The notes beneath the pieces were generated by a model. That model ran no database searches. It was given only the letters and a program-made list of their open reading frames with translations, and was not told the DNA's origin. A stretch of 64,000 bases of DNA from Atriophallophorus winterbourni (taxonomy: Eukaryota > Platyhelminthes > Trematoda > Plagiorchiida > Microphallidae), in contig JACCGJ010015249.1 in the NCBI GenBank assembly GCA_013407085.1, positions 1-64,000 of the forward strand. The letters are read 5' to 3'. A program made the translations under genes and the position numbers. Below are positions 1 through 64,000 of this stretch, in pieces. The stretch's first letter is position 1; each line of letters opens with the position of its first letter.

Positions 1-29
1 CAAAATTCTTCAGTTATCTGCACGCACAC

Positions 30-650
30 ATCGTATTGTGAACGTTAAATCTGGTCATCACTTTGCAAAATATCACACCATTTTGCAAATCATCTGTTAC
101 GTAAACACCTAACTGCTGACTTGACCTTGTTCTAAAAATACCTATATAAACCTAAACCACCTAGAAAAATTAAATCTTCTCATTCAAATCATCAGGTAAA
201 TCAGTGTTTTGTTGCGCTTTGGTTTAAGTTCAATAAATCACTACCAATATTTAACACTCTTTCCTTATCGCACACGATTTGTTTGTAAAATTACATAGAT
301 TTTGAAAAAAAACATATATTATGCATAAAAGTAAACCATCGTTTTCAATTCAGAAAAACGCGCATTGGCAATCACTTTGCCAACTATCACACCATTTAGC
401 AAATCACCTGGTACGTAAACACCTATCTGCTAGCATGAACTTGTTCTACAAATAACTATATAAACCTACCCCACCTAGAAAATTTAGTTTTCTCATTCAA
501 ATCATTAGGTAAATGTGTGTTTATTTGCGTTTTGCATTAGAATAATTTGATCCCTCCAATATTTTGTAATATTACATAGATTTTGAAATACATACATATT
601 ATACACAACAGTTAACCGTCGTTTATATTTCAGCGAAACGCGCGCCATGC
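30..650 (+). repeat. Tandem duplication of promoter and leader region
   Basis: Two diverged copies lie head to tail, about 30-366 and 366-650, offset by roughly 315 bases at the 5' end. Each has the same order: an 'atcactttg..atcacacc' block, a TATA box (143-150 and 457-463), a 'cctag' motif, a leader ending in a donor-like 'ag|gtaaat' (195/196 and 508/509), an intron, and a 'ttcag' acceptor (353 and 633). Only the downstream copy has an ATG after the acceptor (647); the upstream copy reads 'cgcattgg' there. The downstream copy has lost about 35 bases of intron. Confidence 0.75.
455..508 (+). promoter_or_regulatory. TATA promoter and short non-coding first exon
   Basis: A 'ctatataaacc' box lies at 456-466. 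About 30 bases downstream is a short AT-rich leader ending at a donor-like site, 'attag|gtaaatg' at 508/509. The matching acceptor 'atatttcag' ends at 633, so the 5' leader would be spliced to the signal-peptide exon. The start of transcription (about 485) is inferred only from the TATA distance. Confidence 0.5.
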
Positions 651-1208
651 AAACATTCGTTACCGTAGTAACAATTCTGTGTTTGGTGAATTTGAGTCAT
701 TGTTGTAAATCAGGTGAGTTGCCCAATTGTCTTGCGTGACGTACATTGTTTTACAGTTTATCTTAAGGCACATCTTAGGAAAATCAATACTCGGAAATGG
801 CTGGATATGCCAATTACCTTGCATTGCCCGACAATTGTTTATGTATGCAGTTGATTTGCTTTTAAATATTCCCATTCTATAGACTGGCGCAGCGTGGGTT
901 TCGTCAGCTCCTATTTTTAACGATTCCCTCGGTTGCACAACCAGCAGTAACAAGTTGACCGTAGATGAGTTCCCTGAAAGTGCGACTATAACATTCACTC
1001 AAGGGCGAATGAAGTAAGTTTGGTGCAGAATCCTTGTTATCAATTTAGCATGTTTTTAGCGCCGACGACAATAATATATTGCGATTTCGTTCGCAAAGGC
1101 AGGACAATTTTCGCCACTATGGGCGAAGCACTCGCGAATGAGAGGAAACTTGAAATCGAACATGCACCTGGGACAGAATTGAATGTGTTAAAGCACATGT
1201 GCTTCCAA
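647..1208 (+). CDS. 5' exon cluster: signal peptide plus three exons with tiny introns
   Basis: Exon 647-713 carries the signal peptide and ends in phase 1 at GTGAGT. Exon 757-842 starts with two bases and ends in phase 0 at GTATGC. Exon 883-1013 starts in phase 0 and ends in phase 2 at GTAAGT. Exon 1049-1208 starts with one base and ends in phase 0 at GTAATT. The introns are 43, 40 and 35 nt, each with a pyrimidine-rich end. The encoded part contains the short strings LHCPTIVY, DSLGCTTSS, IIYCDF and KHMCFQ. An alternative without exon 757-842, using an acceptor at 892, also keeps phase. Confidence 0.5.
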
Positions 1209-4200
1209 GTAATTTATTGCATTTTGAATTAGTTGTACACATCAACCCTATGAAAACATGTGACATACTCAACACAATCCATTTCACGTTCCTAACATTA
1301 GCCCTACCAGTTGGAAAGCACTTCCTCTTGACCGCTCACTTCGGATGCTGTGAAAGCAGGAGAATTGCATATATTTCTTTATTCTGCTAATAGTAGCTGT
1401 CAGCGTGCCACTGATGGCTCAAGTTCATAGTACCTATGTTTTTCTCCTATTTAATTCGGGAAAGTTATTGACTGTCCACCTGCAAATTTAACCGAGTGCA
1501 ACACTTGATGACGCAGTCATGACTTGGCGTGTTATCAAGTCAGGATTCGTTCATAACAGTGGAACGCAGGTTATTCACGACCAAGAATTGACTGTATTTT
1601 ACTAACTGGACGAAGTGCAAGACTGTTGTAGTTGGTTTTCCGAATATTAACGTTACTTGCTTACCACCGAGTATGTTGAGATGTTAGAAGAAAGCGAATT
1701 TCGATCAAGTTTACAACGGTCTCAAGGTTTGACATATGTATTTATCCGTTAACGTTGAAGCATCTTGATTATAGTATCACCATATCCAGTATAAAATATG
1801 TATCCTGTATTAAAATGTAAAAACGTTATATCACAGGGCAAATATAGCATTTTGAACAATGTAATAATAACTCAATCGCGTTTAAAATGCTCATGATATC
1901 AGTTCCACTCTAATGTGAGAGCATCGTATAGGCCAGCATGATTCCTTTCTAAAAGAACGAAAATTATCACATTTTAAAACAAACACCTAGGTTGTAATCT
2001 AACTTGCGTATCAACACTGCGTCACGAAGATTTTCGAGAAATATTTGAAAGTTATGAATAATTACCCCACGAGTTCCGCTCATTTTCAAGATGTGCTGTG
2101 AACGGTGCTCCACAAACTGGAGCAGAGCATGCCGATGCTAAATAGCCATCTTACTAACGCCGTGCGAACGACATCAACCGCTAAAGTTTGTTGCAGAGAT
2201 TGCGCTAGTGATAAGCACAACGTTTTCACTTGAGTCGCTGTGAAGTTCGATGAATGCAAGCTACATACAAAGGTGAATGTTATAGCCATACAACGTTCAT
2301 CGATTTAAAATTTGAAGTATGGGCTGAATAACATTAACCATAGTTAATGTATATTTACTCTTTTAACATAAAAACCACCAACTCGTTGATGAAACTATAA
2401 TTTTCTATCCAATTTTGTAAGTATCTGAAAATGTCTTTCTTACAGAAAAGCATTATAAAAATTTCCCGATGTCCGGCAATATCCAAAATGAAGACATCTT
2501 CGATAGTCACCATCAATAATTATATTTTGGAACGACAAATATCGGTGACAGTCACTGTTAACGAGATAAAGTACGTTGCAATAATACGAATATGATTATT
2601 AAAACAATTTGTTCAAATGGTTATCGGTTCACTCGGCATTTATATTCGAGAGATCCTAATAACGGTATACAATGAATTCTTGCAAATTAACGCTCGGTGA
2701 ATTATTTTTAGTTGTCCGGAACCTTTGGTCGACGAAGAAAAATTGTTGCACACAATGGCCACACGTAAGTGTTTCAATCAGTTCAATGCTTGTAATTTGC
2801 GTGTTAGTATGCTATTCACAGTGGAGTTATCCATCACTCCCCACAGATAATGTCAACGAATGTATGGAGGCGAAGAAAAGGAACATCGATTTGTGTAAAT
2901 GGAGTAAATGTATTGATCTGCATGTTGCCTACATTTGCGAGGATGGTGATTATTCAGACACACGAAGCTGTAGCGGTAAGTCTTAAATCTTTTTTGCCAG
3001 TTGAACAAAGTTGGCTACTTCATTTGAATAACATCAGCTAGTTTATTCAATGCGGGTGTTGTCTTTGCAATTCCCACATGCCAATTCGGTAAACTGAAAA
3101 CACTTTAGCTGGCTTCAATTTAAAACTTTACAAATATATGATAGTTTACATATGATAGTTTACCATGATTTTGCCCGAACTGTGTGTGTTTGCCTCCGTC
3201 GGTCGATGTCGACCATGGATGCACTATTAACAAACAAACATGGATGAACTATTAACAAACTATCCTGGACATAAGTTTCGATTAGCTTATTTACATACAC
3301 ATAGATATATATATATATATATATATATATACCTGTACCTGTACTTCGACTCTGTAGTTATTGTAAAGTTAATTGCTTTTTATACCAGAAATCTTCGATC
3401 TTGATATGAAAAGCCGAAAACAAAATATGACTTTGTATATCCGGTTTATTTTTAATGCGGTTGGTAAATTACGTCGGATATTTTCCACTAAAATAAAAAT
3501 ATAATTTGTAATTAAGTTCCATACTCGGAAAATAGAATATAAACAGTGGGAATTGGTAATTTCAAATTTGGACCTGAACAGATGCAGTTTTCACTCGAAT
3601 CATCGAGTTGGAACAACTTACGCTCGCAATTAATACCATCTGATTTCCATTGACAATAGAGTGAATTTCGGATTTTATTATGTTGATTATTTAGAGTTCA
3701 CAATGTGTGGTAAAATGTGGTCAACTTACACAATTATCAAGGCTCACTGAACCTGATCTTACTGTCTCCACCTGACGATGGCAAACAGCCTGAAACCGGT
3801 ATCGATGTGATCTTACACAATTATCATTTCTAATTCCAGACATCGAATCTTGGGCGTGCCCGCATGCGGTATGTTGCTATCAGTGAAATGAAAGAGATGA
3901 TATTGTCGGTGTTAATTCAACATATTTCTAGACTCCAGTTTTAGTTGCACGAAAAGGTTAGGAGATTTATCCGTGATGTTTTTAGGAGTTTGCGGTTACA
4001 ATTCCGGAAATTGTTAGTATCTGTCCCCATTATTACGGCTAATTCATCAGCAATCAGTTTAAAATGATAAAATCTCGATCAAGTGGCTTCCTTTTTGACA
4101 CTATGACACTGTTGTAAACAGAAATTTAAATTATTTGTACACATGCCCTAAAAGAATTTTCTGTACGGTCTCACAACAGACATTTCCCTGCATTATAAAA

Positions 4201-7200
4201 AAGAACATCGGAACAAGGAATGAAACCATGAATTTATTCGATTGTCCACGTCTTCGTCTCCCGGAGGAATTTGCGTTTGGCTTACAATATATTCAGTACC
4301 GCAAATCACACTCAACATTGCTTAGTAATCTACGTGGCTCGCACAAGACAAGAGCTCACACATTTATTCTAACTGTCTCTTACTTGCAACTCAAATGTAG
4401 ACGACATTTGTTGCCGTGCGAGTTCGTTCGACTTGGAAAAATCTACACGATTGTGTTGTAAATTCACAAAATCAGCAGATTTTCAAGATAAGTCTTGATG
4501 TCTCTTCGACCATTAACCCATGCATCGAAGAAAACTATACATCTTGACCCCATACATCTACATTTGTAATCCCACAAAATCGAAAACAATTTCTGCTCTT
4601 CAGATATTTACCTTGATTTTTGAAATTCTCAGTAATCAACCAAATCCCGTTTTTGCTTGTTATATCATTCTTAGTTACCATATTATTCTGTGGATTTTTG
4701 TAAAGCTGCATGCCTTTTAAACCATTAAAATTGAATTGAATTGAAAAATATTGACGACACAGACCAACCACAAAAACATCTCATTTATGAGGGTTGCCAG
4801 TCATTGCGCATTTGTATATAAACATCTTATAAAGTTTGTGGTGTTCGAATCATAAAAAGTTATCAATGAGTCGGCCCATTGATACCTTTTCATGATTTGA
4901 ACACCACAAACTTTATAAGATGTTTATATAGAAATACGCAAAGCCTTCCGAACAAATTAGCTGAGTTAACCGAGATAGGTTCGCGCTACTCACCTGACAC
5001 TATCGCCTTTACAGAAACGTAGTATTCTTCTCAATTGATTGAAACAAAGATATTCATTCCAAATATGAATTTGATAAGAAACGACCGAGAGATAAACTGG
5101 CGGTGGTGTTGCTCTTTATTATCATAATCGAATCCAGGGCAATGTAATAAACAACACAGAATTCACGCTTGATGATACAATTTGGTGTTCTGTATCGCAG
5201 ATGTTTGGTGAAGTTTGCATTATTGGTGTGGTCTACCGGTCCCCTTCATCTACGGAATCATACAACGAAAGGTTGATCCAAGTGCTCCGGCGCTTGACTC
5301 GCACACATCAAGCAACGAGACTTATAATGGGTGATTTTAATCTGTCCACCCTTTATCTCAGGGACGATCACTCCCCACAAACACTAGAATACCAATTTAC
5401 AGAGGTACTAGATTCAGCCCCGTTGTACAACCATGTTCACGAATGCACAAAGAGGAGAGGTTCTGACGGCCACTCTGTCTTGGATTAGGTGTTGACATCG
5501 GGAGAACAATCTATCGAAGCGATAGAATTCCAGGATCTGCTGAGTCTTAGTAACCATTCAGTGCTTGTGTTTCACTATGCTAGCAGTACTCAGCGATCGC
5601 TTGCTCCGAATGAAGTGGTTCTACGGGTAGCTAAATTGTCCCTGAGTAAATCGCTCGTGCAGATCCCGCTTTTTAAGACGGACAATAAAAGCATTGACTC
5701 GCAATGAAACGAACTTACAGGTTTTCTGAAACTTAAGATAGACAAGAACTCGCAGATCGTTCCGAAAATTTGCGTACATGTAATTCGTTTTATTTTCTGC
5801 AGCAGAACAAAAAGTCAATAGCACTGAAGAGAGCAGCGTGGGTGCAGCATGAAGCCAACAAGAATTCTTCTTCTTGACAACATTTCCGTATGTTACGCAA
5901 CAAAGTGAATGCTCTTATTTGAGAGGAAGGAGAAGGGAACCAATTGATGCTCCTGTCAAAAATGGAATGCAACCCTACGTTAGTTCACATAATCATCAAC
6001 GCGAAAGCAAAAGTCAAACCAGGTATTTTCCCATCCAGAATAATGAAAACTTACTGAAGCAGCGTTGGAAACCGCAAATGCAAGGGCTATTTACTATTCT
6101 AAACTGTTCGTCCCAAAGGTTTTAGTGGAGCGTTCTGGGTATTCAATTGAAACAATAATCGAAACATTGTGCGATATTTCAATAAACCCAATGATTGCCG
6201 CAAGTCATTTGCTGAATTTTAATGCAAAAAATACCCAGGAGCGGATGGCATTACACCGAATGTGCTCAGGTTCTGTCACAGTCAGCTTTGTGAACCGCTC
6301 TCCAGTCTGTTTAACTATTCGTTGCTTAAAGGAGTGGTGCCAAATGATTGGAAGTCCGACGTGATAAAACCTATCTTTAAAGGCGGCTGCCGATCTGACG
6401 CTGCAAACTATTGTCCTGTCACACGTTTAACTGTTATTGCTAAGGTCATGGAACGTATAGTCTCGAAAATATTAGTTGCACACTTTGAATCGTTTAATTT
6501 GTTTTTGCCAGCACAGCATGCATTTCGATCTCACCGATCCTGTCTCACAAATCTTCTCATAGCATTAGACGACTGGACGAAGGAGCTGAATATAAGTTCT
6601 TGCATCCACGTCTGTACCCTAGACATTTAGAAAGCTTTTGAGACAATTAATCATCATCAGTTTATTCAAAAACTAATTCGTTCAGGAATATGTGAACCAT
6701 TCCTCGCATGGTTGTGCAGCAAACTGCCAGATCGCGACGCCAGAGTTAAACATAACGGAATACTATCACAAACGTTCAAAACCACGAGTGGAGTACCACA
6801 AGGATCTGTGTTAGGCCCGCTCCACTCTCTGTTGATGACAACTACAACCCGCTAATACTATTTACACCATCCAACATGAGATCGTTTGAAACGTAAAATG
6901 AAATTTATGAATTGTGTGACTGGAAACATCTTCTATTGCAGACCACTACGACCTAAGCGTGTTTCTACTGATTTAATCCAAATACAAATGATGCATCATA
7001 TTTTAGATCAGGAAAGATCTTATACCGACGAGCTACTGCCAGATGGACCGATGCAAATTGGCTGCATCCCACAATATTCAGTTGTGCAAAGATGGTGAAA
7101 ATGATTGCGTGGCGAAACATGAAACTTTTGGCTGCAAGAGCGGGAAACCATATTTGGACAATTGCTACAAGAACTTACATTGTAAGTCATAATAGTATAA

Positions 7201-8603
7201 TTTTACTATAGATAGAGAGTGAGAGATACATTGATAGGATCTTGAGTATGTTAGAAACGAAATAATCCACATTTCTAACGTCATTTATCATAAACGAAAA
7301 TGACATTTGTAGGCATTTCCATCGCACACCCCGCGACCGGGTTCGTGCTGTTTGCACTCATCAGGTACGGACAGTAAGATCATAATTTTCTTGTGCCTGA
7401 AACAGTTCAGGAATGGTAAACAAGTTGCGCTTGTATACCGCTGTTGGATAAGCCTGGTAAGACCAACCTGTTCAATCAGATGTGCCCAAACACATGTATA
7501 ATGGTGAATGTGTGATGGAAAAGCCTGCAAATGAGCGTTTATGGTTATAGGTTTAATCTCATTAAAAAAGTGAGGCATGATGTAGAAATACAACAATTAT
7601 TATGAAAACGTTCCTCGAAACCTCACTGAATCTCTTTTCAATGTCTTTATAATATGAAGCTAGTGTGAAGTAAACTGTATTGTTGATCATGTGAGTGGAA
7701 CTCAATACGGAAAAACATGATCATTTCTTTGAAGAGATCCATCTACGTTCTTTGGATCGCAAATATCGCAAAGGATTTGTTTAAAAAATTGTGCATCTCG
7801 TTGCAGGTAATATGGCATTATGTACACCTTTGAACAACTAATTTCTTTAGTAAACGCGCGTAGATGAAGACTGTGCTTATTTCGAGCAGCAAGTGTAATA
7901 TCGCATATAGTAGCCTTGCTTAGAGCAGTTGCTTTCTAAACGAAATACCAAAAAACTGGTCCCCATTTCGTTATAATCATGAAGCATTTTAATTAATATA
8001 CGTTGTTTACGAATATGCATGCTCCTAGATTAAAGTTTACTATATTTTTTCTTGCAGTGCTGAACATGACATGTCCGAAGATTAATACATGGAAGATGCA
8101 TGACAGGGTGAGCTGATATTGCAGAATGTTAACCGAATTCTTGATTCTAGTCAGAAAAATATTTAATAATATGGCTAAAATATGTGTGTATATTCGAAGA
8201 AGCCATGCTTCAAAGAAACACAATTTGGTTCTAGATATAATGACCAAATAAAATATAGGCAGAGATATTGCATCGAATATAAAGTAATTTATGGTCCTTA
8301 GCTGAAATCCCTAAAAAACTATGCTCACTTTGGAGGCAGTCATTATCTCAGCTATTAGTGATTCGATTTAGATGAAAAGGATATAAATCGAGTGGTCTGA
8401 ATAATGGTGTGTTGTAATTTCCGAAAAATTGCTAGAATGGAAATTCAATGTATAATCTAACGAATTCTAATGAAATTATACTTTGTTTTACGCTCTTTAA
8501 GCTACAAGTCAGTGCTTCGGATTTCGATCGCTCCGCGCTATTTGAATCGCCCCACACGAAAAGCGAGACATTTTCAACAGATGGTAATATCGGTGGACCG
8601 TGA
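647..8603 (+). CDS. Multi-exon secreted or surface cysteine-rich protein (gene model)
   Basis: Eleven coding exons: 647-713, 757-842, 883-1013, 1049-1208, 2446-2570, 2712-2764, 2847-2975, 3840-3868, 7007-7181, 8058-8107 and 8502-8603. Every junction is GT-AG and phase-compatible, and the total is 1107 nt (368 residues plus stop). Donors are mostly GTAAGT, GTATGT or GTGAGT. Residues 1-20 (MQTFVTVVTILCLVNLSHCC) form a typical signal peptide. The mature part is cysteine-rich, with recurring 'xCP' segments (LHCP, SRCP, NCPEP, WACPHA, MTCPK) and clusters such as LCKWSKC and LCKDGENDC. The first three coding introns are 35-43 nt and later ones reach 3.1 kb, a 5'-small/3'-large asymmetry known from schistosomes. 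I do not recognise the family; spacing is only loosely sushi-like. Some acceptors, notably 2847 and 8502, were chosen partly because they keep phase. Confidence 0.55.
2446..2975 (+). CDS. Middle exon cluster of the cysteine-rich gene
   Basis: Exon 2446-2570 (125 nt, 'tttcttacag' acceptor, GTACGT donor) has one open frame, with SRCPAISK and QISVTVTVNEI. Exon 2712-2764 (53 nt, 'tttttag', GTAAGT) encodes CPEPLVDEEKLLHTMAT. Exon 2847-2975 (129 nt, 'actccccacag', GTAAGT) encodes the densest cysteine block, including NECMEAKK, LCKWSKCIDL, YICEDGDY and RSCS. Frames join without stops. These are the best supported exons of the model because site quality, frame and cysteine content agree. Confidence 0.65.
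3185..3225 (-). mobile_element. RTE-like 3' tail remnant
   Basis: The string 'gtcgatgtcgaccatggatg' matches the complement of the tail found at the 3' end of the RTE-like copies near 22.7 and 52.3 kb. The rest of the element is missing or unrecognisable here. Confidence 0.5.
3305..3330. repeat. (TA)n microsatellite
   Basis: About 13 uninterrupted TA units inside an intron, followed by a short 'cctgta' repeat. Confidence 0.9.
3735..3818 (+). mobile_element. Hammerhead-type SINE fragment, degraded core
   Basis: It contains 'cctgatcttactgtc', then CTGACGA, a GGC..GCC stem and TGAAACCGGT. This is the same order as the intact copy at 45.07 kb, but the core has CTGACGA instead of CTGATGA. It ends about 22 bases before the acceptor of the 29-nt exon at 3840. 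Confidence 0.6.
3840..3868 (+). CDS. 29-nt exon of the cysteine-rich gene
   Basis: The acceptor is 'tttctaattccag' and the donor is GTATGT. The exon reads D-IESWACPHA across the junction. It enters with two bases and leaves in phase 0, which is exactly the phase change needed between exon 2847-2975 (ends phase 1) and exon 7007-7181 (starts phase 0). Without it the downstream exon would be out of frame. Confidence 0.5.
4690..4752 (+). mobile_element. Possible non-LTR 3' end with TTGAA repeat
   Basis: A short stretch ends in 'aaattgaattgaattgaaaa', similar in style to the short tandem 3' ends of the CR1-like copies here. The coding part is not recognisable. Confidence 0.3.
4804..4941. repeat. 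Near-perfect 138-bp palindrome
   Basis: The left arm 'ttgcgcatttgtatataaac' at 4804 is mirrored by 'gtttatatagaaatacgcaa' ending at 4941. The core 'catcttataaagtttgtggt' at 4823 pairs with its exact complement ending at 4922. Pairing continues to a short centre around 4870-4877 with only a few mismatches. It lies just upstream of the CR1 insertion, inside an intron. Confidence 0.85.
4950..6832 (+). pseudogene. CR1-like retrotransposon ORF2 (endonuclease and RT), frameshifted
   Basis: Endonuclease motifs appear in order: SPDTIAFTET (about 5010), VVYRSPSSTESYN (5230), and LIMGDFNLSTL (5320), with GDFN as a catalytic signature. RT motifs follow: ANYCPVTRLTVIAKVMERI (6405), AQHAFRSHRSCLTNLLIALD (6515), a decayed copy of the first catalytic-Asp block (6620), and SGVPQGSVLGP (6790). 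Several frames and stops show it is dead. It stops just before the catalytic YADD block, so the 3' third is missing. It sits in the sense direction in the 3.1-kb intron of the cysteine-rich gene, 170 bases before exon 7007. Confidence 0.85.
7007..7181 (+). CDS. Second cysteine-rich exon of the secreted protein gene
   Basis: The acceptor is 'atcatattttag' and the donor is GTAAGT. The frame is open for 58 codons with eight cysteines, including YCQMDRCKLAAS, LCKDGENDCV, FGCKSGKPYL and NCYKNLH. Its upstream in-frame TAG lies directly at the acceptor, so the frame is usable only as a spliced exon. The cysteine spacing echoes exon 2847-2975, which suggests two related modules. Confidence 0.6.
7305..7525 (-). 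mobile_element. Hammerhead-type SINE copy
   Basis: On the minus strand it reads TACTGTCCGTAC, CTGATGAG, TGCAAACAGCA, CGAACCCGGTC. The hammerhead core is intact except that GAAA has become GAAC. The next segment, 'gtataccgctgttggataag', matches the conserved 'gtatgccactgttggataag' segment of the other copies. Confidence 0.7.
8058..8107 (+). CDS. Short exon of the cysteine-rich gene
   Basis: The acceptor is 'attttttcttgcag' and the donor GTGAGC. It encodes LNMTCPKINTWKMHDR, with an N-glycosylation sequon (NMT) next to a CP motif. It enters with two bases and leaves in phase 0. Confidence 0.5.
8502..8603 (+). CDS. Proposed terminal exon of the cysteine-rich gene
   Basis: The acceptor is 'acgctctttaag', starting in phase 0. 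It encodes LQVSASDFDRSALFE and SETFSTDGNIGGP and then a TGA at 8601. An AATAAA-like signal follows at about 8629. A hydrophobic open frame in another phase starts 30 bases later, so the end of the gene may be frameshifted; see the findings. Confidence 0.35.
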   Translation, partial: LQVSASDFDRSALFESPHTKSETFSTDGNIGGP

Positions 8604-8761
8604 AATCTACCGCTTCTGTTTTTTGTAAAATAAACATGATTGGAACAATGATATCTGCACTTCTCGGAATTTCCCTAATTATCGTTGTTTTCACGATAAC
8701 TCATTCGAATCAACACGTTTTGAGGAACTCCATGGATTACCTAATTTGGTACTATTTTTGA

Positions 8762-9900
8762 GTTTATTTACAGTACGGCCATTGAGCACGGTATAATCAA
8801 GTTTTATTCACGGCAAATGATATTCGAGAAAAGTTCACAAGTTAGGTGGCAAGCAAAAACCAGAAGTAAAACAGAACCGAGCCAGGGTTTGTCAATAAAT
8901 GTGGTACTGAATTGAAGCAATCAGAAAACAGAAAACAGCTCAATTAATGCGTACAACCGGGTACAAATTCAGATCAATGACAAGAAACAACTCGAGTACG
9001 TACTTACTTCCATACAGCAGACAAAACAAATTTAAATTTCTAATTTCTAAAGTCCAAATAAGCAAAAGTGTTTGAAAGGAATATGATAATGTCATGCTAT
9101 AAAATCTGTGTGGAAAATGAGATTTGTGGAGCAAAAAGAACAAAGTCTGATCAATATAACTTGAGAACTTCCAATTTGGTGATATTGAAGGAGAACCAGG
9201 AGAAAGACTTTACATTTTTCACTTTCATCAGATGAAATTCTTCATTGGAATTTCTCTATACCCAATTAACCCATAGAAACCGTAAATATAATTACACCTT
9301 CAATCTATCTAAGCTTCAATAAAACCGAAATTTAGGGAGATGAATTCGTCGTAATTCACTAACCAGCTAAACACAGTTGTATCTAATTTTCCGAATAAAT
9401 GTTTACGCAAAATATTAAAATCGAATTCACATCAAACGATGATTCTACGCACCGCCCTAGCCGATAGCCAGCTACTTTATTCCCATCAATACGAGCACTC
9501 AATCTGTCCCAAAACATGTTTTAACAAATGACGAATCTAAAAGTAGTCCGTTAATATTCATTCTTATTCACTCATATGTGCGTCCACACAATTCAAATGT
9601 ACCTCACATTACATATACCAATTTTGTCAACTAGTATATTTGAGATCGTACCTTCATTCCCCGGTACAAATCGTAACGAAATATTCAAGGTGTCACTCGT
9701 GATTCTCACCGTTTGCGCAACGTCTAGTCTGTAACAACACAAGCCGTTGCGATGAATCTTACGTTGTGGTATTATAGGCAAGCGAAATTGCGAATGAAGT
9801 ATAGTCGATTCGGTCCTCCTGCATTGTGAATTGAAGTTACCAACCTCTTGGCTACTGATCACGCGCTCAGAGTGCAACTGACATTGGTCGTCCGAGTAAT
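8762..9900. other. No recognised feature
   Basis: AT-rich sequence with only short open frames. I see no transposon motif, RNA gene or convincing exon. Confidence 0.5.
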
Positions 9901-9904
9901 GTGT

Positions 9905-10030
9905 GTCGCTTCGGGCGTTGAGAAAGTAATTGTTCTCTCCCGAGTCTGAGTGTTTATTCCTTCAAAATGCTATAGAGCATGATACAATCATGCGCTTGTG
10001 ATGCGTATCCATGGTTGGCATCGGTTATAG
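9905..10030 (+). mobile_element. RTE-like 3' end relic
   Basis: A diverged match to the RTE 3' end: 'gttctctcccgagtctg', then 'gagcatgatacaatcatgcg' and 'tgtgatgcgtatccatggtt', in the same order as near 30.9 and 52.2 kb. Confidence 0.5.
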
Positions 10031-10089
10031 ATTAAAAAACATTGATTCCTAGATGTCGTTTTTGTAAATAAATCCTCAATGTTAAAATA

Positions 10090-10818
10090 TTTATGGTGAT
10101 GTTACGCTTAATGCGTGGCATCCAACGAATGTGCTACGATTAGCAGTAACGTGAAGTCATCACGGCAGTGCTGTGTGGTTTTCAAAAAGTCCCGCCAATG
10201 CGAAGCATTGCTCAGAAGCATCTTGGGTATTTTCATAAAACAAATACTCCCACTGAGAATTAACACCTATATCAGGCCAACAATGGAGTACGCAGTTTAA
10301 GCAGGGTCTCGATGGTTACAAATTTACATGACCTCGGTGCAATGTGTATACCACCGCGCTACAAAACTGGTGACTGGCCATCTGAATCTGTTTAACTTTC
10401 CGCGCCGTCGTGTAAGATGTGACTTTATCCTGCTGTTCAACATTCTGTATACAGTAGGTCACCCAATTGAACACCTATTACATTGACACGTGGTAGCATT
10501 TCTCGTGGCTGTGAGTTAAATATTGCACACACTAGATAAGATTTTCGAAGGTTCTTCTTTGCTGTCTGAGTTTGTTTCATGTACAACTCTCCATCCCCAC
10601 ATATCATTTGTGCATCAAGTCTAAACATTTTCAAGGCTGAAATTGACAAATATATGTTAATCAAATCCAACCTCGCGCTTGAATACAGAATCAGACTTTC
10701 AATTTTCATAAACCGTTTGTGTGGTTTTTCTGCATTCCCTATAATTTTAATCTATGTTTACTGTAAACTATTTGCTTTTCGGACAATTAAATCTTTGAAT
10801 TACTTCTAATTACATTGA
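10090..10818 (+). pseudogene. CR1-like ORF2 C-terminal part and 3' end
   Basis: It encodes LPLRINTYIRPTMEYAV, then (frameshifted) HRATKLVTGHLNLFNFPRRR and DFILLFNILYTVGHPIEHLL, the C-terminal region of CR1-type ORF2. The same region of the minus-strand copy at 13.56-13.83 kb reads PTMEYAVHAWSPWLQKD. The 3' end is 'aaatctttgaattacttcta', which matches the ttgaattac tail at 13.25 kb. Confidence 0.8.
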
Positions 10819-11079
10819 AATACGGGAATCGTTTCAGCTATCTGGAATTCCGGAGTTATTACAAAAAATCTCTTAAAGTGGAAGTCGCTCAGATCCGGAC
10901 AATTGCGGTCCAGAGATTCCTTACAGCGGTTTATAAAGTATTGGAACGGTTGGTGTGTTAGGGTTTTATCAGGCGCCTCGAGAGCCATGAAATCCTTTCT
11001 CAGACAAAACGTTGATTAAGAAATTATACTCATGCTTGTCTAACTTGAACGCGACTTTAAAAAAAAACTTGACTTAGGC

Positions 11080-11720
11080 ATTAGACGAATGCAGTCTGGT
11101 ATGTGTATGTTACTTTGATATATCTAAAGAGTTATATCATATTGATTACTACTCACCACTTCAGAAGCTGAAGCATGTTGGTGTCACTGGAAATCTGCTA
11201 ACATGGTTAGCAAGTTACCTGTCAGTTATTCAACCCCTGCAAGTGCAAAATGTTACTAGTTGTGAAACCCACCCCCTTCTCATACATCCTTTGCAGTTAC
11301 ACGCTTCAGTAGAGTTTATCACAGAAAAATCTAGGTGCGACATTTGAACAACAGCCTGCCATGCGATTCCAATTATGAACATGCATGCAGGGTACTCAAT
11401 ATTCTCATACGAATTTTCGGACGTTCCACGTTACTAAATTGTATCTGGTTTGTATAATCTACCCTGTGAGCAGCGAGTGACTAGAGTTGGATTGTGCAAT
11501 TTCGTGCAAACCTAATCCTGACATACCGAATAAATTATACGCTCAGACACGTCTTTAGAAATTGTTTCAATTTGCCGACCCGCATTCATAACCTCAGCCT
11601 TTTTATGCAGTCCGTGTATGCTTCTTGTGGAACAGCTTACCGCCAGAAATTGTTTCATCGTCAAACGAAATGATCTTCGAATAAACCTTGTGATATTTTA
11701 TTTTGAATAATGCTGTTTTA
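11080..11720 (+). pseudogene. CR1-like RT fragments
   Basis: A first piece (about 11095-11235) reads CYFDISKELYHIDYYSPLQK and LKHVGVTGNLLTWLASYLS, the RT region around the first catalytic Asp. A second piece (11545-11680) reads PTRIHNLS and VCFLWNSLPPEIVSSSNEM, the C-terminal end of ORF2. The part between is deleted or decayed. Confidence 0.7.
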
Positions 11721-11729
11721 GACCAAGGT

Positions 11730-12690
11730 TCCTGAAATCCCTCAGTAATTCCTTCTTAGACAGATGCTTGGGAAAATAAATTATCTAAACAGATATGTAT
11801 GGATGAATGATCCTCTCTGCATATCACAATTTGAGTTACTTTCACTCTTCCTTGTAAGCCCATTAAAGCAAATATTAAAACAAGGATATGTATAAATTTC
11901 ATACATATAACCTTTGGCATTGTGCAGCAATAGGAATTTGTTTCAACATAAAGGAATCTTGAATAAGGGTAACTGTATTAAACAGTAAAACATTTTTAGA
12001 TCTTAATTCTTATTTAAAAAAAGTTCGGTGCAAATTAATTCAACGAAGTTAAAAATTCCTTAAATTAGATCCTCGTCAATGTTTGAAGTACCATCCATAA
12101 GGATAGTTTGTAAAGTATTGCAAACCTAAGGAACAAAAGAATTATTTTTCAAAAATTTATCTCAGTCCGAATCCAAAATCCGTAGATTATTTACATTGGC
12201 ACAAGTGTTCAGTTCAGTTCAGAGGATAGTAAAAGGCTAACGTGTCAATCAAGCGTCCATAATTTCTTTCGGTGTAAAGATGACGAAAATTAAACACCAT
12301 TGATGAAACGTTTTTATCCTCGATGTGTCCGTATCATAAGTTTAGACGCTAATTGATTATACGGATTCAGTTTTTTATTAAAAACTGTTTACTTGTAAGT
12401 AGTTCGTATAAATGTTACCATGGACAATCATGGAAACATACTAATGTTCCTTTTCTTGCATAATGCGTTTACATTTTTAATGCAGTTATATACTTTCATT
12501 TTCATGAAAACAGTACAAAGTATCCTTGTATAAATAAATATACCAAATTCAAATAAAAGACTACTGGGAGTTAGGTGTTTTCTTATGCGATGCCTTGTTA
12601 TGTAACCTGATTTTTTATTTAGAATACTAGCCGAAGAAACATTTGATCACCCTAAAGTCATAAATACACAGAAAACAGCGAGACAGATTC
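11730..12690. other. No recognised feature
   Basis: AT-rich sequence without an open frame above about 60 codons or any motif I can assign. Confidence 0.5.
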
Positions 12691-12702
12691 ATTTTAACAA
12701 AT

Positions 12703-12960
12703 ATGTCATCCGTCGTTTACATGGACAATGTTCTCTACAACGAAGAAATGCTAAAATGGATTCCAACACTGTTTATCACCTTCAGGTTCGCTCCTACAGC
12801 TTTCTCTATGATGGAAATGATGCGAAAATATCCGAAATTGGAGTTAATCTACACGGGGATCACCTTAACGAAAATGCGAATTTCACACGCCCAAAGCAAA
12901 TTGCCAGGAGATATGAATATGTTGGAACACTCATGGACCAACTTGCATATTAGGGGGTAG
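12703..12960 (+). CDS. Small unrecognised ORF with a second overlapping frame
   Basis: An 85-codon frame starts MSSVVYMDNVLYNEE. A second 65-codon frame, 12756-12953, includes SYSFLYDGNDAKISEIG and RRYEYVGTLMDQLAY. The second looks more protein-like and may be an exon entered after 'atcaccttcag' (about 12785). I do not recognise the product, and neither frame has obvious supporting signals. Confidence 0.25.
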   Translation: MSSVVYMDNVLYNEEMLKWIPTLFITFRFAPTAFSMMEMMRKYPKLELIYTGITLTKMRISHAQSKLPGDMNMLEHSWTNLHIRG

Positions 12961-12984
12961 CGGTTACAAGAAACATGCGCAATT

Positions 12985-13228
12985 GGAAAAACAGTACATC
13001 AGCGACAGTAGGTTCTTTTGGAAGTGAGCAATAAAGGCTGCATCGTCGGCAAACAACAGGTCACGGATAAGCACATCCCGTGCTTTTGTTTGTGCTCTCA
13101 ACCGGTTCAGTTTAAAAAGCTTACCATCACTTCGCGTGCGTATATAAATGCCTTCTGTTCTCTTCTCCAAGGCTTGCTTCAGAAGAGAGCAAAGAAAATG
13201 CCGAACAGCGTGGGAGCAAGAACCTTTG
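12985..13228 (-). pseudogene. RTE-like RT fragment
   Basis: The minus strand encodes GIYIRTRSDGKLFKLNRLRA and DLLFADDAAFIAHFQ, with the FADD catalytic box of an RTE-type reverse transcriptase. The same block is found at 29.94-30.09 and 51.3 kb. It abuts the 3' end of the CR1-like element. Confidence 0.85.
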
Positions 13229-13249
13229 TTTAACGCCTCAGCTAATTTC

Positions 13250-15160
13250 AAATTTAAAGTAATTCAAAGTAATTCAAAGTCTTAATGGTCCAAAAAGTAA
13301 ATACGTTAAAGTAACCACAGAGTATAAATATAGGGAATTCATAAAAACAACACAAGTGTTTCATACACATGGAAAGTCAGCACGTGTATTCAGGTGCAAG
13401 GTTGGGTTTGGTCAACATATACTTGTCAAGTTCAGCCTTGAACATGTTCAGGATTGTTGCGCAGATGATATGTGGGGGCAGGGAGTTCCATAGAAAACAG
13501 ACTCTGACCGCATAGTAAAACCTTCGACAATTTGATCTGGAGTGTGGAATAATTAACTTTTAACCATGCGATCTGCTACCCCATGCTTCTTGCCGATGAA
13601 TCAGGTGTTCAAGTGGGTGATCCACTGTTTGCAGAATGTTGAAAAGCAGGACCACGTCACCCCTGAGACGACGGTACGAAAAGTCAAAGAAGTTTAGTGT
13701 TGCGATCCGCTCATCGTATGGCCTGTTGTATAGCCCGGTCACCAGTTTTGTAACGCGGGGGTATACCCGTTGCAGCATGGTTATGTCCTTTTGTAACCAT
13801 GGGGACCATGCATGAACAGCATACTCCATTGTTGGTCTGATATAGGTGTTAATTATACGTGGGAGTATCTGCTTTCAGAAACGACCGAAGATCCTTCTGA
13901 GCAATGATAAGATTTGGCAGGACATTTTGTATACAAAAGAACAGTGCCGTGAAGAATTTAGGTTACTGCTAATTCACACGCCCAGGTCTTTCTCTTTAGT
14001 AACCCAAGAAAGTTGCTGTGATCCCAGAGAATATGTGAATTCGAATGATTTACCGACGTTCAACATTTTACATTTTTGAATGTTGAATGATAAGCAGTTC
14101 CGCAAGGACCAATTATGAAGTGCTTCGAGATCTTTTTGGAGAATTTGGCAATCTTCTATGGTGTGTATGCTACTCCAGACTTTGATGTCATCCGCAAATA
14201 AAATGATTTTTCTGCGTACGATTTCGGGTATATCATTTGCGTACACGAGGAAGAGTATTGGCCCCAAGACTGAGCCTTGAGATACGCCACTTGTAACATC
14301 TACTGGGCTGGATAGTGCCCCATCAACTCTAACCCTTCTAACTCTACCATTCAAGTAATTCTTTATACAGGCCAATAGTCTGCCGCATACCCCGAGCTGC
14401 TCCAATTTTTGTAGCAGTATGCTGTGGTTAACACGATCAACAGCTTTAGACATGTCCAAGTATTAAGCATGGATAGGGCATCCATCGTCCACGGCTCGAT
14501 TCCAAGTATCAAGAGTTATGAGAAGATTGGTGAGACAGGAGTGTCTTGTCCTGAATCCGTGCTGTGCGATGGAAAGAAGCTTATTTTGTTCCAAGTGTTT
14601 GATAAGTTCGTCGGCCACAAGTCGTTCGAGAACTTTAGAGACCACTGGCAACAACGTGACTGGTCTGTAGTTAGACACATCAGATCGGTTCCCTCCTTTG
14701 TATATCAGAGTGATTAGTCCACATTTCCAGCCATTAACAACCGTGCTACAACTCACGGACAGGTTGAAAAGGTCAGAGAGTGGTGATAATAGAGCATGGG
14801 CGCATTGCTTTAGGATGAATGGTGTTATTTCATCAGCACCCGGGGATTTTTCGTATTTAACAAGCGTAGCTTTACCAGAACACTCTCGAGTTTCACCAAG
14901 ATTTGGTGTATTGTATTCTGCGTTGTGAATGCAGGTATATCGTAGGATACGCGCTCGTTAGGGTAGAACACTCTAGAGTAAAATTGAGCAAGTTCGTTAG
15001 CGGCTTCGAGAGATGTGGATGTAGTTCCAGTCGTTGTAAGTAAAGCGAAAACACCTGGCTTTACCCTGGCCTTTCTGTTCACGATCTGGAAGAGTAGCTT
15101 CGGATTTCGTTCAATTTTATCCATCAGATTCATTTGATACTTTTCGTTAATCCTCCTGAA
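13250..15160 (-). pseudogene. CR1-like ORF2: RT and C-terminal domain
   Basis: RT blocks read in order on the minus strand: GLITLIYKGGNRSDVSNYRP (14700), QHGFRTRHSCLTNLLITLDT (14560), LDMSKAVDRVNHSILLQKL (14450), SGVSQGSVLGPILFLVYAND (14280) and IILFADDIKVWSS (14190). The C-terminal part runs to 13560, and the 3' end is a ttgaattac repeat at 13250-13275. A premature stop lies just before LDMSKA at 14463, and frames change at about 15150 and 14830. Otherwise it is nearly complete, so it is a fairly recent insertion. Confidence 0.9.
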
Positions 15161-16075
15161 CAAGTTTAGTAACTTTGTTTCTCAACGAACGGTAAGATTC
15201 CCAAGATTCAGGTGTTGAATGCAGTACGTGGATTCTCCACGCACAGTTTCTTACCTTTATCCATTTCCGTGTTCGACTCCGGATCACGAATTTGAATCCT
15301 TTTTTGAGTTGTTTTGAAACATATATTGAGTCGAGTTCTATTTTTCGGTTGATTTTCTGAAGTATCGATGACCAGCATTTTTGGACATCAGTGCTAATCG
15401 GTGCCCGGTCGGTGACTTTTCGAAGAGACATTGATAATGCAAGCGTATATATTTTTCTTATCAACTTCTGAGCATCACTTGCTCTTTTCGCTTCAGATAT
15501 ATAGTCGAAAACAATGACTACATGATCACTCTTTCCAGGAGTTGCTTCATAGCGGATATCCTCGTTGACATTTTCCTCGCTCGTCAGAACAAGATCGATA
15601 ATGGACGGTGTGTTTGTGCCTCTGAAGCGAGTGGTGCTTGAGATGTGGTTGAATAAAGGAAGTTCGTTGAACATTTTGTAGAATAGATGATCAAGAGAGT
15701 TCACCGGTGGAATCTCGCTTTTTAGTAAATTCGGGAGATTTAGGTCACCCATGATCAGGACGTTGTTTTGAAATCTGGAAACAATTAACTGAGTTTTCTC
15801 AATTAAACTAGCATTGTATGCTTCGTCTGCTGACGGTAGTCGGTAAATCACACCAACAACACAGTTTTCACCTGTTGCTAATTCAATTGAACACCTCCTC
15901 CTTCACGATTTATTCGATAACGATGAAAAAGAAACATGTTTGGAATAGAAATTTCCTCCTCAACTAATTGCTGATTGAACCAAGTTTCCGTTACGGCTAT
16001 CAAGAGTGGTGAATATTTTTGACGAAGCTCGATTACTTCGGGTAACTAATTTATCAAGCATTGTGCGTTGGTGTA
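15147..16075 (-). pseudogene. CR1-like ORF2: endonuclease domain
   Basis: The minus strand encodes IAVTETWFNQQ (16000) and then YRLPSADEAYN, LIMGDLNLPNLL, IIDLVLTSEENV and KSDHVVIVFDYI, the order of an apurinic-type endonuclease. The start (AQCLINKLPE, with a stop in place of K) overlaps the end of ORF1 in another frame. A stop near 15880 separates the first 60 residues from the rest. Confidence 0.85.
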
Positions 16076-17301
16076 TAAACATTTGGTGGTAGATCTTGAT
16101 AAAAGTGTTGGATGATGAGTATTTGAGCAGTAATTTGAGTACGTGTCAAAGATGGTGGGCCTCGTGTTAATGGGTATATTACATCACCGACTCCGATAGA
16201 GTCGGTCGACATCCGTTTTTTTGGAGCAGGAGTCCCGGCATCACTGTGCTCAGTACCAACGGGTCCGGCAACTTCCACGATAGAGCAGGTTTTCAGGTGT
16301 TTACTGACAATTTTGATCTCTCGTGGAACTTTGTATCGATACTGTTTCCAGTTGTTAAGCACGGTGTTCACCATAGTGGTGGTCAAAAGTGTCAGTTTAA
16401 GGGGTCGTGGACCATTACCTTCGTAATTCGATGACTTCGGGATTCGGAACGTATCGATAACCGTTACATTGGTGGTTTGGATAGCATTACTGATAAATCT
16501 CCACTGTTGTAGGTCGTGGTTGGATTTACACTTTGTGTCTGAACCGGTGGCATCTTCTGGGACATTTAAGAGAATAAGGGTGCGCTTGTTGAGATCGTTT
16601 GCTTCATTTTGTTTACCTTTCGGTGGCGATTTTGCCCGTTCCGACCAGGGCACATCAACAAATACACTAGATGTATTTTGCATGTCGTCTCGTAGCAAGT
16701 ATTTCGACAGAAATACATCTTCTAAATCCTTCTCATTTTGCACTACTACCTTGAGCAACCGCGGCTTATCTTGGTGTAGCGCTTTGGGAGGACGACTGAA
16801 GCAAATCAACGAAACCGGGTGGATCGCTTTGAGATTCATGCGAGTGCACAGTTTCAACCATTCAGCCAAATCATTCTGATGTCTATTCGAAAATAACGTC
16901 TCAGTCGACTCTGGCACGTTGGTGCAGATAACACTAAGAGAAATTCCTTTCGAGGCAACTTTCGCTAATGGGGCCTTCGATGTGAACGTTTTCGGCTTTA
17001 AGACGCTTTTAACAATTTGCTGGGTGCTGTGCTGCAACAATTCAACCTTTTCAATAGATTGGTTTGATGGTAAAGTTGAGTATGATGGATTATCTACCGG
17101 CTCTTCGGCAGTAACGACGGGTAACGACGGTGTCTTTATGACGTTTATTATCTGTTCATTTAGCTTTTGTATACTGGATTCCATTCCATTTAGACGCGTC
17201 TCAATATCATATTCAAGGGGTTTTCGTCGTCGAGACTGACGGTGTTGGTTTGGCCTTGCAAACCAGACAAACATAACAAACACCAGGGCAATTATCTCCA
17301 T
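16054..17301 (-). CDS. CR1-like ORF1 protein (415 residues)
   Basis: An intact frame upstream of the endonuclease. A possible coiled coil (LNGMESSIQKLNEQIINVI, residues about 37-55) is followed by two related segments. Segment A starts SVICTNVPESTETL and contains RPPKAL..PRLLKV. Segment B starts TLILLNVPEDATG and contains RIPKSS..PRPLKL. This suggests a duplicated RRM-like nucleic-acid-binding unit. The first 30 residues are hydrophobic and may be a wrong start: the next frame (17213-17458) carries a cysteine cluster, CPGVCYVCLVC, better suited to an ORF1 N-terminus. Last codons overlap ORF2. Confidence 0.75.
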   Translation of the reverse strand: MEIIALVFVMFVWFARPNQHRQSRRRKPLEYDIETRLNGMESSIQKLNEQIINVIKTPSLPVVTAEEPVDNPSYSTLPSNQSIEKVELLQHSTQQIVKSVLKPKTFTSKAPLAKVASKGISLSVICTNVPESTETLFSNRHQNDLAEWLKLCTRMNLKAIHPVSLICFSRPPKALHQDKPRLLKVVVQNEKDLEDVFLSKYLLRDDMQNTSSVFVDVPWSERAKSPPKGKQNEANDLNKRTLILLNVPEDATGSDTKCKSNHDLQQWRFISNAIQTTNVTVIDTFRIPKSSNYEGNGPRPLKLTLLTTTMVNTVLNNWKQYRYKVPREIKIVSKHLKTCSIVEVAGPVGTEHSDAGTPAPKKRMSTDSIGVGDVIYPLTRGPPSLTRTQITAQILIIQHFYQDLPPNVYTPTHNA

Positions 17302-17339
17302 TAATAATCGATACTAAATCCGAGGTCAGCGATTTGTCG

Positions 17340-18235
17340 CAGTTAGCATGGGCATCCGTTATTCTTACTTTCCACGGGCACGAGGCATCCGTTATTCTTA
17401 CTTTCCACGGGCACGAAGTATATATTAGCTGACCAATCAGAATCCGTTCAAGGGGCACGAATCAGATTGCGTTTACTTTTAAGCCAATCATGGCATCTAG
17501 CCGTCCTTTAAAAAGCGCTGCATAGCCGACCCCATACAATTTGAATCCCTAGTTGAAGCAGCAGGTGCTATTTCCAGGTTTCAAAGCTCCACTGGTTCAT
17601 CGTATTACATTCGGAGCACAGCACCAAATGGCAGGTTTGTGTTAGCTTAACTTTGATAATTTGCAGATCCCGGGCTTACGAATGCGTAAAAGCTGGACGA
17701 CACCAGCCATCTTCCCGAGGAATTCGTCGAACGCAATCCCGTAAAATCGGATGTGGGTCAAGAATACTCATCTCATATTTATGACGAATGAACAGAAAAC
17801 CCTTTGCCGCCGGTTTCCTCATTTCATTGGCATTGACTCAACTTTCAAGAGTTGCCGTGAAAAGTACCACTTATTCGTCATTGTTGTGGTAGATGGCTGC
17901 GGTAAGGGTATTCCTGTTTGCTTCGGATGGTTGCGGACGGAGACCACAGCGTCCATATCTTTGTTCCTACGCAAGTTTTTGGAATTCGCTAACCCTGTTA
18001 GCATTCTGTCGGTCATGATGGATGACAGCGCTGCCACTCAGGCTGCAGTGAGAGCTGAAATGCCAGCAGCACACGTGTTTCTGTGTCGTGTGCACATTAT
18101 ACGGAATGTTACCAAAAGAGTATGTTCATCTTAATTACTTAACATGTTTACAGCAACCTGGTGCCTTGTTTATGAAGTGGTTCTACGTAGCCATGAGCAC
18201 GCGCAACAGGTGGAGATATATTCTATCTTTGTGAT
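17340..18235 (+). pseudogene. MULE transposase copy 1, internally deleted
   Basis: Nearly identical to copy 2 at 19.4-20.6 kb, with the same 32-nt (17635-17666) and 34-nt (18120-18153) introns. It has lost the first ATG segment and an internal block of about 300 bases after 'caagaatactcatctca' (17758-17774). The catalytic core remains: FIGIDSTFKSC, FVIVVVDGCGKG and MMDDSAATQAAV. It ends abruptly in CR1 sequence at 18235. The left side has two copies of a 33-bp repeat (17351-17416). Confidence 0.85.
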
Positions 18236-18400
18236 TTAGATGCACTACACGAATGGTCAGTTACAAATAAACTGCCGTTCAATTTTCAAAAATGCAAGTT
18301 ACTGCAAATCGGTAAGCCCTTTCAGTACGAATATCACTTTGGGCAGAAGATTTTGAGCTGGACGGAATCGGAGAAGGATCTTGGAGTCATGCTTTCAGAT
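18236..18400 (+). pseudogene. CR1-like RT fragment joined to MULE
   Basis: It encodes LDALHEWSVTNKLPFNFQKC, LLQIGKPFQYEYHFGQ and SWTESEKDLGVMLS, the RT segment after the catalytic block. It starts at the MULE breakpoint. Confidence 0.85.
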
Positions 18401-18419
18401 GAGAAGGTGTGACAGTTGG

Positions 18420-19250
18420 GAATAAAATGTTCCGTTTTATTTTTAAGCTGATTAGGTAGGTGGAGTGCACGCCATTTGAATTCGTCTGGCTGTAACAACG
18501 TGTAAACGAAACAAAATATGACTGCGCATTCGGTACAATTGTTACAGTACAAACGAATACGGATTGCCATCACAATTGACGGTGCCTTTATCTGGTGCGC
18601 ATTTATTTTCTTATGAAACTCATTACCGTCGGGTGTTGTGCATTTACCTATTGAAAGGATTTTCATCAGCAAACTTATATATTGATGTGAAAAATGCAAC
18701 CTTTCATTCACTTCATATGAAGCTACTTCTGAAGCATCGGACACCCTGAATCTTTAACCGTGTCTAAAAACAGGATTGACTCTTACCTCCACGAACATCA
18801 TTATTAAATCCCATGAGGCTGATCTTCTTATGACATTCGCGTATTTTTTCACTTATTGCTTGCATTATTGAACACCGCAATATCCTGCGGTTGTTTTAAG
18901 CTTGTGCGCTTCTTTACTGAAATAAACCATTGTTACCTTGTTCCATGGTTAAGTTAATCCAGTTAGCATGTAATGCAACCGTTTCTATTTATATATATAT
19001 ATATGTATCTAAGCTCTGGAAAAGAAGCTTGGTTGTTTACTATCTCTTCAGGTCATCTAGAAAAATTGCTATCTATGCGATAGCTTGTTTGTTTCACATT
19101 GGGAATCAACTGTATGCCTGTCAATCTTATATGTTTAACGTGTTTTTAATAAAAAACGAAAAATTTCATTTATTCATGAAACGAGGAAAACCTTCACGCC
19201 AGATAACACTCAAATTTTACTCGTACGACGGTCAATTCTTATTGGCTGAC
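18420..19250. other. No recognised gene
   Basis: Only short shadow frames and a small TA repeat at about 18989-19004. The minus frame of 136 codons (18334-18744) has no motif and overlaps CR1 sequence, so I do not call it. Confidence 0.5.
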
Positions 19251-19379
19251 AGAAATACATACGCCGCACGTAATGTCTACCCTTAACTTCTCGGGTTTCT
19301 GTAGTAAATCACTTCGAACACACACACGCATCACCTGATTGGTTGATGTGCCCTCTCGGGTTTCTATAGGAGGCAAAAG

Positions 19380-20692
19380 TGTAAATAACGCACGCAAATC
19401 TTTCCACGGGCACGAAGTATATATTAGCTGACCAATCAGAATCCGTTCAAGGGGCACGAATCAGAATGCGTTTATTTTTAAAATCATGCATCTGGCCGTC
19501 CTTTAAAAAGCGCTGCATAGCCTACACGCAGCATATTTTGACGATGTCGCTAGTTCAGGTTTTTGCAGAAATTTTCGGAACCGTTGCCGACCCCATACAA
19601 TTTGAATCCCTAGTTGAAGCAGCAGGTGCTATTTCCAGGTTTCAAAGCTCCACTGGTTCATCGTATTACATTCGGAGCACAGCACCAAATGCCAGGTTTG
19701 TGTTAGCTTAACTTTGATAATTTGCAGATCCCGGACTTACGAATGCGTAAAAGCTGGACGACACCAGCCATCTTCCCGAGGAATTCGTCGAACGCAATCC
19801 CGTAAGATCGGATGTGGGTCAAGAATACTCATCTCAAGGTTGCCTAGTGAAAGGTTTGGTGTCTCTCGAGTTTCCTTGGAGCACAACCATCCCATTAGTT
19901 TATTAATGGCTAAATACGAACCGACTCATAGGCGCCTCTCACTGGACGAGATGTCAACGATAACCCCTTGGTTGTTGAACAATACTCCATCGTTCAACAT
20001 ATGCAATTATATTCGAACGCAGATGGGGAAATACGTCACGCCGTGTGACGTAAGAAACATGCGATGGAAGCTGCTGGCGAGTCACAAAACCACAAGTTTT
20101 TTATACGACTTGAGCTCCCAGCTCAATACATCCGGCCGTTGTTCTATGGAAACTGATGCTGAGAGCAATCTCACTCATTTCATATTTATGACGAATGAAC
20201 AGATAACGCTTTGCCGCCGGTTTCCTCATTTCATTGGCATTGACTCAACTTTCAAGAGTTGCCGTGAAAAGTACCACTTATTCGTCATTGTTGTGGTAGA
20301 TGCCAGCGGTAAGGGTATTCCTGTTTGCTTCGGATGGTTGCGGACGGAGACCACAGCGTCCATATCTTTGTTCCTACGAAAGTTTTTGGAATTCGCTGTT
20401 AGCATTCTGTCGGTCATGATGGATGACAGCGCTGCCACTCAGGCTGCAGTGAGAGCTGAAATGCCAGCAGCACACCAGTTTCTGTGTCGTGTGCACATTA
20501 TACGGAATGTTGCCAAAAGAGTATGTTCATCTCAATTACTTAACATGTTTACAGCAACCTGGTGCCTTGTTTATGAAGTGGTTTTACGTAGGCATGAGCA
20601 CGCGCGACAGGTGGAGATATATTGTATCTTTGAATGCAATGAATAGGGTTAACGAAACCCTATACACTGCAATCCGATCCCGCCCTACATGA
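19380..20692 (+). CDS. MULE transposase copy 2 with FAR1-like N-terminus
   Basis: Three exons: 19544-19695, 19728-20520 and 20555-20692, joined by introns of 32 nt (GTTTGT..TTTGCAG) and 34 nt (GTATGT..TTTACAG). The spliced frame is 360 residues. Order: an N-terminal part (MSLVQVFAEIFGTVADPIQF), a FAR1/WRKY-like zinc-binding part (RTYECVKAGRH..VSLEHNHP), a linker (SFNICNYIRTQMGKYVTPCD), and a MULE DDE core with FIGIDSTFKSC and MMDDSAATQAAV, then FLCRVHIIRNV. The third acidic residue and a SWIM finger are not seen; another frame continues AALGLTEETESK, so a frameshift is likely. The 5' flank 'gctgaccaatcagaatccgt' is shared with copy 1. Confidence 0.85.
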
Positions 20693-20699
20693 TTGCCGC

Positions 20700-21390
20700 T
20701 TTAGGATTAACTGAAGAAACTGAATCTAAAGTGGGTGATGACGATTGAAGATGAAATACTTGTCGATTTGGAATTTGTTATCAATAAAAATTTATCTCTT
20801 TTCAAGCGTTCTTTTAACCATTATTTTAATGGCCTTGCCCTGAACGAGTATACCGGGTCTGCCTATGTATTATTTGTTGATCATTAGCCCCGTTAGTAAT
20901 ATACTTTTGCTCATGTTGACCGCTGTGTTAAGTTGAATTGGGTTGCTGTGTGGTTACAGCAATGTTGTCGGCATAGCGACCACTGACCTACGTCAAAACC
21001 ATGCTAGTGGGTTCAAGGTAACTCGGAGTCTGGATATGTGACAGCCTAAAAAACAGCGTGCATTGTGAGGTCATTTACAAGCGTGCTTCAAAGCTTCTAG
21101 GTATGCTTCGACGGATCTTCAGAACCCTTACGCCTGTAGCGATGCCTGTGTATTGACTCAGGGTAAGCATATTACTTGACTCCAATGACATCGTATAATT
21201 GTTTTTTATACCTCTTATTAAACGCATATTTACTATGATATGCTTTTTGTGACCATAAATCTCGCTTATGTTTGAGAAATTTGTTTACTGTTCCAAACGA
21301 CTAGACCTGTGCTGTTGACCAATGATCTGACTTCCATGCTTGCTATCGGGATAAGTCTGAAGATTCTGAGGGGTGTGATGACTTTCGAAT
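20700..21390. other. MULE 3' flank and CR1 scraps
   Basis: The first 60 bases may still be MULE coding (AALGLTEETESK). Around 21050-21130, 'cagcgtgcattgtgaggtca' is repeated at 21713 within CR1-like sequence, so this is a small fragment of the same region. The rest is unassigned. Confidence 0.4.
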
Positions 21391-21394
21391 AATA

Positions 21395-21960
21395 CAAAAG
21401 CTGAAGCAGATAGGTTTCAGCAAACAGCTACTACATCAACTTACATCAATAACCTACCAGAGACTGTCTTTGCTGATGATATTAAAATATGAACGCGGAT
21501 GATATCAACTGCGGACTGTTTACATCTGTAAAGTGAATTAGATGCTTTCCATGAATGGTCGGTACGGAATAATATGCCATTCAATTTCCAAAAATGCAAG
21601 GTGTTGCAGATCGGTAATCCATTCCAGTACCAATATCACTTTGGGCAGACTATTTTAAGCTTGCCCAAGTCGGAAAGTGATGTTGGCTTCTATGTGTGCG
21701 GCAGCCTAAATTACCGCGTGCATTGTGAGGTCATCTAAAGAGCGATTTCAAGCATCTAGGTTTGCAGCGAAGGAGTCTCAGAAACTTCGCTCTGTTTCTG
21801 ATCGCCTCACCGTCTCGGATTTGGTATGAACCTAGGAAAAACAATCTGTCGAACTGATCGGATTCCAGGTGTTGCGGGGTTGTAGTCACCAATCCCTACT
21901 TGTGTTCGACTACGTAAGCAGTACTCGACAATTTGTTGCTGTTAATGGGTAGCTCTCAGG
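21395..21960 (+). pseudogene. CR1-like RT and endonuclease scraps
   Basis: Pieces read KLKQIGFSKQLL, INNLPETVFADDIK and LDAFHEWSVRNNMPFNFQKC (about 21400-21620), then LRGCSHQSLLVFDYVSSTRQ (21870-21930), an endonuclease tail. The order RT then endonuclease is opposite to that in an intact element, so these are separate fragments or a rearrangement. Confidence 0.75.
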
Positions 21961-22233
21961 GTCGATAAATTGACACACAGGGAAAAATTCTTACAGATTC
22001 AGCATTGGCATTGTACATTATTAATCAGATTCTCATGGCATTCTACGACCTCAATTTCACTAGCACTAAGCAACCAGGTCGTTCATATGAGGTTAACTCT
22101 ATTGTTGTATTGTTATACTATGTTGTCCTCAAATGTGAAATTTAAGGACGATCCATTTAACCGTATGTTTTTCACTAGATGAGTAAAGAATAAAATTCAC
22201 AAATGAAAGTGTGACCTGGTAAGAGGACTGTGA

Positions 22234-22802
22234 CAAACGCACCACATTTCCTTCATAACTTTTGATGTTATTTTCTTTTTTTCAATCTCTGCTCCAGAAT
22301 TCATTGCATCCTCTTCGTTTGATTGTTGGCCTCCTTCGGTCGATGTCGACCATGGATGTACATCACAAACGCGTGAATGTTCAAGTTTTGCAGCTTTTTG
22401 AGTGACTAAACAGTCCGATTCGGGAGGAACAATCTCTCCCGCAGCGCTGGCAACGATAGTCAGAACTCGGTTGTAAAGCGTCGTCTGCATGCTGGGGAGG
22501 CGCAGATACAGCTCTTGGCAGCTGAACGCAGATCACGCCGCCGACGTGCAACTAACGCAATACAACCGAGTTCTGACTATCGTTGCCAGCGCTGCGGGAG
22601 AGATTGTTCCTCCCGAATCGGACTGTTTAGTCACTCAAAAAGCTGCAAAACTTGAACATTCACGCGTTTGTGATGTACATCCATGGTCGACATCGACCGA
22701 AGGAGGCCAACAATCAAACGAAGAGGATGCAATGAATTCTGGAGCAGAGATTGAAAAAAAGAAAATAACATCAAAAGTTATGAAGGAAATGTGGTGCGTT
22801 TG
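22234..22802. repeat. Perfect 242-bp inverted repeat of an RTE 3' end
   Basis: Arm 1 (22234-22475, minus) and arm 2 (22561-22802, plus) are, as far as I can read, identical complements; the spacer is 85 bp. Arm 2 and the spacer encode the RTE-like C-terminus, with a C2HC finger CQRCGRDCSSRIGLFSHSK and the tail 'catccatggtcgacatcgac'. Beyond both arms the sequences differ at once. The arms include unrelated-looking 3' flank (about 22708-22802), so more than the element was duplicated. Confidence 0.9.
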
Positions 22803-23079
22803 AAGATATAAATGTCACAGTAAAAGTAAATTTTCGAAATAAAGAAAGTTTCTCCATATATATATAAATTGACTTCTTCGGAATGTTGGTAGGTGTGATT
22901 GAAGAAAAGCACATAAAAATCCGAAGTTAAATTGAATAAAATTAGAAAATGGAGGGGATAAGGTGAGATTGTGGTTTAAAATTGCATGAAGTTTGGGCTG
23001 GTTGTACGATCCAGGAAAGTCGAAGAATTGTCTAATAAGGGAAACCAAAACTGTTTGCCAGTATGGATTTCAGTTCATG

Positions 23080-24085
23080 TAGAAGGATCAGTCTTACGCT
23101 GTAACACCGCTTGTTTTGCCTCATCAAAACATTGGCCTTGACATTAATTAACTTCCGTTTTGTTCGTGCGTTCATCATAACGCTCTGTACACGTTTTGGC
23201 TAACGCGATAAACCCTTCATCTCCTGTGCCTTTTCTCCAACCTGGTCTACTACAAATTGGTGAGCCCATCGCACATCGCCAGCGAGAAACTTCCGGGCCG
23301 ACAACTAACGACGACTACTGTCGTCGGCCCGAAGAAATCACGTCGTCTTCTCCACATCAAGGAGAAATCCACGGGTCTACGTGATGGACCAAAATCCAGT
23401 AAAGACGTTCGCACAAGCGCTAAAGCGCGCGGTAATTGTCAACGCTCGAAAATCCACCGACACACAAAAAGCCCATTAAGAGCTTTCGTCGAACCGGATA
23501 AGCGTTTATCGCACATGCACGTAGACCTCGTTGACCCGCTACCACCTTCATGTGACTATACATCTGTCGCCCCTGCTAGGCAATCACCATTTGCCAATGA
23601 AGATAACGTGACGCGCTTGCGACACGGTAGGAGTCGTTTCCACCCACCATCTCCGCGACTTCAAGCCAAACAGTCCCACATGCCGAAGGAGTTGGCACAT
23701 TGCCAGTACGTCTTTCTCCGAAACGACATGGTGAAGCAACCTCTTCACCCTCTTTCTGATGGACCATTTAAGATAATTCGGCGGTCCCGAAAAACAGTTG
23801 TGAATGACCGCGCCGGTCGACACGACACGGTCTCGATTGACAGAGACAAACCAGCGTTCATGGGCAATGCAGTTGACTTAGCTAATCCGCCAGACCCAAA
23901 CCCAACACCACCGGTGATAACCCGTACTTTAATCGCGGCTATCTCAACGCCTGCCACCACAACAGCAAGGCGAGCGAAACGGCAACCCGTAAGGTTCGCC
24001 GACTAGGTATCACATTTTTTAAAGTGTTATCACTTGGTATATGCCCGTGCATGCTTTACGTACCTCATCACTATAACTCTTGCTG
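23080..24085 (+). pseudogene. Internally deleted Gypsy-type LTR retrotransposon
   Basis: A 249-codon frame (23257-24006) joins a short leader to part of an integrase region: GNCQRSKIHRHTKSP and then SHMHVDLVDPLPPS. After a jump it continues with the integrase C-terminus (CQYVFLRNDMVKQPLHPLSD, GPFKIIRRS, DTVSIDRDKPA). Most of gag and pol is missing. 'ctactacaaattggtgagcc' at about 23248 looks like an LTR/primer-binding-site junction, so the left side may be a 5' LTR end. The right side is cut by a CR1-like insertion near 24085. Confidence 0.7.
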
Positions 24086-24515
24086 ACGGTAATAAACGAT
24101 TGGACCAAAACGATTGACGCAGGAGACAGTGTGCACGCGTGCTTTCTGGATATGTCGAAAGCTTTCGACAGAGTTGATCACTTCCTGTTGCTTCAAAAGC
24201 TGAAACAGATTGGTATTGACGGTAAGCTACTCGTGTGGTTCGAAAGCTACCTCAATGGGCGCAAGGCAACCGTTCGAGTTAACGGGGTACAATCACGAGC
24301 ATTTGATACCTCCAGTGGTGTACCGCAAGGTTACGTTTTAGGACCAGTGCTTTTCTTAGATTATATCAATGATTTACCTGAGACGCTCTCATGCAAGGTA
24401 ACCAATTTGCGGATGATGTTAAACTTTGGAAGCAATTAAAATCAACTGCAGACTGCGTAAAAATGCAAAAAGATTTAAATGCACTACACGAATCGTCAGT
24501 TAGAAATAAACTGCC
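24085..24515 (+). pseudogene. CR1-like RT fragment
   Basis: It encodes HACFLDMSKAFDRVDHFLLL, LKQIGIDGKLLVWFESYLNG, SGVPQGYVLGPVLFLDYIND and then, in another frame, NQFADDVKLWKQLKSTADC. It begins mid-RT and is very close to the copy at 26.87-27.86 kb. Confidence 0.9.
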
Positions 24516-24890
24516 GTGCGAGATCTCCACTTTCCGCTTACATACAGCGGCGAAGGCTGCAATGGTTTGGCCACGTCCTCCGAAAGACAGACACGGCACT
24601 TTCAAAACTCGTCCTAAACCCGTTCGCACCTGGCGTCGGCGGCAAGGTGGTCAAGTGAAAACCTGGATGACAACTGTGAAAGATGATGTAGACACTTTGG
24701 GTCTGCGTACCATCTACGGAGTTCGCAGGTGGGAACGAGACTGGATAACGATCTGCAACGATCTCGCCTCCGATCGACGTGCGTGGGCTGGTGCGATCCG
24801 AGACATCAACGAAGCCGGCTAATCCACCCGTGGAGACAGCCGCACAAAAGTAGACGTAAGTAAGTGTGGAGCAGCCATACAAATGTCGGC
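24515..24890 (+). pseudogene. C-terminus of a second RTE-like family
   Basis: It encodes WPRPPKDRHGTFKTRPKP, QVKTWMTTVKDDVDTLGLRT and DLASDRRAWAGAIRDINEAG, then stop. This is the C-terminal layout of RTE/CFDP2-like elements, but different from the RTE family seen elsewhere in the window. It is fused in frame to the CR1 fragment upstream. Confidence 0.7.
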
Positions 24891-24969
24891 TGTGCCTACT
24901 ATTTTCTATGCTCGCTGAAGCTAATCTTTTTGTGTGCCCTTGATTGCGCAAACAACGAGAAAGTGTAAT

Positions 24970-25211
24970 GGCAGGGATTGTGAGCCTCGAATAACTGGTT
25001 ATTCAACCAGTAAAGTCCATGTATTGCTGCCGTATATTTTAGCATTTACTGTGCTTGCGCTTTAAGCCAATCATTTTAACCTTCATTGTCTGTTCGTCGT
25101 TACCTGAAACACGAGTGATCGAACAGAACATGATTGCAGGTTTGCATTTCATTCTTAGTGTCCAGAAAGAGGTTATAGTGAAGCTTTGAATCCTGATATG
25201 CAAACAAAAAT
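24970..25211 (+). repeat. Dispersed 242-bp repeat, copy 1
   Basis: It is about 90% identical to 34709-34951 over its whole length, same orientation. Both start at 'gcagggattg' and end after 'gatatgcaaacaaaaat'. It has no coding content and no clear terminal inverted repeat, so it may be a SINE or MITE. Confidence 0.85.
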
Positions 25212-25559
25212 GTACCGACTAAAATCAGAAAATGTACCATGAAGTAGAATAGACTCCTTTATAAGGGATACAAAATCTGTTGGCATCGACACTATTAGTG
25301 AGGGGAAAATGGCATTGGATCACTCACATAAAAGAGACACCGAAGACTGTGTTATCTACAAGGTTAAAAAGAGCAGGAACAACTCATGGTGCCTGAATGT
25401 AGATTAAGCTGACATATTGCAAATGCAGTCGATCAATCTAGTTCTGTCTGACGAAACAGCTCTTCCAGATTATGTCATCACACGACACCATTCATATTTA
25501 CTAACCAAAACAGTTTTTAGTTTCCTCTATACAAATGATCAATGTTGATAAATAAATTT

Positions 25560-26868
25560 GACAAACTTGTCGCTACGTGTGAGACTGAACGACCTCACTT
25601 AATTGCAATTACGAAACTTGATTTAACCCGGAAATCCGCGATGGTGATTTAGAGATTGCGGGCATGTCACCGCTCCGCCGAGACCGTGCATCACGTGGAG
25701 GTGGTGTGGCACTCTATTATGATCATGAAATTAAATGCAAGTATCTTTCGGATTCCGAATTTGTGTTTCAGGACACACAATGGTGCTTGCTGACAACGAC
25801 TACAGGTGAACATTGCACAATCGTCCACCAGCAGACCTGGAAGTGTACAATACGACTTTACTCGACAAATTACAATTGAGTACTTTGAGATGACATACCA
25901 GAATTCTTATCATGGAAGATTGTAATCTGTCTAACTTACGGAAGTGAAAAACGTCTCAGACCTCTACCGCTGCCATCTACCGGCAGCTTTTTGACGAAAT
26001 GCCGTTGCATAATCACGTGGAAATCGTTTCCAGATATAGAGTGTCTGATATGCCTTCAATGCTCGATCTGATCTTGACAACTGAAGAAGACTCCGTCGAA
26101 AACATTACATACGTTTGTCTTCTGAATTTAGACTACCTATGTCGAGCTGAGCGAACAAACTATACAATAAAAATTTTGAGAAATGTATTCCTATATAAAT
26201 TATCAAACGCTCTAAGTTTGAATAACGATTTGCGAATTGAAGGCGTCGGAGTAAAACAGCACTGATCTAGCATTTCGACCAAACATAACCGGGAAATCAA
26301 CTTAAATTCAGCATTTGTACCAAAACAGTGTTGAAATGCATTTGGATTTAAAAATTCGCAGTCGCACTCGGAAATGGATTAAAATGCAAAATTTTGATTG
26401 GAGAAAACATTGCTTGTTAACCACCGATACTGCATATGAGACCTTCTAAAACTTAGAAACCAGGTGATCAATCTTTTTGCTGAAGACAAAACACAGTATC
26501 AAACTGATATAATGTCTAAAATCTAAAAGGATCGAAAGCTTTTTTACCAGATTGTGAACGAGCAGTGTTCAGTAAAACCTGAAGTTGCGGCCTCACGGAC
26601 CCCTCTGGGATGACCACAAATGCAGCTGACACCGCGTATGTTCTCTTTAATTATTAGGCTACAGTATTTTGTCCAAATAAAAACGCGGATATACAACTGG
26701 ATCCAGAAATAACGCATACTGTACCATTGAACACAATAACGATTAACAACGATAAGGTGCTGGGAACTCTAATATCGTTCAATCCTAGAAAATCCCCCTG
26801 GTTATGATAAAATTACACCAAATATACTCAAGCATTGTGCACGATTTCTAAGCGTACCTCTCACACGG
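25560..26868 (+). pseudogene. CR1-like endonuclease-RT, heavily mutated
   Basis: Plus-strand pieces read SRGGGVALYYDHEIKCKY (25692), MPLHNHVEIVSRYRV and MLDLILTTEEDSVENITYV (26000-26110), then SPGYDKITPNILKHCARFL (26798). It ends mid-RT at the junction with the opposite-strand copy. Confidence 0.8.
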
Positions 26869-28735
26869 TTATTCTGCAATTTTACGCAGTCTGGATTTGA
26901 TTTTTAATTGCATCCAAAGTTTAACATCATCCGCAAAAAAGGTTAACTTGCATGAGAGTGTCTCAGGTAAATCATTGATGTAAACTAAGAAAAGCACTGG
27001 GCCGAGAACGGAACCTTGCGGTACACCACTGGAGTTATTATTGGCTCGTGATTGTAACCCGTTAACTCGAACGGTTGCCTTGCGCCCATTGAGGTAGCTT
27101 TCGAACCATACGAGTAGCTGCCCGTCAATACCAATCTGTTTCAGCTTTTGTAGCAACAGGAAGTGATCAACTCTGTTGAAAGCTTTCATCATATCCAGAT
27201 AGCATGCGTGCACACTGTCTCCTGCGTCAACCGTTTGGGTCCAATTGTTTATTACCGTCAACAAGTTTGTCAAGCACGAGCGAGCTTTACGAAACCCATG
27301 GTCGGCGACAGATAGTATATTTTGTGATTCCAAGTGATGAACTATATTTTCCGTCACTATGCGCTCCATCACTTTGGATATCACGGGTAGTAGGGTTACA
27401 GGATGGTAGTTCGCGGGATCTGAACGGCTACCACCCTTATAAATTGATGAAATTACCCCTGTCTTCCACTCTGTTGGCACCACTCCATCGGTTAGGGAAT
27501 GTTGGAACAATTGGCATAGTGGTTCACACAGCTGCTGGTCACAGGATTTTAGTAGTGCTTGTGTTATTCCATCGGCTCCAGGAGATTTCCTAGGGTTCAG
27601 TCGACACAAGTGTCTTCCTATAATCGCTGAATTAATCTCAATATCACTCAGTTGTTGAGATACAATCGATGTCAGTAATTTCTCATTCGCCCTAACCGTT
27701 ATAGGGTTAAACACGTTTGCATAGAATTGAGCAATATTATCAGCCGTTTTCTTTGCTGTGACTGTTAATCCATTCTCACAAATAACAGGAAACATCCCTG
27801 GTTTATCACTGGACCGAGCATTGATAATCCGATAAAGAAGTTTAGGGTTTTCTTCCATTTTCAAAGACAGGGAACGATGGTAATATTGTTTGTCCTATTT
27901 GACGAAAGCATTCCCTTTGTTACGAATTTTACAAAATTGCTGCCAAGAGACATCAGTTCTAGTTTTCCGGTGTTCAGTCCAAGCAAAGTTACGTTGCTTA
28001 AACCATTTTTTGTGCGACTGCGAAGCTTAAATCGGAAGTCATTTGCCCGTCGTTCATCATTAAATCGTGAATTATGATCTATGTTTGACTGAAGTATTTT
28101 CGTGAGCTCACTACATTGTGTTTCGGTGTTGCGCTGATCAAGTTCTTGCCAATTTACAAGCCCAAGCGATCCACGTAGACCTGCGTAGTCGATCTTTCTG
28201 AATTGTTTGGCGGACGCACAAACTCGTATAGCACTGCAAACAAACTCAAAGGCTAGCACCAGATGATCACTCCGACCGAGGGCGAGATGTAGTCAACACC
28301 CTCAACTGCTGTTTTCTCTGAAGTAAAGATTAGATCCAAAATGGATGGCAACTCTGATCCTCTTCTATGAGTAAATTCAAACACTTGATTATGAAGTGGA
28401 ATCATGTCGATCACCTCACGAAATTTGTGATAAAATGTGTGTAGAGGGTGATCGGATCTGGCAAAGAGATGAGGAAGATTGAAGTCCCCCATGAGTAGTA
28501 ATTGCGAGCTACGCTTCTCTCCGGCGTAATTTAGCGCTTGTAATAACCTGTCATTTTGAGTATCATTCGAGGCTGGGGGGCGATATATGATTCCAAGAAT
28601 GCAATCGTCCTGTGACACATTCATGAGACTGCACCAGAGGGTATCTTTGAAATCAAGGTTTAGATCGTGCATTTTCATGCACTGAAGACGTTCGTGACAG
28701 TATAAAGCCACACCACCACCTTTTCTCAAAATTTA
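26869..28735 (-). pseudogene. CR1-like ORF2, nearly intact endonuclease and RT
   Basis: Minus strand: GGGVALYCHERLQCMKMHD, IIYRPPASNDTQNDRLLQAL and LLMGDFNLPHLFA (28729-28253), a linker (28259-27861), then a 331-codon RT frame (27864-26869). The RT has PRKSPGADGITQALLKSCDQ, LDMMKAFNRVDHFLLLQKL, SGVPQGSVLGPVLFLVYIND and FADDVKLW. Frames break only near 28255 and 27862. The C-terminus is missing at the junction with the plus-strand copy. Confidence 0.9.
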
Positions 28736-28749
28736 AATCACGAATGTTG

Positions 28750-29415
28750 CCGGAGGGATTATGTCTTACAAATCTGAAAATTCAGTCACTTAAAACGTTT
28801 CTTACCATAAAGACATCATGATGTTCTGATGTACATCAACGGTAAACCAACGGAGAACGACTTACGTTCTCGACAGCTTGCTCCTTGTGCTGATTGCAAA
28901 AGGATTGATAGTTTTCTATAATCTTTCGAAGCGTAAAACTGATTTCGTCATGCGATTCTGTAACTTTCACTAACAATTATTTGGAACTGCCGGATCTACA
29001 AATAATATTTTCATTTTGCAGCAACAAGCCTTTGTAAAATTTTCATGTTTGAGAATTTCCATATAAATGTGGTTTAAGGTGTTGCTACACATGAAATGAA
29101 GGTAAACAGGGCATAAATAGAACCACACAATTCGCGAATACGGTCTCGCCCATTGAAACAGTGTGCAATTTTATTCACAACGAGGAGGTAGACAACTACT
29201 CCGATGTTCTGGTCGTGATTGTACTTGAAAATCTGGATTACGTCAAATGGTTTGTAAAAAGTAATTCACAATAAATGTGTCGCGAGTTTTAAAAGGTAAA
29301 ATAAAAGAACTTGATTAATGCATTGGAATGAATACATGTTTTTAAGAATGAGGTTCACGAGCGATTACGATTTGTTGAATCCATATTGTGTCGGATACAG
29401 CCACAGCAGCAGACT
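28750..29415. other. No recognised feature
   Basis: AT-rich, only short frames. One 12-nt exon-like string with good splice sites (29023-29034) is isolated, and I give it no weight. Confidence 0.45.
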
Positions 29416-29419
29416 TGGA

Positions 29420-31000
29420 ATAATAGATCCGAGCCTCAAAGATAATCGCGCTATTCAAAAATAAGGAAGATAGAGGCGACTGCAACAATTACAGATCAAA
29501 CTTTCTTCTGAATGTTGTAGGCAAAATGTTTGCTGAAGTCTCACAGATCAGGCTGCAAGTTCTAGCGGATGGAATATACTTCGAATATCAGTGTGGATTC
29601 CGCATAGGTAGATCAACCGTTGACATGACCTGAGACATCTTTAAGAAAAGCGTCGGGAACAGCGTGTGCCATTATACGCTTTTTCTATTGATTTAATGAA
29701 CACAGTAGACTACGTCAGCAGGTAGGGCCTTTTAGAAATGCTTGATTAGATAGGCGGACCCCCAAGACTGCTCAAACTAGTTATTTCGTTCCACCCTGGC
29801 ATGAAGGGCTCAGTATATTTTAACGGTTTCAGCTCAGAAACGTTTGAAATTTAACAAGTCGTTAAACAAGGGTGTGTTCTCGCACCCACGCTGCTCGGCA
29901 TTTTCTTTGCTCTGCTCCTGAAGCAAGCTTTCTGGACGATGGCAGAAGGAATTTACGTGCGCACACGAAGTGATGGCAAGCTTTTTAACCCAAAAGCACA
30001 AAACAATGGACGAAATGGGCTTATCCGTAACATGCTGTTTTTTGCAGACGATGCAGCCTTTATTACTCACTCTCAAGAGCACCTCCAGTAGCTAAGGGAC
30101 AGTTTTTCGTCTGCATGCAAAGATTTTCGGATAACAATAAGCATGAGCAAGACCAAAGTCCTTGGTCAGGGGAGTGTATCGTCTCTCATCATCACCGTTT
30201 GAAACTGTCAGCTTAAATCTGTATATAATTCCACATACCTTGGTTCAACTATTGCGGATAACCTTTCGCTAGACACGGAGATTCATAAGCGGATTGGCAG
30301 AGCAGCTGCCATTCTGTCCCGATTAAACTCTCGTATTCGGGTGAACAACAACTGATTGTAAAGTCAAAGATGATGGTATACAGCTCGTGCGAAATGAAAG
30401 GTTTACTGTAGAGCAGTAAAACCTATACCACCCACGCAAAACGGAAGAATCCGCCGTATCTTGAACATATCGTGGATGGACAGAGTGACTAATGCTGAAG
30501 TGCTTTCAAAAGCGGGTGTGCAGAGCATGTTTACCCTATTGCGACAGCGCCGCCTGCGTTGGCTTCGTCATGTCAACATATTGGAAAATGGTCACATTCC
30601 GAAAGATCTACTGCATGGTGAGTAGCAATTAGGAAATTGACCATTGGGCAGACCGCACTTGCGGTACAAAGACGTTTGCAAAAGATATATGGAAGCTCTT
30701 GGCATTCAACCGGCGAGTTCGAAATAACATGCTCTTGAGAGCTCATATTAGAGGCATTGAGTAAAGCATCGTCTGCAATCTAAGGAGGAGCCGATACAGC
30801 ACTTGACTGCGGAACTCGGATCACGCTGCCCGCGTGATACTGACGCCCTACAACGTAGTTCTGACTATCGTTGCAAGCGCTGCGGGAGAGATTGTTCCTC
30901 CCGAATCGGATTGTTTTTTCATTCCAAAAGCTGTAGAACATGAAAATTCATGCGAATGTGATGTTCATCCATAGTCAACATCGACGGAATGAAGCCGCAA
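29420..31000 (+). pseudogene. RTE-like retrotransposon, RT to 3' end, frameshifted
   Basis: Plus-strand pieces: EDRGDCNNYR, GKMFAEVSQIRLQVLADG, YFEYQCGFRIGRSTVDM, the FADD block in the DDAAFIT form (30040-30070), SMSKTKVLGQG, YLGSTIADNLSLDTEIHKRI and the C-terminal zinc-finger region. It ends with the tail 'catccatagtcaacatcgac' near 30970. Many stops and indels. Confidence 0.85.
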
Positions 31001-31099
31001 ACAATTTATCATGTATACATTTTCTGTTAATATTTTACAGTTTTTTGTTAAATCTGCTTTGGAGCGTTGTCTTTCTTGTCCTTCGTATACATCTTCCAA

Positions 31100-32320
31100 C
31101 CGAGCCCTACAAGTTAAAATAATAAAATGGATATATAGATAGTTTATCGATATATTTCAATGCGTTAACACAAACAAGTTGTGTAATTCTATCTCCATAC
31201 TTCTTTTTATTACACCTGGATGCGCTTTCACAGTCACCCCGAACATTAACTTTAAACTACGCAGTACTAAGGAACGGCTCTTAAAATCACTTCTCTGCTG
31301 CTATAGATGGAATTACCGCTTTGTTAAAAGAGAGAGGCCTATCTGGAAAACGTACTAAAATTATATTCAGTAATATTCTTGGTGAAAATCTTGAAGTAAT
31401 TAATACTGATCTTACTTTATTCAGTAATAAATCCATAGACCTGATTAGAGTTAATTAGGTCAAGTATCAAGGCGGTAGCAGATTCGGCAAACTTGTTTGA
31501 ACCCAGCATCCAAATCCTCTACTTACTAAAATTCGTGGGCATTCTTTTTATACTTTTCGTCTTTGTTCTCTAAGGGTTAACACTAAGCAAACGTTGCATC
31601 ACGATTCTTTCACGTACAAACTCGATTCTTTGTGAGGATATTCTTGAAAAATAATCAAAAAGCATTTTTTCTCCTTTAATCTGTTCATAAATACCACCCA
31701 TTGCGTAAGAATGTCAATAAAAACAATCTCTTCTCAAAGACCTAATCGAAACTCATCATAAATTTTCTAGAAGGTTTTCATATCAAAGGTCATTCATCCA
31801 ATTCGCTTCACTGTGCCGTTGGGAAAGGGATCTGTTCATTTAATCATTTCTGTTCAATTTATCGAGTATACAATTTCTGTGAATATTTTACAGTATTTGT
31901 TGTGTTTTCTGTTACCACTAGTTTGAAGCATTGTCTTTCTTGTCTTTTTTAAATCGTATATTGATATAAAATATTCTGTTTAAGCCGCTTGGAAACACGC
32001 TGCAGAACAGACATCTGTACAAAACATTTTCCAGAGGGATGGAAAATGAACTTAACCCTTTCAGGACGGATGTAACCTTTTGTTTACATGAACTTCGCAA
32101 GTCATTTTAAGCTATTTCTAACTGATTTTTCCAAATTTGTTTGCACGGCGTCATACAGAATTTTGTCAACTGCAGGGTGGTTTTTTTCTTTGTTCGCAAT
32201 CATAATTGACTTGTCCACAGTGAAAGAGAAAGTATGTGCTGGTACGGGTTTCGAACGTGTCCTCACAATTCGCAGTTTGACAACAAACCAATTCAACTAC
32301 TTTCTTCATAAGCGGGAATA
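31100..32320. other. Unassigned region before piggyBac
   Basis: No clear coding or element signature. The 32.1-32.3 kb part has overlapping short frames on both strands and could belong to the piggyBac element, but I see no motif. Confidence 0.4.
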
Positions 32321-32339
32321 GAACCGGCTGATACAGTGA

Positions 32340-32899
32340 TGAGATGGGATCGAAATCAGAAGTCATATGTAGGATTTCGTAGACCTCCGTTTGAAAGAAT
32401 ATAACAAATTCATGGGGGGAGTCGATTTGTGCAATATGTTGATCGAACTTTATCGTACCGATTTCAAGTCGAAGAAATGGTACATGAGAATTTTTTCTAT
32501 CTGTTAGATCTGAGTGTGGTAAATGCTTGGTTGTTATACCGAAGGACCTGTGATTCCATGAGTTCAACAGGAATGTGCCCTTCTGACTTCAAAGAAGACA
32601 TGGCAATCGCTCTAATGAATCCGCCCGTAACTCCTAGAGGAACGCCAAGGTCTACAACAGAAATGTAGCAACCGACACAGAAGATAAGGAAAATCTCTTG
32701 CCCAGTGAATTCAGTACGTTTCGAAAACGTTTGACATTTTCTGCTCATCTCAAAAACCCGGAAGGGATGCAAGTACTGTATAAAAGGATTGACTAAAGTG
32801 AGGTGTCAAACATGTGACGTAACTCTGTGTCTGACCTACGACAAAACATGTTATAGAGGCTATCACACTAGAGTACAATGCAGTGCCATAAGGAAATGA
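32340..32899 (+). pseudogene. piggyBac-type transposase C-terminal part
   Basis: It encodes EYNKFMGGVDLCNMLIELYR, then (one base shift) FKSKKWYMRIFSYLLDLSVV and NAWLLYRRT, diagnostic of piggyBac family transposases, including the last acidic catalytic region (GGVD). The C-terminal cysteine domain follows in another frame: CKYCIKGLTKVRCQTC and CLTYDKTCYRGYHT, stop at 32899. At least two frameshifts; the N-terminal half is absent or unrecognised. No terminal repeat found by eye. Confidence 0.85.
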
Positions 32900-32999
32900 C
32901 GCCTGAAAACTGATGACTTCTGCCGGATGTAAATAATTGGTTACAATTTGTTATTTTCTTAATTATTTGAATATTACAAACTTTTTATATTATTTGTGT

Positions 33000-34600
33000 T
33001 ATTTCACCCCTGGGGAAACTCGTTTCCGAAGAAAAATATTTTATTTCGGGTTAGAAAATATTCAGGCATGAAATGGTTAACTTCTTTAAATAGTCTAAGA
33101 TGAATCTTATCAAAATTGACTGAGAATAAAATGTGATGCCTGCATCAATAACGCACGAAATGCAAACTAAACGGAGAGAATTATTTTGCAGCAACAGAGT
33201 TTGCATTTTACATGTGAAAAATTAAATGAATTCAGTAAGCACATCTTTCGTTTAGCAAGAATCATTTAGCACTGGTTTGAAAAAACAGAAACGTTTTAAG
33301 CGGATCTCAAAACCAACTTAATTTTTTATAGGTCAACATCAGCAGCTAACTTCGACCTAACTCGTCAACTCGGCATAATACTAAATGATACCATCTTCAC
33401 TGAATCACCAGGTTTCTTTCGTTTGCTTATGCGACAGTTTGATCAAAGCGTTGTGCATCCGATGATGCACATCCATTGCACAAAAATCAATATTTCCTGT
33501 AAATCGACAAGTTGAAACGAGCTGTAAATTGCTCTTTTTTCCGTTTTTTAATCAAACAGAGTGGTGTACATGAAAGTGTTAAAATATTGCGATTTCATTC
33601 GAAGAAAAAAGTTACTTGCTTGATTTAAAAACCAAAAAGACTTTGATATACTTTAGCGTATTAGTGAAATGAAAAAAAAGAATACACGATTTCAGTCAGT
33701 AAATTGACTGAGTTTCACACATGTCTTATTTCTAAGATGCGCAGATGTTAAGATGAGAATTGCCTTGGCGTTATTCACGAACTTTCTAAATATATGCAGA
33801 ATTCATTTCTCCGACACAACACGCAAAGAGAAGTGTCGCCGAAATGTTGGAGCACGACATTTGGGATCTCCAAATACTTCGGGTTTGGGATTGATTGCAT
33901 TCGAATGGTTTAAAGCACAACATCATCAAAAGTGTGGAAAGGTTGACGATGTCAGCCGCATTCGAGCGATATACAATTGGTCAATATAGGTCAGACGGAC
34001 TCTGCGTAGCGAGGACTTGAATTGTACTGGCTGACACGAAATCGACCGACAAATCAGATCGAATTGACAATTGGGACAGACGTGTTGAGGATTGCCGTTG
34101 TGAGTGTTTGTTGTCCTGTATGGGAATAGCGTGTTTATTCGTCGTGTGGGTAACAAACGCTTTCGATGAATTGGCTTCCCTACCGTTGTAGGATTCGTGG
34201 GTGAACGCGATCAGCGTTGGACAGGTCGACCATCAAGAAATAAACTAGAAGCCAGCGACGTGTGTGCGTCTAACCCCGGGGGTACATGTTTGATATTGGA
34301 CTGATGAAACCGAAATGTGATGCTTGGCCAAATTGAGTCAGCTTACACATTTTAACGTGAAATGACCTGATGCAATCATTTCCGGATTCCCTCTACCCCC
34401 ACACGGTACACTAATAATGGTGTCATATCATTCAGCTTTTTTTACAGTCACCTCTCACATCATCTTATAAAATTAATAAAAGCAATGATGATGATGACTT
34501 AGGAAGGTAGTCGATAGTTTAAATCTATCTGAGCAACTGTTGTAGAATCATTGGCTTCAGAGTATACCTTCGTCTACTACTTTCCCACCGCGTGGATCGA
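33000..34600. other. No recognised gene
   Basis: Short frames only. A moderately GC-rich stretch at 34000-34280 stands out from the AT-rich flanks but matches nothing I know. Confidence 0.4.
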
Positions 34601-34654
34601 TCATACAACACATACATATAACACTTATCCACTGTTTTCTATGCTAACTGGACC

Positions 34655-34710
34655 TATTCATACTGCCTGCGATTGATGGCGGCAAACAGCCTGAAAGTGG
34701 TGTATAAGTG
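34655..34710 (+). mobile_element. Hammerhead-type SINE scrap
   Basis: The string 'gatggcggcaaacagcctga' followed by AAGTGG is a decayed version of the core at 3770. It directly precedes the dispersed 242-bp repeat. Confidence 0.4.
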
Positions 34711-34951
34711 CAGGGATTGTTAGCCTCAAAAAACTGGTTATTCAACCAGTAAAGTCCATGTATTGCTGCCATATATTATAGCAATTAGTGTGCTTGCGCT
34801 TTAAGCAAATCATTTTCACCTTCATTGTCTGCTCTTCGTTACCTGAAACACGAGTGATCGAACAGAACATGATTGCAGATTTGAATTTCATTCTCACTGT
34901 CCAGCGAGAGGTAATACGGAAGCTTTGAATCCAGATATGCAAACAAAAATA
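34709..34951 (+). repeat. Dispersed 242-bp repeat, copy 2
   Basis: Same orientation and ends as 24970-25211, with scattered substitutions. Confidence 0.85.
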
Positions 34952-34998
34952 TCCTGGCTTAACGCAAGATATCTGCCATGGGGTATACTACACTTACC

Positions 34999-35195
34999 GC
35001 AAATTCGCTTCGCTTTAAATCCCAAAGCGAAGTTATCGTTATTGTCTGGTCTGTAGTCTGTAGCAGACAATAACGAATGTCACTTTTTTGGAGCGAAGCG
35101 AAGTGCAAAGCGAAGTGCCCTAACTGCCCTTCGCAATGGCGAATAGTATCAAAGCGAATATCCGAAGTGCACTTCGCAATGGCGAAGCGAAGCGT
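34999..35195. repeat. GCGAAG-rich palindromic repeat
   Basis: 'attcgcttcgctttaaatcc' and 'aaagcgaagttatcg' followed by 'ttattgtctg' (to 35048) are mirrored by 'cagacaataacg' (35064-35075) and 'gagcgaagcgaagtgcaaag' (from 35091). Many more GCGAAG/CTTCGC units follow to 35195. A half copy lies at 38952-39013. Confidence 0.8.
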
Positions 35196-36030
35196 CTGTG
35201 GAGTTTATCTTGCCCCAATGTTTTGCGTCATCAGCGACAATAAGCACCGACAACTGCAATACAGTAGGCAAGTCGTTTATATACATTAAAAACAAAAGCG
35301 GTTTGAGGACTGATCCTCATGGGACACCACGGACAACTTCAATCGAATCAGAGAGTTTGTTTTTGATTCTCACATACATCTCACCAGATATCAACCATTC
35401 TTTAATCCATGCATAGATTTTACCCTGTACTCCATAGGCGAGTAGTTTCGACGAAAGTATTTTGTGATTCACACGATCGAAAGCTTTTGAGAAATCGATA
35501 TAAATTACGTCCACAAAGTTGCCGGCATCCGTAGCTCAGACCAAGATTCTTTTGTTTATAGAAATGGCGATTAAATTCTAATTCTCAAAGTTATTCCGTA
35601 AGGCATCAGCTATTATGGACTCCATTACTTTTGATAGCACTGGTAATAACGCTATCGGGCAATAGATTAATGGATCTTTTCTTCTGCAACTTTTGTAGAT
35701 GGGACTAATCTGTGCAGCTTTCCAAGTTTCTGGTACGAAGCTCTGCTCGAACATCATCGTGAATCCGTCAGATGCCGGTATTGTCAACTCGGAAGATATA
35801 TTTTACAAAATGTTTCCGTGTATATTGTCTATATCGAGTGAGCCTGTTCTCTTCATCGTCATTGATTTTGTTTGAACAACGTAGGGGGGAAACATCCCCC
35901 AAGGAAGAATTAGCAGGCTGCAGCTGTCAGAGTTTAAGGGCTGTCTATGGGTCGACAGTTGTGAGATAACTGATGCGAATTGTTGTCGAAAAACGTTAGC
36001 GCAATCTTTAAATGACGTCACTATTCCAGT
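35196..36030 (-). pseudogene. Second CR1/Jockey-type RT family fragment
   Basis: The minus strand encodes QSFVPETWKAAQISPIYKS, ALLPVLSKVMESIIADALRN, YIDFSKAFDRVNHKILSSKL and VVRGVP, then QGSVLKPLLF-like sequence. It differs from the main CR1 family in the window (WIKEWLISGEMYVRIKNK instead of the ESYLNG type). It is broken at about 35520-35580 and ends at the GCGAAG-rich repeat. Confidence 0.8.
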
Positions 36031-36950
36031 ACCAGAGACCAGTGATGGTATTCACATTTTAACATTGTGGATGTCTTTGAAGTGTTTGGGATTTATAATG
36101 AATTTTTTGACAAGACTGATTCGGTAATCTTTTCTCTCTTTTCAAATAAGAGAGCCACACTTATTTCGCAATAAGGTGTTGTGCATCAGGATTTTGCGTG
36201 TAACATTTGCAATTTTCTTCTTGCTCGAGCATTTCTTAAAGTGTATCGATATATTGTCATCTCGGGACCCGTCATTACTCATATCGATATCTATTTAAAA
36301 TTGAATCCTTTCTGATGTGGTTTCCATTTTTCGAAACGGTTTTGCTTCATCTGCGAATGTAAGCAATAACAAATATAGTACGTTTGGTAAGTTGTTTTAA
36401 ATAATAAATGTAAAGTTGACAGCAGTATGCTAATTCACATTACAATCACAAATAACTCCGATTCCAAAGTGCATGGAACGTCTCGCAAGATAAATCGGGT
36501 CGCCTTAGTTGTTGCGTACAATAAAGCAAGTTACCGACAACTACCGGGCCCTAATCTTCAATCTTATTTTGTCCCCTCACCTTCTTCGCTTTATAGTTCG
36601 TACCATTCAGCGTCCAGTATGATAACCGGCCAATCTTAAGCTTACAATATCCTAAAACCAAACTCACTTTATAAAACCGCTCACGTCTGCATACATAGGT
36701 GACATGCTTGTACGAACGCGGCTTCAACCAGACCAGCAACCTGCTCTTCCCCTCTGTCTAGAACTATTGCATATTGAAATTTGTTGCTTCTCAGGGATAT
36801 GACATTATGATCCTTCTACGATAATTGAATTGAATGCACCAACTATTTCCGACACGTAATTTTTGCGCTGCTCTAGTGACTCTTTTTCTCCCACCTAAAA
36901 CCAAACGGTCGAAGGTACATTTATGAATTTGCATGCCGAACGCTCCTTTT
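36030..36950. other. Unassigned, possibly decayed non-LTR sequence
   Basis: No clear motif. The 36.03-36.3 kb part may continue the RT element's endonuclease/RT linker on the minus strand, but I cannot confirm it. Confidence 0.35.
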
Positions 36951-36959
36951 TAGAATAGA

Positions 36960-37545
36960 TTTCAATCAATAGCAGTATGTGTGCCATCCGACTAACTATT
37001 TCTACCCACACTACCTCTCGAACCCAAAGTAAGCACTGCTTGTTCGTAGTTGCCACTTATGTTCTGAATAATTGTACCACTGATGAAACCAACGATATAT
37101 TCTACGACGAAATTTGTAAACACTTACGACGTGCAATGTGTTCAAATATCATTATTCTTGCTAGGTATATGAATGCCCAAAATGGTCGCCTAGATGTTAC
37201 TGAGTCACAAATTGGTGGTTCATTCAATTTTGATGCGCAGCGGACAGACAATATTGAACGCTTTCTTAACTTTAGCTATCTAGCTGCAAATAGTCCATTG
37301 CCTTCTATTTTGTGTTATGAACACCTGTTGGTTGAATTAACGCCTCCAAGCGAAGCTTAAATCAAGCTCGGTATACAACCAAAAAAAAATTATAAGGCTA
37401 CTGGTCCCGATGGCTCAATCCCTCTTCTGGTCAAGGAGAGTTGCAATATTCTATCAAGCACTCTTGTTTACCTTTTTCGTCAGGTATTGGACATGAAAAC
37501 GATTCCCCAGTGTTGGGGAGAATTCAACTATTTTCAGTGAATAGC
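36960..37545 (+). pseudogene. RTE-like endonuclease and RT start
   Basis: The frame 36977-37360 has ARYMNAQNGRLDVTESQIGG and FDAQRTDNIERFLNF, an RTE-type endonuclease stretch (NAQ and RTDN blocks). It continues in other frames with KATGPDGSIPLLVKES and VLDMKTIPQCWGEF, the RT palm start. It is cut at about 37545, where minus-strand CR1 sequence begins. Confidence 0.75.
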
Positions 37546-37589
37546 AAGACCTACTCCTACACAGCACACAATATCACATTGAAATAGAC

Positions 37590-38760
37590 GCTTGTTTGGA
37601 ATTTAAGTTTTCTCCTCAGCTAATTGCTGATTGAACCAGGTTCCGTAACCCCTATCAGGAGTGGTGAATATTTTTCACGGTTCTCGATTAACTCGGGTAA
37701 TTTATTTGTCAAGCATTGTTAGTTGAGTTACAAACATTTAATGTTTGATCTGAATGAAAGTGTTGGGTGATGAGTATTTAAGCAGATAAATTATGTATAT
37801 ACCAAAGATTGCGGGGCTGGTGTTAATGTGTATAATAAATCGCAGACTCCGATAGAGTCGGTCGACATCCGTTTTTTAAATCAGAATACTCCTCATCGCT
37901 AAGCCCAGTATTAATATGTTCGGCAACTCTAACGATAGCGTCAGTTTACTGGTCTTTACATATATTTTTAATCTCTCGTTGTAGTTTGCATCGATACTTG
38001 TTCAGATTGTTAAGCACGGTGTCCGCCATGGTGGTAGTCAACAGTGGCAGTTTGAGGAGTCGTGTACCATTACGTTCTTTATTTGGTGAGTTCGGGATTT
38101 TGAAAGTATCGATAACCGCTGCATTGTTTGTTTGAAAAGCATTACTAATAAATCTTCACCGTTGTATGTCATGGTTGGATTTACACTACGTATCTGAACA
38201 AATGGAAGCTTTTGGGACATTCAAGAGAATACGGGTGCGTTATTGCGATCAGTTGTTTTGTTTTGGTTCCCTTTCGAAGTTCATTTCACCTGGTCTGACC
38301 AGGAAACATTAAGCAATACACGATATGTTGTAATTGCCGTCCCATAGCAAGTATGTCGACAGAAGTATATCTTCTAAATCTTTCTCATTTTGAACTACTA
38401 ACTTGAGCAACCACGGCTTATCTCGTTGTAGCCCGTTTGTGGTTCGACTCAAGCGAATCAACGAACCGAATGAATTGCTTTTTGATTCATCCGAGTGCAG
38501 AGTTTCAATCAGTCAGCCAAGTCGTGGTGGTGTCTATTGGAGAATGACGTCTCAGTCTACTCTGGCAGATAATAGTAAGCGAAATACCTTCCGACGCAAC
38601 TTTTGGTAATGGGGTATTTGTTGAAAATGGTTTTGGTTTCAAGGCGTTTAAACACTCTCCTGTTTGCTATGTTGCAACAATTCAACATTTTCAGGAGCAT
38701 GAATTGTTGGTGGTGAAGATAAACGTATTCATTTTTAAATTAAATTATTTTGGGCTTGAT
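37590..38760 (-). pseudogene. CR1-like ORF1 and endonuclease start, decayed
   Basis: It aligns by eye along its length with 15.95-17.0 kb: 'cagctaattgctgattgaac' (37618) and 'gactccgatagagtcggtcg' (37844) recur there. It contains most of ORF1 in several frames and only the first part of the endonuclease, so it is 3'-truncated. Confidence 0.8.
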
Positions 38761-38951
38761 TATTGGCTTAAAAGAATTCCTAATTTTTGCAAGCTCCATT
38801 TCCTGTTGCGACAATTTCCTTTCTATTATATTCGGCTCTTTTTATAAAATGATTTTATAATCTTTTGATGGCAATTCACATCTGAATTCCTACAGGCATT
38901 ATAGAAACAATCAGATGGATAGTTATTATCAGCCAAATTCTCATCGAATAT

Positions 38952-39013
38952 TCGCATCGCTTCGCAACTTCGCTTCGCTTCAAATCCCAAAGCGAAGTAT
39001 TCGTTATTGTCTG
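38952..39013. repeat. Half copy of the GCGAAG repeat
   Basis: It shares 'ttcgcttcgctt', 'aaatcccaaagcgaagt' and 'cgttattgtctg' with 35002-35048. It lies about 140 bases upstream of the CCAAT boxes of the micro-exon gene. Confidence 0.8.
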
Positions 39014-39139
39014 TTTCGGTTACTCTTCTATAGATTCTCCAACGGAATATAGCTGAACATATCGTCATATGTTAACTGGAGTGTTATTCGCTTAATCGCA
39101 CACATTGTCCGAAACACATAAGTAGCTTACTATCTGTCT

Positions 39140-39240
39140 TTCTACTGATTGGCTACAATCGTGATTCTCGATAATAGTTCACCAATCAGCAAATGCTGAG
39201 CAATAACATTCTTTCATTCGTTGTGCAATGTATAAATACC
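39140..39240 (+). promoter_or_regulatory. TATA/CCAAT promoter of the micro-exon gene
   Basis: Two opposed CCAAT boxes ('gattggct' at 39147 and 'accaatcag' at 39181) precede a TATA box, 'tataaatac' at 39231. A CTT microsatellite (39244-39262) and a leader of about 50-60 bases lead to the ATG at 39302. Spacing fits a standard RNA polymerase II promoter. Confidence 0.6.
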
Positions 39241-39301
39241 CTGTTTCTTCTTCTTCTTCTTCTGGATAGACCTGAGAGAGTTAAGCTTTTTTTCGTCGAA
39301 A

Positions 39302-42300
39302 ATGAGAAGTACTACATTTCTTCTACTTTTAACCATCTCGCTTCGCGGTTGCAGTATGACAGGTTAGTTTCTATTGAATCATAATATGAGATTCAAACAT
39401 GATCATCATCGTATTTTCAAATATTTGTGGATTTTAACTTCGAATTGGATTGTGATAAAAATAAAACACTTGTTTCTGCGAAACGAATAGATTTATTATG
39501 CTTACTGGGCGAAAAACGATCAATGTTGAATAATTTCCCACATATTGAACAGGCATTATTAAATTTCAGATGAACTATAACGCTTTTTCATTTACTTGTG
39601 TAATTGTGCGCTAAAATGTCTGAATGAATTAAACATTCTAACTTTTAATGGTTCGCGGTAAAGCAATCCCGTTCAACGCTGGCATATGGAGAGCGCGATT
39701 CTAATATTTAGAGGTTTAAATATATTTTGTAACACAAAAGTTGTTTACATTTGGAAGATAATTAAACATACAGAATAAGCGCCTGGAGCGCTTGACCAGA
39801 AATCACTTTGTGATTATATATTTGAACATCGTGATTCTTTGTAAAAAGGTTATATAACAGTGGCATACAATATACCTTTGTATACCAACTATCCACAGTT
39901 TTTACCTAATCTTAATATCTCCACCGGAAGACGATAACCAGCAAGATCGGCAGGTCAGCACTGTACTTCATTCAGGATTGTTATTATTTCATTAGGTGAT
40001 GCTTTAAATAATCACCACCGTTGTGTAACATTTCACAAAACTAGTTCCTAAACGAATTTATTTTAGTAAGACGAAGTGTACATGATGATGGTAAATGTTA
40101 TAGCGAAACTAATTCACAAATTCATCTGATCTCAAAACAGCAACTTCCTTTTGCTTTTAATATAGACGGAAATGAGAACCGTCATATGCTATAGATTTAT
40201 ACGCATTGAATTATTACTCACTGTTGGCAATTTTATTCACTTATATTTTTTATTTATATATTTATCCAGAATTCAAAATCGGTAAGCGTGTTCAACATCA
40301 TTATCGTTCAAATCACACATTGTGAAGAATACTTATTTGTATCTAAATAAGTACATTCGCGTATACAAAGCATACTCACAAAAACCGAGTTAGGTTCTGA
40401 TTAATCAATGTAATTAAAATCATTTTTTAACAAGATTAGCAACAATCACTTTCAAATGTCAGTGTTGATCTGGACGCTCAGTAAAACGGTCATTTGAGAA
40501 CGCTATCAATTTCGCTGGAATAGTTCAATCTAGATTCGAAGTATATAATTATAATTCAGTAGAATGGATGTCAGGATAGAGATTATTGTGACATCTGCAA
40601 ATGAGTTTGGTCAAAGCAGATGCGTGATCTATTAAAAGTTTTATTTTTCTCTACTTGTGAATTAAACCGTTACAGAAAGAGCAAGAAATGTAGTGAAACA
40701 CTCTAATATCTAGTGACGATGGGCATCATGTTAGAAAGATTATTCATTAATAACGTGTTTTTATAATAATCAGAACTTGGCAAACAAGCACGTTTTATCT
40801 TGTATATACCAGAAAGTAATCTTTAATGCAATTAAGCGGAATACGATCGGTTAGTAGTTTTGTAAATTTTGGCAGCGCCTCCCAATGCACCGTTAGTGAC
40901 CTCAGGTCAACAAACATGAGGTAGCCGAAGTGTGCAGGATATATTGCAATTATTGATTTAATCTTTTCTCATATGTTTGCAACCATTTCCCTAATGCGGT
41001 TTAACTTTTAACAGAGTAGCTCAGAATCACTCCTTTGGATTCATTCAGAGCTAAAATGTATAACGATTTAACGCAAATGAAAATGGAAATCCATTAAAAT
41101 CTCAGGAGATAATCATCCAATGAGTGATTTGTTTTCCTTATTGACACAGTACAAATGCGGATGTTTTCGAATGGAGACGAAAAATAATTTTATTTCATTT
41201 ACACTCAGAATAACATCGGTTAACACATTTATAGTTGTATTGTATGCTAAGATTTTAAATAGAATTTTCGTATATTTAAGATTTGTGATGTTTTATTTTA
41301 GCGATGAAGCCTGTAAATAATATATTCCAATTGATTAGCTAAGATTTATTTTTGACCGCTGTTGTTATGTTCACAATCTCCTACAAAACAAATCTGAAAT
41401 CGCTTTCTTTGGTTGCACTAAGCATGTGAAGTCAGTAAAATTAGCTTCGATGAGAGTTGCAACCACGGAAGTGTGGTAAACTAATCTGTACTTTAAATAC
41501 GCTGTCATTAACCTCCCAGATGAAAACCATGCAATTTAATTTCATCGTTTCAACTGTTTCATGTGTTTAAAAATCATATCATTATGAAGAAAACTTTACC
41601 ATATACACATTATTAACATTACATATACATAAAAATCATGTCGGTATCTTCAGGAAAATATTTCTCTTTAATATTCAATTAACAAAATTTACAAAGAAAA
41701 CTTTTTTTAATGTTTTGAAGAACAAGTCGAAGGTAATTGTAATTGATTAAGGTGTTGCACCTCTTAATGTTTCGTGAGCAAAATAATTTAAAAAGAATTA
41801 TTTCCATTTTATTTATTAGCTATTATTGCGGTTTTTGTGAGTAAGTTTAAGTAAAATTTGCTTAATTCATCAAAATGGGGCATATATATGAAATGAATTA
41901 TTGTGATTAATATTGGTTGTATTGAACGTAATGTGAACATCGTTTCCATTTTTCGAGAGATGCAAAGCCGTGAGTTGCCGTAAATGTAATCTGACTAACA
42001 TTTCTAGAGTTATTTGCATGAAAATTTAGAAAATACAAAGAGAAATCAATTTAGTTTTGAGAGCAGTGGTTTGGTCATAAATTCGGAAATTAAATTTATT
42101 TATTTAACCATTGAAATGATTGTTTGATGGAAAAACTGATGGATGCGATGTAGATCTTTAGTTTATGTAGCTGAAGGATGTGTTTGTGATGTTCCCATTC
42201 AGAGGCACACCATCGCGAATGATTTTTCGAGTATATTCGAGAAACCATATTCATGTGAGAAAGGCTGATAAACAGGTATCGGCATGAGTATATTCAACCT

Positions 42301-43526
42301 GTACAACCGCGATGGTGTTTGTATTGTATTCATTCGATTCGATATTGGTTACATTATACATTAATAATATGAACTTAATAAGGCTACACGACATCAGAAC
42401 AAGAAATTCTCGGCTATTGTGAACACAACCTCTACAGCGAATGTTAACACTATCATATATATAAAAAACGTTTGTTGTCTGTTTTCAAATAATAAATCAT
42501 GAGATGCATAATTGTCCTCGTTTTTATTTTCTATATACATTTCTGATCTTCCTTGTAATCTTTGTAAACTTACTGTGAAATATAACGGCGACGCTGCCGC
42601 CGCATTAATTCACAATAGTCGAGTCTCCGTAGATTTAATTCGAAACATTAATGTCGATCGCCACATAGGAAAAGGCAAGACATTGATCAAAACCTTTCTT
42701 CGAAAGTTCACATCAACCGAACAAAACCATTATTGGTTTATTAATTGATGGTAAGTTTACAGTTAAAGATGCGCCTGACTATTTGATAAACGAAATAAAA
42801 AGATCTAAGTAAAGTGTTGCTCACATCCCCATCCCTTACACTCCACTTCCGGTTTGTGGCTGTTTGTCGTCGTCAAGTGGAGACAGTAAGATCAGGTTCA
42901 GTGAGCCTTGAAACAGTGGTAAAGTGATAAAAATAAAGTTATACTTGTATGCCACTGTTATATAGGGTTCGTACAACGAACCACGATGTTCAGACACGGA
43001 ATCACAAAGTGATTCTTGCTCAAGCACACAAGGCGCTTATGGATGACAAAAGTAAAGTAATGCTCACATATTAGGATCTTCTCGTCAATTTTCTAAACTC
43101 ATTTTCTAACTTCATTCGCATGTCTGTGTTCTAGGCCTCAAGCACACAAGGCGCTTATGGATGACAAAAGTAAAGTAATGCTCACATATTAGGATCTTCT
43201 CGTCAATTTTCTAAACTCATTTTCTAACTTCATTCGCATGTCTGTCTAGGCCTGGGTAACCTGACAGTAATTTGGCCCACGTACATTACTTAGAATGCGA
43301 AAATTTGCTTGGTTCACGCTTGTGTGATTTTATATATTTCAATTTTTCTTAGTTTTGTGAAGAAAATTATTTAATCACTACAAATTCTCGTACGCGACTA
43401 AAGTCATTTTCCTTTTTTCTGCTTCACTGATCCGCATGAAATATTTTAGAACTGTCGTTTGTGGCGTCTAACGGTAAGTTGATGTGCACGAGCGAATCTA
43501 TTTAAAAAACAAATTGTTATAATTAA

Positions 43527-43562
<36 letters not shown>

Positions 43563-44375
43563 ATTCTCCTCCGGTCTGTCGACTATCAGTTTCTTTTTAA
43601 TTTAGGTTACGTATTTGATCAAACAGTCGAGGCTGCATGTAAGCTTTGTTTGAATAAGTATTCATTGTATAAAATATTAGAATACGTAAAACGTGGAGAG
43701 CGTTATTGGTGTACAGGAATTCTTTATCAATATAATACGTTCTATAAAAATGAAAATAAATTAAAATGCGTGAAATAACACTAACCTGATCCAGAAAAAT
43801 TGCCGCGCAGTAAATACTGTACTTGGGCAGAGATGTTTTCAGTCCACGAAAGACGTGTGAATGAATTGAGAAATAAAAATAGCCAAGCAAGAAGCGCGCT
43901 TATCATCAGTTATCAAATGGCAAGGAATATTTTTAAAACTCAACCAATCATCGATTGGCTATTCATACATCAAGCCAAGTAAGGTACAACGGAGTTTCTG
44001 AAATTATTTGTCCACAAATAAAATTAAAAATAATTGGCTTCGCGTGAAAGAAAACCATCTGTGTGCAATAAGGCTCTTGTGCAGTGGGTCTGCACCATCA
44101 CAAAAACTAAATGTGATTAGTCTGTTGCATTCACGGAAGTAAAGATCACGATTCATTCATGTTTGTTATGAATGATTTAAAACAATCTTGATCGACTCAG
44201 CAATTGTTGTCCACTAAGGTTGCAACGTCGTCGTCGCATTTAATGGTAGGTTAAGTGCTACAAAGAAAATCAGAAATCTAAATTGAAAATAAAAATGGAA
44301 GGCTATCGAATTTATTGTATTTTTCTTTCAGTAAAGAACATTATGGAACAAGGTGATGGTTTACTTGATGCGTAA
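39302..44375 (+). CDS. Micro-exon gene (MEG)-like secreted peptide, gene model
   Basis: Exon 1, 39302-39362, encodes a signal peptide (MRSTTFLLLLTISLRGCSMT) and ends in phase 1 at GTTAGT. Candidate micro-exons, all phase 1 to 1 and open: 40067-40090 (24), 40270-40281 (12), 41721-41732 (12), 41820-41840 (21), 41958-41969 (12), 43450-43473 (24), 43606-43638 (33), 44219-44245 (27). The terminal exon is 44332-44375. The joined length is 270 nt, 89 residues plus stop. Pieces include RRSVHDD, LSFVASN, YVFDQTVEAA, NVVVAFN and KNIMEQGDGLLDA. This is the layout known for schistosome MEGs, which encode small secreted peptides of intra-mammalian stages. The five exons between 40270 and 41969 are the weakest, because 12-nt matches occur by chance. 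Confidence 0.55.
39780..39965 (+). mobile_element. Hammerhead-type SINE copy with tRNA-like 5' part
   Basis: The 5' part 'gcgcctggagcgcttgacca' and 'gaaatcactttgtgattata' matches the complement of 42.95-43.04 kb, which there has an anticodon-like hairpin and a B-box-like GGTTCG..CGAACC. It is followed by 'ataacagtggcatacaatat' and a decayed hammerhead core at 39924. It lies in the first intron of the MEG-like gene. Confidence 0.65.
42500..42720 (+). pseudogene. Decayed CR1-like RT scrap
   Basis: It encodes FSIYISDLPCNLCKLTVKYN and DAAAALIHNSR, a faint copy of the RT block with catalytic DD (FADD to NGDAAA). No flanking motif remains. Confidence 0.5.
42835..43035 (-). mobile_element. Hammerhead-type SINE, most complete structure
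   Basis: On the minus strand: a tRNA-like 5' part with GAATCAC-TTT-GTGATTC hairpin and a GGTTCG..CGAACC arm resembling a pol III B box, then 'aacagtggcatacaag', then CTGTCTCCAC and a decayed core. Stem I is perfect over eight pairs (CTCCACTT/AAGTGGAG) although the core is mutated. Confidence 0.7.
43019..43250. repeat. 118-bp recent tandem duplication
   Basis: 43019-43136 and 43137 onward are identical except for a 3-base loss near the end of the second copy. It has no coding content and lies between micro-exons. Confidence 0.95.
43450..43473 (+). CDS. 24-nt micro-exon, LSFVASN
   Basis: The acceptor is 'gaaatattttag' and the donor GTAAGT. Phase 1 to 1. The 3' half of the exon and its donor flank resemble those of exon 44219-44245, which suggests exon duplication. 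Confidence 0.55.
43529..43558. repeat. (TA)n microsatellite
   Basis: About 15 TA units in an intron of the MEG-like gene. Confidence 0.95.
43606..43638 (+). CDS. 33-nt micro-exon, YVFDQTVEAA
   Basis: A strong acceptor ('agtttctttttaatttag'), donor GTAAGC, phase 1 to 1, no stop. With the 24- and 27-nt neighbours it is the best supported micro-exon. Confidence 0.6.
44219..44245 (+). CDS. 27-nt micro-exon, NVVVAFN
   Basis: The acceptor is 'gttgtccactaag' and the donor GTAGGT. Phase 1 to 1. The last bases and intron start ('gcatttaatggtaggttaag') parallel 'gcgtctaacggtaagttgat' at 43464. Confidence 0.55.
44332..44375 (+). CDS. Terminal exon of the MEG-like gene
   Basis: The acceptor is 'tgtatttttctttcag'. 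It encodes V-KNIMEQGDGLLDA then TAA at 44373-44375. A 21-nt internal use (donor GTGATG) is possible. AATAAA motifs follow at about 44664 and 44680. Confidence 0.5.
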
Positions 44376-44964
44376 ATTATTAAAAAAACAAATATTGAAG
44401 CTTTTTGGTATGGGTAATGTAAATTGGTTCAGTTCATTTGAATTTATAGTTTTATTAATATACTGTATTATCGATATATACTTGTACATTTTGAAGCTAA
44501 GTGCCTTTTATCTTGTTCAAAAATAATCAGTTAATGAACAGTTATTTTGAACATTAGTCTTCCCAGAAATTAATGAGAAATTCCCGTTGAAATAGAAGTT
44601 GTTCTTTTTCGTCCGCATCATTGACAAACGTATGAAGCATCACCATTCGAGATGCTGCATATAATAAATGACATCAATCAATAAATAGAATGTTGCTGAC
44701 ATCCTACGTACGAGGTCGTCAATGGGTGTACATTACAAACGTATGGTGGTTTATGCTTCTGATTGATTCAGATTATCAAACAGTTTGATTTAATAGAAAC
44801 GTTTTCACCCAAAGCGCATCCGGCGATAGATATAATTCGGCTATGTAACTACCGCTGTTGGCTTGACTTACAATCAACAGGCAAAAGCGATATCTGCCCT
44901 TTCCCAGCTCTAGGAGACGACGCTTCACATAGGGCATCCAAAGTGTAGAATGAAGTGAAATAAA

Positions 44965-45150
44965 CAAGGAGCGCTTGTATGCCACTGTTGGATAAGGCTG
45001 GTACGACCAACCTGTTCAAAGCATGTGTCCAAACACAAGCGCATGCGGATCCTGATCTTACTGTCCCTACCTGATGAGTGCAAACAGCACGAAACCGGTC
45101 GTGGGGTGTGAATGACGGAAAAGCATGCAAATGAATATTTTGAAGTGAAA
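44965..45150 (+). mobile_element. Smα-like SINE copy carrying an intact hammerhead
   Basis: It starts near 'gcttgtatgccactgttgga' and ends after 'gcatgcaaatgaatatt'. It has the only fully conserved hammerhead core in the window. Related copies lie at 3.74, 7.3, 39.8, 42.8, 47.7, 50.5 and 55.8 kb. Confidence 0.75.
45065..45106 (+). ncRNA. Hammerhead ribozyme (type I, short stem III)
   Basis: CTGATGAG at 45071-45078; stem II GTGC/GCAC with loop AAACA (45078-45090); GAAA at 45091-45094; palindromic stem III ACC/GGT (45094-45099); then C at 45100, making a GUC cleavage triplet. Stem I pairs CCCTAC (45065-45070) with GTGGGG (45101-45106), six pairs including one G-U. All invariant core positions are present. 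The very short stem III is typical of SINE- and satellite-borne hammerheads, including schistosome Sm-alpha, which may work better as dimers. Predicted cleavage is after 45100. Confidence 0.75.
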
Positions 45151-45305
45151 TAAAGTTTGATACATTGAAGAACACAAGACATCGATAGAAGTTTGCATGC
45201 CATGCGTTTGAAATCGATCTAAACGGAGTAACAAACGCCAAATTTATCCTAGTCCTAATGGTGTGCATCTAGTTAAAGATCCGTAATTATTTTTTCAAGA
45301 TATAG

Positions 45306-45314
45306 CACACGCAG
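45306..45314 (+). other. 9-nt micro-exon candidate
   Basis: The acceptor is 'cagatatag'-like ('caagatatag') and the donor GTGAGT, phase 1 to 1. A 9-nt match is weak evidence on its own. Confidence 0.25.
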
Positions 45315-46889
45315 GTGAGTCATTTTAGTCAACTTCTATCATTGAGTGTTTTCTCAATGTCCGTCGAAATAGCAAATAATTAACGAGATGTACAAACAAT
45401 TTCTTTTGATTAAATGGTAAAATGTACACCAGGCAATTTCAGCAAGTGAAAATGTAATGCAATTACATAGTTTAAGAAACAAATATTCAGATATAGCATG
45501 CTTTGTGTATAGTAATACCAAATATTACCGGACATATTAAATTGTGAGTAGAATTATAAAGCCGTTGTTTTATAGAGAGTAAGATAACACTAAAGTTTAA
45601 ATTTTGTAGATTCACGTTCCCGCTGATAAGTTAAATTCCGCATCTATCTATTCATTGTAATAATAGAATCCATCTATGAAAGTCGTGAATTTGTGTTTTA
45701 GGAATCAATGTTCGTTGTGGAAAGTAAACACAAATCATGCATGACTAGGAAAACATTTTCTCAATTACACATATAAATATTGCAATAAATCAACGAAGGA
45801 CTTTTGCGTATATCAATAACTACTGAGGGTTATCTCAAAAAGCCAAAATCTAACATATTAATAAAGGGAACGTAATTATTCCCGTCGAAATTTCATACTG
45901 AAAAATCATTCAGAATTTTGTCACAGTATAGGAATTGGAAGTGAAATTTTCATGCGAAATTTTCAAATTTGTTGCATATATTTCGATACACCCGTTTTAA
46001 TTCCATTTATTATTTTGTTTAACTACATATTATCTAATATTTTAATGAGGAAATATTTTCGAAAATGTATAATTTATAATTCTTTTATATTTTTTTCTTT
46101 TTTTATTATGAATCATTAACAATATAGTAACTTGAACTTTAAATTGCATGTAACATATTCTACTATTCACATACAGACTCATACTCCCGTAAGTAATTTA
46201 TGTAATCATGATTTTAAGTTGTACCTATCGACGTCACGTTCTCCGTGAAGTTTATCTACAATGGGCGGTTTCAAGTAATTTACATTGAAAAAAACTACAC
46301 AAAGTCGTGTGTTTCATGATTGTAATAAATCTTAAAAATTATTCAATCAATTCAAGTAAAATTATTCAATCATTCAAGTTATTCATTTACCAATTGAGTT
46401 TACGAAAATCGCGAACAGATTTATCTTTGCCGATGCTGAGGCCACATGTCATTTATCTCAATCATGATGAAGATAATCCGATGAATCTCGCCATTACGCA
46501 CAATGATACTCTGTGATTCGGTGATAAATACAGGTTTTACTAAAATCCTACATATTTATGGAGCAAATTCGAAGGGATTGCTTTTATCATCTTACAATAT
46601 TGAACACAATAGAGGTAAAAACAACGCATATAAAAAGGATCTATTTCACCTGGAACTTGGGTTCTAAACACCTAAATTGTACGGAACAAGATATTGTGCT
46701 GTTACATTTCATTGTTAGTGTTTTTATTGTTTTGCAATAATGCCCATTGATTATTATATTGCTTCGACACGTCTATAGTCAATAAGAGAAAGCTGTTTAT
46801 TCGTGGATAGGAAATCCTTCACGGATCAATTTTATATGTTTTAATCAATTTAAAACGTTGTTAAATAACCTGTTCAAAATTTCGAACAG

Positions 46890-46910
46890 TATTTTCTCAC
46901 GTCAATTGGC
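46890..46910 (+). other. 21-nt micro-exon candidate, FSHVNW
   Basis: The acceptor is 'atttcgaacag' and the donor GTAAGT, phase 1 to 1, open. A 12-nt candidate at 46177-46188 (donor GTAAGT) lies upstream. Confidence 0.35.
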
Positions 46911-47564
46911 GTAAGTTTATGTTACTAACATCAATCTGATGTGAATTAAAATACAGCTTTAAAAATATTTGGAAATTACATCACACCATATTCTATAGAT
47001 AATTTTCCAGAATAAAATATTATTACTCAGGAAATTTGATGAGAATTGTTGTCGCATAACAAATCAATGAATGATGAAGTATCATCGAGCTTAAGAATCA
47101 AGGTACTTTAAAGCTTGCCCAGTATTGCACCTCATTAAAACTAGGATTACTATTCAATAACAGAATTTTTGCTGCTGACATAAAAAGCAAATAAATATTC
47201 ACTTGACAAATGCTTACTAGTTCGATTGGAAAGCACATCAAATATAAATTAAACCGTTCTTTTGAATGGCGGTCTCGCCAATGGCTGAACTAGGTGTAAG
47301 GATGCAAATTATTATGCTGATTCCACAAGAAATATTTTTTTATCTATTTATCTTTAAACGAAGCACAATCAGCATTTACAAAGAGCGGGTGTATTATTTT
47401 TTTAATGAGTATATTTTGCATCCATGAAAATTATTACATCAATACATATCCTCTTGTGTTTAGGATATTTGGAACGATAGCTTCAATGAAATTCATATTT
47501 TAACAAAACGCTGACTTGATTTTCTTTTACACTAATTTCTACACTATCATCCCATTTTTCATAG

Positions 47565-47605
47565 TGAAAATAAAAATGACAGAAGGTGAGCCTACTGAAT
47601 ATTAA
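47565..47605 (+). other. Terminal-type micro-exon candidate
   Basis: The acceptor is 'cccatttttcatag'. It reads V-KIKMTEGEPTEY then TAA, or 21 nt with donor GTGAGC. It resembles the terminal exon at 44332 in position of the acceptor, first residues and the GTGA donor. Confidence 0.4.
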
Positions 47606-47689
47606 TTCTCATTCAACAAACTCACTTCGAAACTGTACTGTAACTACCATTTGCAACAACTCGATAAACAAAATCCTAGACTGTATGAT

Positions 47690-47805
47690 ATCAATCGCTT
47701 GCGGATCCTGATCTTGCTGTCCTTACCTGATAATTGCAAAAACACAAAACCGCCCGTAGCGTGTGTGTGACGGAAATGCATGCAAATGAATATTTTGTGG
47801 TAAGA
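47690..47805 (+). mobile_element. Hammerhead-type SINE copy, decayed
   Basis: 'gcggatcctgatcttgctgt' is followed by CTGATAAT and CAAAACCG, a decayed core, and 'tgcatgcaaatgaatatttt' at the end, as in the 45-kb copy. Confidence 0.65.
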
Positions 47806-48045
47806 TATCATATTCGAATATTGAGAGGAAACACTTGAGAAACCTTGAAGCAAATCAACACAGTTTAATGACGAAGTTTGAATTTATATAAGTGTAATGA
47901 ATAATTAAAATTTTATCGAAAAGTTAATGTGGTTTACAGATTAAAAAAAACAATTCAGAAAAATTGGAATAGTTTTATGAAAGAAATTTGGAATTGAAAG
48001 TGAAATAAACTCCGCCGTTGCAAGCAGCTAAAAATTATATATATA

Positions 48046-48935
48046 CAGTGGAACCCGGGTACAACGAATCGCTGGGGAGAGAGTAAAATGTTCGTTATAA
48101 GCGGAGTTCGTTGTAAGTAAACCGCATTGTCAGACATGTAATTTTACCGCCGTTTTTCTGTACACGTGTAAACAAGTGAAGAATGTCTTACCTTTGTGTC
48201 TTTCTGCATGCGTGTAATCCATTTGATGATTAGATGATGCCACAGCACACAGATCACAACATTAAATCCAAGTTCATGTTATTGATAGTAAATTTATTAT
48301 AAAACGAAGTAGTGAAACCATCTTGCACAGACACTGACAGTCCAATCTCACGTTTTCCTGAAGTAGCTGGCGATACTCTTTTGTTTAAGTTTTGACTTCG
48401 CCACTGCCTCGATCTCTCTCTACACAAATTCAAGTTCTCTTTCGATGTCTCTTCCTTTTATTCTAAAAAATCTTCTGCAGAGATCAAGAGCACTCCTGGC
48501 ATCTTTCACAGACGGAGTGTCTGACTGAGTGATTGCAATTTGTCATGAGTCTGTGATTACCAATCACAGAGAATTCACGTGATTTTCTTGTGCGTGCGTG
48601 CGAGTCAGTTAGCACACTGTAGGCCAGGCTGCCTGTGTCCCGCCAAGCTGTGTATGTCGAGTCTATTCTCAACGCACTGCAGGCCACTCTTGACGGAGCG
48701 TTGTGGGTTAAAAGCCAGACAAAGCGAGTTCGTTGTACGCATGTACTTTATTGAACAAACATAGCTGTCGGGAAAGTGTACGGTGTTCGTAATAAGCGAG
48801 ATTCGTAACGAACAGATCCGTTGTACGCATGTTTCAAATAAGCTTGCAGATAAGGAATTTATTTGGGAAATCATGGTGTGTTCATTATAAGCGGGAATTC
48901 GTTGTAAGCGAGTTCGTTGTACGTGGGTTCCACTG
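48046..48935. mobile_element. Tigger/pogo-type non-autonomous DNA transposon
   Basis: Terminal inverted repeats start CAGTGGAACCCGGGTACAAC (48046) and end GTACGTGGGTTCCACTG (48935). TA target duplications flank both ends (48044-48045 and 48936-48937). Subterminal motifs 'ttcgttgtaag' and 'ttcgttataagc' repeat in both arms. Total length is 890 bp, far shorter than an autonomous element. Confidence 0.9.
48348..48510 (-). pseudogene. Tigger transposase C-terminal relic
   Basis: The minus strand reads KDARSALDLCRRFLE (then a stop), EIEAVAKSKLKQKSIASYF and RKT-stop. This matches the general C-terminal layout of Tigger/jerky-type transposases (a helical stretch and a K-Q-K-S-I-x-x-Y/F-F end). It shows that the element derives from a coding copy by internal deletion. 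Confidence 0.7.
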
Positions 48936-49049
48936 TATATCAAGTTAGTTCGAAATGTCAGGCTGCTATCGAGATTATACCGTTTAATCGCACAACTCAC
49001 TTTTGGGTTCGGTTGAAATATATCCCAATTAATTTAATCAAATGCGGAT

Positions 49050-49350
49050 GAATTACGCTGTAGCGATTGATGTAAAGTTGCAGTTTACCACAAGCACAGT
49101 AATAGCACACATCAAATGAGAACTCCAGAAGTCGGAATACAAAGGTGTATGAGATGATGCACGCGGTACAATAGAACGTTGTAGACAAGTCCTGTGGTTG
49201 ATGCGCAGCTGGGTCGCTGGATGATTGTTCACAGGTCCTTGTCTGGATGCGCAGCCGGTTGGCTGGAAGACGATGGCTGCCTTAGCAGCAGCTAGCGGCG
49301 GCCAAAGGGGAAACGAACTCCGACGAGCGCGGGGTAGAGTCCGACAAAAC
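49050..49350. other. GC-rich stretch of unknown nature
   Basis: 'gatgcgcagctgggtcgctg' (49200) and 'gatgcgcagccggttggctg' (49246) are diverged direct repeats within a GC-rich block that contrasts with the flanks. A 99-codon minus frame covers it but has no family signature. It may be part of an unrecognised transposon. Confidence 0.3.
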
Positions 49351-49782
49351 AAAGTGATTGAGAATCAATATAATATAAAATAGAATAACCAACATTATCA
49401 TTCTTATTCACAATAGGAACGTAGAAAGAGTTTGACATCCTTTTCTACGTGTTGTGCGATATGAAAGCAAACGATAATATTGGCGCAAAATACAAAAGAT
49501 ACATAAGAAATGACGCTTCGTTACAACGCGCAAGGTTGAATTTTTCGCATTTGAATAAATAAAATTCAGTTATTGGTGTCAAGCATTTGTCACAAGAAAA
49601 TTATTATTAATTTCAAAATTTTTCATCGAATTGCTAGCTGGAAAGAAAGGAAATTTGGACAAAGATAGGTCGAAAGCATTCATGTTATTTCATAAATAAA
49701 TTTTTTCTGAATATTTAAGAGACATTATCTTCTGTCCGACTCAGTTTTATCAATTTACAAATGTCTTCTCGTATATTTTACA

Positions 49783-49803
49783 GCTATAAAATATTTGAAA
49801 TAT
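49783..49803 (+). other. 21-nt micro-exon candidate, IKYLKY
   Basis: The acceptor is 'ctcgtatattttacag' and the donor GTAAGT, phase 1 to 1. Read through, it ends at a TAG four codons later. Confidence 0.4.
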
Positions 49804-50166
49804 GGTAAGTCATAGGCAAGTACCGTTGTGTTTTGGCCACATGAGGACATTGTTCTCGTGGATTGTGATATTCGTCTTCAGGCAATATTAACAATGTTGT
49901 TTGCTCATTCAGACAAAGGAGGAGATATTTGTTAATAATTTGGTGTTCGGAGTTGACTAACGTATATATCACTGACTATTTGATATCATAGAATGTCTGG
50001 CAATGTTATTGAAACAGACAGACAGGTATATCAGCGAAAGATCATGTTTACTTGTACAATTTACAATTATTCTTTAACGTGAAAGGGTTTACTAAAATAT
50101 ATATTCCAACACAGAGAATATTTCAATCACACACTTCACCTAAATGGAAATTTTCATTATTTGCAG

Positions 50167-50187
50167 TGAGAAATGCTATATCTCAAA
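50167..50187 (+). other. 21-nt micro-exon or terminal exon candidate, RNAISQ
   Basis: The acceptor is 'tttcattatttgcag' and the donor GTAAAC, phase 1 to 1. Read through, it gives V-RNAISQSKQTFIF then TAA. It is similar in form to the terminal exon at 44332. Confidence 0.4.
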
Positions 50188-50458
50188 GTAAACAAACATT
50201 TATTTTCTAAACATTAACATGCTGAGCTCACAAAATTATGAATTCATAAATTAATGGGATAAAATCGCATAGCTACTTATGTGACGCGGATCGCCCTGGA
50301 TAACTTAAAAGAATATTTTCGCCAGGATCAAAAATCACCTAATTCAACGGTATATTCACATTTAATAAAATACCTTTTTACAATTCGCAGAATATATCTC
50401 TTCAGAGAAGGTTTAATATAGATGGGTTCAAACATTATCCAAAAGACTGAAAGGCATT

Positions 50459-50740
50459 CAAGTTGTGCGTGTATGCCACTGTTGGACAAGGCTGGAACAA
50501 ATAGACCTTTTCGAGCACGGTCATGGTTTAAACCCTGTCTACACGAGCTTGGGCTCATGTAATTGAACAGGTCGGGCGCACTAGCCTTATCCAACAGTGG
50601 CATACAAGCAAAACATGCTGAAAATTCTTCCACTGTCTCAAGCGCATGCGGATCCCGATCATACTTTCCCTAAAAGATAAGTGAAAATAGCAAGAAATCT
50701 ATCGTGAGATATGTTGTGGAAATGCATTCAAGAAGATTTT
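50459..50740 (+). mobile_element. Hammerhead-type SINE with internal inverted repeat
   Basis: 'gtatgccactgttggacaag' at 50469 is the complement of 'cttatccaacagtggcatac' at 50587, enclosing about 100 bases. The rest follows the family order (GCATGCGGATCC, then a decayed core). The inverted segment also begins the 44.97-kb copy, which explains that copy's apparent inversion. Confidence 0.7.
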
Positions 50741-51105
50741 TCGTGAAATGCATTAAATTTAGTTAATGATCATTGAGTCCTTTGCAATTTATCCAATCTA
50801 ATTCTTTAAACGCCGATGTGGTTCCTCTTTGCTCATGTGAAAACATGAACAACTTTGAGGTACCTCAAAGGATAAAATGAAGATCTCATTATTTGAATCG
50901 GGTGGTGTAAAATTTCATCTCAAAGCTATGAAATTTATATCCCTGACAAAATGATTCATTATTTCGTATGCACAAACTTAGATGAAATATTATTCCAAAT
51001 CATTGCGTGCAACAATATTGTGAAAATCGTTTTATCATGACGATTGGTTAATTCAAATTAATTTCGTTATACAAAATAAAAGTGATTTTTTTAATCTTAC
51101 CGCAG

Positions 51106-51126
51106 ATGTACCACACCTCTACTTTT
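51106..51126 (+). other. 21-nt micro-exon candidate, VPHLYF
   Basis: A strong acceptor ('tttttttaatcttaccgcag') and donor GTAAGT, phase 1 to 1, open. It lies just before an RTE insertion. Confidence 0.4.
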
Positions 51127-51194
51127 GTAAGTCAAGCATTGATAAAATTCCGCATCGCTTTTAAATTACCGTTGATATGTTAACATTTATTTTT

Positions 51195-52310
51195 GATTCA
51201 TTGCTCTCACGCTGTTCTGCATTTCCTTTGATCTGCTTCTGAAACACCTGAGCCAATTGAGAGCACGAACCAAGGCACAAAATGAGCTGATCCGTGACCT
51301 GCTGTTTGCCGACGATGCAGCCTTAATTGCTCACTTCCAAGAGAACCTCCAGTTTCTAATGGACTGCTTTTCGTCGGCATGCAAAGACTTTGGGCTAACA
51401 ATCAGCATGATCTAGACCAACATTTTTGGTCAAGGGACTGTATCGCCTATCGTCATAACTGTTGGAAACTGTCAGCTTGAATCAGTATATCAGATCACAT
51501 ACCTTGGTTCAACCATTGTGGATAACCTCCGCGCTAGACACGGAGATGATAAGCGGATTGGCATAGCAGCTGTCATTTTATCTCGATTGAACTCTCATGT
51601 TCAGGGTAACCGCAAGCTGACTGTAAAAACAAAGATGTTGGTATACAGCGCGTGCGTACTTAATGCTTTACTGTACAGCAGTGAAAGCTGGACCACCCAC
51701 GCAAGACACGAACGAAAGCTGAATGCTTTCTATCTACGATGCATCCGTCGTATCTTGAACATATTGTGGGTGGACAGAGTGACTAATGCTGAAGTGCCAT
51801 CAGAAGCTGGTCAACAGAGCATGTTCACCCTATTAGGAGAGCGCCGCCTCCGGTGGCTTGGTCATGTCTACAGAATGGAAAATGTTCGTGTTCCGAAAAA
51901 TCTATTCTATGGTGAGTAGCAATTAGGAATTTAACCATTTGGCAGATCGCACTTGCTGTACAAAGACGTTTGCAGAAGAGATATGAAAGCTCTTGGCATC
52001 TACTTGGCGAGTTGGAAAGAACTTTCTATTCCCCGCTCACATTAAAGGCATTGTGTAAAGCGTCGTCTACAAGATGGGGAGAAGCGGATACAGCTCTTGG
52101 CTGCTGAACGCAGATCACGCCGCCAGCGTGCAACTGATGCAATACAACCAAGATCTGACTTTCGTTGCCAGTGCTGCGGGAGAGATTGTTCCTCCCGAAT
52201 CGGACTGATCAGTTATTCCAAAAACCGTAAAACATGAACATTTACGCGATTGTGATGTAGATCCATGGTCGACGTTCACCGTAGGAGGCCAACAACGACA
52301 ATTTTTGATT
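51195..52310 (+). pseudogene. RTE-like RT C-terminal half to 3' end
   Basis: Blocks: NELIRDLLFADDAALIAHFQ (51280), then the frame 51518-51919 with NRKLTVKTKMLVYSACVLNA, RKLNAFYLRCIRRILNI and GERRLRWLGHVYRMENVRVP. It continues through the C-terminal region with the RCQCCGRDCSSRIGL zinc finger. It ends at 'catggtcgacgttcaccgt' near 52280. Only a few stops (51414, 51920), so it is one of the younger RTE copies. Confidence 0.9.
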
Positions 52311-52449
52311 CAAACAGTACATTTCGAGGATGTTACAAATTATGACATAATAAAAGACATCTAGATTCAAAGACATAAATTAAAAGAGATTTAAAGTTCA
52401 TTAACTGATTATAATGTTTGTTCAATTTTTGCTGATATGATGCTTTCAA

Positions 52450-52860
52450 GTAGTTAATGCATTGTATGTTGAAATGTAGAACGTCCATCTCAGCTCAGCC
52501 CTCTCCGTGCCGGGTGGCACATGAGGCGAAGACAACTTCACACCAGTGGTTCCGGTCTGTCGCTGCTTACGTTGCCGTCTGCACCGTGAATCCTTGTGCA
52601 TGTAGTTCGCGTTCCAACGTTCGCGCCAAGTTTCCTTGGGCCGTCCCCTTTTCGTTTACCTTGCGGACGCCAGTGAATGGCTACCTTCGTATGCGAACTG
52701 GGATCCATCCTGCAGACATGACCGAACCACGGATCGGTTGTCATCGTTTCCGTAGCAATGTAGGTTTTACGGGATAGGGTTGCTAGCCCTAAGCCCAACC
52801 CTCCTCCTTTCTCAGACGGGCTTGGGACCGTCCTTGGCGGAGTTAGAACGTCCATACCGG
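52450..52860 (-). pseudogene. C-terminus of another RTE-like family
   Basis: The minus strand encodes WFGHVCRMDPSSHTKVAIHW and PQGKRKGDGPRKLG, the C-terminal 'GHV.R..P...' layout of RTE/CFDP2-type ORFs. GC content is higher than in the flanks. The sequence 5' of the fragment (52780-52850) is unassigned. Confidence 0.75.
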
Positions 52861-52879
52861 TCCTAAATGCTTACTGCAT

Positions 52880-54430
52880 GCGGTGGAGTCAAAATTAAAA
52901 AATGACGAATAAAGAGCCACTAACGACATTCGATGGATTAATTTTGAGTTTAATATCATTCGTCTGTTGAATGCTATTTCTATTTAGAAAAACAATAACT
53001 TACATGTTGACAAAATTGACACAAAAATAAGGTTATATCTTCATTACAGTGTTGGTTAAACTTAAACACAGTAAGCGATCCGTCAAATTCTGTTCATAAT
53101 GTATTCGAAACTTGTTTTGAGAAAGTATTTTTGTGTTTGAATTATTGTTATTGCTGAATATTCGTGTGCGTGAAGTTAGCAAATATTTTTCCGGAAGTTG
53201 TTCACTTTTTTTATTTTTACAAAATATGAACATTTGAGATGAACGAGAGAAGGAAACGAGCAGACATCTATTCAATTTATGCTCCGAAATAATAGTTCCA
53301 TTTGTTTTTGAACATTTAACATCAAATAACAATTGCCGTGTATGCACATTTTATTTGAGTACAATGATAAAAATTAATGTTTGAAAAACATGCTTTTCTG
53401 AATGATATCGCATAAACCAATTCATGTGTATAAGTGTGTGTTCATAGTTAATTATATATTTGTAACAATGAAATCGTATATTTCTTAAATTTGACTAAAG
53501 CTTTGCGGTGTCTAATTTATATAATTTTCTCAAGAAGCATTGCCAAGTCGATCCCTCGAAGAAATAAAGTGCTTCATAACGGTGTTCACAAGCTCTTCAT
53601 GTAATTTATGCCTGGAAAGGTTTGTTACGCATTCTGGGAGCTTGATGCTTGTAAAAGCAGTGCTCGAAAAATGTTCAGTTAACAGTACAAATATTATGAA
53701 ATACAAGATTACATAACATAATAATTTGATACAGTTTTAATACCAAGCATAGTTACCGACCTCGCACAAATAAACCATTATCGCTTTAGTATTTGTATCT
53801 GTACTATGTTTCAAATCTGAAACGGATACGTCTATATATTTGGCAACCTAGTGAACATTGTGAAATTGGTACACATAAATTGAGTTGAAGTAATTATAAC
53901 CGCCGAAATCTTCACGTTATTCACCGGCTCGATTCTAGGTTTAATCGAGGTTAATCATCAGGGTTTAATTTAAATTAGATTGATTTCATAAAAGTGCTTG
54001 AGTAATACACACATAATATTTATATTTCTACCAAGCATCAATTCGAATGAAATTATGATGCTGCTTTGCCTACTTACTGCAAATATTTACATCAATGTGG
54101 TTTATAACACCTTGACATGAGCGAATCCAAACCATGATACATACAGAGCGTTAATTGCGCATCAGGCTGTCAAACCAATATTTTGCCAATCTGGAACTAA
54201 AATGGACAATATCCGAGGTTGTTCGCTTGCTTATTGATCTGAAAATGAAAATGAGAAGCAATCGTTAATAGCAGTTTAAAGTAACGTATCGCTTCTGACA
54301 AACAATCTTTGTCGGACCGAGGTCAGACGGAAAATCGGATGCACGATTGAAAGCGCGTGAAAATTTATGACTAAAATTGAGTGAGATTGTAAAGATTGTT
54401 AAATACAAACACAAAATACTATTTGTCAAT
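52880..54430. other. No recognised feature
   Basis: AT-rich with short frames; no element signature found. Confidence 0.45.
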
Positions 54431-54435
54431 TGCAG

Positions 54436-54461
54436 TGGATAGTTCTGCCCGATCTACCTGA
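54436..54461 (+). other. Terminal-type micro-exon candidate, DSSARST
   Basis: The acceptor is 'tttgtcaattgcag'. Phase 1 entry gives V-DSSARST then TGA. Weak on its own. Confidence 0.25.
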
Positions 54462-54784
54462 TTGACCGCAGGTATAACAGCCATCGTGATTTTCAATTTC
54501 TCTACATTTAGGCTTTGAATATAAGGCTTGATGCTACGTCAAAGCACATCAACGTGTTTTTAGGTCTGCAATGTGCCCGGTATCTAACACATGGTTTGCT
54601 AAAGTTGATTGCTTGAATAGAGTTTGATAAAGAGTCTCATTTTATGCATGTTTCTTCATATATTTCTTGTTCACTTGAATGGTAGTATGAAGGCTCGAAA
54701 TCGTTGAGTATTTCAAAACCGTAAAATATAAAACATTTTTGATAGTGCGAATATATTTGATGAAATATGTATTTAAATTTACAG

Positions 54785-54808
54785 AAGAAGAGCGCAGACT
54801 AACCAGAG
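54785..54808 (+). other. 24-nt micro-exon candidate, EERRLTR
   Basis: The acceptor is 'tatttaaatttacag' and the donor GTTAGT, phase 1 to 1, charged. It recalls RRSVHDD at 40067 in size, phase and charge. Confidence 0.4.
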
Positions 54809-55305
54809 GTTAGTTTGTTCGTTTAGTATAATTGAATAGAAAGCATTGCTTAATCTTCGAACTATCTTTAGGCCATGTGTATTCAGATCGTCGTGATTCT
54901 TCATTTTCGAGATTTATACTGAACAAATCAAATATCTGTACAATATCATATGATATCTGTGCATACATTTTGAATAAATCGTGCTATAAATCTTATATGC
55001 AGTGTGTGATGAATGTGTATGCAAATATGAATATTTTTTCACATGAATCTACACCATCGTTACATTGCTATCAACGTGATCAGTAGTATCATTGCCATTA
55101 CATTGTGATCCAAGTTTTGCTTACGATTGCTTCGCTGGTTGTTTACATTCAGATCATCATTGTATGGTCTCCAGCTGAGTTTTGTATCACAAAACGGTCA
55201 TGGGTTATGTGTGATAAACTATATGAATCCATGAATGTATATGGTTCGGTGTTCAACCATATATCGATAGTATATTCATGTGAATTATAATTTTGTTTCC
55301 AACAG

Positions 55306-55328
55306 TCATGGCACAACTAACTGCATAA
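55306..55328 (+). other. Terminal-type micro-exon candidate, MAQLTA
   Basis: A strong acceptor ('aattttgtttccaacag'). Phase 1 entry gives V-MAQLTA then TAA. Confidence 0.35.
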
Positions 55329-55519
55329 TTTAGTAAATATTTCCTACTGATATGAAGCAAGTAGATTTTCTCTGCTGCAATTAAGTCGTACGGAACAGGG
55401 CTTGCGAATATGAGATCGAAAAGAATGCAATACTGTTATTTGGTTCACAACTGCATAGGTTAATAAATTTCATCAATTTTATTATTTCAAATATGAATGT
55501 TTATTTGTATTAATGTGCC

Positions 55520-55735
55520 ACACTTGCGGAAAAAGACGTTTGCAAAAGAAATATGGTAGCTCTTGGCATTGACCCGCGAGCTGGAAAAAACTTGCTATTG
55601 GCCGCTCACATTGGAGGCTTTGTGTAAAGCCTCGTATGCAAACTGATCAGATACAGCTTTCAACTGCTGAAAGCAGATCACGCCACCGGTGTGCAACTAA
55701 CACCCATCCACCGAGTTCTGCCTATCTTTGCCATT
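55520..55735 (+). pseudogene. RTE-like C-terminal scrap
   Basis: 'cacacttgcggaaaaagacg' onward matches the RTE C-terminal region at 30.66-30.85 and 51.94-52.15 kb. It is truncated on both sides. Confidence 0.8.
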
Positions 55736-55744
55736 TGTATGCAT

Positions 55745-55990
55745 TTCCATGAGACATATATTTCATTGCCATGGGTTTAAACCATATCTACATGAGTATG
55801 GACTCCTATGATTAAAGACTTTGGTCATAAATCCTTCTCCAACAGTAGCATAAAACCCTAAATTGTGCACTATTCTTCCAATGTTTCAAGCGCATGCAAG
55901 CCTACTGCCCTTACCCGATGAATGCAAGCAGCATGAAACCGGTCGTCATGTGTGTGTGATGAAAATGCATGCAACTGAAAAATGTGAATA
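55745..55990 (+). mobile_element. Hammerhead-type SINE copy
   Basis: It has the 'gggtttaaaccatatctacat' segment as in the 50.5-kb copy, then TTCAAGCGCATGC and the core CCGATGAATGCAAGCAGCATGAAACCGGTC (split by one base change in CTGATGA). Confidence 0.7.
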
Positions 55991-56234
55991 GTTTTACCAG
56001 CAAAGTAAAGAAGATTAATTAAATTCTTTGTATTAAGAGCATCAGATTAGTCAATCCACGTAATATAGGCATCGTTCATGATAGACATTTAAATCATACG
56101 TTAGAATTGGTATTCCAAAGATTTGTCGTGAATTTCGTTTTAAGAAAAAATGTAATCAGGCTAATTTCAATTAAAACATTACTATTATTTTCAGCTATAA
56201 TATGTTTCTGACTTGAACAAGTACATCTTTTTAC

Positions 56235-56540
56235 GCCCACGGTTCAACCATTGAATATATATTATCGCTTGACACAGAGATTGATAAGCGGATTGACAGA
56301 CTGGCTGTCATTCTGTCTCGATTAAACTCTCGAGTTTTGGGCCACCGCATGTTGACTATAAATGAAAAGATGTTGGTATAAAGCCCGTGCATACGAAATG
56401 CTTTAATTTACGGCATTAAGTCCTTGACCATCCCCAAAATACATGAGATTGAGCTGAATGTTTTTCATTTATAAAGAATACGTCGAATCTTGAGCATATC
56501 ATGATGGACAAAGTAACTAATGCTGGCTGTCCGTCTGCAG
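56235..56540 (+). pseudogene. RTE-like RT C-terminal scrap
   Basis: It encodes DKRIDRLAVILSRLNSRVLG and then 'aagaatacgtcgaatcttga', matching 51.55-51.79 kb. It lies downstream of the more C-terminal piece at 55.5 kb, so the order is swapped. Confidence 0.8.
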
Positions 56541-56860
56541 CGGATAAACATCAACGTGCGTAACCCATGGTGTGCGAACCGATTACGCAATCGAGATAAT
56601 CTCTCAGCAGATGTCATTCACACCTGCCACGACTGAAAGAATGAAAGGATTATGTGGCATGTTGTGGTTGTGTTGCTTCAGTTCAGATTAGTTATGCCTA
56701 TCTATATCAACAGTACTGGGCATTTCTTACCAGGTTTCGATTGGTCAGGTGAATGAAATACAAGCTTACTCTGTCTTCGAGCTGACATCATTGGTCTGAC
56801 GAAGATTCTGAGTCAGAAGCGAAACGTTACCAACAAACTACTCTCACCGATTCATTACCA
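56541..56860. repeat. Unknown repeat with a 'CTGACGA..CGAAACG' motif
   Basis: The segment near 56795 reads CTGACGAAGATTCTGAGTC and AGAAGCGAAACGTTA, again a hammerhead-like order with a hairpin between CTGACGA and GAAA. The core base change and missing stem I leave it uncertain. Confidence 0.35.
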
Positions 56861-56869
56861 AATTTCATT

Positions 56870-58140
56870 TTTCATTATTATGAATCATACATCATTTACT
56901 GTTTTCCTAATTTTATTTTCTCGTATCACTTCAGAATGGTTTGTCTAGAAAACACTGAATAACATGCAACATTTGGTAAAACTAAATAAAATATAATTTT
57001 GCATGCCAATTACCTATTGTTCTTCTATAAATACTGGGGTGTGGCAGAACATGGTTTTATCTAAGGATGAATCGGAATCAATTTAGGTTTTTGATTACTA
57101 CAAACATGATGGCTAACAATTTTTATGCAATCTTAATTGAACTTAAAGAATCGAAATTCATAGAAACATAATATAGATATTTCGGAAGCTTTTAGAAATG
57201 CTTGATGGTGAATTGATGAGCTATGTTTTAATAATTTTGGGTATGAATAATAAATAATGAATAGCTATCTGATAAAACCAGTGGGACATCTTCAATTATA
57301 GGAAATTCAAACGTGTTAATTGCGTTACTCGACGAATGTCGTTTCTCTGAATGTAAAGCATGAAACAAAAATGTATGTTAACGTACATTAATATCACAGA
57401 TTTTTCGCTGAATTATTGAAATTAATTACTTTGTAATGGATTAAACACAATAGACCATATCATGCTTTGTAGATGTTTTTCACACGTCCTGAATTTTATT
57501 ACACAACATTATAATTTGAGCCTGTCTTCCTGACAGGATGTGGATTTCTATGAGCTCAGTCACTGTAGATGACTGTGTATTCGGCATTATTCATTACTTA
57601 AGCGTGTACAAATTTGAAATCCCTTATGTTAAATAATATGCGTTGTATTGGGGAACACGTAATTTTGTAGTACGTTCTGATTCAGAACAACAGAGCTTTC
57701 GGAGTAATCTATTTCATGTATCTAATTTTCTTTTCAATTATGACGACTGGCCCAAGAGCTGTATGAAATTGATGAAGAACAAACTTACTTCATGATTTTC
57801 TAAACGTGAATCAAAAGGATTTGGTGTAACGGAAATGTTGCTGAATTAGATAATTGACCACCTTACTCATTAGCACATCTACAATAGCGTGTGCAGCAAC
57901 ATTTACAAACAAATGGATGACAAAAGTGAGTCTTGTGAGTCTTGTGCTCTGTTATCTTTGCTTATTGATGAATGAGAATGAAAAACTCTAGGTTATCTGG
58001 TTAAATGTGATTAAGTTTGATGATGATATAAAAAGGATACATGTTTTTACGTAATAAGTCAAATTTATGTCGATACTCATGGTCAAGCTATTCATAATAA
58101 AAACCTGATTAATGTGAAAGGATTCAGCTAAAAAATTACG
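56870..58140. other. No recognised feature
   Basis: AT-rich, no frame above 60 codons and no element motif. Confidence 0.5.
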
Positions 58141-58144
58141 AGTA

Positions 58145-58330
58145 TTGAAGGTAATTCAAAGTAATTCAAGATTTTTAATAGTCTGAATAACAACAAGCTA
58201 AACAACAACGATAAGATGGTATAAATTTAAATGAGTGTATAAAAATATAGGAAATAAATTAGGCTGTATATAAGTGTTCGGGAAACAAATAATTCGATAA
58301 AAATTTGGCTAAATTCCGGCAAGATACTGT
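58145..58330 (-). mobile_element. Solo CR1-like 3' end
   Basis: 'ggtaattcaaagtaattcaa' matches the 3' terminal repeat at 13255-13280, followed by 3'-UTR-like sequence but no ORF2 coding region. It is a strongly 5'-truncated insertion. Confidence 0.6.
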
Positions 58331-58435
58331 AGTGAGCAACGAAAGAAGGTAAACCTTTTTTAAGTAAAATATACACGGACAGAATAAAAATACCTTTTTT
58401 ATTTTAAGCGTGGCTGGGCTACCACCAGCATATAT

Positions 58436-58990
58436 TCATGGGTCCCTTCGCTTGAATAAATCGTGTAAGGTTCCAGCAGCCAGCCAGCCAGCCAGAACTC
58501 GCCGGCGCATGTTTACCACATCACATCCGGTAAGATTTTTCTGAAATCGAGTCTTCACGTAGTACCGTATGTTGAATGAGGAGTCCCCGCATTCCAGCAG
58601 TGCTCGAATCATCTCCAATTCCGAAGGCGTTAGACGTCGGTTGCGAAAGAACCACGACACAGCTTCCCCGGTTTGTAATTCATGGTAATGAACCATGTTA
58701 CCATTGGTGACGCGGAAACTAGAGCCCATACGCCCCAAGTTGAAATGGGCTTCGCATTGTGTTGCAATCGAATTTCTACGGCGAAGGCCAAGGTTTGGTT
58801 TCTGGGAGTATTCTTTTCGTTGACATATATATTTAATAAATGTCGACTGGCCCGATTGGTTCATTTTGATGTACGGATGGCATAGTGGGTACCAGAAACT
58901 CGAGCGAAATCGGTCAGCAAGTGGTTCAATTCCACGAGACTTCCAATCGCGCGGTTGCCAATGGTGCCCTGAAAATAATCTGAGTGATAT
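58436..58990 (-). pseudogene. Diverged MULE transposase N-terminal fragment
   Basis: A 142-codon minus frame (58864-58436) contains KYICQRKEYSQKP, TQCEAHFNLGRMGSSF, MVHYHELQ and SSFNIRYYVKTRFQKNLTGC, then DVVNMRRRVLAG. It aligns segment by segment with the N-terminal half of the 19.5-kb MULE (SFNICNYIRTQ.., DVRNMRWKLLAS). A first exon part, one frame away at 58870-58985, reads SLVELNHLLTDFARVSGTHY, parallel to SLVEAAGAISRFQSSTGSSY. The catalytic half is absent. CAGC repeats lie at 58476-58492, and the 5' flank has repeated 'caaccaatcaaa'. Confidence 0.75.
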
Positions 58991-59199
58991 CGTTAGAGCT
59001 CATAATCAAAAGTGACGGTGGACCCTTTGCAGAGCTATTTATTGGAGCTGAAGCAACCAATCAGAATTCAACCAATCAAAATAATCTGTATGAATGTTGA
59101 CAGGCGTTGTAGCTGAAGCAATTCAACCAATCAAAAGTTTTGCAGGTTGTAGGGATAATGTTTGCCCGTGTAAGGGATTGTTCGCGATTATGAAGGTTT

Positions 59200-60440
59200 T
59201 GAAAGTTAAGATAAGGTATGCTCTGATTCGTAGATAGGGAAATTCGAACATATAAGCTCAGTGTCTATATTTTATGCCTCCACGCTCTATTTTGGATATT
59301 AATATACTTTATGTAGAACTTACAGAGAGATAAACCTTACTGATATACTAAATGCAAATATGTCACGCATTATAGCCCCTCACCCGATTTTCTATTCATA
59401 CAATAACTGCTCATATGTTGAATTTCTGTAAAACTGATTGATTATCATTTACCTTAACCATTTTAACGAACGAAAAATTCCCAGCACGTATGACCTTGAA
59501 AATGTTAATAATTATTGTTAATTTGTTAATTATCGATCATGCTCAGCATGGCTTGGAATTCCAAGAATAAAATATTTTTCATTCATTTATTTATTTATCT
59601 ATTTATATTCAACCCAATTTCAGGCATAATGGCTCTAAAAGGTTACCAAACATTGTGAAGGAAAATGGAAGTAAATGACGTGAAAATTCAAGTAATTAAA
59701 TAAATTTCCCCAGAAAAAATGAGAAAAATGCCGAAGAGCACTTTCCAGTGGGTACCGAATCATCATATTATGAAATTATCTGGAAATCAGGAAAAATGAT
59801 TATCGAATATATCAGTTCCTGAAAATAATGCAAATTTATGGCTTCGTCTAGAGGAGAATTATCTGCAGTCAATAAGAGATTTGTTTTATAGATGTGACCT
59901 GTATGTGAAATGGATTTGATCATTCTGTCCGATTCAATAAATTTCACTAACGACGATCGTACTTAGAATGTAACTCTTGGAAACAGATCTCAATAATGAA
60001 ATGATCATGATTGCTCTTTTTTGGGAACTAGGGCCAAAAGCCTTTGCACTCTTAGGAAGAAGAAGAAAATTGCTTTATTTATTTGGACAAATTTCCGTCA
60101 GTCATTAATTCAACCACACAAATTTCCTTAATACATCTTACATATCGAAGTTATAATTTATAGTTTTATGGAAATCTTTGGACTGACAGTCAAATTTTCA
60201 AAGCGGAAATAGCTTCAAATTTGTCTACCAAAAATTTAAAATGATGTGATTGTAATTCACAAATTATCAGCCTGCAAGAATATGTTAAAACTGCTTTTCC
60301 AATATTCATTTGCAATTTCTCTAATCAACGCAACAATAAATCACATGTTCCTAAATATATAAAAATGCATATCAATTTAAAGCTTATGGGTTGTCGAAAA
60401 TTACTCTTTGATATAGAAACATGTTAAAAAATAAAGAATA
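59200..60440. other. No recognised gene
   Basis: AT-rich. A TTTA-type repeat (59585-59606) and a GAA run (60056-60068) are the only visible structures. Confidence 0.45.
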
Positions 60441-60452
60441 CGCCACTTTGTG

Positions 60453-60836
60453 ATGGAAGTCAACGACGTTGTGCTTGTAATAACCGACGAAGTTACGAGA
60501 AACTCATGGCCTCTGTGGGTCATCAAGAAAACCTACGTTGACTAAGATGGGTGAGTGTGGAAGGTATCGATTCAGAATGCGAAGGGTTTGGTTGATAGGG
60601 TTATTCACGAGGTTTGTTTGTTGGTGGGTGTTGCGGATGAAGGCCAGTTCACTTCTTCAAGAGTGGCAGAACCGGAAAACATGGTGGGTCTAGCAAACTA
60701 TTTCCCTTCAAAAAGCCACATATGTCCAATGATGGCGATGCGACGTGGCGTGTGTGACTCGCCACTAAATGAAGTCAATTGCCGTTTGGGTTTAGACGTT
60801 GAGGTCATAGGAAGAATTCGGCGGGAGGTGTAAGAT
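60453..60836 (+). pseudogene. BEL/Pao retrotransposon pol 3' end
   Basis: It encodes EVNDVVLVITDEVTRNSWPL, then (stops interrupting) VWKVSIQNAKGLVDRVIHEV, CLL and RVAEPENMVG. This is the layout of the domain that ends BEL/Pao pol (DUF5641: D-V-V-L, R-N-x-W-P-L, basic strand, CLL). The stretch after 60680 may be the start of the LTR or a gag-pol remnant. GC content exceeds the flanks. Confidence 0.75.
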
Positions 60837-61029
60837 GTAGCTTTATCAAATTCTTCCTTGTTCATTCATCTTTACCTTATATTTTGAATCAATTTTTAGA
60901 CCCTAAAATTTATTGAATATATTTGCGTGGTATTTATATTTATGTTGTGTTTGATGCAAAACATTCCTTTTGTTAATAAAAACTTCCTATTATAAGTATT
61001 TTCTTAATTGTTGTTGTAATTGTTGCTAA

Positions 61030-62840
61030 TTACAGTACCGTATATCGTCTAAATTGTTGCTTTTGAATTTGTCTAACTGAGAAACGGGTTGAATACGCGT
61101 TACTCACGTGTGAAACGTTACAGTTCTCAGTATGCAGGATTTTTAATGCAGACAGGAAGTCACTCCATATCCGTAGTTGGGTAAAATCATGTAGATTTGG
61201 TTTTACCATTTGCTCTTTAGAAGGCAAATTTCTGAATGGGACACCAACTTTGTCGCACGATGATGAATCCTTTTAAGTATTTCGATATCCTTTTTTGCAA
61301 TGGTGCCAAGGCTCGGATGGAATATTCCATAACAGAATGTACATCCGTAGTAATTGACCGCGGTAAAGTTTCCGGCGTAAAAATCCTGAATATCTCTCAA
61401 GGTAAGGCAGGCTTCATTGTATACTGTCCTGCAATGATGTCCAGGCTTAAGGTTAAATGACACCTAGATAACGAGATCTTTTTCTACGGTGGTTCATAAA
61501 ACATCTTGAGTGCCAAGCTGATACATGTGGTACCGAGTGTTTCGAAGCCGCAGCATTTTACATCTCGCACGGTTAAATGGTAACTCATTTGACCATGACC
61601 AACGAAATAGGGTGTACATATCCCGTTGTAATTACATACAGTCTTTAACATACCTGACACGTTTCCATGTTTTAATATCATCTGCAATCAGTATCATGTT
61701 ACATCCAACATCCTATACTATATTGTTCATGTACACCAAGAATAGAAGAGGTCCATGCACCAGTCTATAGTTTGCTGTATCTGAACGGCTAACACCTTTA
61801 TAAATAGGAGTTATCATCCCTGATTTCCAATGCGGGTGGTATGTTTCCTTCATGTAGGCTGAGATTAAATAAACGCGTGAGAGGAGCAGTCACAGCAATG
61901 CGACATCTGCGAAGTATAGCAAGGGCAATTTGTCTGGTGGGGACTTTATTCCGTAAAACTTGGTATAAGGTACAACGCTTAGGATTGAAGACAAGTAAGT
62001 AAGACGTTGCTAAAGCATCTTTGGTATCTTGGGCAGATTTAGTCAATCAATTAGGGGTTTGTACAGAGAATACGCCCGGTTTGATTCGTGATCGCTCATC
62101 TAAAATCTCGTAAAGAAGATTAGGATTTTTTCATTCTCCAAAGCAATCTTCTCTTACAAGAATAGAGACGTCACTCCGTATCTCGCTTCCAAGTTGCTTC
62201 CCTACCAAAATTCGTATGAGTTACACAAGACTATTTCTGTATGGCTTACAACTTCTTAGTTCTACTCCGGATACGAATCTGGTAGTTGTGGTTGCATTTG
62301 TGTGGCTCGCAAATAGTGTTTTCGTTAATCTACGAATTCAGATGATTTAGAAATGTATTGTATTATAAGCCCGAACGCATGAAATCAAACTCCTAAGTAT
62401 GTGAATCCTTGAGACTGATATTGAAGGATTTGAATTGTATTTTTCTGGAAAAAATTGTCTGTTTGCTCAATCGTTCCACACTAACTGCATGCGATCATCT
62501 CTTACAAGAGTGGTGACGTTACTCCGAATCTTGCAGAATCGCTTCCAAGTTGCTTATCTACCAAAATTCGTATGAGTTACACAAGAATATTTCTTCATAG
62601 CAAACGACTTCTTAGTTTTACTCCAGATACAAATCTGGTAGTTGTGGTTGCGTTTGTGTAGTTTGCAAATAGCGTTTTCGTCAATTTTCGAATTCAGATG
62701 ATTTAGAAATGTATTGTATTATAAACCCAAATGCATGAATTCAAACTCCTGAGTGTGTGCATCCTGGAGACTGATATTGAAGAATTTAAATTGTATTTTC
62801 CTGGAAAATATTGTCTGTTCGCTTAATCGATCCGCACTCC
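61030..62840 (-). pseudogene. Old CR1-like ORF2 with internal tandem duplication
   Basis: Minus-strand scraps: RKIHHRATKLV-like (61250), LVHGPLLFLVYMN and MILIADDIKTWKRVR (61690), and FNLSLHEGNIPPALEI (61830). Many stops. Part of the linker is duplicated in tandem: 62148-62490 and 62491-62835 share long stretches, such as 'aaaattcgtatgagttacac' and 'tctggtagttgtggttg'. Confidence 0.7.
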
Positions 62841-63109
62841 ATAAATAATCAAACAAAAGAATAGCATCCTCATTCTTTCTCAGTCGTGCCAGATCCGCGA
62901 TTTCTCTCTGATTCTTTCAACCACAACTAATTTTAGCAAGCTTGAACTTCACGTGCTTACTACTACATCTGGTTTGCCGTGGAGACATATTTCTTATTAT
63001 GGATTCTGCAAGATGTTCAACTACAACAACATGATTGTGAAATTGCATAATACGCAGAAGCAATACAGCCACTGAAAGGATGAATGAATAAAAGCCTGTC
63101 AAATCCCTC

Positions 63110-63990
63110 TACCTAGATTTCAGCAAGGCTTTTGTTTCCGTAAATAACCGGCTTTTAGAGATTAAGCTACCAGCAAAAGTCATAGTGAGTAGTCAACTCG
63201 CTTTGATAAAAGTTTCATTACTGAAAGGACATTCAGTGTTCGGATAGTGTCTAAGCTGTCGTACCAAACCGACGTGATCATTGGGGAATCCCAATCGTCA
63301 GTACTCGGTCGTCTTTCATTACTTATTTCCAATGATGTCTTATCGTCGGCATTGAACTGCCCATGTTTATCGGATCAACGGATGAAGATTCCCTGGTGAA
63401 CGACCGTGAACGGGTCATATACTGGTCATACCATGAGGACCTCTCTTCAAAATTTAACAAGAGCTAAACCTTTTCAGCACTAGTTGATGAGATTTTTTGT
63501 CCAGGTGTCAGACAATTCTCTCAGTGTTATTGCCACAAAGTATGATAATGATTTAAGTGTACTGGTTTTCACTGAGTTCAAATGGAAGGACCAATGCACC
63601 GCTGGAGATCAACATAGTCTTGAAGTACTGTTTCAGATGCGATGCGTGCTATCCAGTAGAAGACACGATGTATTCCAGCTACAAGTACTTCGCATTTAAA
63701 AAATTGTGTCCAGGCGTGGTGCCCTTACTACAAGAAGGACATTTTTCGATTTGATTGCGTTCGGAATCTCGCAACTCGTATGTTTGCCGGTCAGCGAGGT
63801 TAACCATACACTCCACAATGGAAGTCTGTAGATCATTACTTAATTGCGCGCCGTCATTTGAGAGGCGACTTAGTTAAAACTTCAAGATCTTGAAGGTGTT
63901 AGGCGGCTTTATAATTAACGAATTCTTCAAATGATGTCCCGAGCTGGAAATCCGCTGGCATTCACTCTATCTTGCTAAGGAGCGGTGTAG
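63110..63990 (+). pseudogene. CR1/Jockey-like RT relic
   Basis: Scraps read YLDFSKAFVSVNNRLLEIKL (63112), VIIGESQSSVLGRLSLLISN (63270) and LIARRHLRGDLVKT (63840), spread over several frames. The family seems distinct from the main CR1 copies. It runs to the window edge. Confidence 0.6.
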
Positions 63991-64000
63991 AAATGAATCA

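Follow-up and report, generated by a model that had tools for sequence, protein, structure and literature searches.

A probable family of micro-exon-type genes for short secreted peptides in a non-schistosome digenean fluke

Organization of the locus and its copies

The window, by which we mean the whole 64,000-nucleotide stretch of DNA analyzed here, probably contains a gene, one of about seven related copies, in which tiny exons that preserve the frame are spliced together to encode a short secreted peptide (Table 1). The 537-Mb fluke genome yielded seven copies of this locus, each on its own contig (the window copy, W, and L009–L014). Identity to the window copy is mostly 72–80%, introns included; L009 is a partial copy that is 96% identical to it. 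Contig ends leave both L009 and L013 incomplete.

A retrotransposon-like fragment adjoins the window gene on its upstream side; retrotransposon-type labels for open reading frames in the window are our own reading. We rejected a mobile unit with a common left edge, as the break near 39.0 kb is specific to the window copy and its partial sister L009 (at 39.07 kb in the latter), and the remaining copies are homologous further upstream.

The CCAAT and TATA motifs of the promoter proposed in the initial annotation are present upstream of exon 1. The downstream CCAAT box is kept in all seven copies, and ATTGG in five, with ATTGA in L013 and L014; TATAAA is found in the window copy and L009–L012 and is replaced in the same two copies. 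Beyond the stop codon, the other four full-length copies carry AATAAA at the position of ATTAAA, a match that counts for little in AT-rich DNA.

Table 1. Features of the locus, in window coordinates
Feature	Position	Strand	Basis
Two CCAAT-type boxes, ATTGG (39148-39152) and CCAAT (39182-39186)	39148..39186	+	Read in sequence
TATA box TATAAA, ~70 nt 5' of ATG	39231..39236	+	Kept in 5/7 copies
Exon 1, coding part (61 nt), signal-peptide-like MRSTTFLLLLTISLRGCSMT; phase 1 end, donor GTTAGT	39302..39362	+	Paralogue comparison
24-nt exon proposed earlier, unsupported	40067..40090	+	No acceptor AG in L010-L014
12-nt micro-exon, phase 1-1, weakest kept	40270..40281	+	Strong acceptor and donor in window copy
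Possible further 12-nt micro-exon, unproven	41721..41732	+	AG and GT in 6/6 informative copies
21-nt micro-exon, phase 1-1	41820..41840	+	AG and GT in 6/6 informative copies
Possible further 12-nt micro-exon, unproven	41958..41969	+	AG and GT in 6/6 informative copies
24-nt micro-exon, phase 1-1	43450..43473	+	AG and GT in 6/6 informative copies
33-nt micro-exon GYVFDQTVEAA, phase 1-1	43606..43638	+	AG in 6/6, GT in 5/5 copies
27-nt exon proposed earlier, unsupported	44219..44245	+	Acceptor score -0.07 (weak)
Terminal coding exon KNIMEQGDGLLDA, stop TAA 44373-44375	44332..44375	+	Acceptor, frame and stop in 5/5 full-length copies
ATTAAA, possible polyadenylation signal directly 3' of stop	44379..44384	+	Read in sequence

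Conservation of exons among the copies

Both ends of the previously proposed gene stand: the ATG exon with its phase 1 end is open and has a GT donor in all seven copies, and the terminal exon keeps its stop in every full-length copy, with none of 3,000 random intron segments equally conserved. The run of phase 1-1 micro-exons with lengths divisible by three holds in part. Segments of 24, 12, 24, 33 and 27 nt flanked by AG and GT are present as described, but the first and last of these fail across paralogues, so that the supported run comprises exons of 12, 21, 24 and 33 nt. We rejected 40067–40090, and with it the junction from 39362 to 40067, as its acceptor is lost in five of the six other copies; L009 alone retains it, in a segment of 38 nt that contains a stop. 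We likewise rejected 44219–44245, which lies within a stretch missing from L010 and L011, has a GC donor in L014 and shows 8 changes at 27 sites among three copies. An apparent duplication between the 24- and 27-nt exons did not survive shuffling: the exon-only score was reached by 92 of 300 shuffles; with 60-nt flanks the figure was 4 of 300, although this pair had been the highest-scoring among 15 compared.

Among the kept micro-exons, the 33-nt exon varies at 4 of 33 columns (0/3,000 random intron segments equally conserved), the 24-nt exon at 5 of 24 and the 21-nt exon at 4 of 21; the last, read after G, gives AIIAVFV in the window and AIIGLFV or AIIGLFM in the other copies. The 12-nt exon, with 4 of 12 columns variable, is by itself no better conserved than intron, and its acceptor AG, present in five of seven copies, is AT in L013 and L014. 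Two further 12-nt candidates have invariant splice sites: 41721–41732 varies at 3 of 12 columns, which is not better than intron (random fraction 0.25), and 41958–41969 at 2 of 12 (random fraction 0.11). The 89-residue frame proposed earlier can apparently be reproduced as arithmetic by adding these two and 41820–41840 to a 74-residue chain.

The interval from exon 1 to the terminal exon contains 134 AG-3n-GT segments of 6–48 nt that are open in phase 1, so a single such segment is no more than would be expected by chance, and comparison of paralogues has to decide. Across four lineages (W, L011, L012 and L014), the six exons together have 39 of 193 columns variable and no gap columns, whereas random intron sets average 67.4 variable and 22.6 gap columns, and 0 of 5,000 such sets match the exons on both counts; because unsupported exons had been dropped beforehand, this joint test is partly post hoc. 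The exons are conserved in length, and only 1 of 20 splice-dinucleotide columns varies in the same copies (P=0.0003 at the intron rate). For kept exons with ends named in the initial annotation (39362; 43473; 43606, 43638; 44332), none of 12 such columns varies (P=0.0016); both P values treat columns as independent. In the four kept exons named there, 30 of 163 columns are variable; the figure for introns of W, L010, L012 and L014 is 1,436 of 3,454 (41.6%). As MAFFT misplaces the L010 terminal exon (showing TG), that exon was taken from a separate comparison and L011 was used for its lineage.

Splice-site strength, scored with generic, untrained matrices, is less discriminating. When 836 aligned AG-GT pairs were ranked by their worst score over five copies (W, L010, L011, L012 and L014), the 21-, 24- and 33-nt exons came 1st, 4th and 7th and the 12-nt exon fell outside the top 20. 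Segments at 40876–40895 (20 nt) and 41302–41312 (11 nt) have good conserved splice sites and are not multiples of three; with such segments at ranks 2 and 3, exons are not identifiable by splice score alone. In a strong-site scan of both strands, the 5-kb interval received 4 of the 23 pairs on the plus strand, barely exceeding its share; three are at kept exons, and two have one acceptor in common.

Exons, splice sites and open frame are thus conserved across the copies. That there is no gene here, and that splice-like motifs merely follow one another by chance in AT-rich DNA, would fit the abundance of open segments and the chance-like behavior of two of the exons proposed earlier, but is very improbable given that no random intron set equals the six exons in conservation and freedom from gaps.

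Reading frame and predicted product

In each of the five full-length copies the exons join into an open frame, and none of the 16 exon-skipping combinations introduces an internal stop in any of them. This freedom from new stops is weak evidence, as it would arise by chance with a probability of ~0.25. Every internal exon is a multiple of three in phase 1-1, and so any of them can be left out with the frame and a common C-terminus preserved. The ratio dN/dS in the true frame spans 0.56–2.23 (nine pairs with synonymous change among the five full-length copies, counting the 12-nt exon in L014 despite its lost acceptor), similar to the 0.71–1.11 of the +1 frame; only the +2 frame is mostly higher. 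Since true and +1 frames are alike, the ratio does not place the conservation at the level of protein, and coding cannot be concluded from it. Minimum changes at codon positions 1, 2 and 3 number 18, 10 and 19.

These values near 1, the unclear codon-position signal and a promoter region that is likewise conserved are what one would expect of a spliced non-coding RNA, or of conserved regulatory elements, whose blocks are open in one frame by chance. We consider this unlikely: an ATG, a signal-peptide-like N-terminus, the joined frame and its stop are all kept in five of five full-length copies, and the exons lack gap columns, of which a random intron set has 22.6 on average. A second alternative, that a once MEG-like family has decayed and several copies, perhaps including that in the window, are no longer expressed, draws on the loss of the TATA box and 12-nt exon acceptor in L013 and L014 and on the retrotransposon-like fragment directly upstream of the window copy. 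It seems quite unlikely, since none of the five full-length copies has lost the frame, the stop or any of the other splice dinucleotides.

The best reading, to which we assign a probability of about 0.72, is that this plagiorchiid-type digenean fluke carries a family of MEG-like genes for secreted peptides. In the proposed model, a CCAAT/TATA-type promoter would drive a transcript of ~5 kb in which the signal-peptide exon, ending in phase 1, is followed after splicing by four symmetrical micro-exons (12, 21, 24 and 33 nt) and a short terminal exon. The product would be a precursor of 64 residues, or 60 when the 12-nt exon is skipped; without an acceptor for this exon in L013 and L014, the 64-residue form of L014 is nominal. 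Cleavage near residue 18, if assumed, would release a peptide of ~46 residues that is hydrophobic in its middle part and has an amphipathic helix at its C-terminus, and in-frame skipping of any internal exon could in principle yield up to 16 isoforms with the same C-terminus. Transcription, splicing and alternative splicing are inferred from the sequence, as are secretion of the peptide and its action among the parasite's secretions or at its surface.

All five model proteins start M(R/S)S.TF.LLLT, which by inspection resembles a signal peptide, and the first coding exon encodes a hydrophobic N-terminus in seven of seven copies, judged in the same way. The best helix moment, computed for four models, is 0.45–0.52 and falls within residues 45–64; the assumed mature part has a net charge of -2 to -5; and tryptophan is absent from all five models.

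The 64-residue model and a five-copy profile had no match at E <= 1 in a protein database with UniRef/nr entries, including those of Schistosoma, in a search that requires shared 5-residue words, and thus no similarity to known MEG proteins was found there. MEG-type peptides evolve fast, which limits word-based homology search. A PDB sequence search with the 74-residue chain gave a best E of 0.7, and Pfam nothing above family cut-off for two 64-residue models (best DUF2715, E 0.007, 16.6 bits against a cut-off of 22). Scanning the window with Rfam (gathering threshold) and for tRNA genes returned nothing, and a presumed schistosome spliced-leader pattern had no match with up to 3 mismatches.

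Relation to known MEGs

Host COX1 is 80% identical to that of Prosthogonimus cuneatus and 67–70% to the schistosomatids listed; we therefore rejected a schistosome origin and place the host nearest Prosthogonimus, in a fluke lineage other than schistosomes. The layout established for schistosome MEGs, which the initial annotation had recognized here, is matched by the signal-peptide exon in phase 1, the micro-exon run and the short terminal exon, six exons in all, although in a host that is not a schistosome. Like the superfamily in S. mansoni, the window locus combines a signal peptide, very short exons mostly divisible by three and paralogous copies, and resembles it in having introns like the 0.1–5 kb described between short exons and transposable elements nearby (PMC10526429, PMC4350168). 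It differs in having no sequence relative found and in exon number, six supported against the 10–20 described. Four of the six are consecutive micro-exons, or three without the weakest, of 12 nt. Against a published rule of at least seven exons (PMC7653826), 41721–41732 and 41958–41969 would make eight, these being favored by conserved splice sites only.

Two published sequence traits were not found. With no tryptophan, the five models lack the motif FL-phi-phi-F-X6-W-p-(K/H/R) described soon after the signal peptide (PMC10526429). In MEG orthologues between species the mature part is reported to evolve faster than the signal peptide (PMC4350168). The fluke copies are paralogues and thus offer a different comparison from the published one; only 2 of 10 pairs show a higher nonsynonymous rate in the mature part, and exon 1 varies at 15 of 61 columns (four lineages) against 23 of 135 in the other five exons. 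Descent from schistosome MEGs is not supported by the similarity search.

MEGs outside schistosomes have precedent in the tapeworms Hymenolepis microstoma and Echinococcus multilocularis (PMC7653826). Ten H. microstoma MEGs, which have a common N-terminal motif and expanded by duplication, are described in tandem in one region (PMC7653826), whereas the copies here are on separate contigs and differ in sequence. Esophageal peptides of the MEG-12 and MEG-26 type are similarly short, secreted and amphipathic (PMC5825161), features predicted here from models; the predicted mature part in the fluke is acidic, as given above.

Good descriptions of MEGs exist for schistosomes, and some tapeworms are reported to have them; our literature search for them in other flukes gave no lead. 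Esophageal MEG-4, MEG-8 and MEG-9 have been linked to blood feeding, and it is reported that no relatives of these were found in transcript databases of other fluke families (e.g. Fasciolidae, Opisthorchiidae) or cestodes (PMC5825161). Even where RNA is lacking, micro-exons can be supported, and false ones discarded, by comparing the paralogues of a single genome. If the reading is correct, the presence of a conserved family of this type outside the blood-fluke lineage would uncouple MEG architecture from blood feeding and offer a comparison point for the origin of MEG-like genes. We tentatively suggest, while thinking it somewhat less than an even chance, that MEGs date back to early digenean flukes or originated more than once within this group, the family here being unrelated-looking, with about seven dispersed copies, each able to encode as many as 16 secreted isoforms in frame. 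In that case flukes in general, and not just those that feed on blood, would use MEG architecture to diversify the peptides they secrete.

Paralogues of a MEG-like locus

Between 39.1 and 44.4 kb, the plus strand of the window carries CCAAT-type and TATA-type motifs, an exon 1 that opens with ATG and ends in phase 1 after 61 coding nucleotides, several AG/GT-flanked segments with lengths divisible by three, and a stop-containing terminal exon, all as described by the initial annotation, which had proposed a micro-exon gene (MEG)-like locus here. Segments of this kind arise easily here: the interval holds 134 AG-to-GT segments of 6–48 nt that are divisible by three and open in phase 1. As real and chance exons are inseparable in one sequence, we compared relatives of the gene. 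A 118-bp tandem duplication (43019–43245) and an inverted repeat pair (39775–39879 and 42935–43040, 81% identical) lie inside introns and are perhaps short mobile elements. Directly upstream of the gene, a fragment at 37580–38711 is 77% identical to 15924–17071 and carries, on the minus strand, a frame related to the 419-codon one at 16057–17313, which we read as a retrotransposon protein.

In the genome assembly (537 Mb, 15,840 contigs), a probe of promoter plus exon 1 gave at least seven long matches on seven contigs, including the window copy on C9543; three further matches spanned only 40–45 nt. Seven copies is a lower bound, counted among the best-scored candidates. A second probe (43430–43700) found copies on six of the same contigs, and the seventh contig, C11919, stops short of the probe region. 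Introns included, the partial copy L009 is 96% identical to the window copy and the others (L010–L014) mostly 72–80%, while L010 and L011 are 94–96% alike. Copy L013 (C11132:6896–11165) resembles L014 (94%) over roughly its first half and L010 thereafter (identity 1.00 in the last six blocks, from 42020 on), and is either a recombination product or an assembly chimera. In L013 and L014, the TATA box ahead of exon 1 and the acceptor of the 12-nt exon at 40270 are gone; these two copies may therefore be regulated differently and yield other isoforms.

The COX1 of this genome (read as flanked by nad1 and nad3) is, under the flatworm code, 80% identical to that of Prosthogonimus cuneatus; among the matches listed, the next flukes reach 72% and schistosomatids 67–70%. 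Besides the one on C6618, further COX1-like matches occur on contigs C4859, C4746, C8922, C10138, C11485, C15234 and C4773. Most of these contain TAA or TAG stops, and they may be mitochondrial DNA copied into the nucleus or else foreign sequence.

Exon conservation among the copies

Conservation of the six retained exons; the 21-, 24- and 33-nt splice sites are counted over informative copies, and variable columns among four lineages
Exon	Start in window	Conserved features	Variable columns
Exon 1	39302	GT donor and open frame in 7/7 copies	15/61
12-nt exon	40270	acceptor in 5/7 copies	4/12
21-nt exon	41820	both splice sites in 6/6	4/21
24-nt exon	43450	both splice sites in 6/6	5/24
33-nt exon	43606	acceptor in 6/6, donor in 5/5	4/33
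Terminal exon	44332	acceptor, frame and stop in 5/5 full-length copies	6/45

The paralogue comparison upheld part of the MEG-like model, namely six exons, and two of the proposed micro-exons were dropped on splice sites, length or presence. The 24-nt exon at 40067–40090 has no acceptor in L010–L014 and is 38 nt long with a stop in L009; L010 and L011 lack the 27-nt segment at 44219–44245, its donor is GC in L014, and three copies show 8 changes among them over its 27 sites. The suggested duplication of the 24- and 27-nt exons found no support in shuffles.

Across introns of the same four lineages, 1,436 of 3,454 ungapped columns vary. In a second test, with L011 substituted for L010, the six exons jointly showed 39 variable columns in 193 and no gap. 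Among 5,000 random intron sets of matched lengths, variable columns were as few in a fraction of 0.0002, gaps were absent in 0.0018 and no set combined the two, a comparison that is partly post hoc because the unsupported exons had been removed beforehand. Judged one by one, the 33-nt exon and the terminal exon were matched by 0 of 3,000 random segments, and exon 1 and the 21- and 24-nt exons by fractions of 0.02–0.05; the 12-nt exon alone was indistinguishable from intron (0.44). The four retained exons whose ends the initial annotation had named vary at 30 of 163 columns and at none of 12 splice-dinucleotide columns.

Two further 12-nt candidates, at 41721 and 41958, retain their AG and GT dinucleotides in each of the six informative copies, with conservation not clearly above intron against random segments. 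Two conserved AG–GT pairs with good splice scores, 40876–40895 (20 nt) and 41302–41312 (11 nt), rank second and third of 836 in a comparison of five copies; neither length is divisible by three.

The predicted product

In none of the five full-length copies does any of the 16 combinations that the four micro-exons allow contain an internal stop. Chance alone would leave the frame free of new stops in about a quarter of cases. For the joined exons, dN/dS ranged from 0.56 to 2.23 over nine of the ten pairs; the remaining pair, L010–L011, has no synonymous change. As dN/dS gave the true frame no advantage over the +1 frame, and changes at codon positions 1, 2 and 3 number 18, 10 and 19, selection at the protein level is unproven; the exons stand as conserved elements in which splice sites are preserved and the frame stays open.

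Models of the five full-length copies are 64 residues long and 69–80% identical to that of the window; the real product of L014, whose 12-nt exon lacks an acceptor, would differ. They share a hydrophobic N-terminus resembling a signal peptide, then a hydrophobic middle, an invariant block, SNGYVFDQ, and a predicted amphipathic C-terminal helix (moment 0.45–0.52 in the four models computed). Searching by shared words through some 5.8 billion proteins found no relatives, Pfam gave nothing above cut-off, and a PDB search with an earlier 74-residue chain gave nothing significant.

Comparison with known MEGs

The rule set out in PMC7653826 calls for exons shorter than 70 nt in multiples of three, a total of seven exons or more, micro-exons making up half or more of them, and four of these consecutive. 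Here micro-exons are more than half, and four are consecutive if the weak 12-nt exon counts; the supported exons number six against the rule's seven, which is reached if the 12-nt candidates at 41721 and 41958 are included. The motif that S. mansoni MEGs are reported to carry after the signal peptide (PMC10526429) is absent from the models of this family. With this motif absent and no sequence similarity found, descent from schistosome MEGs is not established. On present evidence, the putative gene has the architecture of a MEG and probably works like one.

PMC5825161 reports finding no relatives of MEG-4, MEG-8 and MEG-9 in transcript databases of Fasciolidae or Opisthorchiidae or in cestodes; micro-exons did not turn up in a term search of PMC6530080, on Opisthorchis felineus. 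Among the literature matches listed, which leave out most subscription journals, none deals with MEGs in flukes of the plagiorchiid or microphallid groups. With the initially proposed model corrected to six exons, the locus probably represents a family of MEG-like genes for secreted peptides in a fluke that is not a schistosome, a modest but real finding.
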